Source: Chloroflexota bacterium (GTDB lineage: Bacteria > Chloroflexota > Dehalococcoidia > Lucifugimonadales > Lucifugimonadaceae). From it: DNA of 64,000 nucleotides. Location of the stretch: assembly GCA_027624075.1 (NCBI GenBank), contig JAQBUH010000007.1, positions 1 to 64,000 on the forward strand, written 5' to 3'. Within the stretch, counting starts at the first letter, position 1, and each line of letters opens with the position of its first letter. Under the pieces are notes generated by a model, which did no database searches, had not been told where the DNA came from, and worked only from the letters and a program-made list of their open reading frames with translations. Shown piece by piece: positions 1-64,000 of this stretch. A program made the translations under genes and the position numbers.

Positions 1-621
1 GGGTCCGACCCCCGGGATTGTTTGCAGCAGGTCTGAGATCGTGGAGTAGGTCTCATCTTCGCTGATGAGTTGCTCCAGTCTCTGGTCTGCCAGGCCGGCC
101 TGCTTCTCGAGGTGGCGGACCGTAGAACGCAGGCTCCGCAGCACCTCGGGATCGGGCCAGGGAGAATGGGTTGCGGCCTCAATCCGGTTCCGCACTGAGA
201 AGACCTGCTGCTCGATCGATTCCCGGTGTCGCCTGAGCGACTTGACCTGTTCCTGGAACCTCTCTGGTTGGTGTGAGGGTACGACCTGCTGGGTTTGGCC
301 GAGCGATGCGAGCACCTGGGCATCCACCCGGTCGGTCTTTGCCCGTCTGCCGAGTGAGTTCGAGTACGCCTTGGTCCTTGCGGGGTTGATGACGGTGAAG
401 GCTATATCGGAGTTTGAGAGCTCGTCCAAAAGCACATGGTGGTAGGTGCTGGTGGGCTCGATTACGAACTGGAACACCTTATTGCTGGCGTGCTTGGCCT
501 GCGCCCACTTGACGAGCTTACGGATGCCGAGACGTGAGTTAGTCAAAGACACCCGGTTGTCTCCTGACGGGTCCGAAACATCCAAGGTGGCTTTCGAGAC
601 ATCAATTCCTAGATAATGCAT
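1..621 (-). CDS. IS110-family transposase (DEDD recombinase), C-terminus beyond window
   Basis: This encodes the N-terminal 207 residues of an IS110-type DEDD transposase, which moves its element through a RuvC-like active site. The start is ATG at 621, beginning MHYLGIDVSK. The expected acidic residues are visible as D7 (LGIDVSK), E55 (FVIEPTSTYHH), and D97 and D100 (KTDRVDA). The last codons read LLQTIPGVGP, which is the beginning of the helix-hairpin-helix Transposase_20 region of this family, so the frame is intact up to the edge. IS110 transposases are usually 320-420 residues, so about half is missing. The whole 621 bases are open in this frame. Identification as IS110 is firm; the subgroup is not resolved. 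Confidence 0.9.
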   Translation of the reverse strand, partial: MHYLGIDVSKATLDVSDPSGDNRVSLTNSRLGIRKLVKWAQAKHASNKVFQFVIEPTSTYHHVLLDELSNSDIAFTVINPARTKAYSNSLGRRAKTDRVDAQVLASLGQTQQVVPSHQPERFQEQVKSLRRHRESIEQQVFSVRNRIEAATHSPWPDPEVLRSLRSTVRHLEKQAGLADQRLEQLISEDETYSTISDLLQTIPGVGP

Positions 622-870
622 GGCGGTAGGTTCCCCCTCTGAAACCCGAGTTTGGCTGTTAATTCAAGCCGTTTGCGTTTGCGACCTCGTAGATACGGCC
701 TCAGGGGCCAAAATGCCGTTCGCAATTCGCTGGGAGGAGGGGGGCCTATCTGAGTTATGGGCTATTACGCCCAAGGGCAAGCACGGCCTCTGATCCCTCC
801 TCGGATGTAAAGATACGAGGGCACGACTCGAAACTTCACCGTGAACTAGGCCCGGAACACTAACCAGTTG
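622..870 (-). ncRNA. candidate bridge RNA region of the IS110 element
   Basis: This is the noncoding stretch directly upstream of the transposase start. Established work on IS110 relatives (IS621) places a structured bridge RNA in the long noncoding end beside the recombinase gene. Small hairpins are visible: TGGGC/GCCCA at 758-773 and CCTCG/CGAGG around a 12-base loop at 799-820. The exact RNA ends, its guide loops and the core dinucleotide cannot be set from one copy. Function is inferred from position and family. Confidence 0.4.
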
Positions 871-1061
871 AACTCAATGACAGCCTTTTGACGAGTGGAA
901 TTCAGGGCTGTTTTGCCCTTGTGCCCTGGGTTCTGACAGTACCAAACACCTATCGCGTAACAGGGAAACGACGCACGGAACCTGCACGCGACCCATACGT
1001 CCGCTAAATGGTGGCGTCGAATCTCGTTTCCATAAGCGCTGTGCGAGTATCATTGGGACAT

Positions 1062-2606
1062 ATGCACCACGAATCCGGTCCCAGAGACTCCACACACTCC
1101 AAGACAGACGCAGACTTGAGCGCACATACCCCGCGACGAGACCAATCGGTCTCGCGAGACAGAAACCCCGGCAGACCACCTGGCAGACCACAGGGCAGTC
1201 CAACGGAAGACGAACGCAGAGCCGGCCAATCAGGCGACGGCGGCAGGAGCCGGATCCCCAGGCGACGCGACGCAGTAGTCCGCCGCTCTGAGCCGCCCGT
1301 CACCGAACGGCGAGAGCCGACTCAACGGCAGGGCCAACCGGGCCATGCTCAGCAGGCAGTTGCCGTTAGCTCCGCCGGTGGCGCCACTGGCAACGGGTCT
1401 GGGACTGGCCTGAGCAATGCGGGCCCCGCAGCCGCAAGCCCGGCAACGCAGCCAGAGGCCAGACCACGGTACATCCGCTGGGGGATGATCGACCTCACCC
1501 CCGAGATCGCAGACTCCATCGCCGCGATGGGCTACCGTGAGCCCTCTGAGATCCAGCGGATCGCCATCCCGCCTCTGCTCGCGGGCCGTGATGTCGTCGG
1601 CCAGGCTGTGACAGGCTCCGGCAAGACCTCCGCCTTCGGCATACCCATGTGCGAATCGGTCGACCCCAACTCGCGCCGCGTGGAAGGTCTCGTACTCGTG
1701 CCCACGCGAGAGTTGGCGCAGCAGGTGGCGAAAGAGATCGCAACCGTCGGGGCAAAGCTCGGCGTGCGCGTCGTGGCCGTATACGGCGGAGAGCCAATCA
1801 ACAAGCAGATAGAGCTGCTTGAGCGGGGGGCGCCAATCGTCGTCGGCACACCTGGCCGGCTCAAGGACCACATGTCACGCCGCACACTCGACCTCGGCGG
1901 CGTGCGCTTCGCCGTGCTCGACGAGGCTGACGAGATGCTGGACATCGGCTTTGCGGATGACATGGAGTTTATCCTTCGCCACACCCCGGCATCCCGCCAG
2001 ACGGCGCTCTTCTCCGCCACCATCCCTGGCTTCATCCTGAAGCTTATCCGCCGCTACCTGGACGACCCGGTCTGGGTGAAGCTTGTAGACAAGTTCGACG
2101 GCATCGAGACCGCAGCCGAGGTGACGCAGTACTACTACGAGGTTGCAGAGCGGGACAAGATACGGGCGGCTCGAGTGGTGCTGGACGAGATGCCTGAGCT
2201 TGCTCAGGCGCTGATCTTCCGCAGAATGCAGATAGGAGTCGACAGGCTGGCCAGCGACCTTGACCGGGCAGGCTACCCGGTCAAGGGGATCCACGGCGGC
2301 ATGTCACAGCGCGACCGCGACCGCGTGATGAACGCTTTCCGTGACGGCTCACTGCGCGTGCTGATCGCCACGAACGTCGCAGCGCGCGGCCTCGATATCT
2401 CGACCATCACGCACGTCATCAACTACGACATGCCTGACAACGTCGAAGAGTATGTCCACCGCGTTGGCCGGACCGCCCGCATGGGCAAGGCAGGCACCGC
2501 GGTCAGCTTTGTCGGCGAGCACGATTACGAGATCCTGGGGAAGATTGTGGAGAGGGTCGGCGAAGACATAGTCGAGCGCCGCCTGCTCAAGATGTACGGC
2601 GGCTGA
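1062..2606 (+). CDS. DEAD-box ATP-dependent RNA helicase
   Basis: This is an RNA-dependent ATPase that remodels RNA duplexes, likely in ribosome assembly or mRNA turnover. Counted from ATG 1062, the Q motif lies at about 160 (GYREPSEIQ), motif I is AVTGSGKT with GSGKT at 185-189, DEAD is at 287-290, motif III is SAT in LFSATIP, and motif VI is HRVGRTAR at about 466. The core is complete and the protein ends shortly after it, in LLKMYGG. The odd part is the first 140 residues, a low-complexity segment rich in Arg, Gly, Pro and Gln. Such RNA-binding tails are more often C-terminal. The start is uncertain: ATG 1008 and ATG 1485 are also in frame, but 1485 would cut close to the conserved aromatic upstream of the Q motif. 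The gene stands alone. Confidence 0.92.
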   Translation: MHHESGPRDSTHSKTDADLSAHTPRRDQSVSRDRNPGRPPGRPQGSPTEDERRAGQSGDGGRSRIPRRRDAVVRRSEPPVTERREPTQRQGQPGHAQQAVAVSSAGGATGNGSGTGLSNAGPAAASPATQPEARPRYIRWGMIDLTPEIADSIAAMGYREPSEIQRIAIPPLLAGRDVVGQAVTGSGKTSAFGIPMCESVDPNSRRVEGLVLVPTRELAQQVAKEIATVGAKLGVRVVAVYGGEPINKQIELLERGAPIVVGTPGRLKDHMSRRTLDLGGVRFAVLDEADEMLDIGFADDMEFILRHTPASRQTALFSATIPGFILKLIRRYLDDPVWVKLVDKFDGIETAAEVTQYYYEVAERDKIRAARVVLDEMPELAQALIFRRMQIGVDRLASDLDRAGYPVKGIHGGMSQRDRDRVMNAFRDGSLRVLIATNVAARGLDISTITHVINYDMPDNVEEYVHRVGRTARMGKAGTAVSFVGEHDYEILGKIVERVGEDIVERRLLKMYGG

Positions 2607-2984
2607 TTTCCTTCGCCCTGTCCGGGTGTGGGATTTTTTCTCCCAGACAGTCCGCTCTCTATCTCCCTTGCGCTCGGGCGCAGCGAGCAGCGCCCCTACC
2701 AATATTGTCATTCTGAGCTTGACTGGCTCCGTTGACATCATCCTTCCCTGCAAGAGAGAGTGTGATTGAGGGTCGGCTGTTTTTTGTCATTCTGAGCTTG
2801 ACTCAGAATCTCTCGGCTGGCCGTTCGCCTCAGGTGAGGTCCCTCGACCCGCGAGCGGGTGTCCGCAGCCGGGATGACGCCTCTCCGGGGCTCCCGCATC
2901 CACTCACGCGGCCGCGTCTCGTGCAATACTCTCGTCCCGCGCTACCAAAACCCGTCCGCAACCCTGCCAGTTCAACTACCCACG
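2607..2984. repeat. gene-free stretch with palindromic repeat mosaic, copy R1 (2706-2878)
   Basis: There is no credible gene here. At 2706 begins TGTCATTCTGAGCTTGAC, which is broken off and followed by a GTTGACATCATCC module. A full unit at 2785-2822 contains the hairpin core TTCTGAGCTTGACTCAGAA. It continues into a CCCGCGAGCGGG hairpin and ends GGGATGACG at about 2878. The short open frames across this stretch are made of repeat sequence and are rejected as genes. Confidence 0.75.
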
Positions 2985-3347
2985 ATGCCAACCCGCTCTC
3001 GCACCGGACTACTCCACATCGTCGATGGCATTCGCTACTCGGTGAAGGGCTTTCGCGCCGCATGGAGCCACTCAGACGCGTTTCGCCAGGAAGTAGTCGT
3101 ATTCGCCGCAGCTGTCATCGCCGCCGTGTTCCTCGGTGACAGCGCCGTCGAGCGCGCTCTGCTCATCGGAATCCTCTTCCCGGTCCTCGCCGCCGAACTC
3201 GTCAACACCGCCATCGAGACGGTTGTCGACCGCATCGGCCTTGAGCGCAACGAACTCTCAGGCCGCGCCAAAGACCTCGCGGCGGCAACGGTCTTCACCA
3301 CAATCATCGCCGCCATCACCGTCTGGGCCATCGTGCTCTTCGGCTAG
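2985..3347 (+). CDS. dgkA: prokaryotic diacylglycerol kinase family protein (DagK/DgkA)
   Basis: This small integral membrane kinase phosphorylates diacylglycerol, or undecaprenol in Gram-positive homologues, recycling lipid intermediates of envelope synthesis. The 120-residue product matches the family's usual size of about 120. It contains an N-terminal amphipathic stretch (SRTGLLHIVDGIRYSVKGF), three hydrophobic segments (about 38-52, 58-75 and 97-118) and the family signature ELVNTAIETVVDRIG followed by RAKDLAAA. I chose ATG 2985 because the longer frame upstream runs into repeat DNA. No operon partner is adjacent; the next gene is convergent. Confidence 0.9.
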   Translation: MPTRSRTGLLHIVDGIRYSVKGFRAAWSHSDAFRQEVVVFAAAVIAAVFLGDSAVERALLIGILFPVLAAELVNTAIETVVDRIGLERNELSGRAKDLAAATVFTTIIAAITVWAIVLFG

Positions 3348-3539
3348 TTGCCGGACTCTGCCTGGCCGGACCGGGGCCCAACTCGGGGCGTAAACCAGCC
3401 GTGAATTGATGTTAACAACCGATAACATAATCGCCGCAAAGTCAACGCGGCACTGACCGGCCCGCAGAATCCGGGCGCCCACGCTGGGTACTGTCAGATC
3501 CGGCACTGCGAGGTCCGGATGATCAGATACCGGGGCAGG

Positions 3540-4364
3540 CTAAGACTGACCCTGCAGCTTTCGCCACTCCTCAGCCAGGTCTATGCAGCGCATGAAGCTG
3601 ACCTGCGGCCGCTCCTTGATGTGGCGGACCAGGCGGTCCAGCGCCTCCAGCCTGGCAAAGCGGCCCGTCGTGTGCGGGTGCATCGTCAGCATGAACGCCC
3701 GCCCCGCCCGGTATGCGCCGTCGAACTCCCACTCCCAAGCCGTCAGCACGTCCTGCGGAGTTGCCATCGGCGCGGTGCGGCCGGCCACAGGCGCGTAGGT
3801 GTAGTACGGCGCGTCATCCAGCGACCAGTGGACAGGCAGCTCGACAAGCCGCCGGTCCGGGTCGCCAACGAGGTACGGCACGTCGTCGCCCATCAGGCTC
3901 GAGTCATAGACGAACCCGCGCTCGTGCAGCAGGTTGAGCGAGTCTGCCGAAAGCTCCCATGACGGCGACCTGTACCCGCGCGGCCGCTCGCCTGTGATGC
4001 GTTCCAGGATGTCCGAGCCGTGGTCGAGGATCGCGCCCTCGTCCTCGCCGGGGCCGAGCGAGGATGGCGGCTCGTGCAGGTAGCCGTGGTGGGCTATCTC
4101 GTGGCCGAGCGCGGCGATGTCTCGGACCAGCTCTTCGTTGCGCTCGGCGACCCAGCCCGGCACGAAGAACGTGGCGGGGATGGAGTGCCGGGCGAGCAGT
4201 TCGAGGATGCGGCGCGTGCCGACCTTTGGGCCGAACTCACCCATTGAGATGACGCTCGGGTGGTCTGCCAGCTCAGGGTTGCGCCGCAGCGTTGCGGACG
4301 GGCCGTCGATATCGAAGGTCAGCGTGACGACGCACTGTGTGCGGTCCTGCCACATGCCGGTCAT
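3540..4364 (-). CDS. polysaccharide deacetylase family protein (PuuE/peptidoglycan deacetylase-like)
   Basis: This is a NodB-homology carbohydrate esterase 4 fold hydrolase. The 274-residue protein shows the metal-site elements: TLTFDIDGPS near residue 17 (Asp pair), HEIAHHGYLHEP near 90 (the HxxxH zinc ligands) and RGYRSPSWELS near 130. The C-terminal MLTMHPHTTGR holds the late His motif. Its resemblance is to the cytosolic PuuE/allantoinase-like branch, since there is no signal peptide. The start at 4364 is well supported by AAAGGAG eight bases upstream. It is the last gene of a leftward set after the Gfo/Idh/MocA and enolase-superfamily genes, suggesting use of a modified sugar or amide. 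The substrate is not predictable. Confidence 0.85.
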   Translation of the reverse strand: MTGMWQDRTQCVVTLTFDIDGPSATLRRNPELADHPSVISMGEFGPKVGTRRILELLARHSIPATFFVPGWVAERNEELVRDIAALGHEIAHHGYLHEPPSSLGPGEDEGAILDHGSDILERITGERPRGYRSPSWELSADSLNLLHERGFVYDSSLMGDDVPYLVGDPDRRLVELPVHWSLDDAPYYTYAPVAGRTAPMATPQDVLTAWEWEFDGAYRAGRAFMLTMHPHTTGRFARLEALDRLVRHIKERPQVSFMRCIDLAEEWRKLQGQS

Positions 4365-4423
4365 GTTTTTAGCTCCTTTGCCCGTGACCAAACGGTGTTG
4401 TGGCGTCACTCCCGCAGTCTGCT

Positions 4424-5416
4424 CTAAACCTGCTCCACCTCTACCGCTTTGCCCTGTTTCGCCGCCTCATACAGAGCCAGCACGGACGCCATGTTGCGGA
4501 GGCCGTCTTCGACAGGGAACTCTGGTTTCTTACCGTGCAGCACGCACTCCGAGAACTCGTCAAGCTGCACCTGGAAACGGTTCGTGCTCGTCATCTCCAT
4601 CACCTCATCTTTGCCGTCGCGGGTCACGATCACGGGCGACTTCTCATCGAACGCGTTCGGTATCGAGATAAGGCCCTTCGTTCCGGTCGCCTTGAACACC
4701 CTCTGCGACGGCCCCTCGACGCTGCTCCAGACATGCGCGACGGCGCCGCTGCCGGGGAACTTGAGGAAGCCGTTGAAGGTGGTGTCGACCTCCACTCCGG
4801 CGCGCTTGCGGTCGAAAGCGGCGGCGCTGACAGGCTCGGCGCTCATGGCGTACCGCACCGCGTAGACGGCGTAGCAGCCGGCGTCCATGAAGCTGCCGCC
4901 GGCAAGTGGCTTGCTGAGCCGGATGTCGTTCGGGTTGGCTGTGGTGAAAGACAGCCCGGCTTCGAGCGCTGTCACATCGCCAATCTCGCCGTCTGCGATC
5001 AGCTTACGTGCGACGCGCATCTGCTTGTTCCAGCGCGGCGTGAACGCCTCTACGAGCACGACGTTGTTGGCCTTTGCGGCCGCGGCCATCTCACGGGCCT
5101 CCGCCATGGTGGCGGACAGCGGCTTTTCGCACAGGATGTGCTTGCTGGCCTCGGCCGCCTTGATGGTCCACTCGTGGTGCATGGAGTTTGGAAGCGTGTT
5201 GATGACGGCGTCGATCTCGCTGCTGTCGATCATCTCCTGGTAGCTGCCGAATGCGAGCGGGATGCCGTGCTCTTTGGCGGCGGCTTCGGCTGAGGAGAGG
5301 TTGCGGCTGCTGACTGCGACGATCTCCGAGTTGGGCGATGTCTTCGCTGCGGGGACGTGCGCGGTGAAGCCGATGCGCGCCGTGCTGATGAGTCCGTATC
5401 TAACCGTGTCTGGCAT
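4424..5416 (-). CDS. Gfo/Idh/MocA-family NAD(P)-dependent oxidoreductase
   Basis: This is a 330-residue dehydrogenase of sugars or cyclitols. The N-terminal Rossmann fold opens with RYGLISTARIG. The conserved signature EKPLSATMAEA at about 95-105 carries the EKP lysine, typical of the active site of this family. The C-terminal half is the alpha/beta substrate domain (Gfo/Idh/MocA C). Length is normal. It lies 59 bases before the polysaccharide deacetylase and 114 bases after the enolase-superfamily gene, all leftward, so an operon of carbohydrate catabolism is plausible. A second family member is at 32.2 kb. The specific substrate is unknown. Confidence 0.9.
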   Translation of the reverse strand: MPDTVRYGLISTARIGFTAHVPAAKTSPNSEIVAVSSRNLSSAEAAAKEHGIPLAFGSYQEMIDSSEIDAVINTLPNSMHHEWTIKAAEASKHILCEKPLSATMAEAREMAAAAKANNVVLVEAFTPRWNKQMRVARKLIADGEIGDVTALEAGLSFTTANPNDIRLSKPLAGGSFMDAGCYAVYAVRYAMSAEPVSAAAFDRKRAGVEVDTTFNGFLKFPGSGAVAHVWSSVEGPSQRVFKATGTKGLISIPNAFDEKSPVIVTRDGKDEVMEMTSTNRFQVQLDEFSECVLHGKKPEFPVEDGLRNMASVLALYEAAKQGKAVEVEQV

Positions 5417-5530
5417 GATTTTCTTTGCTTTTTTTGTTGAGAGCCGGTGGCGGCAACCGCCAGTTCTCTGATGACGATCAATCCACCCTCCAACTCCCTC
5501 CCTCGTCGAGGACGGAGAAGAAGAGCAGGT

Positions 5531-6730
5531 TTAATCGTCAAAGAAGTCGGCGTCCTCTTCTCGCAGGTACTTTTTCGCCGCATCGACGTTGAACTTGATG
5601 CCCAGTCCCGGCGTGTCCCACACGTCGATATAGCTGTCCTTCACGATCTTGTCCTTCGGCGGCAGTCCCTCGATGATGTCGTACCACCAGTCAGGGTTGC
5701 CGGTCGGGTACTCGAACGCGATGTAGTTCTGCGGCAGCGTTGCGCACACCTGCACCAGCGCCGCAAGGCCGATCACGCCGTCGCCGGTGCCGTGCGGCGC
5801 CATCTGGATCCCGTGCAGATCCGCGTACTCCGCAATCCACTTCAACTCTGCTATGCCGCCAACGTCCATCGGGTCAGGCCCGACGACCGCGACCGCCCGC
5901 TTCTCAATCAGGTCGACAAAGTTCTGCCGCAGATATATCTGCTCTCCCGTGTGAATCGGCGTCGATGTCCTCATCGTCACATCGCGGTACAGGTCAGCCA
6001 GGACGTACGGCGTGTAGTCGCCCGTGATCATGTCTTCGAGCCACATCAGGTTCAGGTGCTCGAGGGCTTTCGCCAGCTTGAGCGCGTCCTGCGGGATGAC
6101 GCCGGGGCCGACGTCCAGCGCAAGCCCGACCTCATCCCCAAGCACGTCCTTCATCGCCTCGACGCACGCGATGGTGTGCTTGAGCCCGCGCTCCGTCATG
6201 GGGCCACGGTTCGGGTGCCTGGTCCCGGTCACGACCTCGCCGTAGTAGAAGTCGGGTATCCGAGTGGCCATTTGGCCGTGAAACGCGATGCCCTGCTTGA
6301 TGATGCTGAACTTCTGCGGCTGGTCTTTCATCCACTTCATATTCGCCGCCATGTCTTCAGGCGAGTAGCTGTCGAGATGTTTTCTGACGCTGCCGTTGTA
6401 GACGCGGACTTTGTCACGGACCTTCCCGCCAAGCAGCCGGTAGATGGGCTGGCCGGCCGCTTTTCCTGCGATGTCCCAGAGGGCGACTTCGATTGCGCTG
6501 ACCGCGGTGCCCCAGGGCTTGAACGCGCCCATGCGCCGCACGCGGTTCATCACGCGCTCGACGTCCCGCGGGTCTTCGCCGAGGATCATGTCCTTGTAGA
6601 AGAGGACGTGCGGCTTGAGGTAGGACTTGGCCTCTTCGCCTGCGCCGATGCCGTCGATCCCTTGGTCAGTGGTGATCCTGACGACCGGGTTTTTGCCGAT
6701 GATGGCGCATTTAAGATCGGTGATTTTCAT
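5531..6730 (-). CDS. mandelate racemase/muconate lactonizing enzyme family protein (enolase superfamily)
   Basis: A 399-residue acid-sugar dehydratase or racemase-type enzyme that abstracts a proton alpha to a carboxylate using Mg2+. The N-terminal capping domain (about 1-125) contains AVSAIEVALWDIAGKAAGQP, a strong family signature. The barrel carries metal ligands in ALDVGPG (D), WLEDM (E) and HTGEQI (E), and a late His in MAPHGTGDG. The C-terminus is GLGIKFNVDAAKK. The pattern is closest to the D-galactonate/mannonate dehydratase-like branch. ATG 6730 follows a GAGAGAG stretch, and just 13 bases upstream begins a 67-bp tandem repeat. Expansion of this superfamily is reported for SAR202 Chloroflexi, which fits the inferred host. 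Confidence 0.92.
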   Translation of the reverse strand: MKITDLKCAIIGKNPVVRITTDQGIDGIGAGEEAKSYLKPHVLFYKDMILGEDPRDVERVMNRVRRMGAFKPWGTAVSAIEVALWDIAGKAAGQPIYRLLGGKVRDKVRVYNGSVRKHLDSYSPEDMAANMKWMKDQPQKFSIIKQGIAFHGQMATRIPDFYYGEVVTGTRHPNRGPMTERGLKHTIACVEAMKDVLGDEVGLALDVGPGVIPQDALKLAKALEHLNLMWLEDMITGDYTPYVLADLYRDVTMRTSTPIHTGEQIYLRQNFVDLIEKRAVAVVGPDPMDVGGIAELKWIAEYADLHGIQMAPHGTGDGVIGLAALVQVCATLPQNYIAFEYPTGNPDWWYDIIEGLPPKDKIVKDSYIDVWDTPGLGIKFNVDAAKKYLREEDADFFDD

Positions 6731-6743
6731 TTTTCTCTCTCTG

Positions 6744-6970
6744 TGTCCCTGTTGGCGATGCGTGGGCGTTCTACTTCATCATCACCGGCTGGCGATGGTT
6801 TTTGTGCCTGTGTCCCTGTTGGCGATGCGTGGGCGTTCTACTTCATCATCACCGGTTGGCGATGGCTCTTGTGCCTGTGTCCCTGTTGGCGATGCGTGGG
6901 CGTTCTACTTCATCATCACCGGTTGGCGATGGTTTTTGTGCGTGTGTCTCGTTTCGCGATGCATGGGTCC
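6744..6970. repeat. 67-bp tandem repeat, three copies plus a degraded fourth
   Basis: The units start at 6744, 6811 and 6878, each exactly 67 bp and differing at only a few positions. A degenerate partial unit follows from 6945. Each unit begins TGTCCCTGTTGGCGATGCG and contains CTACTTCATCATCACCGG. Because 67 is not a multiple of three, no frame is constant across the array, which argues against a protein repeat. The array sits immediately 5' of the enolase-superfamily gene, so its transcript leader or promoter lies in or beyond it. Confidence 0.95.
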
Positions 6971-7551
6971 TTCGGCTTATCAGTCGCGCGATGTCTTGAT
7001 CCGCCACCCTGAGCCGGGGGGCCGTTTGCGGGCGCGGGTCAGGGTAGGGTCAGGTCCCCGGTGGCATTTTGTCATTCTGAGCTTGACTCAGAATCTCTCG
7101 GCTAACCGGTCTACTGAGAGACGCTGAATCAAGCTCAGAATGACGAGCATCCCAACCGCGCACCCGTCGGCAGGCCCTTGACCCGCAAGCGGATGCCCCG
7201 GCTCAAGACGGCGCCCCCTGCGCACTCACCAACCACTTCCCGGTATCGCTCCTGATTCGGGGCCGATTGTAGACCTCGGCGGGCTCTGCTGACATCATCC
7301 GTCTCCCATTTCGAGGAAGAGGGGCGATGGTCAGTGATAGGGGCTTCCGTGACTGATCATCCCGGCCGCTGGGCCCCCGCTTGCGGGTCGAGGGATCTTA
7401 CCGTTCAACCACGGTTAGCCGAGAGATTCTGAGTCTAGCTCAGAATGACAAATTCTCCCTGCTTGAGACCTCTCCTGGCAGGGAGCGAGAGTGCCAACAG
7501 AGCGACCTCGGTGTTGAGTTTTGTGGACGCAAATTCCCGGCACACTGGTCC
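6971..7551. repeat. palindromic repeat mosaic, copies R2 (7070-7144) and R3 (7364-7503)
   Basis: No gene is seen. R2 is a complete head-to-head pair: TGTCATTCTGAGCTTGAC... and, after GGCTAACCGG, its imperfect reverse complement ending AATGACG. A TGACATCATCC module lies near 7287. R3 is an inverted copy: CCCGCTTGCGGGTC, then GGTTAGCCGAGAG, the core, and CAGAATGACAAATTCTCCC, ending in CCTCTCCTGGCAGGGAG. Fragments of CCCGCAAGCGG and GGCAGGCCCTTGACC types are interspersed. Confidence 0.8.
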
Positions 7552-8205
7552 TCATCGAGGCAGTGGCTCAACCGCCTGCCGCCACATGTATATGAACGGC
7601 GCCACGCCGCTCGCTCTCTGGTTCGCCACCCGAAAGCCGAACCGCTCATAGAGTCGCTTGCCGCCTTCGGAGTCGGTCTCGAGATAGCACGGTTTCCCGG
7701 CGTCGTCTGCGAGGCGGCAGAACTCGCGCAGCAACGCCGATCCAACGCCTCGTCCCTGTAGCTCTGGTGAGACGCCAAGAATCGTGAGGTGACGGTGCGC
7801 CCACTTCGGGTGATTGCGGGCGACATCCCGGTAGAGCCCGAGCGTTGTCAGGAACCGCCACCGCATCGTACGGATCGCGTCGACCATTAAGCCTGCGCCT
7901 GCGATGCCGTCGGGCTCACAGTGTGGGGAGTCGCCGGAGATGAGCGCGCCGGCCGGCTGGCCATCGATTTCGGCGATAAGACCGCTGGCGCGGCGGTTTC
8001 GCACGACGCGCCGGTTGAGAGTCATGAGCCGTTTCCGGGCGTCGCCGCGTCCGAACATCTTCCGGGTGATGGCGTTGTCTGCGAATGCGTCTGCCAGCAG
8101 GCGGTCGACCAGTGAGAAGTCGTCCGGCGTCACCGGCCTGACAGAGACGGCTCGCTCTCCAGGCTGGCTTGCCGCGCCCGCGTGTTCGGCAGACGTGTCG
8201 CTCAT
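7552..8205 (-). CDS. GNAT-family N-acetyltransferase
   Basis: A 217-residue acetyl-CoA-dependent acyltransferase. Acetyl-CoA binding motif A is visible as LTILGVSPELQGRGVGSAL (QGRGVG, about residues 142-160), followed by the YERFGFRV motif near 190. A disordered stretch of about 18 residues precedes the domain, which starts at VSVRPVTPDDF. The substrate cannot be told; the long middle helix region (RTMRWRFLTTLGLYRDV) resembles uncharacterised GNATs. The gene is divergent from ilvD, with a 208-base gap holding a perfect palindrome. Confidence 0.88.
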   Translation of the reverse strand: MSDTSAEHAGAASQPGERAVSVRPVTPDDFSLVDRLLADAFADNAITRKMFGRGDARKRLMTLNRRVVRNRRASGLIAEIDGQPAGALISGDSPHCEPDGIAGAGLMVDAIRTMRWRFLTTLGLYRDVARNHPKWAHRHLTILGVSPELQGRGVGSALLREFCRLADDAGKPCYLETDSEGGKRLYERFGFRVANQRASGVAPFIYMWRQAVEPLPR

Positions 8206-8251
8206 GAGGTTGAGGCCCTGACGCGACCGGTCACACCGGCTTGAGCGCGCT

Positions 8252-8265
8252 TCCCGTTAACGGGA
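8252..8265. promoter_or_regulatory. 14-bp perfect palindrome, candidate operator
   Basis: TCCCGTTAACGGGA is fully self-complementary and lies in the divergent gap between the acetyltransferase gene and ilvD, about 150 bases upstream of ilvD. It is the size of a dimeric repressor site. The regulator is unknown and no second copy was noticed. Confidence 0.35.
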
Positions 8266-8413
8266 TGTAGTATTGCGTCCCGAATCTGTTCCAACTAGCC
8301 TCAGATCAACTTCAGTCCAAAGTCCAACTGGCGTTCGACCTTAATTCGGCAGGCGAGTCCTCGACAACTACTACAAGCACTGGCTACCGCTGGCCAGCAT
8401 TGGCAAACCTAAC

Positions 8414-10156
8414 ATGACAACAACAAGAGAAACACCAGGCGAAGTGGCGGAGAAACTGGCTGCACGGCGCGCCGAAAAGCGTGCGCCAGGGAAGTGGCGC
8501 TCATGGGAGACCACCGAAGGCGTTGTGCGCGCGCCGCACCGCTCCATGATGCGGGCGATGGGCCTGAACGACGAAGACATCAACGCTCCATTCGTCGGCG
8601 TGGCTTCGACGCATAACGAGGTCACTCCGTGCAACGCCGGCATCAAGCCGCTGGTCGAGCAGATCAAGACAGGCGTGAGGGCCGCAAGCGGCACGCCGTT
8701 CGAGTTCGGAACGATCACGGTCTCAGACGCCATCTCGATGGGTACCGAGGGCATGAAGGGCTCACTCGTCTCCCGTGAGATCATCGCAGACTCCATCGAG
8801 ACGGTCTGTTTCGCTGAGCGCTACGACGGTCTTGTCGCGGTGGCCGGATGTGACAAGTCGCTGCCGGGGGCGATGATGGCGATGGCCAGGCTCGACATCC
8901 CGTCCGTGTTCGTCTACGGAGGCTCCATCCTGCCCGGCTCATGGCGCGGAGAGACGCTGCAGATCCAGTCGGTTTTCGAGGCGGTCGGACGCAGGCAGTC
9001 TGGCTTGATCGATGACGAGGAGCTCCGCAACATCGAGACGCATGCCTGCCCCGGACCTGGGGCGTGCGGCGGCATGTTCACAGCAAACACGATGTCTTCT
9101 ATAGGAGAGGCGCTCGGGCTTTCGTTGCCGGGGAGCGCGTCCGAGCCGGCGGTCGACCAGCGCAAGCTGGCCTCATCCCGCGCGGCCGGCCATGCGGTGA
9201 TGAACCTGCTGCGCAAGGGCATCTACCCTCGCCACATCCTGACGCGGGAGGCGTTCGAAAACGCTGTCACGGTTGTTGTGGCGATGGGCGGCTCGACCAA
9301 CTCGTCGCTTCACCTGCCTGCGATTGCGCACGAGGCCGGAGTTGACCTGACCCTCGAAGACATCCACGAGATTTCGATGCGCACGCCGTTGCTGGCTGAC
9401 ATGAAGCCGGGCGGCAAGTTCGTGATGTTCGATCTCGACAGGGTCGGCGGCGTTCCTCTCGTAATGAAACGCCTGCTGGAGGCCGGTCTGATACACGGCG
9501 ACTGCATGACGGTTACGGGCAAGACTATCGCGGAGAACCTGGCTGATGCCGAGGTTGACGAGTCCGACCGCACGGTTGTCCACACTGTGAGCAAGCCGAT
9601 TTCGAAGACGGGCGGGCTTGTTGTGCTGCACGGGAACCTTGCGCCAGACGGATGCGTGCTGAAGGTCGCGGGCCACCAGTTCGGAAAGCGCTTCTCCGGC
9701 AAGGCGAAGGTTTACGATCAGGAAGAGCAACTGATGGAGGCGCTGCAGCGGCGTGAGGTGGAGGCCGGGGACGTGATCATCATCCGCTACGAGGGTCCGA
9801 AGGGCGGGCCTGGAATGCGGGAGATGCTGTCTGTGACGGCGGCGCTAGTTGGACAGGGGCTTGGCGAGAAGGTTTACCTGATCACAGATGGACGTTTCTC
9901 TGGCGCCTCTCACGGGTCGATGATCGGGCATGTCGGGCCAGAGGCTGCGGTCGGCGGGCCGATTGCCGCTGTCGAGCCGGGCGATGTGGTTGAGATCGAC
10001 CTTGAGAAGTTCGAGCTGAATGTGAAGATCTCAGACGATGAGATGAAGGCGCGCCTTGCGAAGTGGCAGCCGAAGCCTCCGCCATACACCCGCGGGACGC
10101 TGTCGAAGTACATCAAGCTGGTGCAGCCGGCGGCAAAGGGCGCGGTGACTGGTTAG
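8414..10156 (+). CDS. ilvD: dihydroxy-acid dehydratase
   Basis: IlvD converts 2,3-dihydroxy-isovalerate and 2,3-dihydroxy-methylvalerate to the 2-keto acids of valine and isoleucine synthesis. The 580-residue protein has the iron-sulfur cysteines C73 (TPCNAG), C146 (GCDKSLPG) and C218 ([11 protein letters not shown]), in the spacing of the IlvD/Edd family. The C-terminal swivel domain contains [15 protein letters not shown] and the signature [12 protein letters not shown]. Length is typical. It is not accompanied by other ilv genes here. No leader-peptide attenuator was recognised upstream. Some paralogues act on sugar acids, but THNEVTPCN and the general match favour true IlvD. Confidence 0.95.
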
Positions 10157-10398
10157 AGGTGAGTCGCACCGGAAAAATTCTGGCGGCGGCTGGCATGCCG
10201 TTTCGGCCGGGACCGACCCGGGGCCAACACTGGGCGGCGCGACGGTTTAGAATCTGGCGCATCTACTGGCCGCAGACTGGTGACCGCAAACTGGCCACTG
10301 GCTGGCGGCGAGTTCCCGGCGAACTTCCCGCTGTGATAGGCGGCATCAAAGTCGAATCACAACCGGGCCAAGACCTGGCGCAACAACTGGAGCACAGC

Positions 10399-11418
10399 AT
10401 GACCTCAATCTCGGACACCATCCCTCCTGCGCCTTCAGCCGCGCCAGAGGCGGTCAGCCGCATGACCGCTGCGGCCAACGCATTCCTCAACACGCTCCGG
10501 CCTGAGCAGCGGCAGGTGGCGTCGTTCCCTTTCAAGGGTGATGAGCGCTACGCGTGGGCGTACACGCCGATCGACCGCAACGGGCTGACGCTTGCGGACA
10601 TGACGCGGGAGCAGCGCGACGCGGCGCTTACGCTGATGGACACCGCGTACAGCGAGAGCGGCCGGAATACGGCGCACAAGATCATCGACCTGGAGACGAT
10701 CCTTGGCGAGTGGGAGTCGATTCAGAAGGCCAACTCCCAGTGGGACAGGTCTGATGTCCGGTACTGGTTTAGCGTGTTTGGCACGCCGGGCGGCGACGAG
10801 CCGTGGGGCTGGCGGGCGGGCGGCCACCACATTGGCCTTGCGACCACGATAGTCGGCGGTGAGCTTGTGGCGTACAACCCGCTCTTCTTCGGGGCGAACC
10901 CGGCGAAGGTGATGCACGGCCCTCACAAGGGCATGCGCACGCTCCCTGAGGAGGAGGACTGGGCACGAAGCCTGGTACGTTCGCTCTCTGCCGAACAGAA
11001 GAAGATCGCCATCGTTGACGCGGTGGCGCCGGACGACATCCTGACGAAGAACTACCGCGTGGCTGACCCTTCCGCCGCGCCAACCGGCATCTCGTTCTCG
11101 GCGCTTTCCGACCCGCAGCGGGAGTCGCTTGTGAAGCTGGTCAGGCACTATGTTGGCCGGGCTGCAGACGACCTTGCGGCAAACTACTGGCGGCACATCG
11201 AGTCGGTCGGCATGGACCGCTGGTCTTTTGCGTGGGCCGGCCCCGAGGAGCCCGGCAAGGGCCACTACTACGCAGTGCAGGCGCCGAACTTCGTGGTCGA
11301 GTATGACAACACGCAGAACGGCGCGAACCACATTCACTCAGTGCTGCGCGACTACGGGAACGACTGGGGCGAGGACATCCTGGCGGCGCACTACAAACAC
11401 GCCGGCCATCACGATTAG
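10399..11418 (+). CDS. DUF3500 family protein
   Basis: A 339-residue member of the DUF3500 family, whose function is not established. Visible family hallmarks are WAYTPIDRNGLTLADM near residue 50, YWFSVFGTPGG, GWRAGGHHIGL near 140 and, near the C-terminus, HYYAVQAPNFVVEYDNTQNGANHIHSVLRD (given here as its key words YAVQAP, VEYDN and NHIHSV). Conserved His and Asp residues suggest a metal- or heme-linked role, but this is speculation. ATG 10399 was chosen because the longer frame overlaps ilvD. There is no clear signal peptide. A small hairpin, GGAACCTGT...ACAGGGTGTTCC, follows the stop at 11438-11467. Confidence 0.85.
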   Translation: MTSISDTIPPAPSAAPEAVSRMTAAANAFLNTLRPEQRQVASFPFKGDERYAWAYTPIDRNGLTLADMTREQRDAALTLMDTAYSESGRNTAHKIIDLETILGEWESIQKANSQWDRSDVRYWFSVFGTPGGDEPWGWRAGGHHIGLATTIVGGELVAYNPLFFGANPAKVMHGPHKGMRTLPEEEDWARSLVRSLSAEQKKIAIVDAVAPDDILTKNYRVADPSAAPTGISFSALSDPQRESLVKLVRHYVGRAADDLAANYWRHIESVGMDRWSFAWAGPEEPGKGHYYAVQAPNFVVEYDNTQNGANHIHSVLRDYGNDWGEDILAAHYKHAGHHD

Positions 11419-11529
11419 GTTGCGTCTGGCTTTGCAGGAACCTGTCCCACACGAAACAGGGTGTTCCGCTTGACAGGTGATAGAGCCGGAACGTTGACGC
11501 CGTGCAATCTTGTGGGGTCTCAAAGCTAA

Positions 11530-12455
11530 TTGCAGAAGACAGAATCAGGGCACGGCGAGGTTGAGTTAGCGATCTATGCCGCCTTCTTCGGCAACCTGGT
11601 AATCGCCATCCTCAAACTCTTCGCGGCCATCGACTCCGGCAGCAGCGGCATGTTCGCCGAGACTGCGCACTCATTCGCGGACTCCGCCTGGCGCTCAGGC
11701 CGCGCGACCGCTCGCACCAGTTTGGATACGGCAAAGACCGCTACTTCTGGACATTCATGGCGGCGGTCTCGATGTTCACGGTCGGCGCCACTTTTTCGAT
11801 ATTCCAGGGTGTGCAAGCGCTTAACAGCCATGAAGAGGTCACGCACAGCGGCCTGAACTACATTGTGCTGGGCGTCGCGGCGCTGCTTGAGACGGCCGCA
11901 CTGGCGCTGGCGCTGCGGGCGACGTGGCCGGAACTGAAACGCAGCGGGCTGTGGCGTGCGGTCAGGGAGACCAAGGACCCGACGCGGTTCATAGTGGTGC
12001 TGGAAGACACGGCGGCGCTGATCGGCATTGCGTTGGCAGCGGCCGGGCTGCTACTGGCGCAGATCTTCGGTCTCGCCTTCTTCGATGGCGTCGCGGCAAT
12101 CCTGATCGGCCTGTTGCTGGGCCTGGTGGCTATCGTCCTTGGCTACGAGTCACGCAGCCTGCTGCTGGGAGAGTCTGTAACCCCTGCGGTCATGCGACAG
12201 GTAGTGGCGGCGGTCAACGCGCACCGGCATGTGCAAGAAGTGATCGGCCTGCAGACGATGCACCTTGGGCCAGAGCAGGTGCTGGTTGGGATAGAGGTGC
12301 ATCTGCGGGATAGGCTGAACACAGATGAGCTCTAGGAAGTGATCAACGAGATTGAGCTTGCGGTGCGAGCGATACTGCCGCAGGCGGACCACCTGTTCGT
12401 CGAGGCGAGAGCGCCGGATGAGACACCTGCGTCCGCTCAGACGTCGAGCCGGTAG
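11530..12455 (+). pseudogene. cation diffusion facilitator (CDF) transporter, frameshifted and nonsense-interrupted
   Basis: The remnant encodes a Zn2+/Fe2+-type CDF exporter. Frame 1 from TTG 11530 gives the first membrane helix and GMFAETAHSFADSA. The sequence then jumps: the expected stretch of about a dozen residues between TM1 and TM2 is gone, and the frame changes to LRPRDRSHQFGYGKDRYFW and TM2 onward (from about 11690). Later helices and the cytoplasmic domain follow to NTDEL, where TAG at 12333-12335 interrupts; the same frame continues EVINEIELAVRA to a natural stop at 12453-12455. An internal deletion plus a nonsense codon make it non-functional unless the sequence is in error. The 3' end overlaps the convergent amidohydrolase by 19 bases. 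Confidence 0.85.
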
Positions 12456-13279
12456 AAGTCCCTGGCGACTCCGCCGAACACCGCCTCTTTCTCATACGGC
12501 CTGAGCGAGGAGAGAAGCTCCCTGGCGGTGGCGGCCACTTTTTCGTAAGTGGCGGCCAGCGTACAGACCGGCCAGTCTGTGCCGAACATGATCCTGTCGT
12601 AGCCGAACATGCCCAGGATGTGGTGGACGTAAGGGCGCAGGTCTGCCGCGGTCCAGTTCCGGTGATCAGCCTCGGTGACCATGCCGGACACCTTGCAGCG
12701 CATGCCGTTGATCGATGCGATCTTGCGCATGCCGGATAGCCACGGCTCAGTCACGCCGTCCTTGATGAGAGGCTTGCCGATGTGGTCGATCACCGCCCGC
12801 AGTCGCGGCACCTCCCTCATGATCTGAGGGACATATGGCAGGTTGGGAGGCCGGACAAGGAAGTCGTAGCAGAGGCCGCGCCTTTCCACCTCCCTCAGGC
12901 CGTCCAGTGCGCCTGAGGTTAAGAGCCATGACGGGTCTTCCTCGCCTTCCCATATGTGGCGCACTCCCTTGAAGTAAGGGCTTTTGGCGAGGTCGTCCAG
13001 CGTGTCGCCGACCGCGGGGTCTTTGAGGTCCACCCAGCCTACGACGCCTGCGACGAAGTCTGTCTTCTCTGCGGTCTCAAGGAGCCAGCGCGTCTCTTCG
13101 ACTGAGCTGGCGGCCTGCACGATGACCGTTTTTTCTACCTCGGCCTTCTTGAGCAGCGGCCGCAGTTGGTCAGGGCCGAAGGTGACGGCGAGCGGGCTAC
13201 CTTCACCCATCCACGGGTAATCGAACTTGTCGAGGTCCCAGAAGTGGTGGTGGCTGTCGATGGCAGGCGGTGCGCTCAT
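12437..13279 (-). CDS. amidohydrolase 2 family TIM-barrel hydrolase (COG3618, lactonase-like)
   Basis: A 280-residue metal-dependent hydrolase resembling L-fuconolactonase and 2-pyrone-4,6-dicarboxylate lactonase. The N-terminal IDSHHHFWDL (HxH metal ligands), the mid-barrel His in AVIDHIGKPL and the C-terminal FGTDWPVC (Asp ligand) are all present, and the length is normal. The product probably hydrolyses a sugar-acid lactone. That fits the many acid-sugar enzymes in the window, including the SMP-30-like protein next door. The start MSAPPAIDSH has no ribosome site stronger than GGAAAC, but no alternative is better. Confidence 0.9.
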   Translation of the reverse strand: MSAPPAIDSHHHFWDLDKFDYPWMGEGSPLAVTFGPDQLRPLLKKAEVEKTVIVQAASSVEETRWLLETAEKTDFVAGVVGWVDLKDPAVGDTLDDLAKSPYFKGVRHIWEGEEDPSWLLTSGALDGLREVERRGLCYDFLVRPPNLPYVPQIMREVPRLRAVIDHIGKPLIKDGVTEPWLSGMRKIASINGMRCKVSGMVTEADHRNWTAADLRPYVHHILGMFGYDRIMFGTDWPVCTLAATYEKVAATARELLSSLRPYEKEAVFGGVARDFYRLDV

Positions 13280-13528
13280 GTGGTTTCCGTGGGACTGGTT
13301 TGTGGGGGATTATGTGGCGGGTAAGCGGACGCGCTGCAGATTGCAGAGTTGTTGACGAGGTACAGATTATGGCGCAGAACGGTGCAGTTCGGGAAGCGCG
13401 GGAGGCAGCGGAAACTTTTGGTGACCTCAGGCGGCGGGGCGTGGCGGCGGCGCGCCAATTTGTCATCCTGAGACACCGGTTGCCTGATCCGCACGGGCAA
13501 TCGGCCGCGTGGCGGCGCGCTGGACTGG

Positions 13529-14221
13529 CTACTTCACCAGCCGCCCGATCTCCGGTTTGCCGCGTGTCGCCGTGCCGTGTTTGCCTGCGAAGTTGGCGTC
13601 TGCGTACCAGAGCTCGCCGTTCCTGATGGACATGCCGTGTACGAACGCATCAGACGGGCCCATCGTGATCCGGTCAGTCTCGGAGCCTGTCTCGATGTTG
13701 TACTTCACGATTACGTTGTCCGTTGTGTGGGCGCACCACACGCCATCGCCGTCGCGGGCGAGTCCGTGCAGCCGTTCAAGCGAGACCGGGAACGTCTTCA
13801 GGATGCGCATATCGTCCGCCGGGTCGCAGAGGTGAATCGCCTTGGGAGCGAACGCCGTGACCCACATCAGGCCGTCGTCCCACTCGATGCCGTGGATGCC
13901 GCCGCCGTCCGGCGTCCGGTATCGGTCAACCGCCTCGCCGGTTTCGAGATCGAGCTTGTAGATGTAACCGAGATGGGTGTCTGTTGAGCGCGGCGGCCGG
14001 GAAACCGACTGGCCGTTTGACGCCGTCCAGAGGTAGCCGCCGCCAACTGTCACTCCCGAGCCGTTTTCGGTGGGCGTATTGATGGTGCGGAGCAGGTCGC
14101 CAGACTCATTGATTACCAGCACGTTGTCCGTGAGTTGGTCCATCACGAATAGCTCGTCTCCGGACCACTGGAGGCCGTTTGGCATCTCGCATGGAGAGTC
14201 GAAAGTAGATACAGCCTTCAT
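13529..14221 (-). CDS. SMP-30/lactonase-like beta-propeller protein
   Basis: A 230-residue protein with repeated propeller strands such as CEMPNGLQWSGDELFVMD, GGGYLWTASNGQ, HGIEWDDGLMWVT and HGLARDGDGVWCAHT. It resembles the gluconolaconase/SMP-30 and NHL/YncE-like groups. Members hydrolyse sugar lactones or act as binding propellers; the Ca2+-site acidic residues cannot be confirmed by eye. ATG 14221 follows GGAGG seven bases upstream (CCGGAGGCGTTTC), which sets the start against a longer open frame. There is no signal peptide. It transcribes towards the COG3618 amidohydrolase, with a gap of about 250 bases. Confidence 0.75.
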   Translation of the reverse strand: MKAVSTFDSPCEMPNGLQWSGDELFVMDQLTDNVLVINESGDLLRTINTPTENGSGVTVGGGYLWTASNGQSVSRPPRSTDTHLGYIYKLDLETGEAVDRYRTPDGGGIHGIEWDDGLMWVTAFAPKAIHLCDPADDMRILKTFPVSLERLHGLARDGDGVWCAHTTDNVIVKYNIETGSETDRITMGPSDAFVHGMSIRNGELWYADANFAGKHGTATRGKPEIGRLVK

Positions 14222-14636
14222 GAAACGCCTCCGGGTTGCTGGGCAGGGCCGCGCATCTCGCCATTCTGTGCCGACATGCCATCCTGTGCCGACATGATGG
14301 TATCGGGTGCCCGCCGCGTCAAATCCCGGCCTATCTCCCTGTGCGCAAATCCGCGAGGAGGCCATTGCGGCGAATCGGCCTATCGGCGAACGGGGCCGCC
14401 GTGGATGTTAGACACGGTGCTCCCGCTCAAGCCGCGTGAATTTGGTGTAGCGCCCCACTTCGGTCAGTAAAGGGTAGGAGTAGAATGGAGATACGGCGGC
14501 GCCAATTAGCGCCCATCATCTGATGACTAAAGCCGAATCTATCAGACGCATCCCGCATATATGAAAAGCGGACAGGCGGATTTCCCGCACCGCACCCCGG
14601 GCATGCGTCCAACACAACTGAATAGTTGGAGGCACT
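14222..14636. other. divergent intergenic region, 415 bases
   Basis: Between the propeller gene and the NYN gene I see no gene and no repeat of the palindrome family. The motif GCGCCCCACTTCGG near 14450 resembles CGCCCCACTTTGG near 22050, upstream of the sugar isomerase genes, but two loose matches are not enough to name a site. Confidence 0.5.
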
Positions 14637-15743
14637 ATGCCCATAGCCACGACACACCCTTCGTCCCGGCAGGACGAGCGTGTGATGATCTTTATTGACG
14701 GCAGCAACCTGTACCACGTCCTGGGCCAGACCTGCGGCCGCCACGATCTCCAGTTTGACAAGTTTGCGCAGAAGCTGGCCAATGGCCGGGATCTGCGCCG
14801 CGTCTACTATTACAACATCCGCCAGGAGGCGTTCGAGGACCGCTCAAACGCCGCAGACCAAGACAAGTTCCTAGCCTCGCTTTACGACACTCCTTATCTT
14901 GAGGTGAAGCTCGGGATCTGGAAGCAGCGCGGCGCCACGATGGTCGAAAAAGGCGTCGACGTGATGCTCGCGGTCGACCTTGTGACCCACGCCTACGCGG
15001 ACCACTACGACAGCGCGATCATCGTCTCGGGCGATGCCGATTTCTACCCTGCGCTTCAAGCCGTGAAGAACTTTGGCAAGCACGTCGAGGTCGCCGCGTT
15101 CGACCAGAACATCTCTTCCGAGGCTTCCCGCGTTGCCGACCTGCACATCAGACTGACCAAGACCTTCTTTACGGGACTCTGGACGACGAGGACGCAGCAG
15201 AGGGAGCGCGGCGAGGCGCTGCGCAGGCCGGAGGTCTCCGACGAGGCGGCGTCACCAAACGGCGAGGATAAGGCGGCGACGAAGGCCGCAACGAGCTCAA
15301 CAGCACGCCGGTCTACACGGACCGGCCGCACGGGCACGCGGAGGCCGATTTCCAGGACTGGCTCTCGCTCGTCTGCCACTGAGACGGCAAATGGCGCTTC
15401 CCCTGAAAAGGTGGCGGCAACGCCGGCGGCAGCGGAGCGGCCAACCGCCCCTGAGAGGCGTGAGCCCGCTCAGTCCGCGCCCGCAACAGCGGCGGCGCCA
15501 TCAGCTAAAGAAGAGGCAACGGAACGGCCGAACATCCGGCGCACGCCTTCGCGTCGCCGGGTCGGCGGGACCGCCTCTAGCGCGCCTGCGGACGCTGCCA
15601 GCAGCTCGTCTGCCAGGCCCAGGCCGCCCGCGCTGCGGACTCCCGCCAATGGCTCATCAAATGGGTCTTCCGGCGGAGGCGAGCCGCAACCGGCCTCATC
15701 TGGAGCCAGTGCTGGCGCCGACCGCGCCGAGAGTGACAGCTAG
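14637..15743 (+). CDS. NYN domain (LabA/PIN-like) protein with long disordered tail
   Basis: The N-terminal 185 residues form a NYN/LabA-like fold related to PIN ribonucleases. Acidic catalytic-site motifs are visible: MIFIDGSNLYH (about 17-27), KGVDVMLAVDLV (about 103-114) and IIVSGDADFYPAL (about 126-138). The remaining 180 residues are low complexity, rich in Ala, Ser, Thr, Arg and Pro, and probably disordered or RNA-binding. ATG 14637 follows GGAGG with good spacing. LabA proteins of this kind are linked to RNA processing; substrate and partners are not evident from the context. Confidence 0.88.
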   Translation: MPIATTHPSSRQDERVMIFIDGSNLYHVLGQTCGRHDLQFDKFAQKLANGRDLRRVYYYNIRQEAFEDRSNAADQDKFLASLYDTPYLEVKLGIWKQRGATMVEKGVDVMLAVDLVTHAYADHYDSAIIVSGDADFYPALQAVKNFGKHVEVAAFDQNISSEASRVADLHIRLTKTFFTGLWTTRTQQRERGEALRRPEVSDEAASPNGEDKAATKAATSSTARRSTRTGRTGTRRPISRTGSRSSATETANGASPEKVAATPAAAERPTAPERREPAQSAPATAAAPSAKEEATERPNIRRTPSRRRVGGTASSAPADAASSSSARPRPPALRTPANGSSNGSSGGGEPQPASSGASAGADRAESDS

Positions 15744-15801
15744 ACATATCCCCCCGGTTAGCCGAGCCAGGGCAGCCCTGTGCGGCCCTCGCCTCAGCGC
15801 G

Positions 15802-16860
15802 CTACCAGTCCAGGTCGACGATGTCCGTGCCGTCCGATGTGAGCCGGCGCTGGTTTGAGCCGTCCGGCCGCATCGTAAACAGATCGAAGTCGCCGTCCAC
15901 ATCCGACATGAACGCGATGAGGTTCGTACGGCGCGACCACGAAGGCGCAAGGTCTTCGCTGCGGTTGCTGGTGAGGCGTTTCTCGTTCCGGCCGCTCGGG
16001 TCAATCACGTAGATCTCAGGATTGCCGTCGCGGTCTGACACGAAGGCGATGCGGTCCCCGTCAGGCGACCAGACTGGGCTGCCGTTGTTGCCGGCGCCCG
16101 GAGTCAGGTTCGTCTCGTCGCCGCCCCCGGACGGCACAACGAAGATGTTCTGCAGACCGTCAACATCCGGAGTAAACGCAATCCACCGCCCGTTGGGAGA
16201 CCAGCGTGGGTCCTTGCCAACCGTCGCGGTCACCTCGATCTCGTTCACGCCATCTGGATTGCCCTTGTAGATGCCGGAGCGTTCAGTGGAGACAAGCGTA
16301 TAGACGAGCCAGTCTCCGTCCGGCGACCAGCTGCCCATGTGGGCAGACTCGGCCTGGGAGGTGATTGGCGTGCTCTCTCCCGTCTCCACGCTCCCAACGA
16401 ATATCTGGCTCAGCCCGCCTTTCCGGACTTCGTATGCGATCCGGCGGGAGTCAGGCGCCCACTCAAAGCGCGTCGCGCCGCCGAGGCTGCTGAAGAGATG
16501 GCGCTTATCTTCGCCGGCTGCGTCTGTTATCCAGATGTCGAAACTGCCATTGCGCCGAGACAGAAACGCGATCTGCGAGCGGTTCGGCGACCACTTGGGC
16601 AAGAGGTCGTCGTTGCCTGCCGTTGTCAGGCGCGTTGGCGCCTCACCGGTCGAACGGACGATGAATATGTCTGTGCCGCCTGCCGCAGCGATGGCACTCG
16701 ATGCGGTGTTAGCCGTAAACAGGATGGAGTCTGACTCCGGGACCCCGCTGGAGCAGGCGATGACGGCAGACGCGGCAAGTGCGAGCGCGATTACTGCGCG
16801 TAGCGGGCCGGTGCGATGTATGTGAGCGCCACGTGCGAGCGCCAGGTTGATTCCGAGCAA
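15802..16860 (-). CDS. TolB-like WD40/PD40 beta-propeller lipoprotein
   Basis: A 352-residue exported propeller. The N-terminus has a hydrophobic stretch ending in SAVIACSSG, a good lipobox with Cys at about 36, so membrane anchoring is likely. At least six PD40 blades follow, each with a WSPDG-type turn: PKWSPNRSQIAF, FEWAPDSRRIAY, GSWSPDGDWLVY, PRWSPNGRWIAF, PVWSPDGDRIAFVSDRDG and PSWSRRTNLIAFMSDVDG. The start codon is TTG at 16860; no ATG lies upstream of the signal sequence in this frame, so the start is uncertain by a few codons. It has no Pal or Tol partners nearby and is probably not a true TolB. Confidence 0.85.
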   Translation of the reverse strand: MLGINLALARGAHIHRTGPLRAVIALALAASAVIACSSGVPESDSILFTANTASSAIAAAGGTDIFIVRSTGEAPTRLTTAGNDDLLPKWSPNRSQIAFLSRRNGSFDIWITDAAGEDKRHLFSSLGGATRFEWAPDSRRIAYEVRKGGLSQIFVGSVETGESTPITSQAESAHMGSWSPDGDWLVYTLVSTERSGIYKGNPDGVNEIEVTATVGKDPRWSPNGRWIAFTPDVDGLQNIFVVPSGGGDETNLTPGAGNNGSPVWSPDGDRIAFVSDRDGNPEIYVIDPSGRNEKRLTSNRSEDLAPSWSRRTNLIAFMSDVDGDFDLFTMRPDGSNQRRLTSDGTDIVDLDW

Positions 16861-17574
16861 TTTGAGACGGCCGGGGTCTGTGTGCTGAGTGGGTTGGAGA
16901 GCGAGTTGTGGTTGCGGGACAGGGCCAAAACCGGAGCGGACGCGGACTAATCCTGAGCAATTCCGATGCTATCTGAAGCCAGCGCCGGGGTTGTGTTGGA
17001 GGGCCGCACGCCTTTGGCCGGAACCGGGACGAATTCGACCTGTTCGGAGATGAGGCGAAGATCCGAGATTGACCCGCCGGTTGGCCGGTGCTAGCGTCCT
17101 GCCGTCGGAGGTCGGCGGAGAGATGTTACGTCCTCTCTCTCTCCTGGATGGGAGAGAGCGGTGCGTCTGTCATTCTGAGCTTGACTCAGAATCTCTCGTT
17201 GGCTGGTTTCCTGAGAGATGCTGAATCAAGTTCAGCATGACAGACGTGACCGCCATTCTCAGCCGGTGTGCCCGCTTGAGTGCGCTGGCTGAGCGGAGGA
17301 ATGCATGATCTGTCATTCTGAGCTTGACTCAGAATCTCTCGGCTAACCGTGATCCAACGATAAGCTCCCTCCGGAAAGGCCGGGATGACAATCTGGCATA
17401 CGCCCGCTCTCTCCAACTCTCTCCTCCAGTTCCCCAAACAGGGGGAGAGGATTCCGGCAATGACGTCCGCGTTTAATATGACAGGCACACACCCGCACCC
17501 GGCCGGCGTCGGCACAGGAACATCCCAAACCACTCGTCTCAAACAGCCCACCAGTCAACAGGACCCAAAACAAA
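16861..17574. repeat. divergent gap with palindromic copies R4 (17168-17242) and R5 (17311-17390)
   Basis: No gene is seen. R4 is a full pair: TGTCATTCTGAGCTTGAC..., TCTCGTTGGC, then the reverse arm ending AGCATGACA. R5 starts identically at 17311 but carries the second type of right arm, GATAAGCTCCCTCCGG...GGCCGGGATGACA. A CTCTCTC/GAGAGAG hairpin lies at about 17135-17158. The open frames crossing R4 and R5 translate the repeats and are rejected. Confidence 0.8.
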
Positions 17575-18750
17575 ATGAAGTTCTCATTTTTCATGATGCC
17601 GCTGCACCTGCCGAGCGAGAACCCGTCCCTGGCGTTCCAGCGCGACATCGACCTGATCAACTACGCGGAAGAGCTCGACTTCGACGAGTTTTATATCGGT
17701 GAGCACCACACCGCAGGCTGGGAGACGATTCCTGCGCCAGAGATGGTGCTTGCAAAGGCGTCTGCGACCACACACCGGATCAAGCTCGGCACATCGGTGG
17801 TCTCGCTGCCTTTCCACCACCCATTCCATGTCGCAGAGCGGTTCGCCTTCCTCGACCACATGTCTCGCGGAAGAGCGGTGCTCGGCGTCGGACCAAGCGG
17901 ACTGCCGACAGACACGCAGCTGTTCAACATCCCGCCGCAAGACCTGAACCCGATGATGCGGGAGTCGACGGAGATCATCGTAAAGCTGCTCGAAACGCCG
18001 GGACCTGTGACCTACGACGGCAAGTACTGGCAGATCAAGGATATGGCGCTGCAGCTGCGGTCTTACCAGCAGCCGAGGCTCAAGATGGCCACGGCGTCTG
18101 TTGGCAGTGAGAGGTCGCTGGACTTCGCCGCACAGTACGAGATGATCCTGTTCTCACTGGCAGGCGGAGGGCCGCCGAACGCGGTGCCGCTGGGAGAGCA
18201 GTGGAACGTGGTGGAGAATGCGGGCGTCCGGCACGGTACGAGGCCGGACCGCGACGACTTCAGGGTGGTGACGTATGTTCACCTTGCCGACACTCACGAG
18301 CAGGCATGGGCGGAGGTGAAGGCGGGGATCGTCAGGGACGTCCACAGGTACTTCTACACCATCAACACTCCCGCTCAGTGGCTGACGAGGCCGGACCAGG
18401 ACCCGGACTCGCTGACCGTTGAGGAGATTGTGCGGAAGCGCCGGTGGATCATCGGCACGCCTGACGAGGCGATCGAGCAGGTGCAGTCGCTTTACGACGA
18501 GGCGGGAGGGTTCGGCGGGCTGATGATTGCGACGCACGAATGGACGGACCAGGCCAGGATCAAGTATTCACTGGAGCTGTTTGCCCGCTACGTCATGCCG
18601 CACTTCCGCGGGCACACCGCGGACCTGCAGCGTGCGTGGCACAAGACGGTTGCCGACAGGAAGGCAGGCGTTATTCCATCTGTTGGCGGGCCGCCTGCTG
18701 AGACACCGGCGCTCTATGACCACAAGAGCAACCTGTATGTGAAGCGGTAG
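17575..18750 (+). CDS. luciferase-like FMN-dependent monooxygenase (LLM class)
   Basis: A 391-residue TIM-barrel flavin monooxygenase that uses reduced FMN and O2 to oxidise an organic substrate. The signatures are MKFSFFMMPLHLPSE at the N-terminus, FDEFYIGEHHT at about 38-48, HRIKLGTSVVSLPFHHP and GRAVLGVGPSGLPTD. The C-terminal region, GTPDEAIEQVQSLYDEAGGFGGLM, is typical of COG2141 proteins resembling limonene monooxygenase. FMNO expansions are described for SAR202 bacteria, and this copy fits that pattern. It stands alone, preceded and followed by palindromic repeat DNA. The substrate is unknown. Confidence 0.92.
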   Translation: MKFSFFMMPLHLPSENPSLAFQRDIDLINYAEELDFDEFYIGEHHTAGWETIPAPEMVLAKASATTHRIKLGTSVVSLPFHHPFHVAERFAFLDHMSRGRAVLGVGPSGLPTDTQLFNIPPQDLNPMMRESTEIIVKLLETPGPVTYDGKYWQIKDMALQLRSYQQPRLKMATASVGSERSLDFAAQYEMILFSLAGGGPPNAVPLGEQWNVVENAGVRHGTRPDRDDFRVVTYVHLADTHEQAWAEVKAGIVRDVHRYFYTINTPAQWLTRPDQDPDSLTVEEIVRKRRWIIGTPDEAIEQVQSLYDEAGGFGGLMIATHEWTDQARIKYSLELFARYVMPHFRGHTADLQRAWHKTVADRKAGVIPSVGGPPAETPALYDHKSNLYVKR

Positions 18751-19141
18751 GGATTGGTGAAGGGAAGTCTGTCATTCCGGCGAAAAAATCCGGAATCTCT
18801 CGTTGGCCGGATTCATGAGAGATGCTGAATCAAGTTGGCTCTGTTGACACCATCCCTGCCTGCGAAAAGAGAGAGCTGGTGGGGGAGGTGTTCTGTCATT
18901 TTGAGCTTGACTCAGAATGACAAATTCTCCCTCCTTGAGACCTCTCCTGGCAGGGAGAATGATGTCAACAAGCCAATCAAGTTCAGCATGACAGATTTTG
19001 GCAAGCGGAACCCCTGCCAAATGGTTCAGGCAGGCAGCCCGCTCCGGTGGATTGGGGGCGACTCAACGAGGCTACGTCGCGGTAGGCTTTGTGATAGAAC
19101 AGCGCACATCGCTGACCGGTTTACACAACGGGGAGAGCATA
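18751..19141. repeat. palindromic repeat mosaic, copy R6 (18770-18993) with a core variant
   Basis: This composite begins TGTCATTCCGG, with the variant hairpin ATTCCGG(CGAAAAAAT)CCGGAAT in place of the usual TTCTGAG/CTCAGAA. Then comes GTTGACACCATCC, a second core at 18894 (TTTTGAGCTTGACTCAGAA), an ATTCTCCC...GGGAGAAT stem and a final arm ending GTTCAGCATGACA. It may also terminate the monooxygenase transcript. No gene is seen. Confidence 0.8.
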
Positions 19142-20500
19142 TTGGCAACGCTTCAAGACATGCTGGACCAGGTGGACGGCCTGACGCAGGAGATCGTCGA
19201 GCTTGAGCAGGACCTGGTGCGCATACCGTCCGTTAATACCGGCTACATGCCAACCGGCGACGAGACGCTCGTCACCAACTACATCGCAAGCTGGCTGGAC
19301 AAAGAGGGGCTGACCTCAGAAGTCCTCTCCCGTGACCCCGCCCGCGGCAACATCATCTCCGTGTATCCCGGCGAACAGGAGCGTGCCCGGCTCATGCTCA
19401 TGTCGCACACAGACGTCGTGCCCGTCGAGAATTTCGACAAGTGGCGTTTCGAGCCATTTTCGGCAACCATCGAAGGCGGTCGCGTCTACGGCAGGGGCGC
19501 AAGCGACTGCAAGGCGCTGCTCACCAGCCAGCTTATGGCGATGGCGATTCTGAAGCGCAATGACGTGAGGCTCAAGCACAGTCTGCGGCTTGTCAGTGGC
19601 GCAGACGAGGAGCACGGCGGCCGCTGGGGCTTTGGCTGGCTGGCGGACGAGCACCCGGAGTCGCTTGAGGCCGACTTCGCCGTAAACGAAGGTGGAGGCA
19701 CTCCGGTCGAGATCGGCAACTCGCTCTCTTACCTGCTCGGCACCGGCGAGAAGGGCAGGCTCGAAATCAAGATCACGTTCCGCGGGGAGAGCACCCACGC
19801 CTCTGTGCCGTGGACAGGCAGGAACGCAAGCTACTCGCTGGCAAAGGCGTTGCAGTCGATAGAGCGTTACGAGCCTGAGCGCGACACGTCGCTGCCGATC
19901 TTCGACCATCTTGGCAAGTTCACTATCGAGCAGCGGCCGACGCCGGGGAACATCGACGCCGTGCTGGTCGAGGTCAATGAGAAGAGCCCGCGGCTGGCGT
20001 CGCTGCTCAGGGCGCTCTCACGCATGGTGCTGACACCGACGATGATCAACGGCGGGATCAAGTCGAACAGCGTGCCTGAGACCTTCACGCTGGTGTGTGA
20101 CGTGCGGACGCTGCCGTTCCAGACCGAGGAGTACGTGCGCAAGCAGCTCGACGAGGTGCTTGGCGGCATCGAGGGTGTCGAGTACGAGATCGACTACATG
20201 TCTGTGCCGAACTCGTCCGAGTTCGATACGCCGCTGGCAGACGCTATCAAGCGGGCGCAGTCGCTTGCGGTGCAGCGGGACGACATCCAGTGGGTTCCAG
20301 CGGTGAGCAACGGCTTCACGGACTCCCGCTTCACCCGGAACCTGGGCATCGTGACGTACGGTTTCGCAGGGGCACACCCGGACGACGACCCGATGCTTTC
20401 GATGGCCCACGGGACCAACGAGTCGGTTGGCATCGCGTCACTGATAAGCGCGACGAAGTGCATGATTGCTCTGGCGCACGATATGTGTGGCGGGGAGTGA
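19142..20500 (+). CDS. M20-family metallopeptidase/deacylase
   Basis: A 452-residue zinc exopeptidase or amidohydrolase of the ArgE/DapE/ACY1/CPG2 type. The metal ligands are visible: LMSHTDVVPV (His and the following Asp, about 85-94), GRGASDCKA (bridging Asp, about 120), GADEEHGG (Glu pair, about 155) and a late His in SMAHGTNESV. The dimerisation (lid) domain is recognised in KGRLEIKITFRGESTHASVPW. I favour TTG 19142, preceded by GGGGAG, since the longer frame from ATG 18998 lies in repeat DNA. The substrate, an N-acyl amino acid or dipeptide, is not determinable. The gene converges on the NDH-2 gene, leaving only six bases. Confidence 0.9.
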   Translation: MATLQDMLDQVDGLTQEIVELEQDLVRIPSVNTGYMPTGDETLVTNYIASWLDKEGLTSEVLSRDPARGNIISVYPGEQERARLMLMSHTDVVPVENFDKWRFEPFSATIEGGRVYGRGASDCKALLTSQLMAMAILKRNDVRLKHSLRLVSGADEEHGGRWGFGWLADEHPESLEADFAVNEGGGTPVEIGNSLSYLLGTGEKGRLEIKITFRGESTHASVPWTGRNASYSLAKALQSIERYEPERDTSLPIFDHLGKFTIEQRPTPGNIDAVLVEVNEKSPRLASLLRALSRMVLTPTMINGGIKSNSVPETFTLVCDVRTLPFQTEEYVRKQLDEVLGGIEGVEYEIDYMSVPNSSEFDTPLADAIKRAQSLAVQRDDIQWVPAVSNGFTDSRFTRNLGIVTYGFAGAHPDDDPMLSMAHGTNESVGIASLISATKCMIALAHDMCGGE

Positions 20501-20506
20501 GTGAGT

Positions 20507-21877
20507 TCAGGCGGCGTCGCGGTCCTTTTCCGGCCTGTCTGGCCTGGCACGCTTTTCACGGCCGGCCGCGATTTCGCCCCAGTCCAACTTGCCGGTGATG
20601 AGCCGGGCGGAGCGGTTGCGTGTGAAGTAGCTGTTTGCCCACTGGACCAGCACGATCACACGGTTCTGGTATCCCACGAGCTTCAGGATGTGGATGAAGA
20701 GCCAGAACTGCCACGCGACGTAGCCGCCAAAGCGGACGAATTTGAGATCGGCAACGGCTGATGACCGGCCGATGACTGCCAGTTTTCCGAGGTCCCTGAA
20801 CTTGAAGGCCTGAGATGACGGTTTGCCCTTGAGCCGCCAGGAGATGACCTTGCCCGCAAACTTGCCCTCTGCCGCTGCAACATCTGCGGTGCCTCGCAGC
20901 GGGGCTCCCGTCTAGTGCGAGAAGCTGGAGAGGTCGCCAAGTACGAAGATCTCAGGATGGCCGGGGATCGTTAGATCGGAGTTTACCGGCACCCTTCCGG
21001 CGCGGTCCGTCGTGAGTCCGGACGTGGCGTCTTCGGCGATGGCTGATTCGACGAGCATCTTGCCGAGCGGCGACGCCTGAACGCCAGCCGCCCACAGGAC
21101 CGTCTTCGCTGAAATATCCTCGCTTGACTCGCCGCGCCGAACGGTTATTCCGTTGGTCCGTATATCGGTGACCATCGCCCCTGTCATGACCTCAACTCCG
21201 ATCTTGCGCAGCGACTTTTCGGCCTTCGGAGACAGGGATTCGGAGTAGGTGGGGAGGACTCGGCCGCCCCCCTCGATGAGCATTACTCGCGCAGAGGACG
21301 GGTCGAAGGAGCGGAAGTCCCGCCTGAGGGTCTGGCGGGACAGCTCACCGATTGCGCCTGCCAGTTCGACGCCGGTTGGGCCGCCGCCGATGACGGCGAA
21401 GGTGAGCCATGCGGTGCGCTCTTCGTCTGAGGTTGCCTGCTCTGCCGCCTCGAACGCAAGCAGGATCTTTCGCCGGATGGCCGTGGCGTCATCGAGCGAT
21501 TTGAGGCCGGGCGCGTTTGCAGCCCAGCCGTCGTTGCCGAAATAGGAGTGCGACGCGCCTGTGGCGAGGATTAGCGTGTCGTATTTGACGACGCCGCTGG
21601 TCGTCTTCAACTGCTGAGACTTGATGTCAATTCCAGTCACCTCTCCCAGCAGGACGCGGACGTTCTTCTGCTTTGACAGGAGGCCGCGTATGGGCGCCGC
21701 GATGTCTGCTGGCGAGAGTCCGCCGGTTGCGACCTGATAGAGGAGCGGCTGGAAAAGGTGGTGGTTGGAGCGGTCGATGAGAGTTATGTCGGCGTCGGTT
21801 TTGCGGAGGGCACGCGCCGCGTTCAGGCCGGCGAACCCGCCGCCGACGATGACTACGCGGTATGTGTCCAGTTGCAT
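20507..21877 (-). pseudogene. ndh: type II NADH:quinone oxidoreductase (NDH-2), interrupted by one in-frame TAG
   Basis: NDH-2 passes electrons from NADH to quinone without pumping. The frame 21877-20507 gives 456 codons, full length, with a single TAG at 20912-20914 after LGDLSSFSH. Both sides are well conserved. The N-part has the FAD motif VVIVGGGFAGLNAA, ATGASHSYFG and the NADH motif FAVIGGGPTGVELAG. The C-part continues TGAPLRGTADVAAAEGKFAG and ends in the membrane-anchoring region WQFWLFIHILKLVGYQNR. A CAG-to-TAG change at a position usually occupied by Gln or a similar residue is the simplest cause. It is either a recent nonsense mutation or a base error. The last 140 residues, including the membrane region, would be lost. 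Confidence 0.9.
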
Positions 21878-22174
21878 AGGGCCGATCTGCCTGCTGCGTG
21901 TTGAGAACTCTGGACGCCAGTCTGCCTGACGGTATTGTGAATTTTATCACAGCCTCGGGTTGCGGCAGGATGCGGGAGGTGTGGAACTGAGGCGATGTGC
22001 GGGCGTGATAGAGTCTGCGCCGTCGATGACTTAGCGCTCACGAGGGTTGTCGCCCCACTTTGGCGGCCCGCCTTGCCGGCCCGCCGCGTCGGACTCTGGC
22101 GGAGCGGCACGATTCGACCCGACGCATCTGAAGACCAGCGCTCAACGCACCCAACCCACCAAGTAACAAAAGAC

Positions 22175-23014
22175 ATGATCAAGCTCAGCCTCCAGTCGCT
22201 CTCTTACCGTGACACCTTCAAAGACGGCAAGATCGACCTCGCCGGCATCATCGAGAAGGCGGCCGAGTACCGCATGGACGGTGTCGACCTGCACTTCACG
22301 CACTTCGCCTCAACCGAGCCGGCGTACCTGGAAGAGCTGCGCATGCTCACGCTCAGGCGCGGGCTGCACATCTGCTACATCGGCGTCAGCAACAACTTCG
22401 GCAAGACAGGCGATGAGTTGCGGGAGCAGGTCGAGCTCATGAAGCGGTGGATAGACGTTGCGCAGAGGATGGGCGTGCAGATGGTGCGGGCGTTCGGCTC
22501 GTGGGTCCCTGAGGGCGAGTCGGCTGAGGATGCCTGGCCGCGGCTTGTGGCATCGACGAAAGAGGTCGCCGAGTATGGCCAGTCGAAGGGTGTCGTGGTC
22601 GGGCTGCATAACCACAACCACGGCTGCATCCCGGCCACCGGCGAGCAGGTTGTGCGGCTGCTGCGGGATGTCGGCAACCCTTACTACAGCCACATCCTGG
22701 ACACAGGACAGTACATCGGCGGGCCGGGAGTCTCACAGGGCGAGCGCGGCAGCAAGGAGCGTGAGGACGAGCTATACGACTCGATAGCGAAGTCTGCTCC
22801 GCACGCTGTGCATGTGCGCGGGAAGGTCTACCGCATCGCGTCAGGCACCGAGGCGTGGCTGGACTACGACCGGATTCTGCCTATCATCAAGGGTGTCGGC
22901 TTCAACGGCTGGATGTCTGTTGTGTTCGAGGGACAGGACGAGATGCCTGAGCCTGACGCGGTTCCGCTTGCGGTTGAGTTCTTCCGCAAGAAGCTGGCTG
23001 AGTACGGGATGTAA
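22175..23014 (+). CDS. sugar phosphate isomerase/epimerase (xylose isomerase-like TIM barrel), copy 1
   Basis: A 279-residue AP-endonuclease-2 fold protein. Visible landmarks are IKLSLQSLSYRDTF at the start, MDGVDLHFTHF, GVVVGLHNHNHGCIPATGEQV (His cluster at about 147-155), YSHILDTGQYIGGPG (Asp at about 175) and MSVVFEGQ with Glu near the end, together giving the usual Glu-Asp-His-Glu metal site. ATG 22175 replaces a longer start that runs into noncoding sequence. It is the first of three co-directional genes; the next begins 13 bases after the stop and is a clear paralogue. The substrate is unknown, but this fold handles keto sugars and inositol derivatives. Confidence 0.9.
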   Translation: MIKLSLQSLSYRDTFKDGKIDLAGIIEKAAEYRMDGVDLHFTHFASTEPAYLEELRMLTLRRGLHICYIGVSNNFGKTGDELREQVELMKRWIDVAQRMGVQMVRAFGSWVPEGESAEDAWPRLVASTKEVAEYGQSKGVVVGLHNHNHGCIPATGEQVVRLLRDVGNPYYSHILDTGQYIGGPGVSQGERGSKEREDELYDSIAKSAPHAVHVRGKVYRIASGTEAWLDYDRILPIIKGVGFNGWMSVVFEGQDEMPEPDAVPLAVEFFRKKLAEYGM

Positions 23015-23027
23015 GGACGAAACACGT

Positions 23028-23876
23028 TTGATCAAGCTTCACCTGCAGGCGCTCTCTTACAGCCACGCCCTGGCCGAAGGCAAGCTAAACCTGCGCCAAC
23101 TCATTGACCTTGCGGCAGACACCGGCTGGGACGGTATCGATCTCGAAGAGCGGTTGATCGAGAGCACCGAGCCTGCGTACACCGAAGATCTGAGGCAGCA
23201 CGCGTACCGTCGCGGGCTTGGCATCGGATACATCGGCATCCGCGCCGGGTTCGGCTCCGGATACCACGGCTCAGACGAGGACCATCTCGCCCACATGATG
23301 CGTTGGACCGATGTGTGCCAGCAGATGGGTGTCCCGCTGCTGCGGATCATCGGCGGAGACGTTCCCGCGGGGCAGACTGAAGAAGAGGCGTGGCCGTGGC
23401 TTGCCGGCTACATGCGCCGCATCGTTGACTACGCGAAGACGCGGCGTGTGCAGGTTGGGCTGCACAACCACAACCACGGGATGTTTCCTGCGACCGGCGA
23501 GTCGATAGTGCGCATGCTGGACGAGATCGACGATCCGTACTTCGTGCATATCCTGGACACGGGGCAGTACAGGGGTTCGCCGGGCGCGTCAGGTCCGGGC
23601 CGCACCAAGGGGGACGCTGACGGCTCGTACGATCTGTATGAGCAGATCGAGACCTCATTGCCGCGGGCGCAGCTGGTGCGGTGCAAGGTGTATAAGATTG
23701 CCTCCGGCGCCGAGGAGTGGATCGACTACAACCGGGTCTTCCCGATGCTGAGACAGGCACGTTTCAACGGGATCATGTCTGTGGTGTACGAGGGCTGGGA
23801 GTTCATGCCGGATACCGATGCCCTGCCGATGGCGCACCGGTTCTTCCGGGACTTACTGCGCAAGTTCGGGATATAG
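23028..23876 (+). CDS. sugar phosphate isomerase/epimerase, tandem copy 2
   Basis: A 282-residue paralogue of the preceding gene. The parallels are IKLHLQALSYSHAL, EERLIESTEPAYTEDLRQ, VQVGLHNHNHGMFPATGE, FVHILDTGQYRG, KVYKIASGAEEWIDY and GIMSVVYEGWEF. Start TTG 23028 follows AAGGACG and gives an N-terminus aligned exactly with copy 1. The two copies are clearly homologous throughout but well diverged, so the duplication is old and they may act on related but different substrates or as a heteromer. It is probably co-transcribed with copy 1 and the RidA-like gene. Confidence 0.9.
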   Translation: MIKLHLQALSYSHALAEGKLNLRQLIDLAADTGWDGIDLEERLIESTEPAYTEDLRQHAYRRGLGIGYIGIRAGFGSGYHGSDEDHLAHMMRWTDVCQQMGVPLLRIIGGDVPAGQTEEEAWPWLAGYMRRIVDYAKTRRVQVGLHNHNHGMFPATGESIVRMLDEIDDPYFVHILDTGQYRGSPGASGPGRTKGDADGSYDLYEQIETSLPRAQLVRCKVYKIASGAEEWIDYNRVFPMLRQARFNGIMSVVYEGWEFMPDTDALPMAHRFFRDLLRKFGI

Positions 23877-23953
23877 CCGGCCAGCGGAGCCGACGCGCCT
23901 GCGCCAGGCGACACCGGCAGAAACTTAAAAAGCAACAGCAACGGAGAATCCAT

Positions 23954-24607
23954 TTGGGCAAGTTCTACGATGAGTCGATCATTCCTCAGGAGATGCGCAG
24001 GGACTTCGATGTCTACGACCGCATCAATAAGCTTGGCATCCCGATGGGGAGCTTCGATGAGGATGTGAAGTCGCTCGCGGGAGCAGGGATCGCAGGGGTG
24101 GTGTTCCACGAGAGCGGACTGGTGTACCTGTCTGGCCTGGGGCTCGGACCGGGCAGCATGTATGACGACCCGGAGCGGATCAAAGAGGGCCAGAAGGCGG
24201 GGCGCGCGATCACGGACTCGATGATCCGCAGGCTGCACTGGGCGCTGACGTGCGGCGGCGAGGGCGGCGACTTGAACGATGTGCTGTATACGGTGAAGGC
24301 GCTCGGCATGGTGGTCTCGACGGATGTTCACTTCAACGGCGCGCCGGCTGTCGTGAACGGTTTCTCGTCGAGGTGGCAGTCGGTGTTCGGCGGCGGCACG
24401 GGCGAGTTTTCGAAGGGCGGCGAGGATCAGAACTACGGCGGTGTGCATGCGAGGAGCGCAATAGGCGGCTTCACCGGACGGTTCGCGCTTGAGCCGGAGA
24501 TCATCGTGGCCGTTTCACCTGAACTGGCAAAGGCGATCATTGTGAACCGCGGCTGGGTGTACCCGCTGCCTCCCGTGCAACTGAACAAGGTCCGGGCGAA
24601 GAGGTAG
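23954..24607 (+). CDS. RidA/YjgF/YER057c/UK114-like protein, enlarged
   Basis: A 217-residue protein with RidA-family features: GVVFHESGLVYLSGLG, AGRAITDSMIRRLHWAL, DLNDVLYTVKALGMVVST, ARSAIGGFTG and EIIVAVSP. Canonical RidA is about 130 residues and deaminates reactive enamines or imines. This one has about 40 extra residues before the domain and an insertion around FGGGTGEFSKGGEDQNYGG, so the function may differ. Start TTG 23954 is supported by GGAGA seven bases upstream. It lies 77 bases after the second isomerase, implying a shared pathway. Confidence 0.75.
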   Translation: MGKFYDESIIPQEMRRDFDVYDRINKLGIPMGSFDEDVKSLAGAGIAGVVFHESGLVYLSGLGLGPGSMYDDPERIKEGQKAGRAITDSMIRRLHWALTCGGEGGDLNDVLYTVKALGMVVSTDVHFNGAPAVVNGFSSRWQSVFGGGTGEFSKGGEDQNYGGVHARSAIGGFTGRFALEPEIIVAVSPELAKAIIVNRGWVYPLPPVQLNKVRAKR

Positions 24608-25304
24608 ACGCGGCCCGGCTCCGTAGACGTCTCTGCGGACTACCAGCTCCCTGGCCGGGTGGCCGTCCCGAGCTGGGGAACCCGCTCGCGGGTCAAAAGC
24701 GCCCGCTTGTGGGTCAAGGGGTGCGTGCCAGCGGATGGGGTCAGGGTGTAGCCAGGTCCTCAGCGAGATGTTTTGTCATTCTGAGCTTGACTCAGATTCT
24801 CTCGGTGGCCGGTCTCCCGGGAGACGCTGAATTGAGTTCAGCATGACAAGCCTCCTAGTCGCGCATCCTTCGACAGGCCCTTGACCCGCAGGCGGGTGCC
24901 ACAGCTCAGGACGCGGCTCAGGATGGCCACTCAAAATCTCTCAGCTAACTGTGGTTGGGCGGCAAGATTCCTCCGGCGGTCGTCATCCTGGGTCGCGTCC
25001 TGAGCCTGTCGGAGGGCATGTCTAAGGACGCGGTTGGCGTATCGAGAGACCACTTGGATGGGCTGGCAACCCGCCTCTAACCCCCTCTCAGGGATAGAAC
25101 ATTTGGACAGAGCCAGGCATGCTCAAATTGCTCCCGCCGCCTGGGGAGCGTGCGGCTTTCCTATAAACCAGAAACGTGCTCAATCTGCGCTCGCCGCCGG
25201 GTAACAGGCATGCTTGTGCTGAACACTATCTCCCTCTAGCTGAATCTCTCGCAACCAGCGGCGATAAGAAAAATCCCGCACTCGGACGTAGCTCGGACGG
25301 CCAT
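24608..25304. repeat. palindromic repeat mosaic, copy R7 (24772-24846) and satellites
   Basis: No gene is seen. R7 is a complete pair from TGTCATTCTGAGCTTGAC to AGTTCAGCATGACA. On either side lie CCCGCTCGCGGGTC, CCTTCGACAGGCCCTTGACC, GACCCGCAGGCGGGTG, CCTGAGCCTGTCGGAGG, and a degenerate arm, AATCTCTCAGCTAACTG...GGCAAGATTCCTCCGG, followed by GTCGTCATCCTGGG, at 24931-24989. This is the densest array of sub-elements in the window. Confidence 0.8.
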
Positions 25305-26162
25305 ATGACGATCAGCGAACACACACAGCAGGCGGCAGTCGAACTTTCGGAGACGGTGCGTGCGGTTGCCGGCTTCAGCGCGTCGGTCACTCTGCTGCAG
25401 TCGGAGAACGGCTCGAACCTTGTGCCCGCGGGCCATTCGAGACTGGAAACCGGTGGCTGGAAGCCTGGCGACTCCGAACTGACCGAGCAGGCCACTGGTG
25501 ACGGCCCCGGGGCGCGAGCGCTGACTCTCGGAGTGACGCTGGTCTTCAGCGAGGGAGACAATCCTGGCCGGAGCCTGCCGGGGTGGGCGACGAGCCGCGG
25601 CTTCGCTACGGCGGTCCTGCTCCCGTTGATCAAGCATGGCCGCGCGTTTGGCGTGGTGTACATAGTGCGCCGAGACCCGCAGCGTCCGTCTGCCGGCGAG
25701 ATCCACATGGCGGAGCTCGCGGTGGTCCACGGCGGACGCACGTTGCCTGTCCTGGTGCGCCGCCAGGACGAGACCGAAGACGAGGACGAGGCGGGATACT
25801 CGCCGGGTGCGAAGGTTGCCAGCGAGCCGGTGCGTAACCTGGCGCCACTGTTGTTCGAGGGGCTGCGGCTCGACCCGGTCCGTGAGCAGGCGCGGCTGGG
25901 CGGAGTCGATGTCTCTCTGTCTCGCACCGAGTTCCTGATGCTGTACACGCTGGGCAGGCAGGCGAACGAGGTAGTGCCTCACCACGCTCTCCTGGCGGCG
26001 TGCTGGGCTGAGGATATCCCGGCGCTCAGCGCAGTGGACGCCACGGTTTACCGGTTGCGGAAAAAGCTTTCGCAAGCGGATAGCGCGGCTGGGAAGCAGA
26101 TGCTGAAGACGGTGCGGGGCAAGGGTTACCTGCTGGCTGCGGGACCGGACGCCGGCGAATAG
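25305..26162 (+). CDS. winged-helix transcriptional regulator with sensor-like N-terminal domain
   Basis: A 285-residue regulator. The C-terminal 100 residues are an OmpR/PhoB-type DNA-binding domain: LRLDPVREQARLGGVDVSLSRTEFLMLYTL, then VDATVYRLRKKLSQADSA and LKTVRGKGYLLA. The N-terminal about 165 residues lack a phospho-receiver and look like a GAF-type alpha/beta domain (TRAVAGFSASVTLL..., AVLLPLIKHGRAFGVVYIVRR). So this is probably a one-component sensor rather than a two-component response regulator. ATG 25305 is preferred; upstream in-frame codons are in poorly supported sequence. The target is unknown. Confidence 0.82.
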   Translation: MTISEHTQQAAVELSETVRAVAGFSASVTLLQSENGSNLVPAGHSRLETGGWKPGDSELTEQATGDGPGARALTLGVTLVFSEGDNPGRSLPGWATSRGFATAVLLPLIKHGRAFGVVYIVRRDPQRPSAGEIHMAELAVVHGGRTLPVLVRRQDETEDEDEAGYSPGAKVASEPVRNLAPLLFEGLRLDPVREQARLGGVDVSLSRTEFLMLYTLGRQANEVVPHHALLAACWAEDIPALSAVDATVYRLRKKLSQADSAAGKQMLKTVRGKGYLLAAGPDAGE

Positions 26163-26172
26163 CCGTCCGCCT

Positions 26173-27363
26173 CTACGGCAACCTGCCGTCCTGCGGCACG
26201 GTTGTCGACCAGTCGTCACGGGTCAGGCCGTTGCGGTCCCACACCACCTCTCCGCCCTTCACAGTTATCTCTGGCTCGAGCCTCTGCCCTGCCCGCCTCA
26301 CCCGGTTACCTGACGACCCGTTGTCTGTGAAACCGAAATCGGCCTCTGCCAGCCGCAGCACGGCGACGTCCGCGACTCCGGCAACGCTCAGCGTGCCAAG
26401 CTCCGGATGACCGATCTTCTGGGCCGGCCGCCAAGTCGACATCTCGACCACGTCTGCCAGTGGCACGCCGCAGACCAGCATCTTGCTCATCGTCTCCGGC
26501 ATCGTCGCCTGGTTGATGAGAAAGCTGTGGCGGTGCAGGTCGGTGCTGATGGTGTCCGGCGGAAAGCCCTGGTCGACCGCAGCCTGCGCAATGCGCCACG
26601 AGAAGCTGCCCGCGCCGTGTCCAACGTCAAATAGCACGCCGCGCTCGCGAGCCTTGAAGAAGTAGGGCCTCACCTTGTCGTCCGGGCCGGTCATCGGCTT
26701 GCTGACAGCGTAGCAGTGGGTGACGATGTCTCCCGACCGCAGGTGCTTGAGAACCATCTCGTCCATTGGCCGTGACGACCGCGGGGACTGATCCACCATG
26801 ACGAACGTCCCGGTCTCCTTTGCCGCATTGACGCCCCTGTCGAGCGGCTCCCAGCCGGGCCCCGCGTAGTGCGCCACCTTGACGCCGACGATCAGGTCAG
26901 GGCGCTGGGCGATCTTTCTCGCGGATAGTTCGGCGCTCATGCCTTCCAGGTCTTGCTCAGGCTCGCCGACCATCCCTTCGCCTGCGATGTTCAGCAGCGC
27001 AAAGACCCTGGTCGTGGCGCGGCTGATGATGGTTTCGTTGAAGCGGTCGAATGTGAGGTGACCAGAGCCGCCGGCGTCGACGGCCGTGGTGACGCCGGTC
27101 GAGAGGCAATGGGTGTCCGGCTGGAGCGCGCCAAAGTAGCCGAAGAAGTGGCAGTGGAGGTCGATGAGACCTGGGACGACGCACATGCCGGTGACGTCTG
27201 CTGAGCGGAGGGCTTTCGCCTGGGAAATGGCCGGCTCGACTGCGGCGATGACGTTGCCGGATATGGCAACGTCCATCTTCTGACCCGATATGCCGTTTGC
27301 GGGGTCGTAGACGGTTCCGCCGTGGAGGAGCAGGTCGTAAATGGGACCGTTTTGCTGCGTCAT
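26173..27363 (-). CDS. amidohydrolase/deacetylase family metallohydrolase (COG3964)
   Basis: A 396-residue amidohydrolase-superfamily enzyme of the dihydroorotase/N-acyl-D-amino-acid deacylase-like branch. The features are the N-terminal small beta domain LLLHGGTVYDPANGISG, the HxH metal motif in VVPGLIDLHCHFFGYFG, GVTTAVDAGG, the carboxylate/lysine region IVGVKVAHY (candidate carbamylated Lys), the His in GDIVTHCYA, VGHGAGSFSW and the late Asp in TISTDLHRH. Length fits. It converges on the regulator with a gap of only ten bases. The closest described type is a deacetylase, but the substrate is not set. Confidence 0.9.
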   Translation of the reverse strand: MTQQNGPIYDLLLHGGTVYDPANGISGQKMDVAISGNVIAAVEPAISQAKALRSADVTGMCVVPGLIDLHCHFFGYFGALQPDTHCLSTGVTTAVDAGGSGHLTFDRFNETIISRATTRVFALLNIAGEGMVGEPEQDLEGMSAELSARKIAQRPDLIVGVKVAHYAGPGWEPLDRGVNAAKETGTFVMVDQSPRSSRPMDEMVLKHLRSGDIVTHCYAVSKPMTGPDDKVRPYFFKARERGVLFDVGHGAGSFSWRIAQAAVDQGFPPDTISTDLHRHSFLINQATMPETMSKMLVCGVPLADVVEMSTWRPAQKIGHPELGTLSVAGVADVAVLRLAEADFGFTDNGSSGNRVRRAGQRLEPEITVKGGEVVWDRNGLTRDDWSTTVPQDGRLP

Positions 27364-27982
27364 GTTTTCTCCTTGCCGCCTCTGACGTCTGGCCCTGATC
27401 GCCCGTGTCTGTGGTCGCAGTGAACGTACGCGCCGGAGTTGACCCCATCCGGCCCTGTCGAGAGATTTGTCATAATTCCTCTTCCCTTCCCCGAACGAAC
27501 GTCCGCTTGCCGGTCAGGAAGATGGATGGCCGGGTTGTCATTGTGAGCCTGTCGAAGGGTGCCCGCTTGCGGGCGCGGGTCAAGTCTCCGCATTCTGTCA
27601 CTCTGAGCTCGACTCAGAATCTCCCGGCTGACCGTTATTGAACGGCAAGATCCCTCCGCGAGGGCCGGGAGACAAATCGCGAGCGATCTTCTGGGAGACT
27701 CTGAATCAAGTTCAGAGTGACAAATTCTCCCTTCTTCGCCAGGCTCCCTTCTCCACGAGGAGGGAACCAGAGGGCGGTTTGTCCGGAATTCCGGACCGCC
27801 ACTCTGAACGCGTGTACGCAATAGAACCACTTCGACTCATGCTGAGCGCAGGCACATGCAAGCTGAGGTGGTCCGATAGCAGCACGATCGAGTCTCCGTA
27901 GATCGACGACCACGCGATAATTCCGGTCGAAGCCCGGTCGAAACATAGAGCAGCGGTTGAGCTGCCGCTTTGCCGTGCCGGA
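27364..27982. repeat. palindromic repeat mosaic, copy R8 (27537-27775)
   Basis: No gene is seen. The order is TTGTGAGCCTGTCGAAGGG, CCCGCTTGCGGGCGCGGGTC, TGTCACTCTGAGCTCGAC with compensated core CTCTGAGCTCGACTCAGAA, CGGCAAGATCCCTCCGCG, GGCCGGGAGACA, and an inverted arm ending GTTCAGAGTGACA at 27722. Last is AATTCTCCCTTCTTCG with flanking GAGGGAACC. Its 3' 200 bases have no recognisable content. Confidence 0.8.
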
Positions 27983-28957
27983 CTAGACCGGAACCGCCGC
28001 GTGCGCGTGGCGATAGATCTGGATGCGGTGCCGGCAGCTATCCGCGATGAGAACGAGCCCGTCGGCGCTGGTCTCCACAGCTGACGGGCGCCAGAACCGT
28101 TTCTCTTGCTCGAACAGGCCTGCGTTCTCGCGCCAGCTAGCCTGTTCAGGGTTGACGTCCAAAAACTCCTGGCACCACTTAGACAGCGTGGCGTCGCCCG
28201 TCAGCGTTTCGATGTGCGCTCCGTCTTCGGAGAACGCCTGGACGCGGTCGTTCCGCCAGTCTGCGACAAACACCTCGCCATCCGCAGACACATGCACCCC
28301 GGACGGCCGGTCAAACTGTCCGTTGGCCCGGCCGCTTGAGCCGAGCGTGCTCACGAACTCCCCGGTTTTCGTAAAGCGCTGGATGCGGTCGTTTCGCCAA
28401 TCGGCGATCCAGATGCCGTCTGCGCGGTCGATGGAGATGCCCCAGGGGAAATTGAACTGGCCTGGAGCTGTGCCGGAGGCGCCAAAAGAGGAGATGAATC
28501 CGCCGTCCGGGGTCAGCTTCTGAACACGCGCGTTCAGGTGATCGACAACGTGGATGTTGCCCTCGGAGTCGATGGCGATCCCTGAAGGGCGGTCGAACTG
28601 GCCGGGCCCGGTCCCGAACTCGCCCCAGCGGTCGACAAACTGGCCTTCCCGGTTGAACACCGTGACGTTGTGCATGAACTCGTCTGTGGCATAGATGCGG
28701 TCGTCCTTGTCGATGGCAATCGCGGTGGGCTGGGTGGTTTGGCCGGGCTCTGTGCCCCAGCGCCCAAACTCGTAGAGGTACTCAGAGTCCAGCGTCTGCG
28801 CGCTGATCCTGACATCCTTGTTACCGGCGTTGGAGCGGCTAAGGACGAAGAGAAGGCCCGTGCTGTCCAGCCGCACATCGACCGGGTTCATGAACCCGCG
28901 CCCCTGGAAAGACGCGATGCCGATGGTGTGGCTGTACGAGAAGTTCTCGAGGCCCAT
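27983..28957 (-). CDS. NHL-repeat beta-propeller protein
   Basis: A 324-residue propeller with NHL blades of about 46 residues: PTAIAIDKDDRIYATDEFMHNVTVFN, PSGIAIDSEGNIHVVDHLNARVQKL, PWGISIDRADGIWIADWRNDRIQRF, PSGVHVSADGEVFVADWRNDRVQAF and PSAVETSADGLVLIADSCRHRIQIY (each a core of repeating P-x-G-I/V and V-D/A-D signatures). Each blade is followed by G...GPGQFDRP. No signal peptide is apparent, so it probably acts in the cytoplasm as a binding scaffold or lyase-like enzyme. AGGAGC upstream supports ATG 28957. It is the third gene of a leftward operon after the DUF1800 and DUF1501 genes, 36 bases downstream. Confidence 0.9.
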   Translation of the reverse strand: MGLENFSYSHTIGIASFQGRGFMNPVDVRLDSTGLLFVLSRSNAGNKDVRISAQTLDSEYLYEFGRWGTEPGQTTQPTAIAIDKDDRIYATDEFMHNVTVFNREGQFVDRWGEFGTGPGQFDRPSGIAIDSEGNIHVVDHLNARVQKLTPDGGFISSFGASGTAPGQFNFPWGISIDRADGIWIADWRNDRIQRFTKTGEFVSTLGSSGRANGQFDRPSGVHVSADGEVFVADWRNDRVQAFSEDGAHIETLTGDATLSKWCQEFLDVNPEQASWRENAGLFEQEKRFWRPSAVETSADGLVLIADSCRHRIQIYRHAHAAVPV

Positions 28958-28993
28958 GTGGAAATTGCTCCTGGCTGTGGCGGCCCGGCTGCG

Positions 28994-30145
28994 TCAGCTT
29001 TTGACTAATTCAAGCTTGCTAAATTTCTGCTTGAGGACGGGCTCAGACTCGACACCGAGCACGTCTTCGAGGAGGGTGGCGTAGACCTGTCTGAAGTCCG
29101 TGTTGAAACGTACGTCGCCGTCCAGCTGATCGGACTGCGCCAGCTTCGGATACTCGCCGTAAAGCCCGCTTTTGACGGAGTCGCCGATCATGAAGGCGAC
29201 GCCGCCTGAGCCATGGTCTGTTCCGGCGCCGTTGTCTGCGATGCGGCGGCCGAACTCCGAGAACATCCAGATAACGGTCTCTTGCCCCTTGCCCTGGCGC
29301 TCGACGTCGTCCCAGAAGCACGCCACGGCCGTCGAAACCTGGTCCCAGAGCAGGGCGTGGTTGACCAGCTCGTTGGTATGCGTGTCGAAGCTGCCATGGG
29401 CAGCGTAGTAGATGCGGGTGCCCAGGTTGGCGGACATCACCTGCGCGATGCCCTTGAGACTCTGAGCGATGGGGTTGTCCGCCGGGTACTCAATGTCCGA
29501 GGTGTACTTCGATGGCGCCTCGCGTAGCAAGTCGGCTCCGTCCAACGCGCCCCTGCCAGTTTCCAGGATCCGCCGGGAAGGGAATCCGCCGTCTGCCATC
29601 GGCTGATATATGCGGCTTACCGTGTCCAGCATGGCGTCCCTGTTGCGCGCGCCTGCGAGGCCGGTATAGAGCCCGTACGACTCAAGCGCTCCGACCGAGG
29701 CAACGGACACGCCCTGGGAGGCGAGCGCACGGGGCAGGCCGCGCCCGAAGTTCACCGTTGTAACCGGGTTCTTGCCTGCGGGGTCGATGAGCGAGCTGGC
29801 TTTGCCGAGCCAGCCTTCGGAGGAGCTGGTGAACGGCTCGGCGGTGTGCCAGATGTCCATGGACCTGAAGTGGGAGCGGTTTGGCTCCGGATATCCGATG
29901 CCCATCAGGACGGCCATCTTGTCCCGGTCAAAGAGCCGTTTGAACGGGCCCATGTGCGAGTTAAATGCGATCTTCTCGTCGAGCGGGACCACGTTCTCGC
30001 CCTTCAGCCCCATGTTGGGGCGGAAGTCGTAATAGAGTCCGTCTTGATAAGGAACGGTCGTGTTCAGATAGTCGTTGCCACCAGAAAGCTGGATGACAAC
30101 GAGGTTCTTAGGGTTCTTGTGGCCGTTCTTCTTGTTTGTTGCCAT
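28994..30145 (-). CDS. DUF1501 family protein
   Basis: A 383-residue member of the DUF1501 family, related to the alkaline phosphatase/sulfatase fold. Visible markers are NLVVIQLSGGNDYLNTTVPY at about 14-33, DYRPNMG-like YYDFRPNMGLK, NRSHFRSMDIWHTAE, GSFDTHTNELVNHALLWDQ (His/Asp) and VIWMFSEFGRRIADNGAGTDHGSGG (given as VIWMFSEFGRR and GTDHGSGG). Family members usually carry a Tat signal; none is seen here, and the start at 30145 is well supported by GGAGG. DUF1501 genes are almost always paired with DUF1800 genes, as here, but the biochemical role is not established. Confidence 0.92.
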   Translation of the reverse strand: MATNKKNGHKNPKNLVVIQLSGGNDYLNTTVPYQDGLYYDFRPNMGLKGENVVPLDEKIAFNSHMGPFKRLFDRDKMAVLMGIGYPEPNRSHFRSMDIWHTAEPFTSSSEGWLGKASSLIDPAGKNPVTTVNFGRGLPRALASQGVSVASVGALESYGLYTGLAGARNRDAMLDTVSRIYQPMADGGFPSRRILETGRGALDGADLLREAPSKYTSDIEYPADNPIAQSLKGIAQVMSANLGTRIYYAAHGSFDTHTNELVNHALLWDQVSTAVACFWDDVERQGKGQETVIWMFSEFGRRIADNGAGTDHGSGGVAFMIGDSVKSGLYGEYPKLAQSDQLDGDVRFNTDFRQVYATLLEDVLGVESEPVLKQKFSKLELVKS

Positions 30146-30180
30146 GTCGACGCCTCCTGGCGTTCCGGTTTGCCGCTTTC

Positions 30181-31575
30181 CTAGCAATACTGGTAGTCGG
30201 GGGTGGAGACGATCAACTGGAACATCTCGATCGTGCGCTCGGCGCCGTCCGGCGTGCCGGACAGGACCGGTCCGTCCTGCGCGGCGTGTTCGATAAGCAC
30301 AGCCTTCGAGCGCTGGCTGAGGTCGATGGCGCCCAGTGCGTCGAGGCACGCCTCTACGAACTCGCCGGGTTGGAGATCACTGCCTGCCGACTCGACCCGC
30401 CGGAGCATCCGCGTTACGCCGGGCGAGGTGCGGCGGCCTACCTCGGAGGCGGCGAAGTTGATGCGCTCAAGGAGAGAGCCTGAGTCGACCCACTCTTCGC
30501 CCTCGTGCCAGCCCTCAACGCTGGGCGGGTTGAGCAGGTGCTGTCCCATGAAAAGGGCATAGTTCGCCAGCGTGGATGAGTCCATGTCCGGGATCTCAAA
30601 ACGGTCGGTCAGCCGGGCCGCGCCGAACACCAGTTCGGCAGGACTTTTGACCTTGCGAAACCTCACGGCGGCCGACTTGAAGTGGTCCGAGTTGAAGAGG
30701 GAGCGGAGGATGGACCGTATGTCGCCGCCGGTCTCCTGGAAGCAGTCGGCCAGGCGCTCGATCTCACCTTCATCGGGCTCGTCCGAGACAAAAAATAGAT
30801 AGAGGCGTTTGGCTATGAAGCGGGCGGTGGCGCGTTCACTGACAATGATGTCAATGATGTCTTCGCCGTTGAAGTTTCCGGTCTTGCCAAGGAACGATTT
30901 TTCTGCGCCGTCGTGGTCCGACGGGTCGAACCTGAACTCCATGGGGAATGGACCCAGGAAGAACGGCGGCGGCGTCGGCTTCGACGCCCACCCGGTGAAC
31001 GCCCTGGCAGCGGCCTTGACGTCATCCTCCTTGTAGGCGCCCCCGCCAAGATCATCTATGCCCATGGAGAACAGCTCCAGGAGTTCCCGGCCGTAGTTCT
31101 CGTTGGGCGCGTCCTTGTGGCTGTTCTGGTTGTCAAGCCAGTACATCATCCCGGGATTGCGAGAGATCTCGAAAAGAATAGTCCGGAAGCTGCCCAGGCC
31201 GGCACGCCGGAACAGGTCGATTTCTGTCAGCATCTCCAGCCCGTGGTCCAGCTTCACGCCACCAACGGCAAACAGGCCGTGCCAGAACAGGGCGATCTTC
31301 TCCTCCAGCGGTTTCTCGCTGGTGGCCAGACGCCACGCCCACTGCGGGTCTGCGTGGCCGGGTGAGCGTGCCTCGACCGAAGCAATGAAGTAGCGGTCCA
31401 TCAGGTCCTGGTCTTCTGGCTCGCCGTACCGTGGGTTCAGGAGCTCCTCGACCGTCGCCTCGTACCCTCTGGCGGCATACTGGTCAATCTGATCTCGCGT
31501 CGCGCCGAACCCCGCCCTGCGAAGTAAATGCGCAACGGCGGCCACGTCTTCCTGCTTTGTCGCAACGGTCGTCAT
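30181..31575 (-). CDS. DUF1800 family protein
   Basis: A 464-residue DUF1800 protein. It begins MTTVATKQEDVAAVAHLLRRAG with the family's LLRRAGFG motif, continues LFWHGLFAVG, GRELLELFSMG and EDDVKAAARAFTGW, and ends in TPDYQYC. All are recognised family signatures. It is the first gene of the leftward DUF1800-DUF1501-NHL operon, with gaps of 35 and 36 bases, implying translational closeness. The function of the pair is unknown; it is widespread in Chloroflexi, Planctomycetes and Proteobacteria, and commonly exported. No export signal is seen on this one. Confidence 0.92.
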   Translation of the reverse strand: MTTVATKQEDVAAVAHLLRRAGFGATRDQIDQYAARGYEATVEELLNPRYGEPEDQDLMDRYFIASVEARSPGHADPQWAWRLATSEKPLEEKIALFWHGLFAVGGVKLDHGLEMLTEIDLFRRAGLGSFRTILFEISRNPGMMYWLDNQNSHKDAPNENYGRELLELFSMGIDDLGGGAYKEDDVKAAARAFTGWASKPTPPPFFLGPFPMEFRFDPSDHDGAEKSFLGKTGNFNGEDIIDIIVSERATARFIAKRLYLFFVSDEPDEGEIERLADCFQETGGDIRSILRSLFNSDHFKSAAVRFRKVKSPAELVFGAARLTDRFEIPDMDSSTLANYALFMGQHLLNPPSVEGWHEGEEWVDSGSLLERINFAASEVGRRTSPGVTRMLRRVESAGSDLQPGEFVEACLDALGAIDLSQRSKAVLIEHAAQDGPVLSGTPDGAERTIEMFQLIVSTPDYQYC

Positions 31576-32230
31576 GGAGTCCTACTCCTGTGGTGTGCAG
31601 ATTGGCAGATCTGAGGCATGGACTAATCCAACTCGCCGAATTCTAAGTTCCGGCCAATCAGGGGTCAAACGGCGCCGGTCACTCCAAAGCTGACCATTCG
31701 GACAATGCGAGGTCGCGACGATGTCCGGACTCCGGCCCGCTCATCTTGACGCGTCACGACAATTGAGGCGTCGAGATCGCCATAACCCATTGTGCCAGCA
31801 GACCCAATTTCACACAGGTGACCGGGTTCGATCCCGGCAACAATCGACTCGAATCCTGCGTCGAGAGTGTGAGCGATGAGTATCGCCGGTCTACGCCCGG
31901 AGCGCTCGGCACGTCCGTAGTAGCACGGCCAGATGGACCCGCGAGCTTGAGCTCCAGGCGCCGCGTATGGCGCCGGGTCTTATGGTCGGCGGATTACAAG
32001 TAGTTAACGGCAGACCAGTCGCGAACTCGACGATGAGAAACGTCCGGACAACCGCGGTCGCAAGTTCAGGACCGTGATCACAGCCTGACTTTTCCAGCCT
32101 GTTCGACTGCGAAGCCGGTGAAACCAGGGGGACCGCAGGCAGAGCTATCGTTGAACGGTCCAGGTCACCCAGCGCGTGCTACGCTGCCAGCGGCTTCGAC
32201 ACATGGAACCTAGACGCAAAGAGAGACGAC
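31576..32230. other. 655-base stretch with no supported gene
   Basis: No palindrome copies are present. A T-arm-like hairpin, CCGGGTTCGATCCCGG, lies at 31822-31837 but no tRNA can be folded around it. A leftward open stretch of about 95 codons (roughly 31960-31670) has no start codon and no recognised motif. I call nothing here apart from the promoter region of the downstream oxidoreductase gene. Confidence 0.5.
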
Positions 32231-33304
32231 ATGGCACGCAGGATCGGCGTTATTGGCGCGGGGTTTGGGACGATGGTACATGTGCCGGGGTTCCGGTCCG
32301 AGGGCTGGGATGTGGTGGCGCTGTTCAGCCGGGACCCGGAGCGGGTCCGGAAGGCGGCGAAAGAGGCCGGCGTGCCGGATGTCCACACCGATGCGATGGA
32401 GATGATAAACCGCGATGACCTGGACGCCATCGCTATCGCCACTCCGCCAGGCCAGCACCACGAGCTTGCCATCGCGGCGCTGAAGTCAGGCAAGCACGTC
32501 GTGTGCGAGAAGCCGTTCGCCGTGAACGCCATGCAGGCGCGCGAGATGCAGAAGACGGCGGAGGGGAGCGGACTGACGGCAATGGTCGCGCACGAGTTCC
32601 GCCACACGCCGCAGCGGGCCTTCATCAAGGAACTGCTCACCGACGGGTATGTCGGCGACTTCAAGCTCTGCGCCATGGAGCTGTTTTTCAACCGCGGCGT
32701 GCCGGCTACTCCCCCGGCAATGACGTGGGCGCACCGTAAATCGGAGGGAGGCGGCTTCCTTGGCGCGCTCGGATCGCACTACATAGACGGCCTGCGCTAC
32801 TGGTTCGGTGACGTGGCGACGGCAAGCGGCAGCCTGATGACTGTGCGGCCCGATGTGACGGACCCGAAGAGCGGCAAGGTCGTGCAGTCCGAGACTGACG
32901 ACACGTTCTCATTCACTCTCGCATTTAAGAACGGCGGGACGGCGACGATGACCGCGTCTTCGGCGCTGGTCCCATCACGCGGCGCCCGCATCGCGGTGAT
33001 GGGCACGAAAGGAACGCTGTACGCAGAACAAGGAGGCCCGAATCCGGCGGAGGACGGTGCGACGATGGGCAGCCAGGACGGCGGGCCGTTGAAGGCGCTT
33101 GATACGCCTGGACGCCTGACGCCGTTTAAGGACGGCCGCGACCCGCGGCTGATGGCCTTCCGGTTGCTGGTGCGAGACTTCAACCGCGGAATCGAAGAAG
33201 GCGGCTCGCCGGCGCCGAGTTTCTCGGACGGCCTGCGCTGCCAGGAGGTCCTGGACGCGATCAGAGAGTCGGCGGCCACCGGGAAGACCGTGTCCGTGGG
33301 TTAG
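32231..33304 (+). CDS. Gfo/Idh/MocA-family oxidoreductase
   Basis: A 357-residue NAD(P)-dependent dehydrogenase. The Rossmann dinucleotide motif is GVIGAGFGTMVHVPGF at residues 6-21, AIATPPGQHHELAIAAL is the second strand region, and the EKP signature is CEKPFAVNAMQAREM at about 94. The C-terminal domain contains GGGFLGALGSHYIDGLRYWFGD (key His in GSHYID). Length is normal. It stands alone, distant in sequence from the relative at 4.4 kb. A role in sugar or cyclitol metabolism is inferred from family only. Confidence 0.92.
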   Translation: MARRIGVIGAGFGTMVHVPGFRSEGWDVVALFSRDPERVRKAAKEAGVPDVHTDAMEMINRDDLDAIAIATPPGQHHELAIAALKSGKHVVCEKPFAVNAMQAREMQKTAEGSGLTAMVAHEFRHTPQRAFIKELLTDGYVGDFKLCAMELFFNRGVPATPPAMTWAHRKSEGGGFLGALGSHYIDGLRYWFGDVATASGSLMTVRPDVTDPKSGKVVQSETDDTFSFTLAFKNGGTATMTASSALVPSRGARIAVMGTKGTLYAEQGGPNPAEDGATMGSQDGGPLKALDTPGRLTPFKDGRDPRLMAFRLLVRDFNRGIEEGGSPAPSFSDGLRCQEVLDAIRESAATGKTVSVG

Positions 33305-33645
33305 ATGCTGACGCTCTGGCCGGCGTCCCGAAAACCGGTTCGGTCCGGTAGACGAAATTCCTGAGACCTGACGCTCCCGGTCGACCCGGCCACGACGCAC
33401 CGCCTGTGCGCCGTCCTCGCAATCGAGTTGTTCGCGGCCACCTCTCGGACGGACACTCGTCACGATGCTCCGGCGCCAGCGGCGTCATGAGCTCGCTGAA
33501 GGGCCGCCCCGCACAGCCCGGTCCTGTCATCGCTCCATCCTGACAAGGCCCTGGCAAGGATTGGGGTCTCCAACTCTACCGGAGCAGTTCGTTATCGGCA
33601 GAAAGACAGGGTGTCGCATGCCGCAGTGGCACGATAAGACAGGCT
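33305..33645. other. convergent intergenic region, 341 bases
   Basis: Between the convergent oxidoreductase and anti-sigma genes. I see no gene, no member of the palindrome family and no terminator with a T-tract. Confidence 0.5.
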
Positions 33646-34614
33646 CTACCGGGGGGACTCAGAGGCCGTCATGACCTCGGGGCCAGAAAGCGCCATGACG
33701 TCGCTGCCAAACTGGCTGCCGAGCGGCTCAAGGCTCACGACTGCGCGCTCGAACTGGCCGATGTTGTCCGGCAGCTTGAAGTCGACCCTGGCCATCCCGG
33801 CCTCGTTAACCTGGAAAGTGGCAACCGCCTCCGGAACGCCGTCACGGACGAGCGAGAGCATGTACTGGTAGTTGTCTGGCGCGGGCGGCAGGCCGGAGAC
33901 CAGGAAAACAGCCTCGTCATCGAAGTTCTTTACCGCGAGTGTGCCGTTTGCCTCCGGCGCCTGAGCGTTGCCTACAAAGTAGTTTGGCACCCGGAACTCA
34001 CGGTTCTGGGTCACGTATGTCAGCCACTGCATGTTCTTGAGAGCTTCGTTGACGGCGGCGTTGACCGCGGTCAGCCTGGCCACCTCTTCGTCTTGCGATA
34101 TGAACTGGGCGTTCGTGTCCTCAACCATGGAACGCAACTCAGTCACCTGCGCCAACTCAGTCTGCATGTCGGCCCGGAGTTGACCAACCTCGGAGTCGAG
34201 ACGAGAGTTTTCGGCGCTGAATATGACAGCGACGCCGAGAACCGCTATGAGCGCCGCGGCGACGCCGGTGTAGGCGATACGGGCCGGATTCAGTACAGAC
34301 CGGACAGAAATTGATCTGCGCGGGCGAATCGAGCGGGCGTCTTCGCGCGCGACGTCGCTCAGGTGGATGTCGGTGTCTGCCTGCGCCAGGAGCAGTCTCC
34401 TGACGCGCTCTGATGGCTCCGCGTGTGTCACCAGATAGCTGAGGTTCTCGGCAGCCTCCAGCAATAACCGAAGCTCGTCGCGCGCCTCGGGGGAGACGGC
34501 GAGCAAGTCGTCTACACGCGACCGCTCTTCCGGAGAAAGCGCATTGAGCGCGTATCCCGGCAGGTCACCCCACGGGTCTGGGACCGTGAAATCAAGACTA
34601 TTTGGGTCGGTCAT
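33646..34614 (-). CDS. anti-sigma factor, RskA/anti-sigma-K family
   Basis: A 322-residue membrane protein that sequesters the adjacent ECF sigma factor. The N-terminal about 95 residues form a cytosolic helical domain (LPGYALNALSPEERSRVDDLL). A single membrane helix follows at about 113-133 (IAYTGVAAALIAVLGVAVIF), then a coiled-coil-like segment (about 135-190, SRLDSEVGQLRADMQTELAQ onward). The outer C-terminal domain, TLAVKNFDDEAVFLVSGLPP, is typical of RskA. The start codon overlaps the sigma gene stop by four bases (ATGA), implying translational coupling and matched amounts. Release of the sigma factor probably involves intramembrane proteolysis; the signal is unknown. Confidence 0.9.
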   Translation of the reverse strand: MTDPNSLDFTVPDPWGDLPGYALNALSPEERSRVDDLLAVSPEARDELRLLLEAAENLSYLVTHAEPSERVRRLLLAQADTDIHLSDVAREDARSIRPRRSISVRSVLNPARIAYTGVAAALIAVLGVAVIFSAENSRLDSEVGQLRADMQTELAQVTELRSMVEDTNAQFISQDEEVARLTAVNAAVNEALKNMQWLTYVTQNREFRVPNYFVGNAQAPEANGTLAVKNFDDEAVFLVSGLPPAPDNYQYMLSLVRDGVPEAVATFQVNEAGMARVDFKLPDNIGQFERAVVSLEPLGSQFGSDVMALSGPEVMTASESPR

Positions 34615-35192
34615 ACAGCTGCACTGATTTCGCTGCTAAGGGCATTTCGCAGCTTCTTCAGGGCAAGGCGCATACGGGTTTTGACAGTGCCGAGCGGCTG
34701 CTCGGTCTTTTCAGCTATCTCCGCCTGCGTTAGCCCCTTGAAGTAGGAAAGCTCAACTACCTGTCGCTGCTCTGCGGGGAGGTCAGCCATAGCGTCGCGT
34801 ACTTTGGCGTACTCAGACTGTGCTACGGCATTTTCGAGCGGGGAGATTTCTGCAGACTCGATGCTCAAATGGTCATCGATGTCGTCGTTCTGGCGATTTC
34901 GGTCACGACGGCGCTTGCGCAACTCGTCGATAGTGCGGTTGTGGGCAATGCTGAACAGCCATGTTGTGAACTTACCCTTGGCTGCGCTGTAGCTGCTGCC
35001 ACGACGCCAGACACTCAGAAAGACGTCCTGTGTGACCTCTTCTGAGCTAACCGGATCGTTGAGTATCCGGGCCGACAGGGCGAAGACTCGCCTGCCGTAG
35101 CGGTCATATAACTCCGCCAGGGCGTCTCTATTGCGCCCTGAGATCAACTCAAGCAGGTCAAGGTCAGCCAGCTCCTGATAGTTCGTGGACAT
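34611..35192 (-). CDS. ECF RNA polymerase sigma factor (SigK-like)
   Basis: A 193-residue group 4 sigma factor. Region 2 is LAELYDRYGRRVFALSARIL then SSEEVTQDVFLSVWRR and GKFTTWLFSIAHNRTIDELRKRRR. Region 4 is LPAEQRQVVELSYFKGLTQAEIAEKTEQPLGTVKTRMRLAL (key helix-turn-helix QAEIAEKTEQPLGTVKTR). ATG 35192 is preferred to a longer frame because conserved region 2 starts soon after and AGAGGAC lies upstream. It probably controls its own operon. An inverted repeat, GTTAAGACGCGTTAAC, lies about 200 bases upstream at 35390-35405. The regulon cannot be predicted. Confidence 0.93.
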   Translation of the reverse strand: MSTNYQELADLDLLELISGRNRDALAELYDRYGRRVFALSARILNDPVSSEEVTQDVFLSVWRRGSSYSAAKGKFTTWLFSIAHNRTIDELRKRRRDRNRQNDDIDDHLSIESAEISPLENAVAQSEYAKVRDAMADLPAEQRQVVELSYFKGLTQAEIAEKTEQPLGTVKTRMRLALKKLRNALSSEISAAV

Positions 35193-35389
35193 CTGACGGT
35201 CCTCTGGGTCGTTTTCGGCCTCCGGGGAGCCGCCTTCCGTGCGTGGCATCCGGTTCAATCTGCGTAATCCCGGGCTGGGTAAACCCGGGCCAAACTGGCC
35301 GATCGGACAAGATGCCTGCCGATTCCATCTGCGCACCTGTTGCGGTCATCGTATTTTAGTGGATTCCCGTCGCCGCATATGCAGAGAAT

Positions 35390-35405
35390 GTTAAGACGCG
35401 TTAAC
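35390..35405. promoter_or_regulatory. inverted repeat upstream of the sigma operon
   Basis: GTTAA and TTAAC flank a 6-base centre (GACGCG) in the 257-base gap between the SirB1-like gene stop and the sigma gene start. Its position suits an operator of the leftward sigma/anti-sigma operon, but no regulator is known. Confidence 0.25.
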
Positions 35406-35449
35406 TATCGACCGTAATCGGGGCCGGCGAATCGTACCGAAAATTGGTA

Positions 35450-36322
35450 TCAGGAATTGGCCTTGGCCGCCGCCTGCTTGCGGGCCAACTCCCGCAGTTG
35501 GGAAAGAGCGTCCTGTGCCCTCCTGGTGTCCGCACCCTCCGGGGCCCGGTCCAGGAATGCAGACAGGGATTCAACCGCCTGGACGAAGTCTCCAACCTCC
35601 GCCTGCAACCGGGCAAGGTCACTCAGGTTGCGCCAGTTCTGAGGGTCGAGCATCTGGATCCGCTCGGCCGCCGCGAGCGACCGTTTGTAGTCCCGCTTTT
35701 TGGCGTGCGTTAGCTTGAGATTGGTGAGCAACCGGCGCAGCGTTGAGCGGTTTCCGCAGACCGGGAGCAGGTGCCGGGAGAGTGCCGGCGAGGTCCCTCC
35801 AGCCGGTTTCTTGCCCCGCATCGCAAGTGACAGACACTCTTTCCTGGAAAGAAGTCCGCCGCGGTGATAAGGGTCGATAAATATCTCGTCCCCGCCTGAG
35901 CCCGTCACAAGCAGAAAGTGACCCGGCATGCCGATGCCGTGCATCTCGATCCCGGTCCTGGCCGCCACTTCACGGTAGATGACGGAAAGTGTGATCGGTA
36001 TGCCGAGCCCGCGGTCAAGGACCTGGTTCACGTAGCTGTTTCGCGGATCATAAAAGTTGCCGCTATTGCCGCGCAGCCCGGCGACCTCGAAAACGACCTC
36101 TCGCAGATTGGCGAGCCTGTCGTAGGTTGATGAAGAGCCGGTGAGACGGTCTTGCACCATCCCCGCAAGCGAGTCGAGCTTTGTGAAGTAGCGGTCCGTT
36201 TCGAGGTCCGGATACTCTTCCGCCGCTATGAACAGGCACGCGGCGAAGAGGTCTATCTCCGCGTCTGTGTGCCGCACCGCCTGGGCGAAGCTCTCTCGGG
36301 CCTGTTTAGCGTGGGTCTCCAT
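35450..36322 (-). CDS. SirB1-family protein: transglutaminase-like domain plus TPR
   Basis: A 290-residue protein. The N-terminal 160 residues match the SirB1/transglutaminase-core-2 domain: DPRNSYVNQVLDRGLGIPITLSVIYREVAAR and HGIGMPGHFLLVTG (key Asn-Ser-Tyr and His-Phe), then EIFIDPYHRGG. The C-terminal part has TPR-like helices (TNLKLTHAKKRDYKRSLAAAERI, LARLQAEVGDFVQAVESLSAFLD). In related proteins the catalytic Cys is often replaced; here no Cys precedes the active-site region, so it is probably a non-catalytic scaffold. The exact function is unknown. It is monocistronic. Confidence 0.85.
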   Translation of the reverse strand: METHAKQARESFAQAVRHTDAEIDLFAACLFIAAEEYPDLETDRYFTKLDSLAGMVQDRLTGSSSTYDRLANLREVVFEVAGLRGNSGNFYDPRNSYVNQVLDRGLGIPITLSVIYREVAARTGIEMHGIGMPGHFLLVTGSGGDEIFIDPYHRGGLLSRKECLSLAMRGKKPAGGTSPALSRHLLPVCGNRSTLRRLLTNLKLTHAKKRDYKRSLAAAERIQMLDPQNWRNLSDLARLQAEVGDFVQAVESLSAFLDRAPEGADTRRAQDALSQLRELARKQAAAKANS

Positions 36323-36559
36323 GTTCGGTCTCGCAGCCGGTCAAACAGTTGTGCCTGCGCCGGTTGTTCCTGAGCCGGATGCCGCAGGAAGATTCTTGCT
36401 CTTCAGTTTCGGACCTGCTGACAAGCATCCTAGCAACGCCCGGTAGCTGTAGCAATTGGCGTTGACCGTCTGGAGTTGACAGGGTTTCGTCATGTTGCAA
36501 CACTTCGCGCAATGGCGCCGGGCTGATTTCACATGCCACGCCAGACGGAAAATAGAACA
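36323..36559. other. divergent promoter region
   Basis: The 237-base gap between the SirB1-like gene and the TPP riboswitch. It should hold the promoters of both the leftward gene and the thi transcript. No motif stands out. Confidence 0.4.
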
Positions 36560-36654
36560 CGCGGTGGGGAGCTCGGAACAGCCGGGCTGAGAGGGCGAAC
36601 GATGATTCGCCGACCCATGAACCTGAACTGGGTAATTCCAGCGGAGGGACTGCG
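36560..36654 (+). promoter_or_regulatory. TPP riboswitch (thi box)
   Basis: The aptamer matches the thi-box consensus in order: GTGGGGAGC, GGGCTGAGAGG, ACCCATGAACCTGAACTGGG, TAATTCCAGCGGAGGGA. The P1 stem CGCGGT/ACTGCG closes it (36560-36565 with 36649-36654, one G-U). It binds thiamine pyrophosphate and switches off the downstream transporter genes, in keeping with an uptake role for a thiamine precursor. Confidence 0.96.
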
Positions 36655-36673
36655 GCACATCAGCAACAATCTG

Positions 36674-36704
36674 AACCGCCAGTGGCCCCGCCAGGCGGTT
36701 TTTT
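36674..36704 (+). terminator. intrinsic terminator, riboswitch expression platform
   Basis: A 7-bp stem, AACCGCC/GGCGGTT, with a 13-base loop and a run of T follows the aptamer by 20 bases and precedes the first thi gene. This is the arrangement of transcription-attenuating TPP switches: with TPP bound, the anti-terminator is blocked and this hairpin forms. Confidence 0.9.
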
Positions 36705-36737
36705 GTTGTCTAACGAAAAGGCGAGTGATTGACAGGC

Positions 36738-37583
36738 ATGACGATGAGCGCAGGCTCTTCACGATCTGCACAGCTGGCACAACTGGCGCGGCTGCTAGTT
36801 GACAGGGTCAGCATCGGCTACACGTCCGCCCGGGGCGAACAAGTGCTGGCCGTTCGCGACCTGAGCATTGAAGTCGACGCGGGAGAGTTCGTCGCCATCG
36901 TCGGGCCGAGCGGATGCGGCAAGTCCACTCTGCTGAACGCCATCGCAGGGCTCACGGAGCCGTCATCCGGCGCAATCTCTATAGACGGCAACCCGGGGGC
37001 GGCACGGCTCGGGAAGGTCGCCTACATGCAGCAGCGAGACCTGCTGTTGCCGTGGCGAACGGTGCTGGGAAATGCACGACTCGGACTGGAGCTTGCCGGC
37101 ACGGACAGACACATTGCGGACGCCGCGGCGTCGGAGCGAGCGGAGCGGTTTGGACTGGGCGGCGCGCTCGGCTCGTTCCCCTGGCAGCTGTCCGGCGGGA
37201 TGCGGCAAAGGGTGGCGCTGCTCAGGGCGACCCTGCCTGATAGCGGTGTGCTGCTGCTGGACGAACCCTTCGGCGCGCTGGACGCCATAACGCGGCGCGA
37301 CCTCCAGCAGTGGCTTGCGGGAGTGCTGGAGCGAGCTGGCCGCGCCGTCCTGCTTGTGACGCACGATGTTGAGGAGGCGCTGCTGCTCGCAGACCGCGTG
37401 TACGTCATGTCAACGCCGTCAGGTGACAACAAACCGTCTATTACTGCACGTGTAGATGTGCCGCTCCCCCGGCCGCGGCGCGAAGAGACCGTGACAACTC
37501 CGGAGTTTGTTGCGTTGAAGGCGGAGCTGATGTCTGCGCTCTCAGCCACAGCGCCCGGCCCTGTTCCGGCGGAGGCCCCGTGA
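36738..37583 (+). CDS. thiZ: ABC transporter ATP-binding protein for thiamine precursor (HMP-type)
   Basis: The ATPase of the riboswitch-controlled importer. Walker A is GPSGCGKST at about 57-65, the Q-loop is in MQQRDLLLPWRT, the signature is LSGGMRQRVAL, Walker B is VLLLDEPFGALD and the H-loop is THDVEEALLLA. Length 281 is typical. Start: ATG 36738 is used, but TTG 36729 and ATG 36744 are also possible. It is the first gene after the TPP riboswitch; the next gene overlaps its stop. Assignment as ThiZ rests on riboswitch control and the NMT1/THI5-type binding protein two genes downstream. Confidence 0.9.
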   Translation: MTMSAGSSRSAQLAQLARLLVDRVSIGYTSARGEQVLAVRDLSIEVDAGEFVAIVGPSGCGKSTLLNAIAGLTEPSSGAISIDGNPGAARLGKVAYMQQRDLLLPWRTVLGNARLGLELAGTDRHIADAAASERAERFGLGGALGSFPWQLSGGMRQRVALLRATLPDSGVLLLDEPFGALDAITRRDLQQWLAGVLERAGRAVLLVTHDVEEALLLADRVYVMSTPSGDNKPSITARVDVPLPRPRREETVTTPEFVALKAELMSALSATAPGPVPAEAP

Positions 37584-38476
37584 TGGGCGAAGTGCCAGTG
37601 ACGGGCGGAGCGCCAGTAACGGGCGGAGCAATGGATGGCGGCGCGACAAAGCGGAGCACAGCTAAGAGAGGCGCCGCACAGGTTGTGCGCGCGACGATCG
37701 GTGGCTGGACGCCCGCTCTTGCGCTGACGCTGGCGCTCGTCGGACTGTGGGAGCTGCTGGCGCACGCGCTTGACGTGCAGCCGTGGCTGCTGCCTGCGCC
37801 GAGCGAGATAGCGCAGGAGCTTTCGGAGTCGTTCTCGCTGCACATGAGGCACGCCCGTATCACGGTGCAAGAGGTTGTTATCGGTTTCTTGCTGGCCGCG
37901 CTGCTTGGCGCGGCGCTGGCCGCGGCGATCTCATGGTCGAGGATCATCGAGCGATCGCTCTATCCGATAGTCATCGCGTCGCAGACCATCCCGATCATCA
38001 CGCTTGCGCCGCTGCTGCTGGTGTGGGTCGGGCCAGAGATGACGTCGAAGGTGATCGTCGTCGTACTGATCTCGTTCTTCCCCGTCGTCGTGAGCATGGT
38101 GGACGGGCTGCGGTCTGCGGACACCGAGATGGCAGACATGATGAGGACGCTGGGCGCGAGCCGTGTACAGCTGCTGTTGAAGCTCAGGCTGCCCGCAGCG
38201 CTGCCCTACCTGTTCTCCGGCCTCAAGGTGGCCGCGGTGACCTCCGTGATCGGCGCTGTGGTCGGAGAGTGGGTCGGCGGAAGCGGCGGACTCGGCTGGC
38301 TGATGAAGGTCTCCGGCCCGCAGTTCAGGACAGAGCGCGTCTTCGCCGCCATTTTCGTGCTGTCGGTCGCCGCCGTCCTGATGTTCATGCTGGTGGTTGC
38401 CGCTGAGCGTTGGGCGCTGCGCAATCACGGCCCGAGGGGCCTGAGGGCCGGGGAGGTCTGGAGAGCCCGCAAGTGA
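37580..38476 (+). CDS. thiX: ABC transporter permease for thiamine precursor
   Basis: A 298-residue inner-membrane permease of the binding-protein-dependent type. About six hydrophobic segments are visible between residues 45 and 285. The EAA loop that contacts the ATPase is MMRTLGASRVQLLLKLRLPAALPYLFSGL, with the key EAA-like GA and P spacing. The N-terminal about 35 residues are polar and contain a repeated VTGGAP/VTGGAM tract coded by a DNA repeat. Start GTG 37580, or ATG 37583, overlaps the ATPase stop, so translation is coupled. Confidence 0.9.
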   Translation: MMGEVPVTGGAPVTGGAMDGGATKRSTAKRGAAQVVRATIGGWTPALALTLALVGLWELLAHALDVQPWLLPAPSEIAQELSESFSLHMRHARITVQEVVIGFLLAALLGAALAAAISWSRIIERSLYPIVIASQTIPIITLAPLLLVWVGPEMTSKVIVVVLISFFPVVVSMVDGLRSADTEMADMMRTLGASRVQLLLKLRLPAALPYLFSGLKVAAVTSVIGAVVGEWVGGSGGLGWLMKVSGPQFRTERVFAAIFVLSVAAVLMFMLVVAAERWALRNHGPRGLRAGEVWRARK

Positions 38477-38500
38477 GATGACGGAACAGGCGGCGCCTCG

Positions 38501-39619
38501 ATGGGCGCGCCGAAACGGACCGAGCGACGCAAACAGATGCCAGGGAAGGCGAAACAGATGAGCTCAATTAAACCGGTTGGCCGGGACGGCAAGCAGCGGG
38601 AACTTCGACCGCAGCGATCAATGTCCCTCTTCGCAGGACTGCTGATCCTAGCAGTCCTGGCGCTCGGCGCGTGCTCGTCGGACTCCGATGACGCAGACCG
38701 CTCTCGTGTCAGCGTGTCGCTCGCACTCGACTGGTTCCCGAACTCCAATCACGCCGGCATCTACGCGGCGCTCGAGAACGGTTACTTCGATGACGAGGGG
38801 CTGGACGTGAATGTCTACACCCCGGCGGACCCCGCGCTGGTGCTGCAGTCGGTCGGCGCCGGGCGCGATGACTTCGGCATCAGCTACCAGACGGACCTGC
38901 TGCAGGCACGCAACGCAGGTGTCCCTGTTGTGTCCATCACGGGCATCGTGCAGCACCCGCTCAACTCGGTGATGGCGCTCAAGAGCTCTGGAATAACCCG
39001 GCCGTCTGACCTGCACGGCCTCAAGGTTGGCTACCCTGGCATCCCGTCAAACGAGGGGCTCCTGGCGACGATGCTGGAGAGCGACGGCCTGACGATGGAC
39101 GACGTTGAGCTAGTCGACATCGGCTTTGCGCTCACGCAGTCGCTGGCAGCCGGCAGCGTCGACGCCATCGTCGGCGCCTACTGGACTCACGAGTCGATAG
39201 TGCTGGACCTCGAAGGCCTGCCGGTCAACGTCATGCGCATGGAGGACTGGGGAGTCCCTGACTTCTACGAGCTTGTGCTGGTGGCGAGCGAAGAGACGGT
39301 CCAGGGGCGGCCGGAGACGGTTCAGAAACTCGTGCGGGCGCTGAGCCGCGGGTTCGAGTACGCGCTGGCAAACCCGCAGACCTCAATGGATATCCTGGTG
39401 GACCGCGGCGGCGAAACGGTGCTGGAGGATGTGGAGCGACAGGGAGTCGAGCTGTTACTGCCGATGTGGGATGACGGGGTTGCGCCGCAGTTCGGCTGGC
39501 AGGAGCGCGCTCGCTGGGACAGCTTCGCCGGCTGGATGAAGAGCAAGGGATTGATCGACGCGTCTCTTGATCCGGAGGCGGCGTTCACAAACCGGTTTGT
39601 CGAGGGAGCGGTGGAGTAA
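38501..39619 (+). CDS. thiY: NMT1/THI5-like substrate-binding lipoprotein
   Basis: Binds a thiamine pyrimidine precursor (HMP or an amino/formyl analogue) outside the membrane. A signal region, SMSLFAGLLILAVLALGACSS, ends with lipobox LGAC, so it is a lipoprotein. The mature domain opens VSVSLALDWFPNSNHAGIYAALENGYF, a hallmark of this family (key DWFPN-x-NHAG). The upstream about 40 residues before the signal core are unusually long and polar; ATG at 38621 (MSLFAGLL) is a plausible alternative start. It is the third gene of the riboswitch operon, 24 bases after the permease. Confidence 0.92.
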   Translation: MGAPKRTERRKQMPGKAKQMSSIKPVGRDGKQRELRPQRSMSLFAGLLILAVLALGACSSDSDDADRSRVSVSLALDWFPNSNHAGIYAALENGYFDDEGLDVNVYTPADPALVLQSVGAGRDDFGISYQTDLLQARNAGVPVVSITGIVQHPLNSVMALKSSGITRPSDLHGLKVGYPGIPSNEGLLATMLESDGLTMDDVELVDIGFALTQSLAAGSVDAIVGAYWTHESIVLDLEGLPVNVMRMEDWGVPDFYELVLVASEETVQGRPETVQKLVRALSRGFEYALANPQTSMDILVDRGGETVLEDVERQGVELLLPMWDDGVAPQFGWQERARWDSFAGWMKSKGLIDASLDPEAAFTNRFVEGAVE

Positions 39620-39631
39620 CTGGCGCGCTGG

Positions 39632-40885
39632 TCAGGAGGACGCTTCCGGCTCTGCAGCGGCTCGCTCCATTGCCCACAGCGGCCGCAACAGCGTTACGCC
39701 GACCGCCAGCACGGCGCCGGACATCAGTGTTCCTCCAAGAGTCAGCGCAAACGGCGCTCCGTATAGCTGCGCCAGCGCGCCCATCAGGAGTCCACCGAGG
39801 CTCGACGCTCCCCAGGTGAACTGGCTGATGCCCAGTATGCGGCCTCGATACTCTGGCGCTACAAGCGTCTGCACCAGCGTCTGGCTCATGGTCTGGTAGA
39901 CGGTGCGGGTCGCTCCTACGAACGCCAGCGCAAAGGCCGCCAACACGAGGACGTCTGACCGCGCAAACAGCACGAGCGCGGCGCCGAACGCGCTGCCTGA
40001 GACGGTCAGGTAGAGCGCCGGTTTAACGAGCGTGCCAAGAAAGACGATAGCCAGCGTCGCAACCAGTCCTCCGGCGCCCGCGGCAAGGAGCAGGTTCCCG
40101 TACGTGTGCTCGCCGCCTGCAAAGATCTCGTCTGCGAACACCGGGATCAGCGTCTGGTACGAGAGGCCGACCAGCCCGCCGAAGATGCCAAGGCCGATCA
40201 GACCGGCGATGGTGCGGTTCTCTCGCAGGTGACCGAACCCTTCTGTCAGCCCGCGCCATGCCGAGACACGGCTGCTCTCCATCTTGTGGCCGGCAGGCGA
40301 CATGAGCATGAGCGAGGCGGTCGTCAAGACGTACGCGGCTGCGATGATGAAGAAGAGACCTTCGAGGCCGAGCGCGCCGACCAGCGGCGCAAAGAGCGCC
40401 GGACCTGCGATGGCGGCGACTCCGAAGACGATGGAGTACATGGCGATTGCGCCGGCGAGGTGCTCCTTCGGCACGATGGTCGCGACCATTGCGGAGCGCG
40501 ATGGGATGTCAAACGAGAGCAGGATGCCGGTTCCGACCGATATGGCGATGAGGTGCCACGGCACAATCACATCCGTCGCCACAAGAACCCCTGTGAGAGC
40601 GGCGAGCGCAGCGAACATGAGCCGCGTCACGCGCACGAGCTTGAGCCGGTTGACGCGGTCTGCCAGCACGCCGCCCCACATGGAGAAGATGAGCACAGGG
40701 CCGAGGTTGGCGGCAGTCTCCAGGCCGAGCATGAACTCGCTGTCTGTGAGCGTCCGCATGAGCCAGAGCCGGCCGAAGATGAGCGTCCACATGCCAATGT
40801 TCGAGAACGCGGCGGCGACCCAGAAGATGCGGTATTCCCGGTAACGGAACGCGGCGAATGCGGTGTTTTCGAAGGTCAGGCGCAA
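39632..40885 (-). CDS. MFS transporter
   Basis: A major facilitator superfamily permease of about 417 residues with twelve predicted hydrophobic segments. N-terminal RYREYRIFWVAAAFSNIG and the loop MWGGVLADRVNRLKLVRVTRL (the typical MFS loop 2-3 motif G-x-x-x-D-R) are visible, and the second half is RGRILGISQFTWGASSLGG. The likely start is TTG 40885, which overlaps the hydrolase stop by ten bases. A longer frame, from 41071, is inside the upstream gene and not credible. The substrate is unknown (macrolide-efflux or generic DHA3-like). It is co-oriented with the UxuA-like gene cluster and may export or import a pathway compound. Confidence 0.9.
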   Translation of the reverse strand: MRLTFENTAFAAFRYREYRIFWVAAAFSNIGMWTLIFGRLWLMRTLTDSEFMLGLETAANLGPVLIFSMWGGVLADRVNRLKLVRVTRLMFAALAALTGVLVATDVIVPWHLIAISVGTGILLSFDIPSRSAMVATIVPKEHLAGAIAMYSIVFGVAAIAGPALFAPLVGALGLEGLFFIIAAAYVLTTASLMLMSPAGHKMESSRVSAWRGLTEGFGHLRENRTIAGLIGLGIFGGLVGLSYQTLIPVFADEIFAGGEHTYGNLLLAAGAGGLVATLAIVFLGTLVKPALYLTVSGSAFGAALVLFARSDVLVLAAFALAFVGATRTVYQTMSQTLVQTLVAPEYRGRILGISQFTWGASSLGGLLMGALAQLYGAPFALTLGGTLMSGAVLAVGVTLLRPLWAMERAAAEPEASS

Positions 40886-41649
40886 GTGGTGGTCATTGGG
40901 AAGCTCTGGAAGGCCGGGGGTTTCGGAGTTGTCAACGCCACACAGCGCGAACGCGCTGGCGCGCGGTATGCGATCTGCGGGTCGCCGGACAGGAAGCGCG
41001 TTATGGCAGAGATCGCGTCTGCCGGGTTGTCCTCGAACACATTGTGACCTGCGCCTGGGATATGAAGCCACTCGCCGTCCGGCACGGTCGTCGCGGCCTT
41101 CTGCGCGGTCTCGTCAGTAACGAGTCCGCTATCGCCTCCGAGCAGGAACAGCGTCCCGCACCGCCCGCCCCTCAGCGTACTCCAGCGCTCATCAGCGGCC
41201 GGCGCCGGATTGCGGTCCCTGTGCTTGAGGATGTCTGGATCCTCCCGCCAGGCGATACGGCCGTCTTGCTCAACCATTCGGGAGTGTAGGCGGCGTGCGA
41301 CAGCGTCTTCGCTGATGAGCGGCAGCACACCACGCTGCCATTCCCGCGCCTCATCCCAGCCTGCGAAGTCGCGGCCAAGCGCGGCCACTCCCGCCGCAAC
41401 CTGCTCGCCCGCGGCGTTGCGGAGAGCTATCGACTCGAGCCTGCTACTGCCAAGCAAAACGCGGTGCATGCCGCCGGTAGACTCAGCGGCATGAGCGATG
41501 ACCTGCCCGTCAGGGTTAAGGACGTCATAGGCGTTGGCACCCTCAATGCCCGTAAACATCTCAAGCCCCTCAACCCGCTGCTCGATGCGCACGGAGTTGA
41601 CCCGAGTCAGGTCGAGTAGCTGCCGCGTGACAGAGCCTGTTCTACGCAT
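40876..41649 (-). CDS. chimeric protein: scramblase/LURP-one-like N-part joined to C-terminal half of an alpha/beta hydrolase
   Basis: A 257-residue product. Residues about 14-86 resemble the scramblase/LURP-one-related fold (EGANAYDVLNPDGQVIAHAAES, LESIALRNAAGEQV). From about residue 90 on, the sequence is the C-terminal half of an alpha/beta hydrolase, with CGTLFLLGGDSGLVT (acid) and HIPGAGHNVFEDNP (catalytic His). The nucleophile elbow GxSxG and the first half of the hydrolase are absent. This looks like a deletion that fused two genes, and the hydrolase cannot be catalytic. Start ATG 41649 overlaps the stop of the UxuA-like gene by eight bases. Expression is possible; function is doubtful. 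Confidence 0.6.
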   Translation of the reverse strand: MRRTGSVTRQLLDLTRVNSVRIEQRVEGLEMFTGIEGANAYDVLNPDGQVIAHAAESTGGMHRVLLGSSRLESIALRNAAGEQVAAGVAALGRDFAGWDEAREWQRGVLPLISEDAVARRLHSRMVEQDGRIAWREDPDILKHRDRNPAPAADERWSTLRGGRCGTLFLLGGDSGLVTDETAQKAATTVPDGEWLHIPGAGHNVFEDNPADAISAITRFLSGDPQIAYRAPARSRCVALTTPKPPAFQSFPMTTTCA

Positions 41650-42637
41650 TCCGGGTCACGGTCTCGATCAGCGCCTGGATATAGCCGTTGGCGAACGCCC
41701 GTCCACGGTGACCGTACTCGGTGTCGCCAATGGTGACCGGCACATGGTCGTCGATGAACACTCCGTCGAAACCGGCGTCGTGGTAGATCTTCATTGCACG
41801 GCGCATGTCGACATACCCGGTGTTGATGAATGCCTCATCGAAAGGCACACCGGGGTTAGAGACGTTCCTGAAATGGACGTACAGCACTTTCTTGCGCTGT
41901 GCCATCTCCTCGATCCAGCTGTAAATACCTTGACCCGCCGCGTCCTCGAACTCGGAGAACGTGCCCTGGCAGAACTCAATGGCGTTCGACGGTGAGTCCA
42001 CTATATCCACGAGCCTCCGGTAGGCGTCGAAGGTGTGGAGCAGACGCGGGATGCCGCCGATGGACCGGACCGGCGGGTCAGGCGGGTGGATGCCGAGCCT
42101 GATCCCTTCCTCCTCTGCAACTGGAGTGATGATGCGGATCCAGTCCTCGAGCAGGTCCCCCATCTCAGCCTCGTCATAGACGCGGCCATGCGTTGGCGCA
42201 GCGTTTGCAAACTCAGCATGGTCATAGTTGGTGTACTGCACGCCACCGCGGCCGACGCTGTTCGACGAGCCTCGCCAGACATTGGAAGGCATCCAGTTGT
42301 AGCCGAAGATCGGGAGGCCGGAGCGGCCCATTGCGGCAACCGTGTGCTTCATGTTCTCGATCTGCCTCGCCCGGTCCGGGCCGCCGAGCATGACCTGGTC
42401 GTAGAAGCGGGTCGGCACGTTCTCGATGGCCTCAAGGTTGAGACCGAACGATGCGACATGCTTGCGGAGCGCGATCAGGTCATCGACCTCGAACCGCACG
42501 TCGCCAGGGACCAGGTTCTCCCTGTTGTATGAGCCGAGGATCACGTCTGACGCGCCGTACTGCGCTGCGAAGGTTAGTAGATCATCCAGCGGTGTCTCAC
42601 CGAACGCTGCGGGCGAAAACTTGAAGCCGACTCTCAT
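41642..42637 (-). CDS. mannonate dehydratase-like enzyme (UxuA family), copy 1
   Basis: A 331-residue TIM-barrel enzyme related to D-mannonate dehydratase, which makes 2-keto-3-deoxygluconate in hexuronate catabolism. The typical elements are VGFKFSPAAFGETPLDDL, EAIENVPTRFYDQVMLGG, IFGYNWMPSNVW, RLGIHPPDPPVRSIGGIPRLL (metal His), AIEFCQGTFSE (metal Cys), VHFRNVSN (His) and VFIDDHVP (Asp/His). The protein is shorter than E. coli UxuA (394). Copy 2 lies 1.8 kb upstream; the two are about equally diverged throughout. Acid-sugar dehydration is likely, but the exact substrate is uncertain. Confidence 0.88.
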   Translation of the reverse strand: MRVGFKFSPAAFGETPLDDLLTFAAQYGASDVILGSYNRENLVPGDVRFEVDDLIALRKHVASFGLNLEAIENVPTRFYDQVMLGGPDRARQIENMKHTVAAMGRSGLPIFGYNWMPSNVWRGSSNSVGRGGVQYTNYDHAEFANAAPTHGRVYDEAEMGDLLEDWIRIITPVAEEEGIRLGIHPPDPPVRSIGGIPRLLHTFDAYRRLVDIVDSPSNAIEFCQGTFSEFEDAAGQGIYSWIEEMAQRKKVLYVHFRNVSNPGVPFDEAFINTGYVDMRRAMKIYHDAGFDGVFIDDHVPVTIGDTEYGHRGRAFANGYIQALIETVTRNA

Positions 42638-42658
42638 CGATTGCTCCTGTAGACAGCG

Positions 42659-43174
42659 TTACTTCCCGAATCCGTGCGTCATGCCGCGGATGAACGCGAC
42701 CTGACCGGTGTGCTGGCTCTCTTCTACGATGATGTGTCCAACTATCCAGCTGCCGGTTACGACGCCGAAGCGCGGATGTTGATACTCCCGTTCGAGCTCG
42801 CCGTCTGTGAGTTTGTCCAGGTAAGCGTTTGTACGGGCGCGGACGGCGTCGAAGTACTCAAGCAGGTCCGGCACCGGTATCTGCGGCATGGACTTCACCT
42901 CCTCGATGCTCTGTCCGGCGCCGTTGCTCTCAGGGTCCATGCCGAAGCGCTTGTCCCAACCGCCCGCGTTCCACTCCTCTGCCGTACTCAGCAAAATGCG
43001 GTTGACCCAGCGGTCTTCGACGCGTGCCATGTGCCAGACGAGCCAGCCGATGTGGTTGGACTGCGGCGAGGGTTGCGAGTAGACCTCGGAGGTGGTGAGA
43101 CCATCGACGCCACGCTTGAGTGCGGTGAGGTATTCGTCGAAGGCGCTTTGCAGAGTTGCTGGGAAGCCGTTCAT
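42659..43174 (-). CDS. DinB/DUF664 family protein
   Basis: A 171-residue four-helix-bundle protein of the DinB superfamily. The metal-binding histidines expected in this fold are HIGWLVWHMARVEDRWVN (His at about 41 and 48) and IVEESQHTGQVAFIRG (His at about 155). Members include bacillithiol and mycothiol transferases and maleylpyruvate isomerase relatives; which one applies here cannot be told. It ends 21 bases before the UxuA-like gene and may be co-transcribed with it. Confidence 0.88.
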   Translation of the reverse strand: MNGFPATLQSAFDEYLTALKRGVDGLTTSEVYSQPSPQSNHIGWLVWHMARVEDRWVNRILLSTAEEWNAGGWDKRFGMDPESNGAGQSIEEVKSMPQIPVPDLLEYFDAVRARTNAYLDKLTDGELEREYQHPRFGVVTGSWIVGHIIVEESQHTGQVAFIRGMTHGFGK

Positions 43175-43313
43175 GGCGTTTCCTCCTTGGTGCGGGCAGC
43201 AGGTGTGGCGATGCCAGGCGATACCAACCGGGGTGGGACCGGACCGTGCGAGGCTCGAAAATCTTACCCTTCGCGACGGACGTTCAGGGTGCCTGGCGTC
43301 CGGCCGCGGCTAC

Positions 43314-44246
43314 TCACGGCACAAACTTCTGGTGCAGCGCGTCGAGGTCGACGCGGCCTGCTGTGTCGTTCAGGACGGCGATGTTGCGGTCGACCTCTTC
43401 GCAGGTGCGCATCCCGGCGAGCGCGACATCTACGAGCGGGTTCGACAGGTTGAACTGCAGCAGCGCCGCCGAGTAGTCGAAGCTGTCGTCAGGGCGAATG
43501 ACTGCCATCCAGCGCTGGAACACGCCGGATGTGAGCGAGCGCATTGTGACGATGCCCATGCCGGCGTCTCGGGCGGCGATCATGCAGCCGAACGGGCGGT
43601 CGGGCGAGTACGGGTGCTGAAAGAGCAGGTTGTACTGGACCTGCATCACCTCGAAGCGGCCGGAGCCAATGAAGCGGTAGACGGCGGAGTTCTGGTCTTC
43701 GGTCGTGAAGCCGATATGCCTGATCAGGCCGTCGTCGCGGGCCTTTTCGAGCGTCTCAAGCACTCCGCCGGGACGCATGACGGCGTGTTCGTCCGCCTCT
43801 GTGTACGAGCCGCCGTGGACCTGGACGAGGTCGACGCTGTCGACCCGCAGGTTGCGGAGCGAGCGCTCGACGGAGCCACGGACATCCGGCTCAGCGTGCG
43901 CAACCTTGGTTGCGAGGAAGATGCTGTTTTGTTCCGAACTGTTCTCCGCGGCAGAGGGAGGAGGATTAGCGTGGAGAACGTCTATTGGCCGCGCTACTCT
44001 GCCGACCAGCGCCTCACCGAAGATGCGCTCGCTCTCGCCTTTGCCGTAGGCGGCGGCGGTGTCGAAGTAGGTGACGCCGGAGCCGGTGGCGTGTTGAATA
44101 GCCGCGATCACCCGCTCTCGCTGATCGGCCTGCTCAGGCGAGTATTTCTCAAGGTAGTTGGCAAGCCCGGCAGGCGCGCCGCCAAAGCCAAGCCGGGAGA
44201 CGGTGCGGTTGGTTGCGCCGAGGGTTGCTGATTCGAGGATGGTCAT
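43314..44246 (-). CDS. aldo/keto reductase
   Basis: A 310-residue NADPH-dependent reductase. The AKR tetrad is visible: Asp in VTYFDTAAAYG, Tyr in the same motif, Lys in IFLATKVAHA and His in VDLVQVHGGS. A phosphate-binding region appears at the C-terminus (LVDVALAGMRTCEEV). The sequence resembles D-threo-aldose/L-fucose dehydrogenase-type AKRs. Start ATG 44246 follows GGAAG; ATG 44258 and 44261 are alternatives. It lies between the two UxuA-like genes, all leftward, consistent with sugar oxidation or lactone formation feeding acid-sugar dehydration. Confidence 0.9.
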   Translation of the reverse strand: MTILESATLGATNRTVSRLGFGGAPAGLANYLEKYSPEQADQRERVIAAIQHATGSGVTYFDTAAAYGKGESERIFGEALVGRVARPIDVLHANPPPSAAENSSEQNSIFLATKVAHAEPDVRGSVERSLRNLRVDSVDLVQVHGGSYTEADEHAVMRPGGVLETLEKARDDGLIRHIGFTTEDQNSAVYRFIGSGRFEVMQVQYNLLFQHPYSPDRPFGCMIAARDAGMGIVTMRSLTSGVFQRWMAVIRPDDSFDYSAALLQFNLSNPLVDVALAGMRTCEEVDRNIAVLNDTAGRVDLDALHQKFVP

Positions 44247-44285
44247 TGTTGCTTCCATCAATCTGAACCGCCGTCCGGAGCTGCA

Positions 44286-44304
44286 TCCTGAGCCTGTCGA
44301 AGGG
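44286..44304. repeat. isolated TCCTGAGCCTGTCGAAGGG repeat fragment
   Basis: A single copy of the CCTGAGCCTGTCGAAGG motif that also occurs within the palindrome mosaics near 24.9, 25.0 and 27.5 kb. Here it stands alone, upstream of the aldo/keto reductase start. Confidence 0.6.
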
Positions 44305-44401
44305 TGGCCGCGTTGGCAGAAAAGCGAAACAGCATCGCATTACATCTCCAAGCGGGTGCTCCAGCCCAGGATTAGCGTCATCACCGGCCCAACCCGCCCC
44401 C

Positions 44402-45382
44402 CTACTTCCCAGCCGCCTGCTTCGTCACTGCTTCGATCATTGCCTGGATGTAGCCGTTTGCGAAGGCGCGGCCGCGGTGGCCCCACGCGGTGTCCTGGTG
44501 CGTGTGCGGGACATGATCGTCGATGAAGAAGCTCTTGTAGCCGGCGTTGTGGTACGTCTTCATCGCACGGTACATGTCAACGTGGCCCGTGTTGATGAAC
44601 TCCTCGTGGAACTCGTCCGGGTTCGGCGCAGAGACGTTGCGGAAGTGCACGTACAGCACCTTGTCCCGACGCACCATCTCATCGATGAACTCGTACAGCG
44701 CGTCGCCTGCCGAGTCTGCCATCTCGGAGATCGTGCCCTGGCAGAACTCGATGGCGCAGTTCGGCGACTCGTAGATCGAAAGGTAGCGGCGGTAGTTGTC
44801 GTATGACCGGAACAGCTGCGGGATGCCGCCGAGCGACTTCGCGGGCGGGTCGCACGGGTGGATGCCGAGACGGACGCCTTCCTCTTCAGCAATGGGCGTG
44901 ATGATCTTGATCCAGTACTCCAGGTTCGTCCACATCTCCTCATCGGTGTACACACGGTCGTGGGTCAGCGGCATCTTCTCCGCCTCTTTCAGACTGAACG
45001 CCGTTGCCACCGCGCCGCCGCGGATCAACTTCGGCGTGGTGCGCCAGACGTGCGAAGGCATCCAGTTGTAGCCGAAGATCGGTATGCCGGCGCGTGCGAT
45101 GTTCCGGACCGTTGTGATCATGTTCTCGACCTGCTCGTCACGCTTCGGGCCGTTCAGCATGATGTGGTCGTAGAACTGCGTCGGGACGTTCTCCAGCGCA
45201 GAGAGCTTCAGGCCGTATCCCTCGACCGTGGTGCGCAGCTTCACGAGGTCGTGCAGCGACCACGTCCCGCCGTAGCTGGGCAGGCTCGGGGTGTTGAGCA
45301 GCACGTCCGTTGCGCCGTACTGCGCGGCGTAGCGAAGGAACTCTGGTGTGGCGCTATTGAACTGTCCGAATGCTGGTCGCAT
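44402..45382 (-). CDS. mannonate dehydratase-like enzyme (UxuA family), copy 2
   Basis: A 326-residue paralogue of the gene at 41.6 kb. Shared blocks include EFLRYAAQYGATDVLLNTP, ENVPTQFYDHIMLNGP, IFGYNWMPSHVWRTTP, RLGIHPCDPPAKSLGGIPQLF, IEFCQGTISEM, YVHFRNVSAPNPDEF and FFIDDHVPHTHQDTAWGHRGRAFANGYIQAM (key metal residues His, Cys, His, Asp conserved). ATG 45382 follows AGGAAA and is preferred to the longer open frame. The cluster of two paralogues suggests two related acid sugars or one heteromeric enzyme. Confidence 0.88.
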   Translation of the reverse strand: MRPAFGQFNSATPEFLRYAAQYGATDVLLNTPSLPSYGGTWSLHDLVKLRTTVEGYGLKLSALENVPTQFYDHIMLNGPKRDEQVENMITTVRNIARAGIPIFGYNWMPSHVWRTTPKLIRGGAVATAFSLKEAEKMPLTHDRVYTDEEMWTNLEYWIKIITPIAEEEGVRLGIHPCDPPAKSLGGIPQLFRSYDNYRRYLSIYESPNCAIEFCQGTISEMADSAGDALYEFIDEMVRRDKVLYVHFRNVSAPNPDEFHEEFINTGHVDMYRAMKTYHNAGYKSFFIDDHVPHTHQDTAWGHRGRAFANGYIQAMIEAVTKQAAGK

Positions 45383-45556
45383 TGTGATTTCCTGTTGTAC
45401 TGTTGCCTGTTGCGAATAATGCGGTCTGCGTCCGGCAGGCATTCGAGGGCGCGGGCCGAACGCTTATGTCGGCGGCAGTCTACACGCATGGAGCGGACAA
45501 GTTGAACTGGCTTATCTGGATTAACTGGATGAGCGGATGCGTCAACCGTTACCGAC

Positions 45557-45937
45557 GTGACCCCGTTCAGCACTGTCGTCATCGGCTCGCCGATCTACGG
45601 CGGAGCGGTCCGGGACGAGATAATCTCGTTCTGTGAGTTGCACGAGATAGCACTGATCGAAAAGCGTGTTGCGGTGTTCACGGTGGGTGTGCTCCCTGTT
45701 TACGACCGGGTGGGCGGCCAGGCGGAGCATGAAGGCGCTATCGAGCGCGTGCAGTTGCGTGCGCCCGGTGTTAACCCTGTGTCGCACGGAATATTCACAG
45801 GCGCATACGACCCGGAAAAGGTCAATTTCGTGTCTCGGATGCTGATGCAGAAAAAGTACGCTCCGGCCGGAGATTCCCGGGACCCGAGGGCGATACAGGC
45901 TTGGGTTGACGACCTGGCTCAGCAGATAGCGGCTTAG
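45557..45937 (+). pseudogene. flavodoxin-domain fragment lacking the FMN phosphate loop
   Basis: A 126-residue frame that starts at GTG 45557 directly with VVIGSPIYGGAV, the second FMN-binding loop of a HemG-like flavodoxin. The canonical N-terminal strand and phosphate loop (T-x-Y-x-S-x-x-G-S-T) are missing, and in this frame a TGA lies about 20 bases upstream. The rest (VAVFTVGVLPVY..., HGIFTGAYDP, AIQAWVDDLAQQI) matches the family. It appears to be a 5'-truncated copy beside the intact gene at 46.1 kb. Its product would not bind FMN normally. Confidence 0.65.
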
Positions 45938-46061
45938 TCCAGCCAGGTCTGCGTGTGACCGAGGATTGCCTAAGACCGGCAGCGCTTGCTCCGGCAGACA
46001 CCCGGCGCCGTGATCTACTTGATCGCGAACCTTTCCGCGTTTCGCGAATAGACTTGGCTCC

Positions 46062-46655
46062 GTGCCACGAGTACTCGTCACATACGCCACCAGATACGGC
46101 TCCACGCGGGAGGTCGCAGCGGCCATTGCCGAGGAGCTGACCGCGGCCGGAATGGACGTGGACGTTCTTGCCGCCGGTCCGCAGGTGGAGGTTGGAAAGT
46201 ATGACGCCGTTGTCGCCGGCTCACCTTCATACGGCAGGAACTGGCTCCCGCATGCCTCACTGTTCGTAGTTGGCAACGCGTCAAGGCTCTCTCTGATGCC
46301 GGTTGCGCTGTTCACGACAGGGATGCTTGGCGTGAAGAACCCGAAGTCGGCGCTGCGAGAGCACGAGCGGATCATGTCGACGCTGCGGGAGTTTACGCCC
46401 GGACTGGCGCCTGTCACGACAGCGCTGTTCCACGGCTCGTTCGATCGGCGCAGGCTTCCTTTCATTCTCCGTCTCCTCGACCGGCTTGCCGGGACGCCCC
46501 AGGGCGACCAGAGGGACTGGGAGGCGATCCGGGGATGGGCGCGGCGTGTGGGAGAACGGTTTTCGGAGCGGCTGAGCGGCGACCGCCCCGAAATGCGGGC
46601 TGAGAACCCGGATGAGCCCCGGCCGGATGAACCTCAGCAGGATGGCCGGGTTTGA
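46062..46655 (+). CDS. flavodoxin-domain protein (HemG-like)
   Basis: A 197-residue flavoprotein. The FMN phosphate loop is VTYATRYGSTREVA at residues 6-19, and the second loop is VVAGSPSYGRNW. The protein resembles menaquinone-dependent protoporphyrinogen IX dehydrogenase HemG, but the C-terminal 30 residues are a polar tail (DRPEMRAENPDEPRPDEPQQ). Start is GTG 46062. The stop overlaps the start of the TatD gene by four bases, so the two are translationally coupled. An oxidoreductase role for the pair is not obvious. Confidence 0.88.
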   Translation: MPRVLVTYATRYGSTREVAAAIAEELTAAGMDVDVLAAGPQVEVGKYDAVVAGSPSYGRNWLPHASLFVVGNASRLSLMPVALFTTGMLGVKNPKSALREHERIMSTLREFTPGLAPVTTALFHGSFDRRRLPFILRLLDRLAGTPQGDQRDWEAIRGWARRVGERFSERLSGDRPEMRAENPDEPRPDEPQQDGRV

Positions 46656-47500
46656 GGCTTCTCGACGTCCACGCACACATCCAGCAGCACGAGCCGGGCG
46701 AACTGGAGGGGATGCTCGCCCGGGCGGCCGACGCGGGAGTCGGCGCGATCATCGTGGCCGGAGTGACGGTTGAGGATAGCCGCCGCTGCATCGATCTGGC
46801 GGAGCGGCATCCGAGCCTTTTTGCCGGCGTTGGCGTGCATCCGACCGATCTCACGGGCCCTTTGACACAGGCTGATCTCACTGCGCTTGACGAGATGGCG
46901 GAGCACCCTCGAGTGGTTGTGATGAGCGAGGCCGGGATCGACCATCAACCTCATGTGCTTGAGAGGAGTCGCGCCGATGGACGGGAGTGGGCCGACATCC
47001 AGGAAGAGGCGTTTCGCCAACAGATCGAGGTTGCTCACCGCCACGGACTGCCTGTCGTGTTTCATGTCAGAGAGCCCGGTGACGACCCTGCGGCGGGGTC
47101 TGCGTGGCCTGTCGCGTTGAGAGTGCTGCGGGAATCTTCAGCTGGCGATATCGGCGGCGCCGCGCACTACTTCCAGGGGGATTTGAGCACGGCGCGCAAG
47201 GTACTCGACGCCGGGTTCATGGTGTCGCTGGCGAGGCCGCTGCTGAGACTGAGCCGGTTGCAGGAGGTTGCTGCGCGACTGCCGATCGACCGCATCGTCA
47301 TCGAGACCGACTCATACCCGCAGCCGTTCAAGAAGGACCGGGCGAAGTGGACCGAGCCGCGGCACGCGCTGAGTGTGGCAGAGAAGCTGGCGGAGATTCG
47401 AGGACTGACGGTGGAAATGGTTGCCGAGAGGACATCGGAGAATGCGCTCTCCATGCTGAGAGGCCGCGGTGAGCAGGTCAGGGCAATGCTGGAGCAGTAG
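46652..47500 (+). CDS. TatD-family metal-dependent hydrolase
   Basis: A 282-residue TIM-barrel hydrolase of the TatD DNase group. The motifs are LLDVHAHIQQHEP (HxH), VVMSEAGIDHQ (Glu), LPVVFHVREPGDD (His), GAAHYFQGD (His) and RIVIETDSYPQP (Asp). Start TTG 46652 overlaps the flavodoxin stop. The first motif HAH is normal but the region around the conserved Glu (SEAGID) departs from the usual GEIGLD. So it may be a TatD-like hydrolase of other substrates. Confidence 0.88.
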   Translation: MRLLDVHAHIQQHEPGELEGMLARAADAGVGAIIVAGVTVEDSRRCIDLAERHPSLFAGVGVHPTDLTGPLTQADLTALDEMAEHPRVVVMSEAGIDHQPHVLERSRADGREWADIQEEAFRQQIEVAHRHGLPVVFHVREPGDDPAAGSAWPVALRVLRESSAGDIGGAAHYFQGDLSTARKVLDAGFMVSLARPLLRLSRLQEVAARLPIDRIVIETDSYPQPFKKDRAKWTEPRHALSVAEKLAEIRGLTVEMVAERTSENALSMLRGRGEQVRAMLEQ

Positions 47501-47521
47501 AGCGCGGGCTGTTGTCACGGG

Positions 47522-48030
47522 TTACGCGGCGGGCCGGTCAAGCCTGCTGTGAATCTTCAGTGACTGCTCTATGACCTGCTTCCAGAGCTCGGGGTGCCTG
47601 GACTGGCTCGCGGCCTGAAGCGCTGCCTTGAGTTGCTCTTCACCGGCGGCCCAGTCGCCGTCAGAGGTCTTGAGGGCGGACGCAAAGAACAGGAGGCGGG
47701 CCTGATCGGCATTTGAGGTTGTATCGATGTGGATGCCGTAGAGATCGGCTATCGCCGCAGCGTCTGCGATATGTTGCAGTTGTTGAACGCGGTCCGGAGC
47801 GCTATCGGAGGAGGATGCGCCTCGCAGCCGGGGCCTGCTTTGCGGAACCCGCTTCGGTCCCCGTTTCAGCCCCCGTTTCAGGCTGGGGCTGGTATTCGGT
47901 TTCGCCGGTTCCTGCGAAGCCGGGGATTTCCGGGCGCGCGGTCTGATGCCTTTGGGCTGGCTGAAGGCGGGACGGCGACGGGGCGGGTCCTGCTCCTGTG
48001 AGTGCTCGGCAGGACTGGTGTGCCGTTCAC
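47522..48030 (-). pseudogene. C-terminal part of the large disordered protein, in a shifted frame
   Basis: In the frame two bases away from the 846-residue gene, an open stretch from about 48030 runs to TAA at 47522-47524. It reads PAEHSQEQDPPRRRPAF, then RGLKRGPKRVPQ, and ends in an ordered-looking helical segment, DQARLLFFASALKTSDGDW and LQAASQSRHPELWKQVIEQS, with TPR-like character. The composition changes smoothly from the upstream gene, while the upstream gene's own frame becomes an unnatural Arg/Pro tail and stops at 47878. A single-base indel near 48.0 kb would unite them into a protein of about 965 residues. Confidence 0.6.
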
Positions 48031-50418
48031 TACGTTCGGCAGTTCAGCTACCGGGCTCGGTGACACAGCAGGCTGGTCTTTCGATGCCGTCTTGCCGCGT
48101 GGCGTAGATTGCGCGGCAGACGTGTTCGCTACCTGGTCCGCTCGTCCTTCTGTGTCCCGTTTACCGGCAGTGCCGCCGGTACGTTGAACGGACTCAGCTG
48201 GCTTGCGCTCCGGCGCGACAGCAGCGGCTTTCCCGGGTCGGGTAGCCCGGGCGAGCTGGCTCCGCTTTTGCAGATGTGACGTCTGTCCGGCAGAGGTGGC
48301 CGGATGTTCTGACTCAGTCTTGTTGGTCTTGCGGCGCCGGCGCTGCTTTGTTGCCTCAGCCTCAGGCGGTTGAGTCGTCTGGCTGGCGGATTTCGGCTCA
48401 GCAACCGTCTTTGCGGGCGTTTCCTGTCCGGTAACGGCAGGTTGCAGCCTGGTCTGGGGACGCTGGACCACATCGTTCGAGTCGATATTGACTGGATCAG
48501 TCGAATCGGTACGGTCCGCTGAACGTCGCGCGGCCTTGGAAGAGGACTTGCCGGACTGCGTCTTCTTCAACAGCCGTCGCCCTGGCGCTGCGGCTACGGT
48601 CTTCTCACGCACAGCTGGCGGTGACATCGCCGTTGCCGGCTGAACGAGTTCACTGGCAGCTTCGGCGGGGCGCGGCGTCGACGCGCGGCTTGTTCTCCGC
48701 GCCGGCTTTGCCGCGTCGCTCTCAACCTGCTCAGCGCCGCTCGCTGCCTTCGGATCATCGCGGCCTGCCTGTTGATTTTCAGGCTGAGAATCGGCTGATT
48801 GTTCCCTGCCTGCCAACGCCTTCGCCGAAACTCTGAGGTTCTGGCGTTTGTTCTGCCTGCCGCCGGCCAGCCTCGGTTCAGAAGAACTCGCACTGGCCAG
48901 GTCCGCGCCTCCGAGTTCAGGCAGTGTTTGAGCGACTGGCGAGAGGATGATGGCGGCTTCGTCCTCTTTCGCCTCCTGCCTGGCAGGCTCGACTTTAATT
49001 GGCTCAACTGATTGAGGGTCCGGTTTGCGAGCAGCGTTCCATTCTGTCTTGGACTCTTCGCTCTTCAACCGCTCTCGCTTGATTTCAGGCTTTGCTTTTT
49101 TCGGCAGTTCACTCTGAATATCCAACTGGACTCCATCGCCTCGCTCCAACTTGAGCGATGCTCTCAACCGCGCCTTCTCCAGGCACCGCTCTTGCCTCCG
49201 GTCAGACAGCGTCGTCTCCAGTACGGGTCCGGGAGAACTTGCACCGGAAAGGTCCGCTACTCCACCGTCTGGAGGCGAGTGAGTTACTGACGACTCAGGC
49301 AGGGCAGGCTCGTCACTATTCGTGGAGAGTTTCGGAGGCTCGCTTACGACCGGCGGAATCTGCGCGGTCTGCACGAAAGGCAGGCTGTCGCCGGCAGAGC
49401 CAATCTCCGGGCCTGTTGCGACGGCTGGCTCTGCGACGAGTCCGGCAACGGTCTCACTGACTGGCTCCTCGACGGGCTCTGGCGCAGGCGTGAACATCCA
49501 CTCAACCGCAATCTCCTCTTGCACAGGATCATCCCTGTGGCCCGCCTCACCCGGCTCTATCTCTGGCTGCACCACCTCCGGCGCTGCTTCCGCTTGATCC
49601 TGTTGCCCTGTTGAGGCATCCGCTGCCGCAACAACCTTTGAGGCCTGTGAGACCTGGCCGGTCTCGCCGTCAGCAAGAGGGTCGCCAGCAGGAGAGCTGT
49701 CGTTGGCCTGTCCAGCGTCTTCGGCCAGTGACGGCTCGATCTCCGTGGGTTCTTCGCTCAGCCTTGCCGAAACCGCAAGCAGGTGCATCATCGAGGCCAG
49801 CTCTGCCTCGTCAGGGGTTAACTCGTCGTAGTGAAGCGTCGAAGCACGTGGCGGCTGCCACCGATCAGCTTCTGCGTCATAGTCATCGGCTGGTTGCGCA
49901 TCGTATTCCTTGAACAGGCTGCCGCCGGATTCGGCTGCGTCCATTGGCTGTTTGAGGCGATAGCCGGGCTTACGCGCCTGTCCTGCCGGCGCAGCGGCGG
50001 TCTTCGTTGAGTCAGGATGTGAAACTGGCGTGATTGGATCGTCGTATGACGGGGCCCACTTCGCCTCTTCAGCGGTCTGCAGAGGGTGCGACACCACGAA
50101 CTCAGGACGCGGGCCGGCTGGCTTCAGAAGAGGTTTGGGCGCCTCGCGTTGCCCGGCCTTTTTATCTGCCGGCTCGCTACGCCCTGAGACAAGAAAGGGC
50201 CGGATCAACTCGAACACGTCGTCGCGCCACAACCCTTTGGCTGCAAGCTCCTGCTCTATCCAGAGTGCTTTCACCCAGGTCGGAGCGTTGGAGAGCGGCA
50301 CCATCGAGAGTGCGATTTCGGTAAATGTCCGTGCGTCGAGTCTGCGCATCGAGCGGAACTCCGCTGCGGGAGTCTTGCCACACTCGTCAGACGGCGCCTC
50401 GGTGGCATAAAACTCCAA
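47878..50418 (-). CDS. very large low-complexity protein of unknown function
   Basis: An 846-codon gene that I do not recognise. The N-terminal about 80 residues look folded (LDARTFTEIALSMVPLSNAP, WVKALWIEQELAAKGLWRDDVFELIRP). A short acidic/proline linker precedes DELTPDEAELASMMHLLAVSAR at about 198. The rest is a long, charged, Ala/Pro/Glu/Lys/Gln-rich stretch that is surely disordered, first acidic then basic (KKTQSGKSSSKAARRS). It has no membrane helix, signal or repeat. Its last about 45 codons after ELPNVVNGT are probably a shifted frame, since a better C-terminus lies in another frame (47522-48030). Start ATG 50418; internal ATG at residue 24 is an option. It could be a scaffold or an RNA- or DNA-associated protein, but nothing proves it. 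Confidence 0.7.
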   Translation of the reverse strand: MEFYATEAPSDECGKTPAAEFRSMRRLDARTFTEIALSMVPLSNAPTWVKALWIEQELAAKGLWRDDVFELIRPFLVSGRSEPADKKAGQREAPKPLLKPAGPRPEFVVSHPLQTAEEAKWAPSYDDPITPVSHPDSTKTAAAPAGQARKPGYRLKQPMDAAESGGSLFKEYDAQPADDYDAEADRWQPPRASTLHYDELTPDEAELASMMHLLAVSARLSEEPTEIEPSLAEDAGQANDSSPAGDPLADGETGQVSQASKVVAAADASTGQQDQAEAAPEVVQPEIEPGEAGHRDDPVQEEIAVEWMFTPAPEPVEEPVSETVAGLVAEPAVATGPEIGSAGDSLPFVQTAQIPPVVSEPPKLSTNSDEPALPESSVTHSPPDGGVADLSGASSPGPVLETTLSDRRQERCLEKARLRASLKLERGDGVQLDIQSELPKKAKPEIKRERLKSEESKTEWNAARKPDPQSVEPIKVEPARQEAKEDEAAIILSPVAQTLPELGGADLASASSSEPRLAGGRQNKRQNLRVSAKALAGREQSADSQPENQQAGRDDPKAASGAEQVESDAAKPARRTSRASTPRPAEAASELVQPATAMSPPAVREKTVAAAPGRRLLKKTQSGKSSSKAARRSADRTDSTDPVNIDSNDVVQRPQTRLQPAVTGQETPAKTVAEPKSASQTTQPPEAEATKQRRRRKTNKTESEHPATSAGQTSHLQKRSQLARATRPGKAAAVAPERKPAESVQRTGGTAGKRDTEGRADQVANTSAAQSTPRGKTASKDQPAVSPSPVAELPNVVNGTPVLPSTHRSRTRPVAVPPSASPKASDRAPGNPRLRRNRRNRIPAPA

Positions 50419-50736
50419 TATTCATACTGGCCCTGCAGGCGGCCGGCGGAATCGCGGATGTCACCAATCGCGATATGCTGGATTTCTGGAATGCTTACTC
50501 GTTTCGCCCATGTCCTGACGTCCCTGTGAGGATTTTCAGCGGAATCCGCCGTAGCCGATAATCGCGGCGTGCCTTCATGCGCGTAGGCTCGAACTGGACG
50601 AGTAGCGTGGTGAGCATCACAATCTGGCTTTGCTGGCCCTGGTTTTGGCGCGCTCCGCGGTTACATTGGGCCGCGGTTACATCAGGACCGCAATCGGCAC
50701 AACCTTCAGACATCAATAATCGGCACAGGAGTTCAC
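50419..50736. other. divergent intergenic region, 318 bases
   Basis: Between the divergent large gene and the peptidase gene. It has no repeat copy and no RNA gene. It must contain both promoters; no strong -35/-10 pair was picked out by eye. Confidence 0.45.
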
Positions 50737-52059
50737 ATGGACCAGCTCTCAGAGCGCCAGTTCGCAGAACGAAGAAAGAGGCTGCTGGCGCAGATCACTG
50801 ACGGCGCGATCATCGTTCCTGCGGGACACCTGTCTGCTCGCAACCATGACGTCGACTTCAAGTTCAGGCAGCAGTCTGCGTTCTGGTATCTAACCGGGTT
50901 CGGCGAGCCTGACGCGGTTGCGGTGCTGCGGCCGGGCCATAGCGAGCCATACACGCTCTTCGTGCTGCCGCGCGACCCGAAACTGGAGACCTGGACAGGG
51001 CTTCGAACCGGTGTCGACGCGGCGAAGGAGAGGTTCGGCGCTGACGCCGCGTTCTCGACGGCGGAGCTTGAGACCGAGCTCCCGAAGCTGATCGCTGACT
51101 ATGAGAAGGTGTATTACGCGGTCGGCGCAGACCAGAAACTTGACGCGTTCCTGATCGATCTTGCGGTCAAGCGCCGGAGGACCGCTCCTCGCGGGGATAA
51201 GGCGCTGACGGCGCTCATCGACCCGATGCCCGCGATCGACCAGTTGAGGTTGATCAAGTCCGCAGTAGAGATCGAGTGCTTGCAGAAGGCGATAGACGTG
51301 ACGGTTGCCGGGTTCGATGTGGCGTTCGCGAAGGCGAGGCCGGGAATGTACGAGTTCGAGGTGCAGGCCGACATGGAGGTGGAGTTCCGCCGGGGTGGAT
51401 CGCCTCGCAACGGCTATCCGTCGATTGTGGCGTCTGGCGAAAACGCCTGCATCTTGCACTACATCAGCAACAGGGACCGCCTAAAAGACGGAGACCTGCT
51501 GCTGATCGACGCCGGCGCTGAATACGAGTACTACTCTGCTGACATCACCCGCACGTGGCCGGTGAACGGGAAGTTCACGCCGGAGCAGAAGGACATCTAC
51601 GAACTGGTGCTTGCGGCGAACGAGGCAGGCATCGACGCGGCAAAGCCGGGCAACGGGGCCACGGACGTCCATGACGTTGCGCTAAGAGTGTTGACACAGG
51701 GCCTGGTTGACCTCGGCGTGCTCAAGGGAGAGATCGACACGCTCATCACTGAGCGCGGCTTTCTGCCGTATTACATGCACGGCACATCGCACTGGCTTGG
51801 CCTGGATGTGCACGACTCGGGAATCTACCGCACCGGAGGGCGGACCGGCCCTTCAATAAAGCTAGAGCCTGGAATGGTCCTCACCGTTGAGCCGGGGCTT
51901 TACTTCGGGCCGTTTGCGGAGGACGCTCCCGAGCGGTTCAAGGGCATCGGCATACGCACAGAGGACGACGTCCTGATCACAGATGACGGCAACAGGGTGA
52001 TGACGTCCGCAGCGCCAAAGACCGTCGCTGAGATAGAGGCTGCCGCGTCCGGCGGTTAG
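50737..52059 (+). CDS. pepP: Xaa-Pro aminopeptidase (M24B family)
   Basis: A 440-residue cytosolic peptidase that cleaves the residue before proline. The N-terminal domain begins FAERRKRLLAQITDGAIIVPAG. The C-terminal pita-bread domain carries the five metal ligands: Asp in LLLIDAGAEYE and SADITRTW, His in HGTSHWLGLDVHD, Glu in VLTVEPGLYF and Glu in GIRTEDDVLIT. Length is typical. AGGAG lies upstream of ATG 50737. It stands alone. Confidence 0.94.
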   Translation: MDQLSERQFAERRKRLLAQITDGAIIVPAGHLSARNHDVDFKFRQQSAFWYLTGFGEPDAVAVLRPGHSEPYTLFVLPRDPKLETWTGLRTGVDAAKERFGADAAFSTAELETELPKLIADYEKVYYAVGADQKLDAFLIDLAVKRRRTAPRGDKALTALIDPMPAIDQLRLIKSAVEIECLQKAIDVTVAGFDVAFAKARPGMYEFEVQADMEVEFRRGGSPRNGYPSIVASGENACILHYISNRDRLKDGDLLLIDAGAEYEYYSADITRTWPVNGKFTPEQKDIYELVLAANEAGIDAAKPGNGATDVHDVALRVLTQGLVDLGVLKGEIDTLITERGFLPYYMHGTSHWLGLDVHDSGIYRTGGRTGPSIKLEPGMVLTVEPGLYFGPFAEDAPERFKGIGIRTEDDVLITDDGNRVMTSAAPKTVAEIEAAASGG

Positions 52060-52064
52060 CGGCC

Positions 52065-53030
52065 TCAGACGCCGCCTGTGTTAGGACCTTCCTCACCCGT
52101 GTCGGGGCCGCGCCTTGCAACATCGTCGAGGAACTTCTCGATCTCTGGCGAAAGTTCCACTGATTCGTCTGGCGATTCTTCTGGCGGACCGTCTGCCGGG
52201 GCGTCTGGTTGCGCGTCTGCGTCGCGGTCATAGTCGGCCTCAAACTTGGACACCAGTTCCTGGAGCTGCGGGTTGTTCAGTAACGCGGGCGTCACCTGGC
52301 TGTACTGCTGCGCCGCAAGCGCCTTCTCCGGCACATCCGGCGAGAAGCCATAGAGACTTGAGAGAGCTTGCAGGACCCGGTATGCGCCGTTGTAGTCGTC
52401 TTCCAGCTTGAGGTAAAGCGGCAGATGGACGATGAGGGAGAGTGTCTCTACGCCAAGATCCGCCCGTGCGCGGTCTGTGAGTTGGCTCGTGATGCTGGTT
52501 GGGCCCTGGTAGTTGCTGCGCCCAAGACGGACACCGCCGAAATTTAAGGGTGGCGTCCATCCGCGCGCTGATCCGGTCACCGACAGCGGCCGGGAGTGCG
52601 GGACCGAGTCGTACATGCCTCCGATTAGCGTGTAGCGTTCGACGTTCAGCGCACGTAGAAGTTCGAGGACAGAGTCGTTGAAGTCCTCGCCGTTCGAGTG
52701 CGGCTCCATCATGTAGAGCAGGACGATATCGTTAGCCGTCCCGCCTCCTGCGTTGGCGTCCGCTCTTCCTGCGAGCACCCTTGTGTTCGGGACCCGGACC
52801 GTGCGCCTGCCGTCCTCGAAGCGAATCTCCGGGCGATAGCGCGTGAAGTCGTAGAATATTCCGGGGCGCTGGAGCCCGCCAATCTCCCTGGCGTTGTAGA
52901 TCCTCGCCAGCCTGCCCAGCACCGTGTGGCCCACGTTGCCCACGTCCACCCAGGGCCGCAGCATCGCGATGCAGTGCGGAGACCTCAGTGGCGGGTCTGG
53001 AACCTCGATTTCGAACTGACCGGCTCTCAT
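52065..53030 (-). CDS. PAC2-family protein
   Basis: A 321-residue member of the PAC2 (proteasome assembly chaperone-like) family, found in Actinobacteria and Chloroflexi. The matching parts are CIAMLRPWVDVGNVGHTVLGRL (about 19-40), IVLLYMMEPHSNGEDFNDSV, YTLIGGMYDSVPHSRPLSVTG and ETLSLIVHLPLYLKLEDDYNGAYRVLQALSSLYG (key D-Y and L-x-x-L-x-x-L-Y pattern). The last about 55 residues are acidic and proline-rich. The physiological role in bacteria is not established. It converges on pepP, with six bases between the stops. Confidence 0.85.
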   Translation of the reverse strand: MRAGQFEIEVPDPPLRSPHCIAMLRPWVDVGNVGHTVLGRLARIYNAREIGGLQRPGIFYDFTRYRPEIRFEDGRRTVRVPNTRVLAGRADANAGGGTANDIVLLYMMEPHSNGEDFNDSVLELLRALNVERYTLIGGMYDSVPHSRPLSVTGSARGWTPPLNFGGVRLGRSNYQGPTSITSQLTDRARADLGVETLSLIVHLPLYLKLEDDYNGAYRVLQALSSLYGFSPDVPEKALAAQQYSQVTPALLNNPQLQELVSKFEADYDRDADAQPDAPADGPPEESPDESVELSPEIEKFLDDVARRGPDTGEEGPNTGGV

Positions 53031-53232
53031 ATGGCCTCGCTTGATCCGTCTGTCGGCGACGGCCCCAGTCTATCTCACCCGCCGTGCGGCGTTGCCGGCC
53101 TGCGGATGCTTAGGCGGTTTCGGTCTCTCGACGGTGCTAGAATCCCGGGTCTCGGGCAGCGGTCCCGCCGCACTCTATGCCCACCTCTCCTGGCAGCTAT
53201 TGTTACCCTCAATCAAACAAAAGGTCACCTGA

Positions 53233-54201
53233 ATGAAGTTCGTATTTGTGCCGCCGCAAAGTGGTCCTGTCAGCGGTTGGGTCAGCCGGCTCCAGGACTC
53301 GATACCGGGCGTCGACTTCGTGGCGCCGGAAACGGAAGACGAAGCGGTCAGGGAAATCGCTGACGCGGATGCCGCATTTGGCACCCTTTCGAAGCGCGTC
53401 CTTGCCGCCGGCAAGAACCTCAAGTGGATCCAGGCGCCCGCGGCCGCGCCGAACGCCGGCTACTACTACCCTGAGCTGGTCGCCCACAAGGCACAGGTAA
53501 CCAACTTCCGTGAGATCTACAACGACCACATCTCCTCGCACATCCTTGCAGTGCTGCTGTCGTTCGCAAAGCACCTGAACATCTACCGCGACCAGCAGCG
53601 TGAACACAGGTGGGCGCCGCTGGCTCCTCCGGCCCATCACACCAGCTTCCTGCCAGAGAGCACGGTGCTGATCGTCGGCGTTGGTGGCATTGGCGCCGAG
53701 ACGGCCCGGCTGTGCGCCGCGTTCGGCATGAAGGTGCTGGCGACGGACGCGCGGCGTGAGGAAAAGCCTGACTGGGTGGACGAGATGGGCGGATCGGACG
53801 ACATGGACAGGTTCTTGCCGCTGGCGGACTACGTGATCCTGACGATTCCGCACACGCCGCAGACTGAAGGGCTGTTCGACCGGTCGAAGTTCAAGCTGAT
53901 GAAGGATTCGGCGATCTTTATCAACATCGGCCGAGGGATGACGACGAAGCTCGACGACCTGGCAGACGCTCTTTACGCGGGGGACATCGCCGGCGCGGGG
54001 CTGGACGTTTACGAGATCGAGCCGCTGCCGGCTAACCACCGGTTGTGGGACGCGCCGAACACGATTCTGACGCCTCACATTGCAGCCCAGGCCGGCGCGC
54101 ACCTGGAGGAGCGCAGGTACGAGATAATCGCCGAGAACGTGCGTCACCTGTTGAGCGGCGAGCGGCTTCGCAACGTTGTCGACAAGGCGAACTGGTACTA
54201 G
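53233..54201 (+). CDS. D-isomer-specific 2-hydroxyacid dehydrogenase family protein
   Basis: A 322-residue NAD(P)-dependent dehydrogenase. The nucleotide-binding motif is VLIVGVGGIGAETARLCAAFG (GxGGIG at about 146-152). The catalytic triad is Arg in FINIGRGMTTKLDDL, Glu in LDVYEIEPLP and His in TILTPHIAAQAG. This makes it glyoxylate/hydroxypyruvate or phosphoglycerate-type, but the N-terminal domain is short and no ACT domain follows, so it is not a classical SerA. Start ATG 53233 follows AAGG. Monocistronic. Confidence 0.92.
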   Translation: MKFVFVPPQSGPVSGWVSRLQDSIPGVDFVAPETEDEAVREIADADAAFGTLSKRVLAAGKNLKWIQAPAAAPNAGYYYPELVAHKAQVTNFREIYNDHISSHILAVLLSFAKHLNIYRDQQREHRWAPLAPPAHHTSFLPESTVLIVGVGGIGAETARLCAAFGMKVLATDARREEKPDWVDEMGGSDDMDRFLPLADYVILTIPHTPQTEGLFDRSKFKLMKDSAIFINIGRGMTTKLDDLADALYAGDIAGAGLDVYEIEPLPANHRLWDAPNTILTPHIAAQAGAHLEERRYEIIAENVRHLLSGERLRNVVDKANWY

Positions 54202-54226
54202 GCCCGGAGATTGTCCCGGTGAAGCC

Positions 54227-55682
54227 CTAACCCAGCTTGCGGATGAGCTGGACGTACTGCAGCAGGTGACGGTCGCCAAGGAACTTTTCGATCACACGCG
54301 ATCTGGCGTTTTGGCCGAGCCGTGCCGCCAGTTGGCCGTCATCAAGGACCGACTGCACGGCGGTGGCGAACTCTTCGGGGTCCCGCGGGTCCTGTAAGAG
54401 GAGACCCGACTCGCCGTGAACGATCTGGTTTTGAATGCCGCCGACGGCAGAGGCGACCACCGGCTTGCCTTTCCACATAGCCTCCGTCACGGTCAACCCG
54501 AACCCTTCCTCAAGGCTCTTCTGGATCACGAGCGTTGCGTTCGCCTGCAACGCGTTAATTATCGCCGCGTTCTCGTCGATGTCCGTCATGGGGATGCAGA
54601 TGAGTTGGACCCGGCTCCGCTCGAAGTGCGGGAGTTCGCGCCACGCCTCGGTGCACTCTGTCAGGACCTCTCCGCCTTCGGGGTCGTCTGCAACACCGGT
54701 CACGACCGGGCCTGCTAGCACAAGGTGCGAGTCTCTATCGCCGTCTACGTGGACGGCGAAGGCCTCCATGACACCCTGCATGTCCTTAAGCCGGTCCCAG
54801 CGAGAGGACCTGTACGGCAAGCCTGCTGTCCGGGCCGGGAGCGGGCCCGGTGCGCACGATGTCAGCCATCCGGTTTACTCGCCCTGTAGAGCCGTCTGCC
54901 AGGGTGAACTCAGGTGGAACGTCGGTTGAGTCGTAGTGGATGACTCCGGTGTGGGCCAGGATGGCGAGCGCCGCATCGCGTGACATGGGGCGGTTCTTGG
55001 TAGAAAACGGGTCGACGGACGGCGGAATGATGAACAGACGGTTCTCGTCCACCCACTCCGGCGCAAGCTCACTGCGGGAAAATACGAGCGCGTCGACATC
55101 TTCCAGATACGGACGCAGGAACTCCCAGGCTGCGGTGTTGAGGTCGCTCTTCCGGTCTGTGCCGACGTGACAGCGCCAGATCACCGTCGCTCCGGCATTC
55201 TTCATCTCGGCCGCCAGTCCCGCTGTCTGCGGGTCGTGCAGCATGACGATGTCGCCCGGCGAGACCACGGCGCGAAGCTCCCCTGCGTTCGCAAGTGTGA
55301 CCTCGCGATATACGTTCCTGTCGTGTGAGTTCATGGGTAACCCGTCGCCTTCATGGCCGTGCAGCATGTTGTGGAGCCGCTTGGTGATCTTGAAGAACTC
55401 GGGCGTTCCATCGATGACGTACCAGCTCACATCGACGCCTGCTCCCCTGACGTAGGAGAGCATCCAGTGGAGCATCTCCGCAACACCGCCGCCTTTAGCT
55501 GTCGAGTTGACGCTGATGAGTGCCCGCCCGGACAGAGCGGTAGATATCTCATCTGCTGTATCCAGCACCAGGCGTGTTCGCTCAGAGCCGATGACGGGCT
55601 CAAGCCGGGCAAGATCAGCAGACTGCAGTGGAACTGAGTTGAGTGGCATTTCGTTGTTCCGCAGAGTGAGGTTGCGACGCAT
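54227..55682 (-). pseudogene. treT: trehalose synthase, TreT-type GT4 glycosyltransferase, frameshifted
   Basis: TreT joins a nucleotide-sugar glucose to glucose, giving trehalose. The N-part (55682 to about 54810) has GRALISVNSTAKGGGVAEML, MLHDPQTAGL and WRCHVGTDRKS. The reading frame breaks just after RLAVQV. The C-part resumes at SRWDRLKDMQGVMEAF and has KSLEEGFGLTVTEAMWKGKPVVAS, the classical GT4 donor-site region. A one-base insertion in the CC run at about 54806-54810 explains the change; removing one C restores VQVSRWDRLKD. Everything else is intact, so a recent mutation or a sequencing error is likely. Orientation is leftward, alone. Confidence 0.88.
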
Positions 55683-56002
55683 TCCGCATTAGCTGGCCCG
55701 CTACGGACACAGGCGCGGCGATACACCCCACTCTACAAACCGCCTCTGGGTAGGGAGGAGTCGAGTCGTGCGAATTGCGTGAAGATAACCGCATGGGGCG
55801 GTTTCGAGCCTGCGAGCCAGATGTGGAGTGAGCGCTGTCCCGGCACTGGTCTACGTACTTTTCGGCATCCGGATGAGGGAACGCGCACAGCCCTGTATTG
55901 CCGGCCTGCTGGACGTAAATGGCATAATGTTGGATGCCGGTGAGCGATGCTTACGCGAACCGGCCGGTTGTGGGCAGTGGCCCAGGCTGCAAACGATAAT
56001 GA

Positions 56003-56150
56003 AAGGAGGTGTTTGCTAAGCATGAATAGTAGTACCGGAGGTGTCCGGCTTTAGCATGGGCGCCCAGTCTTAGCAGGGCACCTCAACGAGAGGGGTCACC
56101 CGGTTAGCGGCCAATTGGCTGTTGACCCGGTGGCCCCTCTTGCTTTCTGC
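56003..56150 (+). ncRNA. candidate structured RNA with alternative SD/anti-SD pairing
   Basis: Two Shine-Dalgarno sequences are present, AAGGAGGTG at 56003-56011 and GGAGGTG at 56037-56043. Each is followed by ATG (56022 and 56056) within similar CTAAGCATG and TTTAGCATG contexts. A 9-bp stem pairs GAGGTGTCC (56038-56046) with GGGCACCTC (56076-56084), hiding the second SD. The same CACCTC can pair with the first SD. A large hairpin and T-rich run follow. No target gene lies downstream in this orientation, so it would be a free-standing RNA. I know no family that it matches. Confidence 0.45.
56022..56054 (+). CDS. possible 10-residue leader peptide
   Basis: The open frame encodes MNSSTGGVRL followed by TAG. 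It has an excellent SD 12 bases upstream. A second minimal frame, MGAQS, begins at ATG 56056 behind its own SD. These are too short to judge by codon use. They may be translated leader peptides that govern folding of the downstream hairpins, or chance ATGs within an RNA that binds ribosomes. Confidence 0.3.
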   Translation: MNSSTGGVRL

Positions 56151-56155
56151 CTTTC
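56089..56155 (+). terminator. long terminator-like hairpin
   Basis: AGAGGGGTCACCCGGTTAGC (56089-56108) pairs with GTTGACCCGGTGGCCCCTCT (56121-56140): 19 of 20 positions, three of them G-U. The loop contains the palindrome GCCAATTGGC. It is followed by TGCTTTCTGCCTTT. It could end the 56.0 kb RNA or be its functional domain. Confidence 0.6.
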
Positions 56156-56326
56156 CCAACTGTAAGGCAGGAAAAGTAGAAGTTGCCGTCGGGGGATGTT
56201 TGTCGCCGGATTTGCACGCCTGCGGAACGGATAGCGCGCTGGCGAAGTTACGAGATCGCGAGCCCGCGGAGCTCGGACAGAAACCGGCGTTTTCTACACC
56301 TGAAACGCCGATAATCGGCCGAGTGA

Positions 56327-56704
56327 TCAGACGGCGAATTCGAAGAGACGCGCGTACTGCTGGGGCAGCGCCGCACGCAGCGCGTTGAACTCATCCAGTG
56401 AGAGTTGCTGCTCAACCACCGATAGCACTGCCCACGCACGTTGGATCGCGACCGGCTTGTCCACGTGGGAGCGTTCGCTGATCCGCTCGAAGAACTCGTG
56501 GACCGAGAACTGCTCTGGCTTTAACGGCCGCTTGAGGTACATGGCGGCCTCGCGAGGCAATTTGCCGGCAAGCTGAGTCAGCTGGGGGCCGGGAAGGCAC
56601 TCTGCCAGCGTTTCAAGAGTAGCCTGAATCGCCCTGGATATGTCATCAGCCTTCTCGATGCGGCCACGCCGTCCGATCAGCTTTGTGAATTCGAGGTAGT
56701 TCAT
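56327..56704 (-). CDS. DUF2267 family protein
   Basis: A 125-residue protein matching DUF2267: MNYLEFTKLIGRRGRIEKADDISRAIQATLETLAECLPGPQLTQLAGKLPREAAMYL shows the pattern of YxEFxxxV, AxxAxxAVLxTLAxRL and LAxxLP that defines the family. Function is unknown. ATG 56704 is chosen because the domain begins there; the longer open frame adds 64 unconserved residues. Transcription is leftward into the orphan RNA region. Confidence 0.82.
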   Translation of the reverse strand: MNYLEFTKLIGRRGRIEKADDISRAIQATLETLAECLPGPQLTQLAGKLPREAAMYLKRPLKPEQFSVHEFFERISERSHVDKPVAIQRAWAVLSVVEQQLSLDEFNALRAALPQQYARLFEFAV

Positions 56705-56961
56705 TCTCTCAGGCGCGTTTTCCAGCTGGGTGACTGCGGTTTTGATAGAGACCCAACCCAGCATCGTCCTGGCCCGGCTAACCAGTGTAGGCTTTTTTAC
56801 CCACATTGCACCGTATGGTGGCTCATGTGTGGCGATAGCTCGTCTCACATAACCTCGCCCACGGTGTGATTCAGGTTTGACGCTTTGGGCTCTCAACTGG
56901 ATGGGCAGACAGCGGCGCTCAGTTCCGCAGGTTCCCCTAGGTTCCCAGAATCAGGAGACAG

Positions 56962-57471
56962 ATGATCCGGCACTTCACATCTACGGGGATAGTGGCAATA
57001 GACGGCGCTGCCCTGGTGCACTGGCACGCCAGAGTGCAGGCGTGGCTGGCTCCGGGAGGTCACATCGAGCCCAATGAGGACCCTGTACAGGCGACGATTC
57101 GCGAGGTGAAAGAGGAGACAGGGCTGGATGTCCGTATCCTCCCGACCTCTTCACCACCGGAAATTTCCAACCTTGCGCAGATCATCACGCCGTTCACTGT
57201 GATGGTGGAGGACGTGACTGACGAGAAACACGGACCGCACCAGCACATCGACTTCATCTACTTCACGACCCCTGTTGGCGAGGCAGGGAAATCCGGCGGT
57301 GGCGGCCGCCCGGCGGTGCCGGATGGCTGGCACTGGGTTACTCGTGATGCGCTGGTGAGCGGCAGCCCGCTTATGGCTCCAGACGGGCAGATGGTTGCGC
57401 CGCCTGAGGACGTGTTGAAGCTGAGCATCTCGGCGCTTGACCTGCTGGAGAAAGACAGGGCGAGCGGTTAA
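56962..57471 (+). CDS. Nudix hydrolase
   Basis: A 169-residue enzyme that hydrolyses nucleoside diphosphates linked to X. The Nudix box is GGHIEPNEDPVQATIREVKEETG at 33-55 (pattern GX5EX7REUXEEXGU, all acidic residues present). VHWHARVQAWLAPGGH just before it places it near the ADP-ribose or MutT-like group. Start ATG 56962 has AGGAGAC upstream. It converges with the small membrane protein gene with no gap. Confidence 0.9.
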   Translation: MIRHFTSTGIVAIDGAALVHWHARVQAWLAPGGHIEPNEDPVQATIREVKEETGLDVRILPTSSPPEISNLAQIITPFTVMVEDVTDEKHGPHQHIDFIYFTTPVGEAGKSGGGGRPAVPDGWHWVTRDALVSGSPLMAPDGQMVAPPEDVLKLSISALDLLEKDRASG

Positions 57472-57690
57472 TCAGCCGCGGCCGAACGCCGCCAGCGCAG
57501 CTTTGACGGCGCCGACCGCCACTCCGACGACTGCCCCGGCAGCTGCTCCGCCAATCATTACCACCCCGAGCGCCAACGCGCCCGCCACTCCAACCAGAGC
57601 AGCTCCCCCAATAGCGCCGATCAGCACCCATTTGCGGAAGACGTATCCGGGGCTGTGGGACTCGCCGGGTGTCCTTAACTCAACGTTCAT
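57472..57690 (-). CDS. small Gly/Ala-rich membrane protein
   Basis: A 72-residue protein that I do not recognise. After a polar N-terminus ending YVFRKWVLIG, almost all of the rest is Gly, Ala and Val: two hydrophobic stretches, GAIGGAALVGVAGALALG and VVMIGGAAAGAVVGVAVGAV, each long enough to cross a membrane. A small hydrophobic membrane protein is the only safe description. It lies 20 bases before the D-threonine-aldolase-like gene's stop and faces the same way. Confidence 0.6.
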   Translation of the reverse strand: MNVELRTPGESHSPGYVFRKWVLIGAIGGAALVGVAGALALGVVMIGGAAAGAVVGVAVGAVKAALAAFGRG

Positions 57691-57710
57691 GCCTGCGCTC
57701 CGATTTCGTC

Positions 57711-58808
57711 CTACCTGAACTTGCCCCTGCCGACGATTGGCGCGACCGTCTCCAGCCTGCCGTCCCTGACGCAGAAGTAGTAGTCGTGAATGTTGATCGT
57801 CGTGTCACCGTGCATTGCCCTCAGGCTGACTTTGTCGCCAACTCGCAGGCTCTTCGCGTCACCAGAGAGGCTCACCTTCGTGTGCTCTTCGGAGAGACTG
57901 TTGACCTTCAAGCCTTCGACGCTGACTGCGTACGGCAGCCCGCGGTCGACGCTGACCGACTTCAGACCACAGTCCAGGACGGCGCGTTCGCCGGTCTTCG
58001 ATATGACTGTTGCGAGAACGGTCATCGCAGGCTCGAAGTCGTTGAACACCTCAAGGTAGTCGCCGTCCATGAAGATGTAGCTGCCGGCCTGGAGCTCTGT
58101 GATGCCGTCGATCTTGCCGGTGATGTTGTATGTGCCTGATCCTGCGGCAGAGACAATGTTGACCGGGACGCCGGCCTTGCGGACCATGGAAGCCGCGGTC
58201 AGCAGGCGGTCGATCGCTCTTCCCGCCTCCGTCTTGCGCTCCTCGAAGTCGCGTATCGAAACCGTATGGCCCTCGTAGCCCATCAGGCCGTCGAAGCGGA
58301 GTCCGGGCGCTTTGACCACGGCCTGCGACAGCGCGGATGCCGCGTCCGGCTCGACGCCGCAGCGGTCCATGCCGACGTTGATCTCAATGATCACGCCAAG
58401 CTCGACGCCGAACGATGACGCGGCTTCTGACAGGTCGGAGACGTTTGCTTCGCTGTCGACGGCCACGATCGTCTTCGTTGTGCTGGCGACGGACATGAGC
58501 CGCCTGATCTTCCGCTCCGTCACGATCTGGTTCGGGATCATGATCTCAGGGATCCCGGCGGCAGCCATCTGTTCCGCCTCGCCGACCTTGGCGCAGCAGA
58601 TGCCGATGGCGCCCGCGTTCATCTGCTTCCATGCCCAGTAAGGGCTCTTGTTCGTCTTCGTATGCGGTCGCACGCTGACGCCGTTTTCGTTGGCGAACTC
58701 CTGCATGCGGCGGATGTTGCTCTCAGCCGCGTCGAGGTCAATGACAATGGACGGTGTGTCCAGCTCTTCGACGGGTGTGCCTGGCAGTGGCAGCCATTCC
58801 TGGGTCAC
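57711..58808 (-). CDS. D-threonine aldolase/D-serine dehydratase-like PLP enzyme
   Basis: A 365-residue fold-type III PLP enzyme of the alanine racemase N-terminal superfamily. The Schiff-base lysine is K51 in VRPHTKTNKSP. GMDRCGVEPDAA lies further on in the barrel, and the C-terminal domain contributes the metal-site region DYYFCVRDGRLE (Cys/His cluster HGDTTINIHDYYFCV, given as HDYYFC). Length and layout match the DSD1/D-threonine aldolase group, which splits or deaminates D-amino acids. The precise reaction is unresolved. Start ATG 58808. Confidence 0.9.
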   Translation of the reverse strand: MTQEWLPLPGTPVEELDTPSIVIDLDAAESNIRRMQEFANENGVSVRPHTKTNKSPYWAWKQMNAGAIGICCAKVGEAEQMAAAGIPEIMIPNQIVTERKIRRLMSVASTTKTIVAVDSEANVSDLSEAASSFGVELGVIIEINVGMDRCGVEPDAASALSQAVVKAPGLRFDGLMGYEGHTVSIRDFEERKTEAGRAIDRLLTAASMVRKAGVPVNIVSAAGSGTYNITGKIDGITELQAGSYIFMDGDYLEVFNDFEPAMTVLATVISKTGERAVLDCGLKSVSVDRGLPYAVSVEGLKVNSLSEEHTKVSLSGDAKSLRVGDKVSLRAMHGDTTINIHDYYFCVRDGRLETVAPIVGRGKFR

Positions 58809-58901
58809 CGGTTTCTCCTGATCTGTCTGGCGAAATCTATCTGGCGAATATTTGGCGGCGCTGTATTGTGAGGCGCCGCAAAGGTCTGTGCTTGCAAACG
58901 G

Positions 58902-59105
58902 GTGAAGCTTACCGCACGAAGCGCCCGGCCGCGCCCCCGGATGAACGGGCTGCGGGACGTCCTGGATGTGGAGCCGGTGAGCCTGAGCGTCTGGGCGGTG
59001 ATGCTTGGCATTTCACTGACCATGCTGGTAGCGGCGGAGCTTTACAAGCGATACCGGAAGCACGACGCGCCCGCGAGGGCGCCGGACGCGAGACAGCCGG
59101 CCTGA
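58902..59105 (+). pseudogene. tail fragment of a P-type cation ATPase
   Basis: The 67-codon frame contains VLDVEPVSLSVWAVMLGISLTMLVAAELYKRYRKH, resembling the last membrane helix and end of E1-E2 cation ATPases (key W, then a hydrophobic run, then E-x-x-K). The preceding residues (LTARSARPRPR) do not match any transporter, and no other ATPase portion exists upstream. It is best read as a remnant after deletion. A chance resemblance of a small membrane peptide cannot be excluded. Confidence 0.4.
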
Positions 59106-59159
59106 TGGGTCCAGGCCGGCTGCTGATTTGGGGTAGCGAGCAGCACCCAAACCGAAAAT

Positions 59160-59235
59160 TGTCATGCTGAGCTTGATTCAGCATCTCTCAGGAGACCGGT
59201 TAGCCGGGAGATTCTGAGTCAAGCTCAGAATGACA
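59160..59235. repeat. palindromic repeat, copy R9, complete head-to-head pair
   Basis: This is the cleanest full copy of the family: TGTCATGCTGAGCTTGATTC, AGCATCTCTCAGGAGACC, then GGTTAGCCGGGAGATTCTGA and GTCAAGCTCAGAATGACA. The two 38-base arms are imperfect reverse complements, so the whole 76 bases fold into one hairpin. It lies between the ATPase remnant and the dnaK stop and could act as a bidirectional terminator. Confidence 0.9.
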
Positions 59236-59266
59236 GGACGTCTCGTCACGCCCAGACAAAACCCTG

Positions 59267-61171
59267 CTAGACCTCCCGGAACTCGCCTTCCACGGTGTCT
59301 TCGCCTTCGTCCTGGCCGTCCTCGGGCGACGTTTCAGCTCCCGCGGCGCCCGCCGTGTTGTCAGCGGCATACACCTCCTCACCGATCTTCTGGACACTCT
59401 TCTGGAGCTCGGTGGTGGCGGCGACCAGCTTCGCGGGGTCTGTGCTTTCGTCCTTCAGCAGCTCCCGCAGCGCGTCGATCTTTCCCTGGACATCGGATTT
59501 AACGTCCTCGGAGACCTTGTCGCCGAAATCGGAGAGGGCTTTCTCAGCCTGGAACGCGGCGCTCTCCGCAGTGTTCCGGGACTCGACCCTCTCCTTGCGT
59601 TTGCGATCCTCCTCAGCGTGCTCTTCGGCCTCCTTCATCAACCGCTCAACCTCAGTCTCTGCAAGGCCGGAGCGGCCGGTGATGGTGATGTGCTGCTCCC
59701 GGTTGGTGCCCTTGTCCTTGGCTGACACCGTCAGAATTCCGTCCGCGTCGAGGTCGAAGGTCACCTCGACCTGCGGCCTGCCGCGTGGAGCAGGCGGGAT
59801 GCCGTCGAGTGTGAACCTGCCGACGGAGATGTTGTCCGAAGCCATCGGCCGCTCTCCCTGGAGGACGTGGATCTCGACGCTCGTCTGGCCGTCTGCGGCC
59901 GTCGTGAAGATCTCTGACTTCGATGCTGGGATGGTCGTGTTTCGCTCGATCAGCGGGGTCTTCACACCGCCCAGGGTCTCGATTCCCCACGTCAGCGGCG
60001 TGACGTCCAGCAGCAGCACGTCCTTTACCTCGCCCTGCAGCACTCCGCCCTGGATGGCGGCGCCGATGGCCACAACCTCGTCCGGGTTGATCGACTTGTT
60101 CGGCTCTTTGCCGAAGATCTGCTTGACCTTCTCAGACACGGACGGCATTCGCGTCATGCCGCCTACGAGCACAACCTCATCTATGTCAGACGGCTTGATG
60201 CCTGCGTCCTTGATCGCGGCCCTGCACGGCGCAACGGTCCGCTCAACCAGGCTGGCGGTCAGGTCTTCGAGCTTGGCGCGTGTAAGCGTCATGTGCAGGT
60301 GCTTGGGACCGCTTGCGTCCGCCGAGATGAACGGCAGGTTCACCTCGGTCTGCGCGACAGACGAAAGCTCGATCTTCGCCCGCTCCGCCTCGACTCGCAC
60401 GCGCTGGTGGGCCGATGGGTCCTGGCGGATATCGATGCCGCTGGTTGCCTTGAATTCGTTTGCGATGTAGTCGACTATCGTCTGGTCGAAGTCGTCTCCG
60501 CCCAGGTGAGTGTCGCCATTTGTCGACTTGACCTCAAAGACTCCCTCGCCGATCTGCAGGATCGTGATGTCAAACGTGCCGCCACCGAGGTCATAGACCG
60601 CGATCGTCTCGTCTGCCTTCTTGTCCAGTCCGTATGCGAGGGACGCCGCGGTTGGCTCGTTGATGATGCGGAGCACCTCAAGACCGGCAACCTGGCCCGC
60701 CACCTTGGTGGCGTCGCGCTGGGCGTCGTTGAAGTAGGCGGGAACGGTGATCACAGCCTGAGTGATCGGCTCACCGAGCTTGGCCTCCGCGTCCTCCTTC
60801 AATTTGCGCAGCACCATTGCCGATATCTCGGGCGGAGCGTGGTCCTTGCCGTTGAGGGAGATCCCGGCGTCGCCGTTCTTCAACTTCACCATCTTGAACG
60901 ACACGCGACTGGCGTCCGTCTTTACATCCGGGTCGTCGAACCGGCGGCCGATGAAGCGCTTTGCGGAGTAGACGGTGTTCTCGGGGTTTGTGATTGACTG
61001 GCGGCGCGCCAGCTCGCCGACGAACCGCTCTCCCGTCTTCGGGTTCACGGCAACCACGGATGGCGTCGTGCGGCGTCCCTCTGCGTTTTCGACGATCTCG
61101 GGCTCTCCGCCCTGCATCACCGCCATCGCGGAGTTGGTTGTGCCGAGGTCGATTCCCAGTATCTTTGCCAT
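59267..61171 (-). CDS. dnaK: molecular chaperone DnaK (Hsp70)
   Basis: The ATP-dependent Hsp70 chaperone. The 634-residue protein has [16 protein letters not shown] at the N-terminus, the second signature [14 protein letters not shown], and the third [13 protein letters not shown], followed by the substrate-binding domain [16 protein letters not shown]. The C-terminal lid ends in an acidic tail, [11 protein letters not shown]. Start ATG 61171 follows AGGAAA. It is the last gene of the hspR-grpE-dnaK operon; dnaJ is not next to it in this window. Confidence 0.98.
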
Positions 61172-61274
61172 TATTTTTCCTGTCACTGGCTGCCGTCAGG
61201 CAGCGGGTTGGTCACCTGGTCAAGTTGATTGCTTCAGATTTGGCCGGCCCGGCCAATCGGGCGGCCGGGTTCAC

Positions 61275-61847
61275 TCACTCACGGCCTGACTCTTCGGCGG
61301 CACGCGGCGCAGCTATCTCCACCTGCGCTGGCCTGACCACCTCGCCGTTGCGTGTGTAGCCGGCGGCCAGTTGTCGAATCACTGAGTTTGGCGCGTGATC
61401 GGGGCTTGGCGACGACAGCAACGCGTCGTGTCGTCGTGGATCGAACTCCTCGCCGTGCGAGTCGAAGCGCTCGAAGCCCTCTGTCTTCAACACATTGAGC
61501 AGGTTCTGGTAGATCGCCTCGACACCCGAGAGCCACTGGCTGTCGACGCCCGCTGCGATCTCAGGCTCGAGAGCTTTCTCCATCTGGTCCGCAACCTCTA
61601 TGAACCGTGTCGCAACCCGCTGAACGGCGCGTGCCTGCAACAGCTCCTGCTCGCCGCGGACGCGGTTCCGGTAGTTCACAAGGTCGGCCTGCGCACGCTG
61701 GGCGAGCCGCTTGAACTGATCCTTCTCGCGCTCCGCCTCGGCAAGCCGCTCGGCCAGGTCATCACTGACGGCGCCATCGGGAAGCGCCGCCTCCGGCCCA
61801 TCGCCAGGCCGCGGCTCCGTCTCGTCTCTTTGCTCTTCGCTACTCAT
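61275..61847 (-). CDS. grpE: nucleotide exchange factor GrpE
   Basis: A 190-residue co-chaperone that releases ADP from DnaK. The N-terminal about 30 residues are acidic and flexible; a long helix follows (LAEAEREKDQFKRLAQRAQADLVNYRNR, key pattern of GrpE coiled coil). The C-terminal beta domain has EGFERFDSHGEEFDPRRHDALL and NSVIRQLAAGYTRNGEVVRPAQVEIA, both family hallmarks. It lies 103 bases before dnaK and 75 bases after hspR. Confidence 0.95.
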   Translation of the reverse strand: MSSEEQRDETEPRPGDGPEAALPDGAVSDDLAERLAEAEREKDQFKRLAQRAQADLVNYRNRVRGEQELLQARAVQRVATRFIEVADQMEKALEPEIAAGVDSQWLSGVEAIYQNLLNVLKTEGFERFDSHGEEFDPRRHDALLSSPSPDHAPNSVIRQLAAGYTRNGEVVRPAQVEIAAPRAAEESGRE

Positions 61848-61922
61848 GTTTCGTTCTCATGTGCTCCCTGGCTTCTCGATGGGCTGTCCCGTTGGGCCTG
61901 GCCATATGTGTCCGGCGAACTG

Positions 61923-62435
61923 TCAGGAGCGGGCGCCCAGGCTGGCGAGAAGGCGTCTGAGCTCACGGGCCGCCACCTCTGCCGTGGCCTTCCCCTCAAG
62001 CTCTTCGCTGTTCTCAAGCAGGTTCACCACACCGGTGATCAGGCGGACGAGGTCCATCACGAGCCGGACTCCGTTTAGATTGATTCCGTATCGCTCAGCC
62101 AGCGTTCTAACGATCTGCAGCCGCTGCACGTCTGTGTCTGAGTACAGACGCTGCCTGCCTTCAGAGCGAGACGGACTGACGAGCCCTTCTTTGTCGTACT
62201 TGCGAAGTGTGTTCGGGTGCATTGCGACGAGACGGGCGGCTACGCTGATCACATACACCGCCTCGTATCTTTCGCCCGCGTAGGTTGCCTTCTGCCGGCC
62301 GCCGTCATGGCCTTGCGGACCTTGCGAACCTGGAGGCAGGTCTGGTCTGGGAGCTGGAAGAGCCTGCCGGAATTCGTCGCCAAGGCCTGCTGCTGAGAGT
62401 ATTTCCCCGAGGATCCGGTCGAACTCAGCGGCCAT
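61923..62435 (-). CDS. hspR: heat-shock regulator HspR, MerR family
   Basis: A 170-residue repressor of the dnaK operon. The MerR-type winged helix is VYVISVAARLVAMHPNTLRKYDKEGLVSPSRSEGRQRLYSDTDVQRLQIVRTL, with the helix-turn-helix pair HPNTLRKYDKEGLV. This matches HspR, followed by a coiled-coil-like segment. The start is uncertain: ATG 62435 gives MAAEFDRIL, while ATG 62507 (MEGLPRKNP) is also in the transcript. Typical HspR proteins have short N-termini, so I favour 62435. It is the first gene of the operon, behind a strong promoter. I could not find a clear HAIR operator. Confidence 0.9.
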   Translation of the reverse strand: MAAEFDRILGEILSAAGLGDEFRQALPAPRPDLPPGSQGPQGHDGGRQKATYAGERYEAVYVISVAARLVAMHPNTLRKYDKEGLVSPSRSEGRQRLYSDTDVQRLQIVRTLAERYGINLNGVRLVMDLVRLITGVVNLLENSEELEGKATAEVAARELRRLLASLGARS

Positions 62436-62572
62436 AACCCAGCCGCCTGCGGAGTCCAGGCGAGCTGATTCGCCACTGTTCGGGTTTTTCCTTGGAAGGC
62501 CCTCCATGTATCCGTCCGTCTGCCGTCCGAACTGGACAGGCTGAAATTCACCTTTCAAGAGACACGAGTCGG

Positions 62573-62601
62573 ATTGTAATAGCTCACACAGTTCGTGTAA
62601 A
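62573..62601 (-). promoter_or_regulatory. sigma-70-type promoter of hspR-grpE-dnaK
   Basis: On the minus strand TTTACA (62601-62596) and TACAAT (62578-62573) are separated by exactly 17 bases, near consensus for both boxes. Within the spacer ACAC-GAACT-GTGT forms an inverted repeat, a candidate operator. Transcription would begin near 62566, giving a leader of about 130 bases before hspR. Confidence 0.75.
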
Positions 62602-62649
62602 GTATCGGATGGCAGGGATACGCACATCCAATGGCCAGTGCGTACACGT

Positions 62650-62665
62650 AACAAATCCGTTACGA
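62650..62665. promoter_or_regulatory. inverted repeat in the divergent hspR/zinc-ribbon gap
   Basis: GTAAC and GTTAC flank a six-base centre (AAATCC) about 50 bases upstream of the hspR -35 box. It is a possible operator shared by the divergent genes, but too short to be sure. Confidence 0.25.
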
Positions 62666-62846
62666 ATCCTGTCGAGAATCGGTGGACATTGGCGGAAAGG
62701 CTATGTATGCTTCGCCGCCGGTTGGACATGACAAGTTCGGAGAAGCGACCGGAACCGCCGCATCGCGAACGGTTACGTACAGCCGAAAAGCCTCGACTCC
62801 CATGGAGCGGGGACAGTTTGAAGATTTTTAGAAATGAGGGTTTGAA

Positions 62847-63011
62847 GTGATTTACTTGAAGACGTGCCCCAAGTGCTCAGGCGATGTCGAACTGGCCAAC
62901 GGGCCGGACGGCCGCGTCCTGCAGTGCCTGCAGTGCGCATTCACGATCGACTCCCCGGAGGCTGCGCGCAGAGCTGTAGTCGAACGGGCGAAGAAGACCG
63001 TCGCCGCCTGA
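62847..63011 (+). CDS. 54-residue zinc-ribbon microprotein
   Basis: Start GTG 62847 follows GAGGG six bases upstream. The product begins MIYLKTCPKCSGDVELANG and has a second CxxC in VLQCLQCAF. The two CxxC knuckles (residues 7-10 and 27-30) form a rubredoxin-type or zinc-ribbon site. A basic helical tail, AARRAVVERAKKTVAA, follows. This could bind nucleic acid or a protein partner. It is followed directly by a strong terminator, so it is a complete single-gene unit. Confidence 0.82.
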   Translation: MIYLKTCPKCSGDVELANGPDGRVLQCLQCAFTIDSPEAARRAVVERAKKTVAA

Positions 63012-63032
63012 CGCTCGGGCAATAGTTACACG

Positions 63033-63080
63033 AAAGACGCTCCGCCGGCCGGTCCGGGCCACGGGGCGTCTTTCTTTTTG
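63033..63080 (+). terminator. intrinsic terminator after the zinc-ribbon gene
   Basis: AAAGACGC (63033-63040) pairs with GCGTCTTT (63066-63073), extended by GC pairs inside, and is followed by CTTTTTGG. It lies 22 bases after the stop codon and 36 bases before the convergent DUF503 gene stop. It may also serve that gene in reverse. Confidence 0.88.
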
Positions 63081-63115
63081 GCCGGGCGTCGGCCGGCGGG
63101 ACGGCCGGGACGAGG

Positions 63116-63412
63116 TCAACTCTCGAACGGGATGATATCTGACTCGACTCCGGTGACAAGCGCTTCGGGTGAGAACTCTTCGATAAAGCGCACGACGCTA
63201 TCGAGCATCTCCCTGGCGTGGCTTTCACTTGAGCTGACCACGCTCACGCCGATCCCGGCCAGCTGCCACGTCTCCTGGCCGTCAACCTCTGCCACGGCCG
63301 CGCCAAACCGGTTTCGAGTACGGTCCATGAGGGAACGCAACACTCGCCGCCGGTCTTTCAACGACTGGCTGGAGGGGATGTGAAGGCTGATTTTTGCGGC
63401 CGCCACGTACAT
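63116..63412 (-). CDS. DUF503 (YlxP-like) protein
   Basis: A 98-residue protein: MYVAAAKISLHIPSSQSLKDRRRVLRSLMDRTRNRFGAAVAEVDGQETWQLAGIGV holds the DUF503 pattern of beta strand, SLKxKRxVLxSLxxRxRNxFxVSVAEVDxxD and WQxAxxGxA. Homologues (YlxP) lie near rbfA in Firmicutes and are implicated in ribosome maturation. ATG 63412 is chosen because the domain begins there. It is divergent from the rex gene. Confidence 0.85.
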   Translation of the reverse strand: MYVAAAKISLHIPSSQSLKDRRRVLRSLMDRTRNRFGAAVAEVDGQETWQLAGIGVSVVSSSESHAREMLDSVVRFIEEFSPEALVTGVESDIIPFES

Positions 63413-63690
63413 TCGGTCTCTTACCACTCTGTTTCCGGGCCGCCGCCGGGCCGCTCCCGGGCTGCGGCGCCGGCCGTGATTGCGGCTGTCTGTTAACGCT
63501 CGTGAAAGACGGCTGGAGTCTGGCACACCACCTGAACGTCCTGCGGCCCGGTCCCCCAGGCCCGCAGTCCGCAATCCCAGGCTTTCACTCAATCATGCCC
63601 GTCTTCTGGCTAAGTGCCGGACTTTGTGCCAGACTTTGGGATTAATAAAGAGGCTTTTCACATACTTCAGGATCTGTGGAACCGCGTTTG

Positions 63691-64000
63691 ATGCGCTCCG
63701 ATAATAGCCCGGAACCGATAGACGCTGAAATTGTGCCCGAGGTTGTGGTCCAGCGTCTTCCGCTGTACGTGCGCGCGCTGAGCCAGTTCGCGTCTGCGGG
63801 GGTTGAGGTGATCAGCTCCGAGCAGCTCGGCGCCCACCTTCAGATGACCCCCGCGCAGATACGGAAAGACCTTTCGTACTTTGGCAGGTTCGGCAAGCAG
63901 GGCCGGGGCTATGACGTTGACAACCTTGCTGAGCGGCTGCGGTCCATCCTTGGGCTGGACTCCCAGTGGAATGCGGCGGTAATCGGCATCGGCAGGTTGG
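63691..64000 (+). CDS. rex: redox-sensing transcriptional repressor Rex, C-terminus beyond window
   Basis: Rex binds NADH through a Rossmann domain and leaves DNA when the NADH/NAD ratio rises, controlling fermentation and respiration genes. The N-terminal winged helix is visible: VVVQRLPLYVRALSQFASAG, VISSEQLGAHLQMTPAQIRKDLSYFGRFGKQGRGYDVDNL (key IRKDLSYFG and GxGY). The NAD-binding strand AAVIGIGRL begins at the edge. Start ATG 63691 has only a weak GGA upstream. A Rex operator was not recognised in front of the gene. Confidence 0.93.
   Translation, partial: MRSDNSPEPIDAEIVPEVVVQRLPLYVRALSQFASAGVEVISSEQLGAHLQMTPAQIRKDLSYFGRFGKQGRGYDVDNLAERLRSILGLDSQWNAAVIGIGRL

What the first reader, a model, noticed from the sequence alone, without database searches (positions are those of the whole stretch)
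1..870. IS110 transposase with a putative bridge RNA region upstream
The DEDD residues (D7, E55, D97, D100) and the intact frame define an IS110 recombinase. About 250-380 noncoding bases precede it, where IS110-group elements carry a bridge RNA that specifies donor and target. Hairpins at 758-773 and 799-820 are visible. If this is a bridge RNA, the element would be a natural RNA-guided recombinase from a poorly sampled lineage.
Basis: partly seen in the sequence, partly recalled or inferred. Interest (0 to 1): 0.6.

Follow-up and report, generated by a model that had tools for sequence, protein, structure and literature searches.

The report
RNA-guided jumping gene inside another's end
A mobile DNA element at the edge of this Chloroflexota contig carries a bridge RNA whose two guide loops match the element's own ends and the place where it sits, the end of another mobile element, so it is very probably a natural RNA-guided recombinase of a known kind with an unusual target.

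Summary
The finding holds up. Window 1-819 (minus strand) is the left part of an IS110-group element: a DEDD recombinase cut off by the contig start (207 of about 325 codons) and a 198-bp noncoding left end. Bases 803-675 fold into two stems with internal loops, as in the IS621 bridge RNA. A covariance model from five sequences hits 25 of 64 sources at E<0.01 (five are its own training sequences); 26 of 31 pairs show changes on both sides. The donor loop reads the element's own ends (ACGGCAT|CT, CT|CGTA). The target loop reads the flanks: over 26 insertions left guides match their own target at 4.96 of 7 bases, 2.73 when swapped; right guides 3.71 of 5, 1.36 swapped (n=14). IS621, not in the model, gives its published left guide. 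A matching right end lies on contig C41 of the same genome; joining the flanks at the CT core gives 142 bp, the length of an intact element with inverted ends elsewhere. Such ends also bound an IS6-family insertion sequence. So the target is the terminal inverted repeat of another mobile element. New member of a known kind; expression and activity are untested.

The parts
1..621 (-). IS110-group recombinase gene, first 207 codons, cut by the contig start; a matching last 31 codons and right end lie on contig C41 of the same genome (25605-25722, minus)
   Evidence: NCBIfam NF033542 'IS110 family RNA-guided transposase' 107.5 bits for this fragment (below the 140 cut-off for whole proteins); 191.6 bits for the full-length relative L009
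818..819 (-). CT core at the left element boundary
   Evidence: boundary from the alignment of three copies with unrelated flanks
675..803 (-). bridge RNA, structured part (covariance model R1, 129 positions; the window is one of its five training sequences)
734..802 (-). target-binding stem-loop
774..782 (-). left target guide GCUUGCC|CU
   Evidence: matches left target TCGTGCC|CT at 5 of 7 plus core
758..773 (-). apical hairpin UGGGC-GUAAUA-GCCCA of the target-binding loop
750..758 (-). right target guide AUAACUC|AG, reads CT|GAGTTAT on DNA (base 758 is shared with the apical stem)
   Evidence: matches CT|GAGTT next to the right end on contig C41, 5 of 5 plus core
675..730 (-). donor-binding stem-loop
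711..720 (-). left donor guide AACGGCAU|UU, reads the right end GACGGCAT|CT of the element (first base differs; core C would pair with U as wobble)
686..695 (-). right donor guide UAUCUACG|AG, reads CT|CGTA at the left end
622..674 (-). spacer between the RNA model and the start codon
820..943 (.). larger part of a 142-bp element with inverted ends that the IS110 element split; terminal inverted repeat at 926-943 (minus) is the far end

Best explanation
An IS110-group insertion sequence (1189 bp in relative L009) that moves by bridge-RNA-guided recombination. The RNA lies in the left noncoding end. Its second loop pairs with the element's two joined ends in the circular form (donor); its first loop pairs with a target, about GCTTGCC-CT-GAGTT. 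The recombinase joins donor and target at the CT dinucleotide without duplicating target bases. In this genome the copy sits in the terminal inverted repeat shared by an IS6-family insertion sequence and short non-coding elements with the same ends, so one mobile element uses RNA guidance to land in the ends of others. Shown: gene family, boundaries, conserved RNA structure, guide matches to both ends and to the target, restored 142-bp site. Inferred by homology with IS621: RNA expression, protein binding, a circular intermediate, and that pairing causes the choice of target.
For: DEDD domain and IS110 model matches; relative L009 aligns over residues 1-318 of 325 with IS621 and ISCro4 of solved structure. 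The noncoding end is more conserved than the gene. One covariance-model hit in the 64-kb window (E=1.8e-34, a training sequence); 25 of 64 sources hit at E<0.01, five of them training sequences. Covariation on 24 matches: 91.2% of cells paired, 26 of 31 pairs changed on both sides, against 7-13 of 28-31 when slid by 1-3 columns and a mean of 18.7 in shuffles, 0 of 500 reaching 26. Left guides vs own left target 4.96/7 against 2.73/7 swapped, n=26; right guides 3.71/5 against 1.36/5, n=14; permutation p at the floor of 5e-5 for both, also without the window family and IS621. IS621, not in the model, gives ATCGGGCCT and CT|ACGC; ATCGGGCCTAC is the published loop specificity (PMC11208160, passage). 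Empty site: joined flanks of the own copy = 142 bp, equal to the intact element at C48:16842-16983, 106 of 142 identical against a maximum of 57 in 2000 shuffles. Relative L008: joining its two flanks gives a frame open for about 170 codons across the junction, while the other two frames hold many stops.
Against: The window copy is split over two contigs with a gap of roughly 260 bp of coding sequence (judged by L009's length), so integrity and linkage of the two ends are inferred. Own left target matches only 5 of 7; 1.9% of CT sites in the window do as well, so the left guide of this one copy is not strong evidence alone. For L008 and L009 the left guide matches at 2 of 7 in the normal register and at 7 of 7 and 5 of 7 only with one extra base before the core; L008's right guide matches 3 of 5 (GAGTT against GATAT). 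L009's flanks look rearranged. A search for the predicted 14-base target in the own genome gave 18 matches, all at 2 mismatches, 8 of them in the repeat, against 12 for the reversed control, so the guide alone does not single out the repeat. The promoter at the joined ends is in the same register as in IS621 but no better than shuffles (332 of 1000 as good; IS621 itself 272 of 1000). Single-sequence fold z is weak. IS621 scores only E=0.05 with the model.
Confidence: 0.93

Rival explanations
1. The copy in the window is a dead remnant: the RNA and guides are real by descent, but this element no longer moves.
For: Contig break inside the gene; only one IS110 gene matched in the genome; mismatches in the left guide; a bridge RNA relic (63.7 bits) exists in relative G067 on C164.
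Against: No stop or frameshift in the 207 codons in the window or in the last 31 on C41; the RNA is better conserved than the gene; three right ends of this clade, one here and two in G052, abut such repeats with different outer flanks (only about 55 bp of each G052 copy is held).
Confidence: 0.15
2. The noncoding region is only a regulatory leader (antisense RNA or attenuator of the recombinase gene), with no guide role.
For: Leader hairpins before transposase genes are common (general knowledge, no call); single-sequence folding is unremarkable.
Against: A leader would not match four separate DNA sequences: left and right element ends and left and right targets; matches follow each element's own target across 26 insertions and drop on swapping.
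Confidence: 0.04
3. The guide matches are chance or come from the way the boundaries were chosen.
For: The boundary motif CT[TC][GA]TAW was set after seeing a first pass, and 30 of 56 model hits were dropped before the count. Related elements are in the set.
Against: The boundary motif and the donor loop do not use target information; swapping is the control; four elements match 7 of 7 and seven more 6 of 7, one of these IS621; the 142-bp restored site and the open frame across L008's joined flanks are independent of the guides.
Confidence: 0.02

Closest known systems
IS621 (IS110 group; bridge RNA system of Durrant et al. 2024, PMC11208160)
   Same: DEDD recombinase (about 32% identical to relative L009), bridge RNA in the left end, target loop before donor loop, core CU of the left guide directly before UGGG, CT core, target in a repeated element
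   Different: Core in the left donor guide is UU in the window clade, CU in relatives L012 and L082; target is the inverted end of IS6-type elements, not REP; host is Chloroflexota
ISCro4 (solved structure 9t56)
   Same: Best sequence match of relative L009 among solved structures, E=2.6e-42
   Different: Different sequence; not compared at RNA level here
IS4321 and IS5075 (IS1111 group, target Tn21 inverted ends; only the title of Partridge and Hall 2003 seen, in a reference list)
   Same: Land in the terminal inverted repeats of other transposons
   Different: Most IS1111 elements carry the predicted RNA in the right end and have longer subterminal repeats (PMC11208160 section 12); here it is in the left end

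Membership tests
[quoted passage not shown]
   76.2 bits, cut-off 29; D7 E55 D97 D100
IS110 family, IS110 group | C-terminal domain PF02371 with conserved serine | tested here: inconclusive
   PF02371 met in complete relative L009 (71.5 bits, cut-off 21.3); most of this part of the window copy falls in the contig gap; the serine was not examined
IS110 family, IS110 group | Long noncoding left end with bridge RNA of two internal loops | tested here: met
   198 bp; model and covariation
IS110 family, IS110 group | Donor loop matches the element's own ends | tested here: met
   ACGGCAT with right end on C41, CT|CGTA with left end
IS110 family, IS110 group | Target loop matches the flanking target, core included | tested here: met
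   Window 5/7 left; 5/5 right on C41; set of 26 and 14 with swap control; L008 and L009 fit on the left only one base off
IS110 family, IS110 group | Insertion without target duplication beyond the core | tested here: met
   Joined site 142 bp = intact 142-bp element, given that C41 and C43 ends are one insertion; open frame across L008's joined flanks
IS110 family, IS110 group | Circular intermediate; RNA expressed and bound by recombinase | not testable with these tools
   No expression data; junction promoter match not above shuffles
IS1111 group | Bridge RNA in the right end | tested here: not met
   In L009 only 15 bases lie between the stop codon (3978) and the CT core (3994-3995), leaving no room for an RNA there

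The most novel reading that the evidence does not exclude
A bridge RNA has been tuned by evolution to the inverted ends of resident IS6-type insertion sequences and their short non-autonomous relatives, so an RNA-guided element lives on other mobile elements; and this clade tolerates a one-base shift between left guide and core, as in L008, where the left guide matches 7 of 7 one base away from the CT.
Probability: 0.45. Interest if true: 0.5.

Novelty: new member of a known kind. Interest (0 to 1): 0.4.

Why it matters
It adds a Chloroflexota clade with readable guides, ends and targets, and a natural case where the target of a bridge RNA is the end of another mobile element. Because guide and target can be read together in a couple of dozen related elements (26), mismatch tolerance, right-guide length and register shift can be tested directly. 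The system type itself was published in 2024.

Tried and rejected
Rfam found no bridge RNA here: only one family, a TPP riboswitch, reached its gathering score in the whole window. The viral contig search found no relative. Single-sequence folding was not decisive. A promoter across the joined ends sits in the same register as in IS621 (TTGATT, 17 bases, TATCTT) but is no better than shuffles, so I do not count it. A first guide pass mis-set the boundary of L012 and left gaps in guides; the second pass replaced it: 26 of 56 model hits kept, 30 dropped (12 core letters not CU/AG, 10 target-loop core not aligned, 6 no boundary motif within 70 bases, 2 boundary at contig end). I did not check for each kept hit that a recombinase gene follows it. 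The covariation count used 23 of the 25 sources with E<0.01; L079 and L063 were left out. L009 was first read as a clean target; its left flank is an IS6-like gene broken at the element and not resumed on the right, so its target is not reliable, yet it stayed in the count of 26 and lowers it. The genome-wide search for the predicted target did not single out the repeat. Paper searches: bridge RNA, IS110 and IS621 (4 papers); IS110, terminal inverted repeat and bridge RNA; IS110, Chloroflexi and insertion sequence; IS5075, terminal inverted repeat and Tn21 (10 of 28 listed); IS110, MITE, target site and IS6 family; bridge RNA, recombinase and IS1111. None listed describes this element by title or start of abstract; apart from PMC11208160 only listings were seen, so absence in print is not established.

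Full report
WHAT IS THERE. The window begins at base 1 of contig C43 of its genome. On the minus strand 621-1 runs an open frame of 207 codons with D7, E55, D97, D100, matching Pfam PF01548 and, below its whole-protein cut-off because it is cut, NCBIfam NF033542 'IS110 family RNA-guided transposase' (107.5 bits, cut-off 140). The relative L009 has 325 codons, 82% identity over the shared part, both IS110 domains, NF033542 at 191.6 bits, and aligns over residues 1-318 with ISCro4 and IS621 of solved structure. The host is taken to be Chloroflexota: relatives L008 and L009 are titled 'Chloroflexi bacterium', and genomes G068 and G067, placed in the window's family, hold contigs of the same lengths.

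BOUNDARIES. Window, L008 and L009 share everything downstream of CTCGTATC and nothing clear upstream. So the left end starts at 819, 198 bases before the start codon. Identity to the window, for L008 and L009, is 140/145 and 136/145 in the RNA part (675-819), 47/52 and 47/51 in the spacer, 520/621 and 504/615 in the coding part, and 21/56 and 27/59 upstream. A DNA search of 250 genomes of the order found right ends too: in the own genome on contig C41, twice in G052, in G068 and G067. All five read GACGGCAT|CT|GA, followed by GTTCTGATAGATCC (own), GTTCTGACAGAACC (G052, both), TATATC (G068) and GCGTCC (G067). The L009 element is 1189 bp.

THE RNA. Bases 803-675 fold into a first stem (GAGGAGGG with CCCTCCTC) enclosing an internal loop and an apical hairpin at 773-758, then a second stem with its own internal loop. 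A covariance model from five sequences (window, L008, L009, and L012 and L082 from another family of the order) was run over 64 sources: 56 matches at E up to 10, 25 of 64 sources at E<0.01 including the five training sequences, and one match in the 64-kb window. On 24 matches at E<0.01 in 23 of those 25 sources, 26 of 31 pairs have changes on both sides and 91.2% of cells pair, against 7-13 pairs and 30-49% when the partner is slid by 1-3 columns; 0 of 500 shuffles reach these two values. That alignment was fitted to the structure, which favours it. IS621 scores weakly (E=0.05) but at the right place, and the positions that hold guides in the window hold ATCGGGCCU, GCGUAG and the donor guides in IS621, in line with the published ATCGGGCCTAC (PMC11208160, passages).

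GUIDES AGAINST DNA. Donor loop: AACGGCAU|UU against the right end GACGGCAT|CT, and CT|CGTA against the left end. Target loop over all kept elements (26 of 56 model hits): own left target 4.96 of 7, swapped 2.73 of 7; right target (n=14) 3.71 of 5, swapped 1.36 of 5; no permutation of 20000 reached the observed sum in either test; without the window family and IS621 the values are 5.18 against 2.71 (n=22) and 3.58 against 1.22 (n=12). Four elements match 7 of 7 on the left and seven 6 of 7; the weakest match 1 of 7 (L023) and 2 of 7 (L008, L009). Related elements occur in the set, so the p value is approximate. The window itself: left 5 of 7, right 5 of 5 using the C41 end. L009 differs from the window at the fourth base of its right guide, and its right flank differs in the same way (GAGC against GAGT); at the fifth base guide and flank disagree. 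L008 and L009 do not fit on the left in the normal register (2 of 7 each) and fit with one extra base before the core (7 of 7, 5 of 7); 0.03 to 0.19% of CT sites in three sources reach 7 of 7 in either register. In L008 donor and target share TCT, so a core shifted by one base would give the same product; I cannot tell these apart.

THE TARGET. The right flank on C41 begins with one half of GGTTCTGTCAGAACTCAG (read on the other strand). That 18-mer occurs 23 times in the own genome with up to 3 mismatches, against 1 for the reversed pattern, and continues as GGCACG in 14 of the 23. It bounds a 943-bp element with an IS6-family transposase (NF033587 210.9 bits, cut-off 125; PF13610; ends) and a 142-bp element at C48 (no gene search was made in it). 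The window flank 820-943 ends in another copy of it. Joining the window flank to the C41 flank with one CT gives exactly 142 bp, 106 of 142 identical without gaps to the C48 element in one orientation and 71 in the other; shuffles average 36, maximum 57 of 2000. This supports both that C41 and C43 carry the two ends of one insertion and that the insertion added no bases beyond the core. With some twenty copies of the repeat in the genome, linkage is not proven. Both G052 right ends also abut this repeat, so three of the five right ends do. The predicted 14-base target itself does not single out the repeat: 8 of 18 genome matches at 2 mismatches lie in it, against 12 matches for the reversed control. 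L008 sits in a different place: contigs C114 and C28 overlap by exactly 141 bases, and joining its flanks gives a frame open for about 170 codons across the junction; two stops follow before a 577-codon frame with histidine-kinase-like motifs (motifs recalled, no family search run).

HOW IT MOST LIKELY WORKS. By homology with IS621 (PMC11208160; outline, passages, and sections 5, 7 and 12 read), the element excises as a circle, expresses the RNA from the joined ends, and the recombinase uses the RNA to hold donor and target and exchange them at CT. The steps shown here are anatomy, structure and matches; expression, circle and catalysis are inferred. A promoter across the joined ends is in the expected register but not better than shuffles.

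PLACE AMONG KNOWN SYSTEMS. The element meets the features of the IS110 group that could be tested, except that the C-terminal domain could be seen only in relatives, and it fails that of IS1111 (RNA in the right end). Targeting of transposon ends is known from IS4321 and IS5075 (title of Partridge and Hall 2003 in a reference list); here the same habit appears in an IS110-group element with a left-end RNA. The type of system is known; the clade and its target are what is added.

Noticed in passing
window 36555-36666 +: TPP riboswitch, 65.6 bits, the only Rfam match in the window at gathering score.
   Followed up: no
own genome, 23 places, e.g. C5:86888-87830 and C48:16842-16983: A family of elements with shared inverted ends: a 943-bp IS6-family insertion sequence and a 142-bp element; none of the three pairs of ends viewed (C5, C21, C48) showed an 8-bp direct repeat outside (read by eye).
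   Followed up: partly
L079 4310-4438 (G067 contig C164): Bridge RNA relic (63.7 bits) with recognisable donor loop but no aligned core in the left target guide.
   Followed up: no
L008 2775-2786 and L009 2795-2806: Left guides fit the flank only with one extra base before the CT core; bulge, shifted core or chance not resolved.
   Followed up: partly
G068 contigs C114 end and C28 start: Contigs overlap by exactly 141 bases at the right end of the element, which suggests an assembly graph branch and possibly further copies.
   Followed up: no
window 1008-2606 +: Long open frame with DEAD-box helicase-like motifs next to the element (motifs recalled, no family search run).
   Followed up: no

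Follow-up and report, generated by a model that had tools for sequence, protein, structure and literature searches.

A conserved structured RNA of Chloroflexota with a mini-ORF that runs into a hairpin-hidden Shine-Dalgarno sequence

A short locus in a Chloroflexota genome carries two Shine-Dalgarno sequences (SD1 and SD2), a single CACCTC motif (anti-SD) able to pair with either of them, and a terminator-like hairpin. Is this arrangement a peculiarity of one genome, or does it mark an RNA with a function of its own? The locus lies in a stretch of 64,000 nucleotides, which we call the window. A previous reading of the letters alone (the sequence-only reading) had described it as an orphan RNA matching no known family, either a ribosome-gated switch or a trans-acting small RNA. 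All the elements named in that reading were found where it had placed them (Table 1), including the 9-bp stem over SD2 and the repeats CTAAGCATG (56016-56024) and TTTAGCATG (56050-56058). CACCTC can indeed pair with either SD, and the two forms are nearly isoenergetic in the window (-31.3 kcal/mol for the SD2 form and -33.6 kcal/mol for the SD1 form); in the six genomes of the window's genus for which it was computed, the difference was about 0.5-3 kcal/mol. The window has a single match to the pattern SD1-gap-SD2-gap-CACCTC, and none of 100 shuffles has one; the 246-nt region folds with a z score of -5.2, beating all 200 dinucleotide-preserving shuffles. The loop of the first hairpin (H1) contains the stop codon of a mini-ORF and GGGCGCCC. 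The second hairpin (H2) is paired at 25 of 26 positions, with one C/C mismatch (56101/56128). The T-rich run described after H2 is weak in the window itself and strong in relatives, the U-tract being clear in genus g11 and in many relatives from other families of the order.

Table 1. Positions in the window of the RNA elements and of the genes 3' of them
Feature	Positions	Strand	Remarks
Candidate -10 box CATAAT	55923..55928	+	Most homologues have TATAAT here
5' domain, preceding SD1	55935..56001	+	Conserved within the window's genus
SD1 AAAGGAGGTG	56002..56011	+	Complementary to the 16S 3' tail GGATCACCTCCTTT found in relatives
Alternative pairing, SD1-TTTGCTAAG with CTTAGCAGGGCACCT	56007..56083	+	Mutually exclusive with H1; extended in the window's genus only
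Mini-ORF MNSSTGGVRL*, 10 codons	56022..56054	+	ATG at 56022; kept as an ORF in all homologues
SD2 GGAGGTG	56037..56043	+	Within the mini-ORF, 7 nt before the last sense codon
Hairpin H1	56038..56084	+	Covariation; SD2 arm GAGGTGTCC 56038-56046, anti-SD arm GGGCACCTC 56076-56084
Second ATG frame MGAQS*	56056..56073	+	Frame of the sequence-only reading; not conserved
Hairpin H2, terminator-like	56087..56142	+	Covariation; U-tailed terminator in relatives
DUF2267 protein gene	56327..56896	-	Inserted between RNA and NUDIX gene in the window's genus
NUDIX hydrolase gene	56962..57471	+	Follows the RNA directly in most of the family's other genera

By DNA search, the six remaining genomes of the window's genus contain the element with 84-86% identity; the matches mostly span window positions 55920-56150, and the intergenic flanks are without a match. 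A covariance model built from eight sequences (R1) located the RNA in 45 of the 76 genomes of the window's family (f1), with one true copy in each, the extra matches being the antisense of the H2 palindrome. A wider model built from f1 alone (R2) recovered the AT-rich genus g7, which brought the f1 total to 53 genomes, and it matched other families of the order with E values down to 2e-9. Conversely, a model built without f1, from other families of the order only (R3), gave matches in 61 of 250 genomes of the order, six of these in f1, and its sole match in the window's own genome fell at window 55997-56144 (E = 7.8e-4). Together, R2 and R3 place the RNA, as a single copy each, in 53 f1 genomes and 55 genomes of other families. 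One match (L140 in G213, E = 0.009) was judged by eye to be due to chance and left out. Viral contigs gave no hit. The f1 genera g5, g6 and g9 have small genomes that keep the NUDIX gene and in which a copy of the RNA was not detected.

Another order of the class has a related RNA with the same plan and a longer ORF, carried by 36 of 38 genomes there (22 of the 22 good ones). This second-order RNA (L148, L149, L205-L229) is near-universal and standalone, with an ORF of 17-20 codons ending in EVTSS and the palindrome GGAGGTGACCTCC; in most cases, a TTGAC promoter lies immediately upstream. The shared plan consists of a promoter, SD1, a mini-ORF of about 10 codons, H1 hiding SD2, and H2, in most relatives clearly an intrinsic terminator. 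The window locus is real, and as a structured RNA it is conserved well beyond a single genome. Homologues with conserved pairing exist, and the check that could have refuted the sequence-only reading did not do so.

The covariation was measured over H1 and H2 in 34 family sequences, using a model-fitted alignment that favours the structure somewhat; the effect is nevertheless large, with 95.0% of cells paired, compared with 80.0 ± 0.6% in shuffles and at most 47.5% with slid partners. Double changes were seen at 32 of the 39 pairs, and the covariation score was 0.505, versus 0.240 ± 0.010 in shuffles and at most 0.125 after sliding. An independent count on 29 sequences also gave strong covariation in both hairpins, and RNAalifold returned H1 and the terminator hairpin from a plain MAFFT alignment of the other families. 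The C/C mismatch of H2 is kept even in the AT-rich genus. In the other families of the order only, a further covarying stem (P0) ends just before SD1, for example AGAGAC/GTCTCT, AGGGAC/GTCCCT and GAAGAC/GTCTTC, among others, with a mean length of 7.5 bp versus 5.7 ± 0.2 bp in shuffled sequence. We identified no covarying antiterminator by eye; a pairing of the 5' arms of H1 and H2 was plausible as an antiterminator in some genera, and inspection revealed no covariation of it with H1. In the g11 loci (L096 (G034), L098, L099 and others) the H1 loop is enlarged by an insertion of some 60 nt or more. The loop reads TAG[GA]TGTTC in all 52 order-level loci collected (L121-L196), the loop having been part of their selection, and AGTAGTA recurs between the start codon and SD2 in these loci.

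The sequence-only reading had proposed two SD-ATG modules, each with its own minimal frame. Only the first mini-ORF is conserved. No other genome of the window's genus has the ATG at 56056; this second ATG is private to the window, and we therefore dropped the two-module model. SD2 is instead part of the end of the first mini-ORF. The first mini-ORF keeps its start and stop in 52 of 52 distinct loci outside f1, with a TTG start and 9-12 codons, and length changes inside it are always multiples of three; it is clearly under selection. In the same 52 loci the TAG stop falls at the first base of the H1 loop, and the distance from SD1 to the start is free (2 to 11 nt, 6-9 in most). All 34 f1 loci likewise keep an ORF of 10-12 codons, starting with ATG, GTG or TTG and stopping with TAG, TAA or TGA. 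From these sequence patterns we strongly infer that the mini-ORF is translated. Its peptide recurrently starts with M-D-S-S (MDSSSRRCSG-like), serine being encoded almost only by AGT or AGC, and in the second order the peptide MDxHSRSY..LALEVTSS is conserved. Reinitiation at a GTG after the stop, within the invariant loop TAGGTGTTC, was considered and rejected on inspection, no conserved second ORF being found.

We found that the position of SD2 relative to the end of this ORF is nearly fixed. SD2 precedes the last sense codon by 6 nt in 52 of 52 order loci outside f1, by 7 nt in 32 of 34 f1 loci, including the window, and by 8 nt in the second order; at this spacing (6 nt, or 7 in f1) a ribosome standing at the stop codon is in register with SD2. 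A start codon belonging to SD2 itself is not conserved. Read in the frame of the mini-ORF, SD2 encodes Gly-Gly in f1 and Arg-Arg elsewhere; therefore, what is kept is the nucleotides and their distance to the stop, not the peptide. This bears on the idea that the RNA is a mini-mRNA and acts through its peptide product, about 10 residues long. The strict retention of the ORF, the recurrent M-D-S-S start and the conserved second-order peptide would fit such a role, but the C-terminal half switches frame between families (GG versus RR) while the SD2 nucleotides stay, the restriction of serine codons to AGT and AGC points to conservation at the nucleotide level, and several codons within H1 vary with the stem. 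We consider a functional peptide quite improbable.

The two arms of H1 are conserved to different degrees. Three positions of the SD2 arm are G in 52 of 52 loci, whereas their partners have changed from C to U in 12, 3 and 8 of the 52; the anti-SD arm, which occurs as CACCTC, CATCTTC, CCTTC or CACTTCC, drifts to G-U pairs while SD2 is nearly invariant. The anti-SD arm is mainly a cover for SD2, and because three G residues are invariant opposite a drifting partner, SD2 is probably read by something besides its partner arm, the 16S tail being the obvious reader. The assembly of the window genome is without a 16S gene, and the tail was therefore checked in relatives, 9 of the 10 tested having the standard GGATCACCTCCTTT. 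The same asymmetry weighs on a second explanation, a translation-gated antisense small RNA in which a ribosome opening H1 would expose the CACCUC arm to block the SDs of target mRNAs. This arm could base-pair with SDs and becomes accessible only through translation of the mini-ORF, and the RNA is autonomous (see below), all of which would suit an antisense role. A trans-acting seed should, however, be the conserved side, and here the anti-SD is the less conserved arm and SD2 the nearly invariant one; the arm is also paired and variable, unlike the invariant and unpaired anti-SD-like motif of the Yfr1 type. We regard antisense action as unlikely, though less so than a functional peptide.

Could the arrangement be due to chance, or be an ordinary intrinsic terminator with a fortuitous SD? 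Strings of this kind do arise by chance, since a looser version of the pattern gave 8 real and 7 reversed-control matches in 400 Chloroflexota genomes. The covariation, the single copy per genome in over 100 genomes and the invariant register contradict this explanation, to which we give next to no weight.

We then asked whether the RNA belongs to a neighbouring gene. The sequence-only reading had stated that no gene follows in the same direction; there is one, the NUDIX hydrolase gene, which lies past the opposite-strand DUF2267 gene. In f1, a same-strand NUDIX gene follows the RNA in 20 of the 22 loci examined, the contigs of the other two ending too soon. NUDIX genes directly 3' of the RNA (f1 loci L042-L065) are mostly without an SD and come after a C/T-rich spacer; the NUDIX gene of the window, which is separated from the RNA, has an SD-like AGGAG. 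On this neighbourhood we at first favoured a cis-acting leader or attenuator of the NUDIX gene, with H2 as a regulated terminator, a model to which the many NUDIX genes lacking an obvious SD would also lend themselves. It was demoted after the g11 and order-level loci. The constant co-directional downstream gene is a feature of most of f1 only and fails in g11 and at the order level: in a single-contig g11 genome, about 1.4 Mb separate the RNA from the NUDIX gene, and the RNA lies instead upstream of an MNT-like nucleotidyltransferase/HEPN gene pair (named by eye), and outside f1 the neighbours vary, with many downstream genes convergent, such as cinA or a phosphotriesterase-like gene. In addition, the opposite-strand DUF2267 gene intervenes in the window's own genus, and the NUDIX gene occurs without the RNA in g5, g6 and g9. 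We therefore give the leader model only a slim chance; because most neighbours differ or converge, the RNA is best regarded as autonomous rather than a leader.

The signals at its ends are those of a transcription unit in many relatives. Genus g11 has a perfect TTGACA-16-TATAAT promoter and a CCTCTTTTTTG tail after H2; copies from the order's other families are preceded by a TATAAT box, and a U-tailed terminator closes most of them. The -35 sequence of the window (TTGCCG) is weak, with a 19-nt spacer to the -10 box. Elsewhere near the locus, a trehalose-synthase-like glycosyltransferase gene (54227-55682, minus strand) is split into two overlapping frames near 54800, a frameshift that is either real or from the assembly; the same gene is one continuous frame in related genomes.

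We compared the RNA with known families. Rfam 15 contains no family that reached its gathering threshold for the RNA in the window, for 15 pattern loci or for 17 further loci, and the best sub-threshold matches were at chance level, far below the cut-off; the locus contains no tRNA. The only Rfam match in the window is a TPP riboswitch aptamer (RF00059, 36555-36666, plus strand, 65.6 bits). No description was found in the main text of openly accessible papers. The view of the locus as an orphan RNA working as a ribosome-gated switch or in trans holds up well: the RNA is conserved, covarying and autonomous, it carries a mini-ORF across H1, and it has no Rfam match.

Several described systems share parts of this anatomy. 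In leader-peptide attenuators of the trp, tna and erm types, translation of a mini-ORF opens a hairpin and a terminator-like hairpin follows; the present RNA differs in having no constant downstream gene and no conserved arrest peptide and in standing alone in most families. At the prfB (RF2) frameshift site an SD inside the ORF likewise acts on a ribosome at a stop codon, but with a shorter spacing and to shift the frame into a long ORF, whereas the spacing here is 6-8 nt and no conserved continuation ORF exists. The bar minigenes of phage lambda have ORFs far shorter than about 10 codons and act by peptidyl-tRNA drop-off, unlike an RNA with its stop in a hairpin and an SD in register with that stop. 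The Downstream-peptide motif is a glutamine-responsive element. Like our RNA, this motif (also yfr6) is a conserved RNA with a short ORF and in-frame indels, but it lies in the 5' UTR of cyanobacterial ORFs of 17-100 codons (PMC2864571) and has no SD/anti-SD hairpin in the ORF. The lambda bar minigenes and the inhibition of translation by minigenes are cited in PMC8012679; what they share with our RNA is a mini-ORF that binds ribosomes and, when translated, can occupy the translation machinery. Yfr1 of cyanobacteria is likewise small, standalone and near-universal within one bacterial group, and it too has a 3' terminator hairpin and a C-rich anti-SD-like motif; this motif, ACUCCUCACAC, is perfectly conserved and unpaired (PMC2190773). 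Blocking of the SDs of target mRNAs has been proposed for C-rich small RNAs such as Yfr1. Yfr1 is 54-69 nt long, with its motif unpaired and invariant and no ORF belonging to it (PMC2190773), whereas in our RNA the SD2 side is the conserved one, the anti-SD is paired and an apparently translated mini-ORF is present.

Our leading reading, to which we give slightly less than an even chance, is that the locus belongs to a so far undescribed family of small autonomous RNAs, roughly 150-210 nt long, which would work through the ribosome, capturing or sensing it. The sequences support the first steps, in which the RNA would form its own transcription unit with a promoter and a terminator hairpin, SD1 would recruit ribosomes to the mini-ORF of about 10 codons, and the ribosome would have to open H1 to finish it. 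The stop codon lies atop H1, and SD2 precedes the last sense codon by 6-8 nt, the spacing of an SD paired with the 16S tail. The later steps are those that we infer, namely the capture itself and the target of the RNA: the terminating ribosome might be gripped by SD2 and held, as 70S or 30S, keeping H1 open; on its departure H1 would close and hide SD2 again, and in the window's genus the released anti-SD could also close SD1. The RNA might thus catch ribosomes, or report their availability or recycling, with an effect expected in trans, on translation capacity.

Some observations count against capture. In f1 the RNA usually sits beside the same NUDIX gene, where a local role is possible, and some genera of f1 lack the RNA. 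H1 could simply protect the RNA, and SD2 could persist for the hairpin stability that a GGAGG arm confers, though the unequal conservation of the two arms argues against the latter. The predicted accessibility of SD1 is only moderate (mean unpaired probability 0.39), and the distance of 12 nt from SD1 to the start is long in the window.

We also looked beyond the class. The strict pattern AAAGGAGGTG-N20-32-GGAGGTG-N22-52-CACCTC, run over about 85,000 species genomes without a reversed control, gave 25 loci. Those outside the family include loci of Armatimonadota/Hebobacteria and one Bacillota-labelled contig (MLHRPGGGVS* and MLHRPGGGAS*), a second Armatimonadota locus (MHSKPRWLRR*), loci of Latescibacterota (MIATTRRWVV*) and Gemmatimonadota (MGSMNCLAEVASP*), and a Thermoleophilia locus with MSDHSGGGSS*, which requires an AUU start. 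SD2 lies 6-9 nt before the last codon in all these named loci, compared with 1-4% of shuffles per locus tested; three other loci (L013, L018 and L034) failed this register test and were taken as chance. Because the looser pattern is uninformative, the cross-phylum reading rests on the strict pattern and the ORF-register test, and we treat the possible spread of the RNA across phyla as a lead, not a result. In Armatimonadota/Hebobacteria (L016, L023, L025, L026, L030, L033) the matching RNA is standalone, in several cases downstream of gyrA and an archease-like gene, with multiple SD and anti-SD copies, a strong terminator and the mini-ORF MLHRPGGGVS* or similar. The Thermoleophilia/actinobacterial RNA (L015, L028, L029) has AAAGGAGGTGGTCC...GGAGGTGGCAGTAG and an apparent 10-codon ORF with an AUU start, near a tRNA gene. 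That all these loci belong to one unrecognised, widespread class of bacterial RNA, capturing or counting ribosomes by means of SD1, a mini-ORF of about ten codons and a hairpin-hidden SD2 in stop register, is doubtful at present, though it has a better chance than the antisense explanation.

Together these results make the finding stronger than the sequence-only reading could know, even though its second SD-ATG module is wrong. Our verdict is that this is a real, new and conserved RNA family with an unusual, ribosome-centred anatomy. A structured RNA kept as a single copy across many families of one order, with a related RNA nearly universal in a second, probably plays an important part in the cell, and the ribosome is its only evident partner. 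If SD2 does hold terminating ribosomes, the RNA would be a regulator of translation capacity or ribosome recycling without a match among the described kinds; even if this mechanism is wrong, it provides a well-supported new RNA family for the annotation of Chloroflexota genomes.
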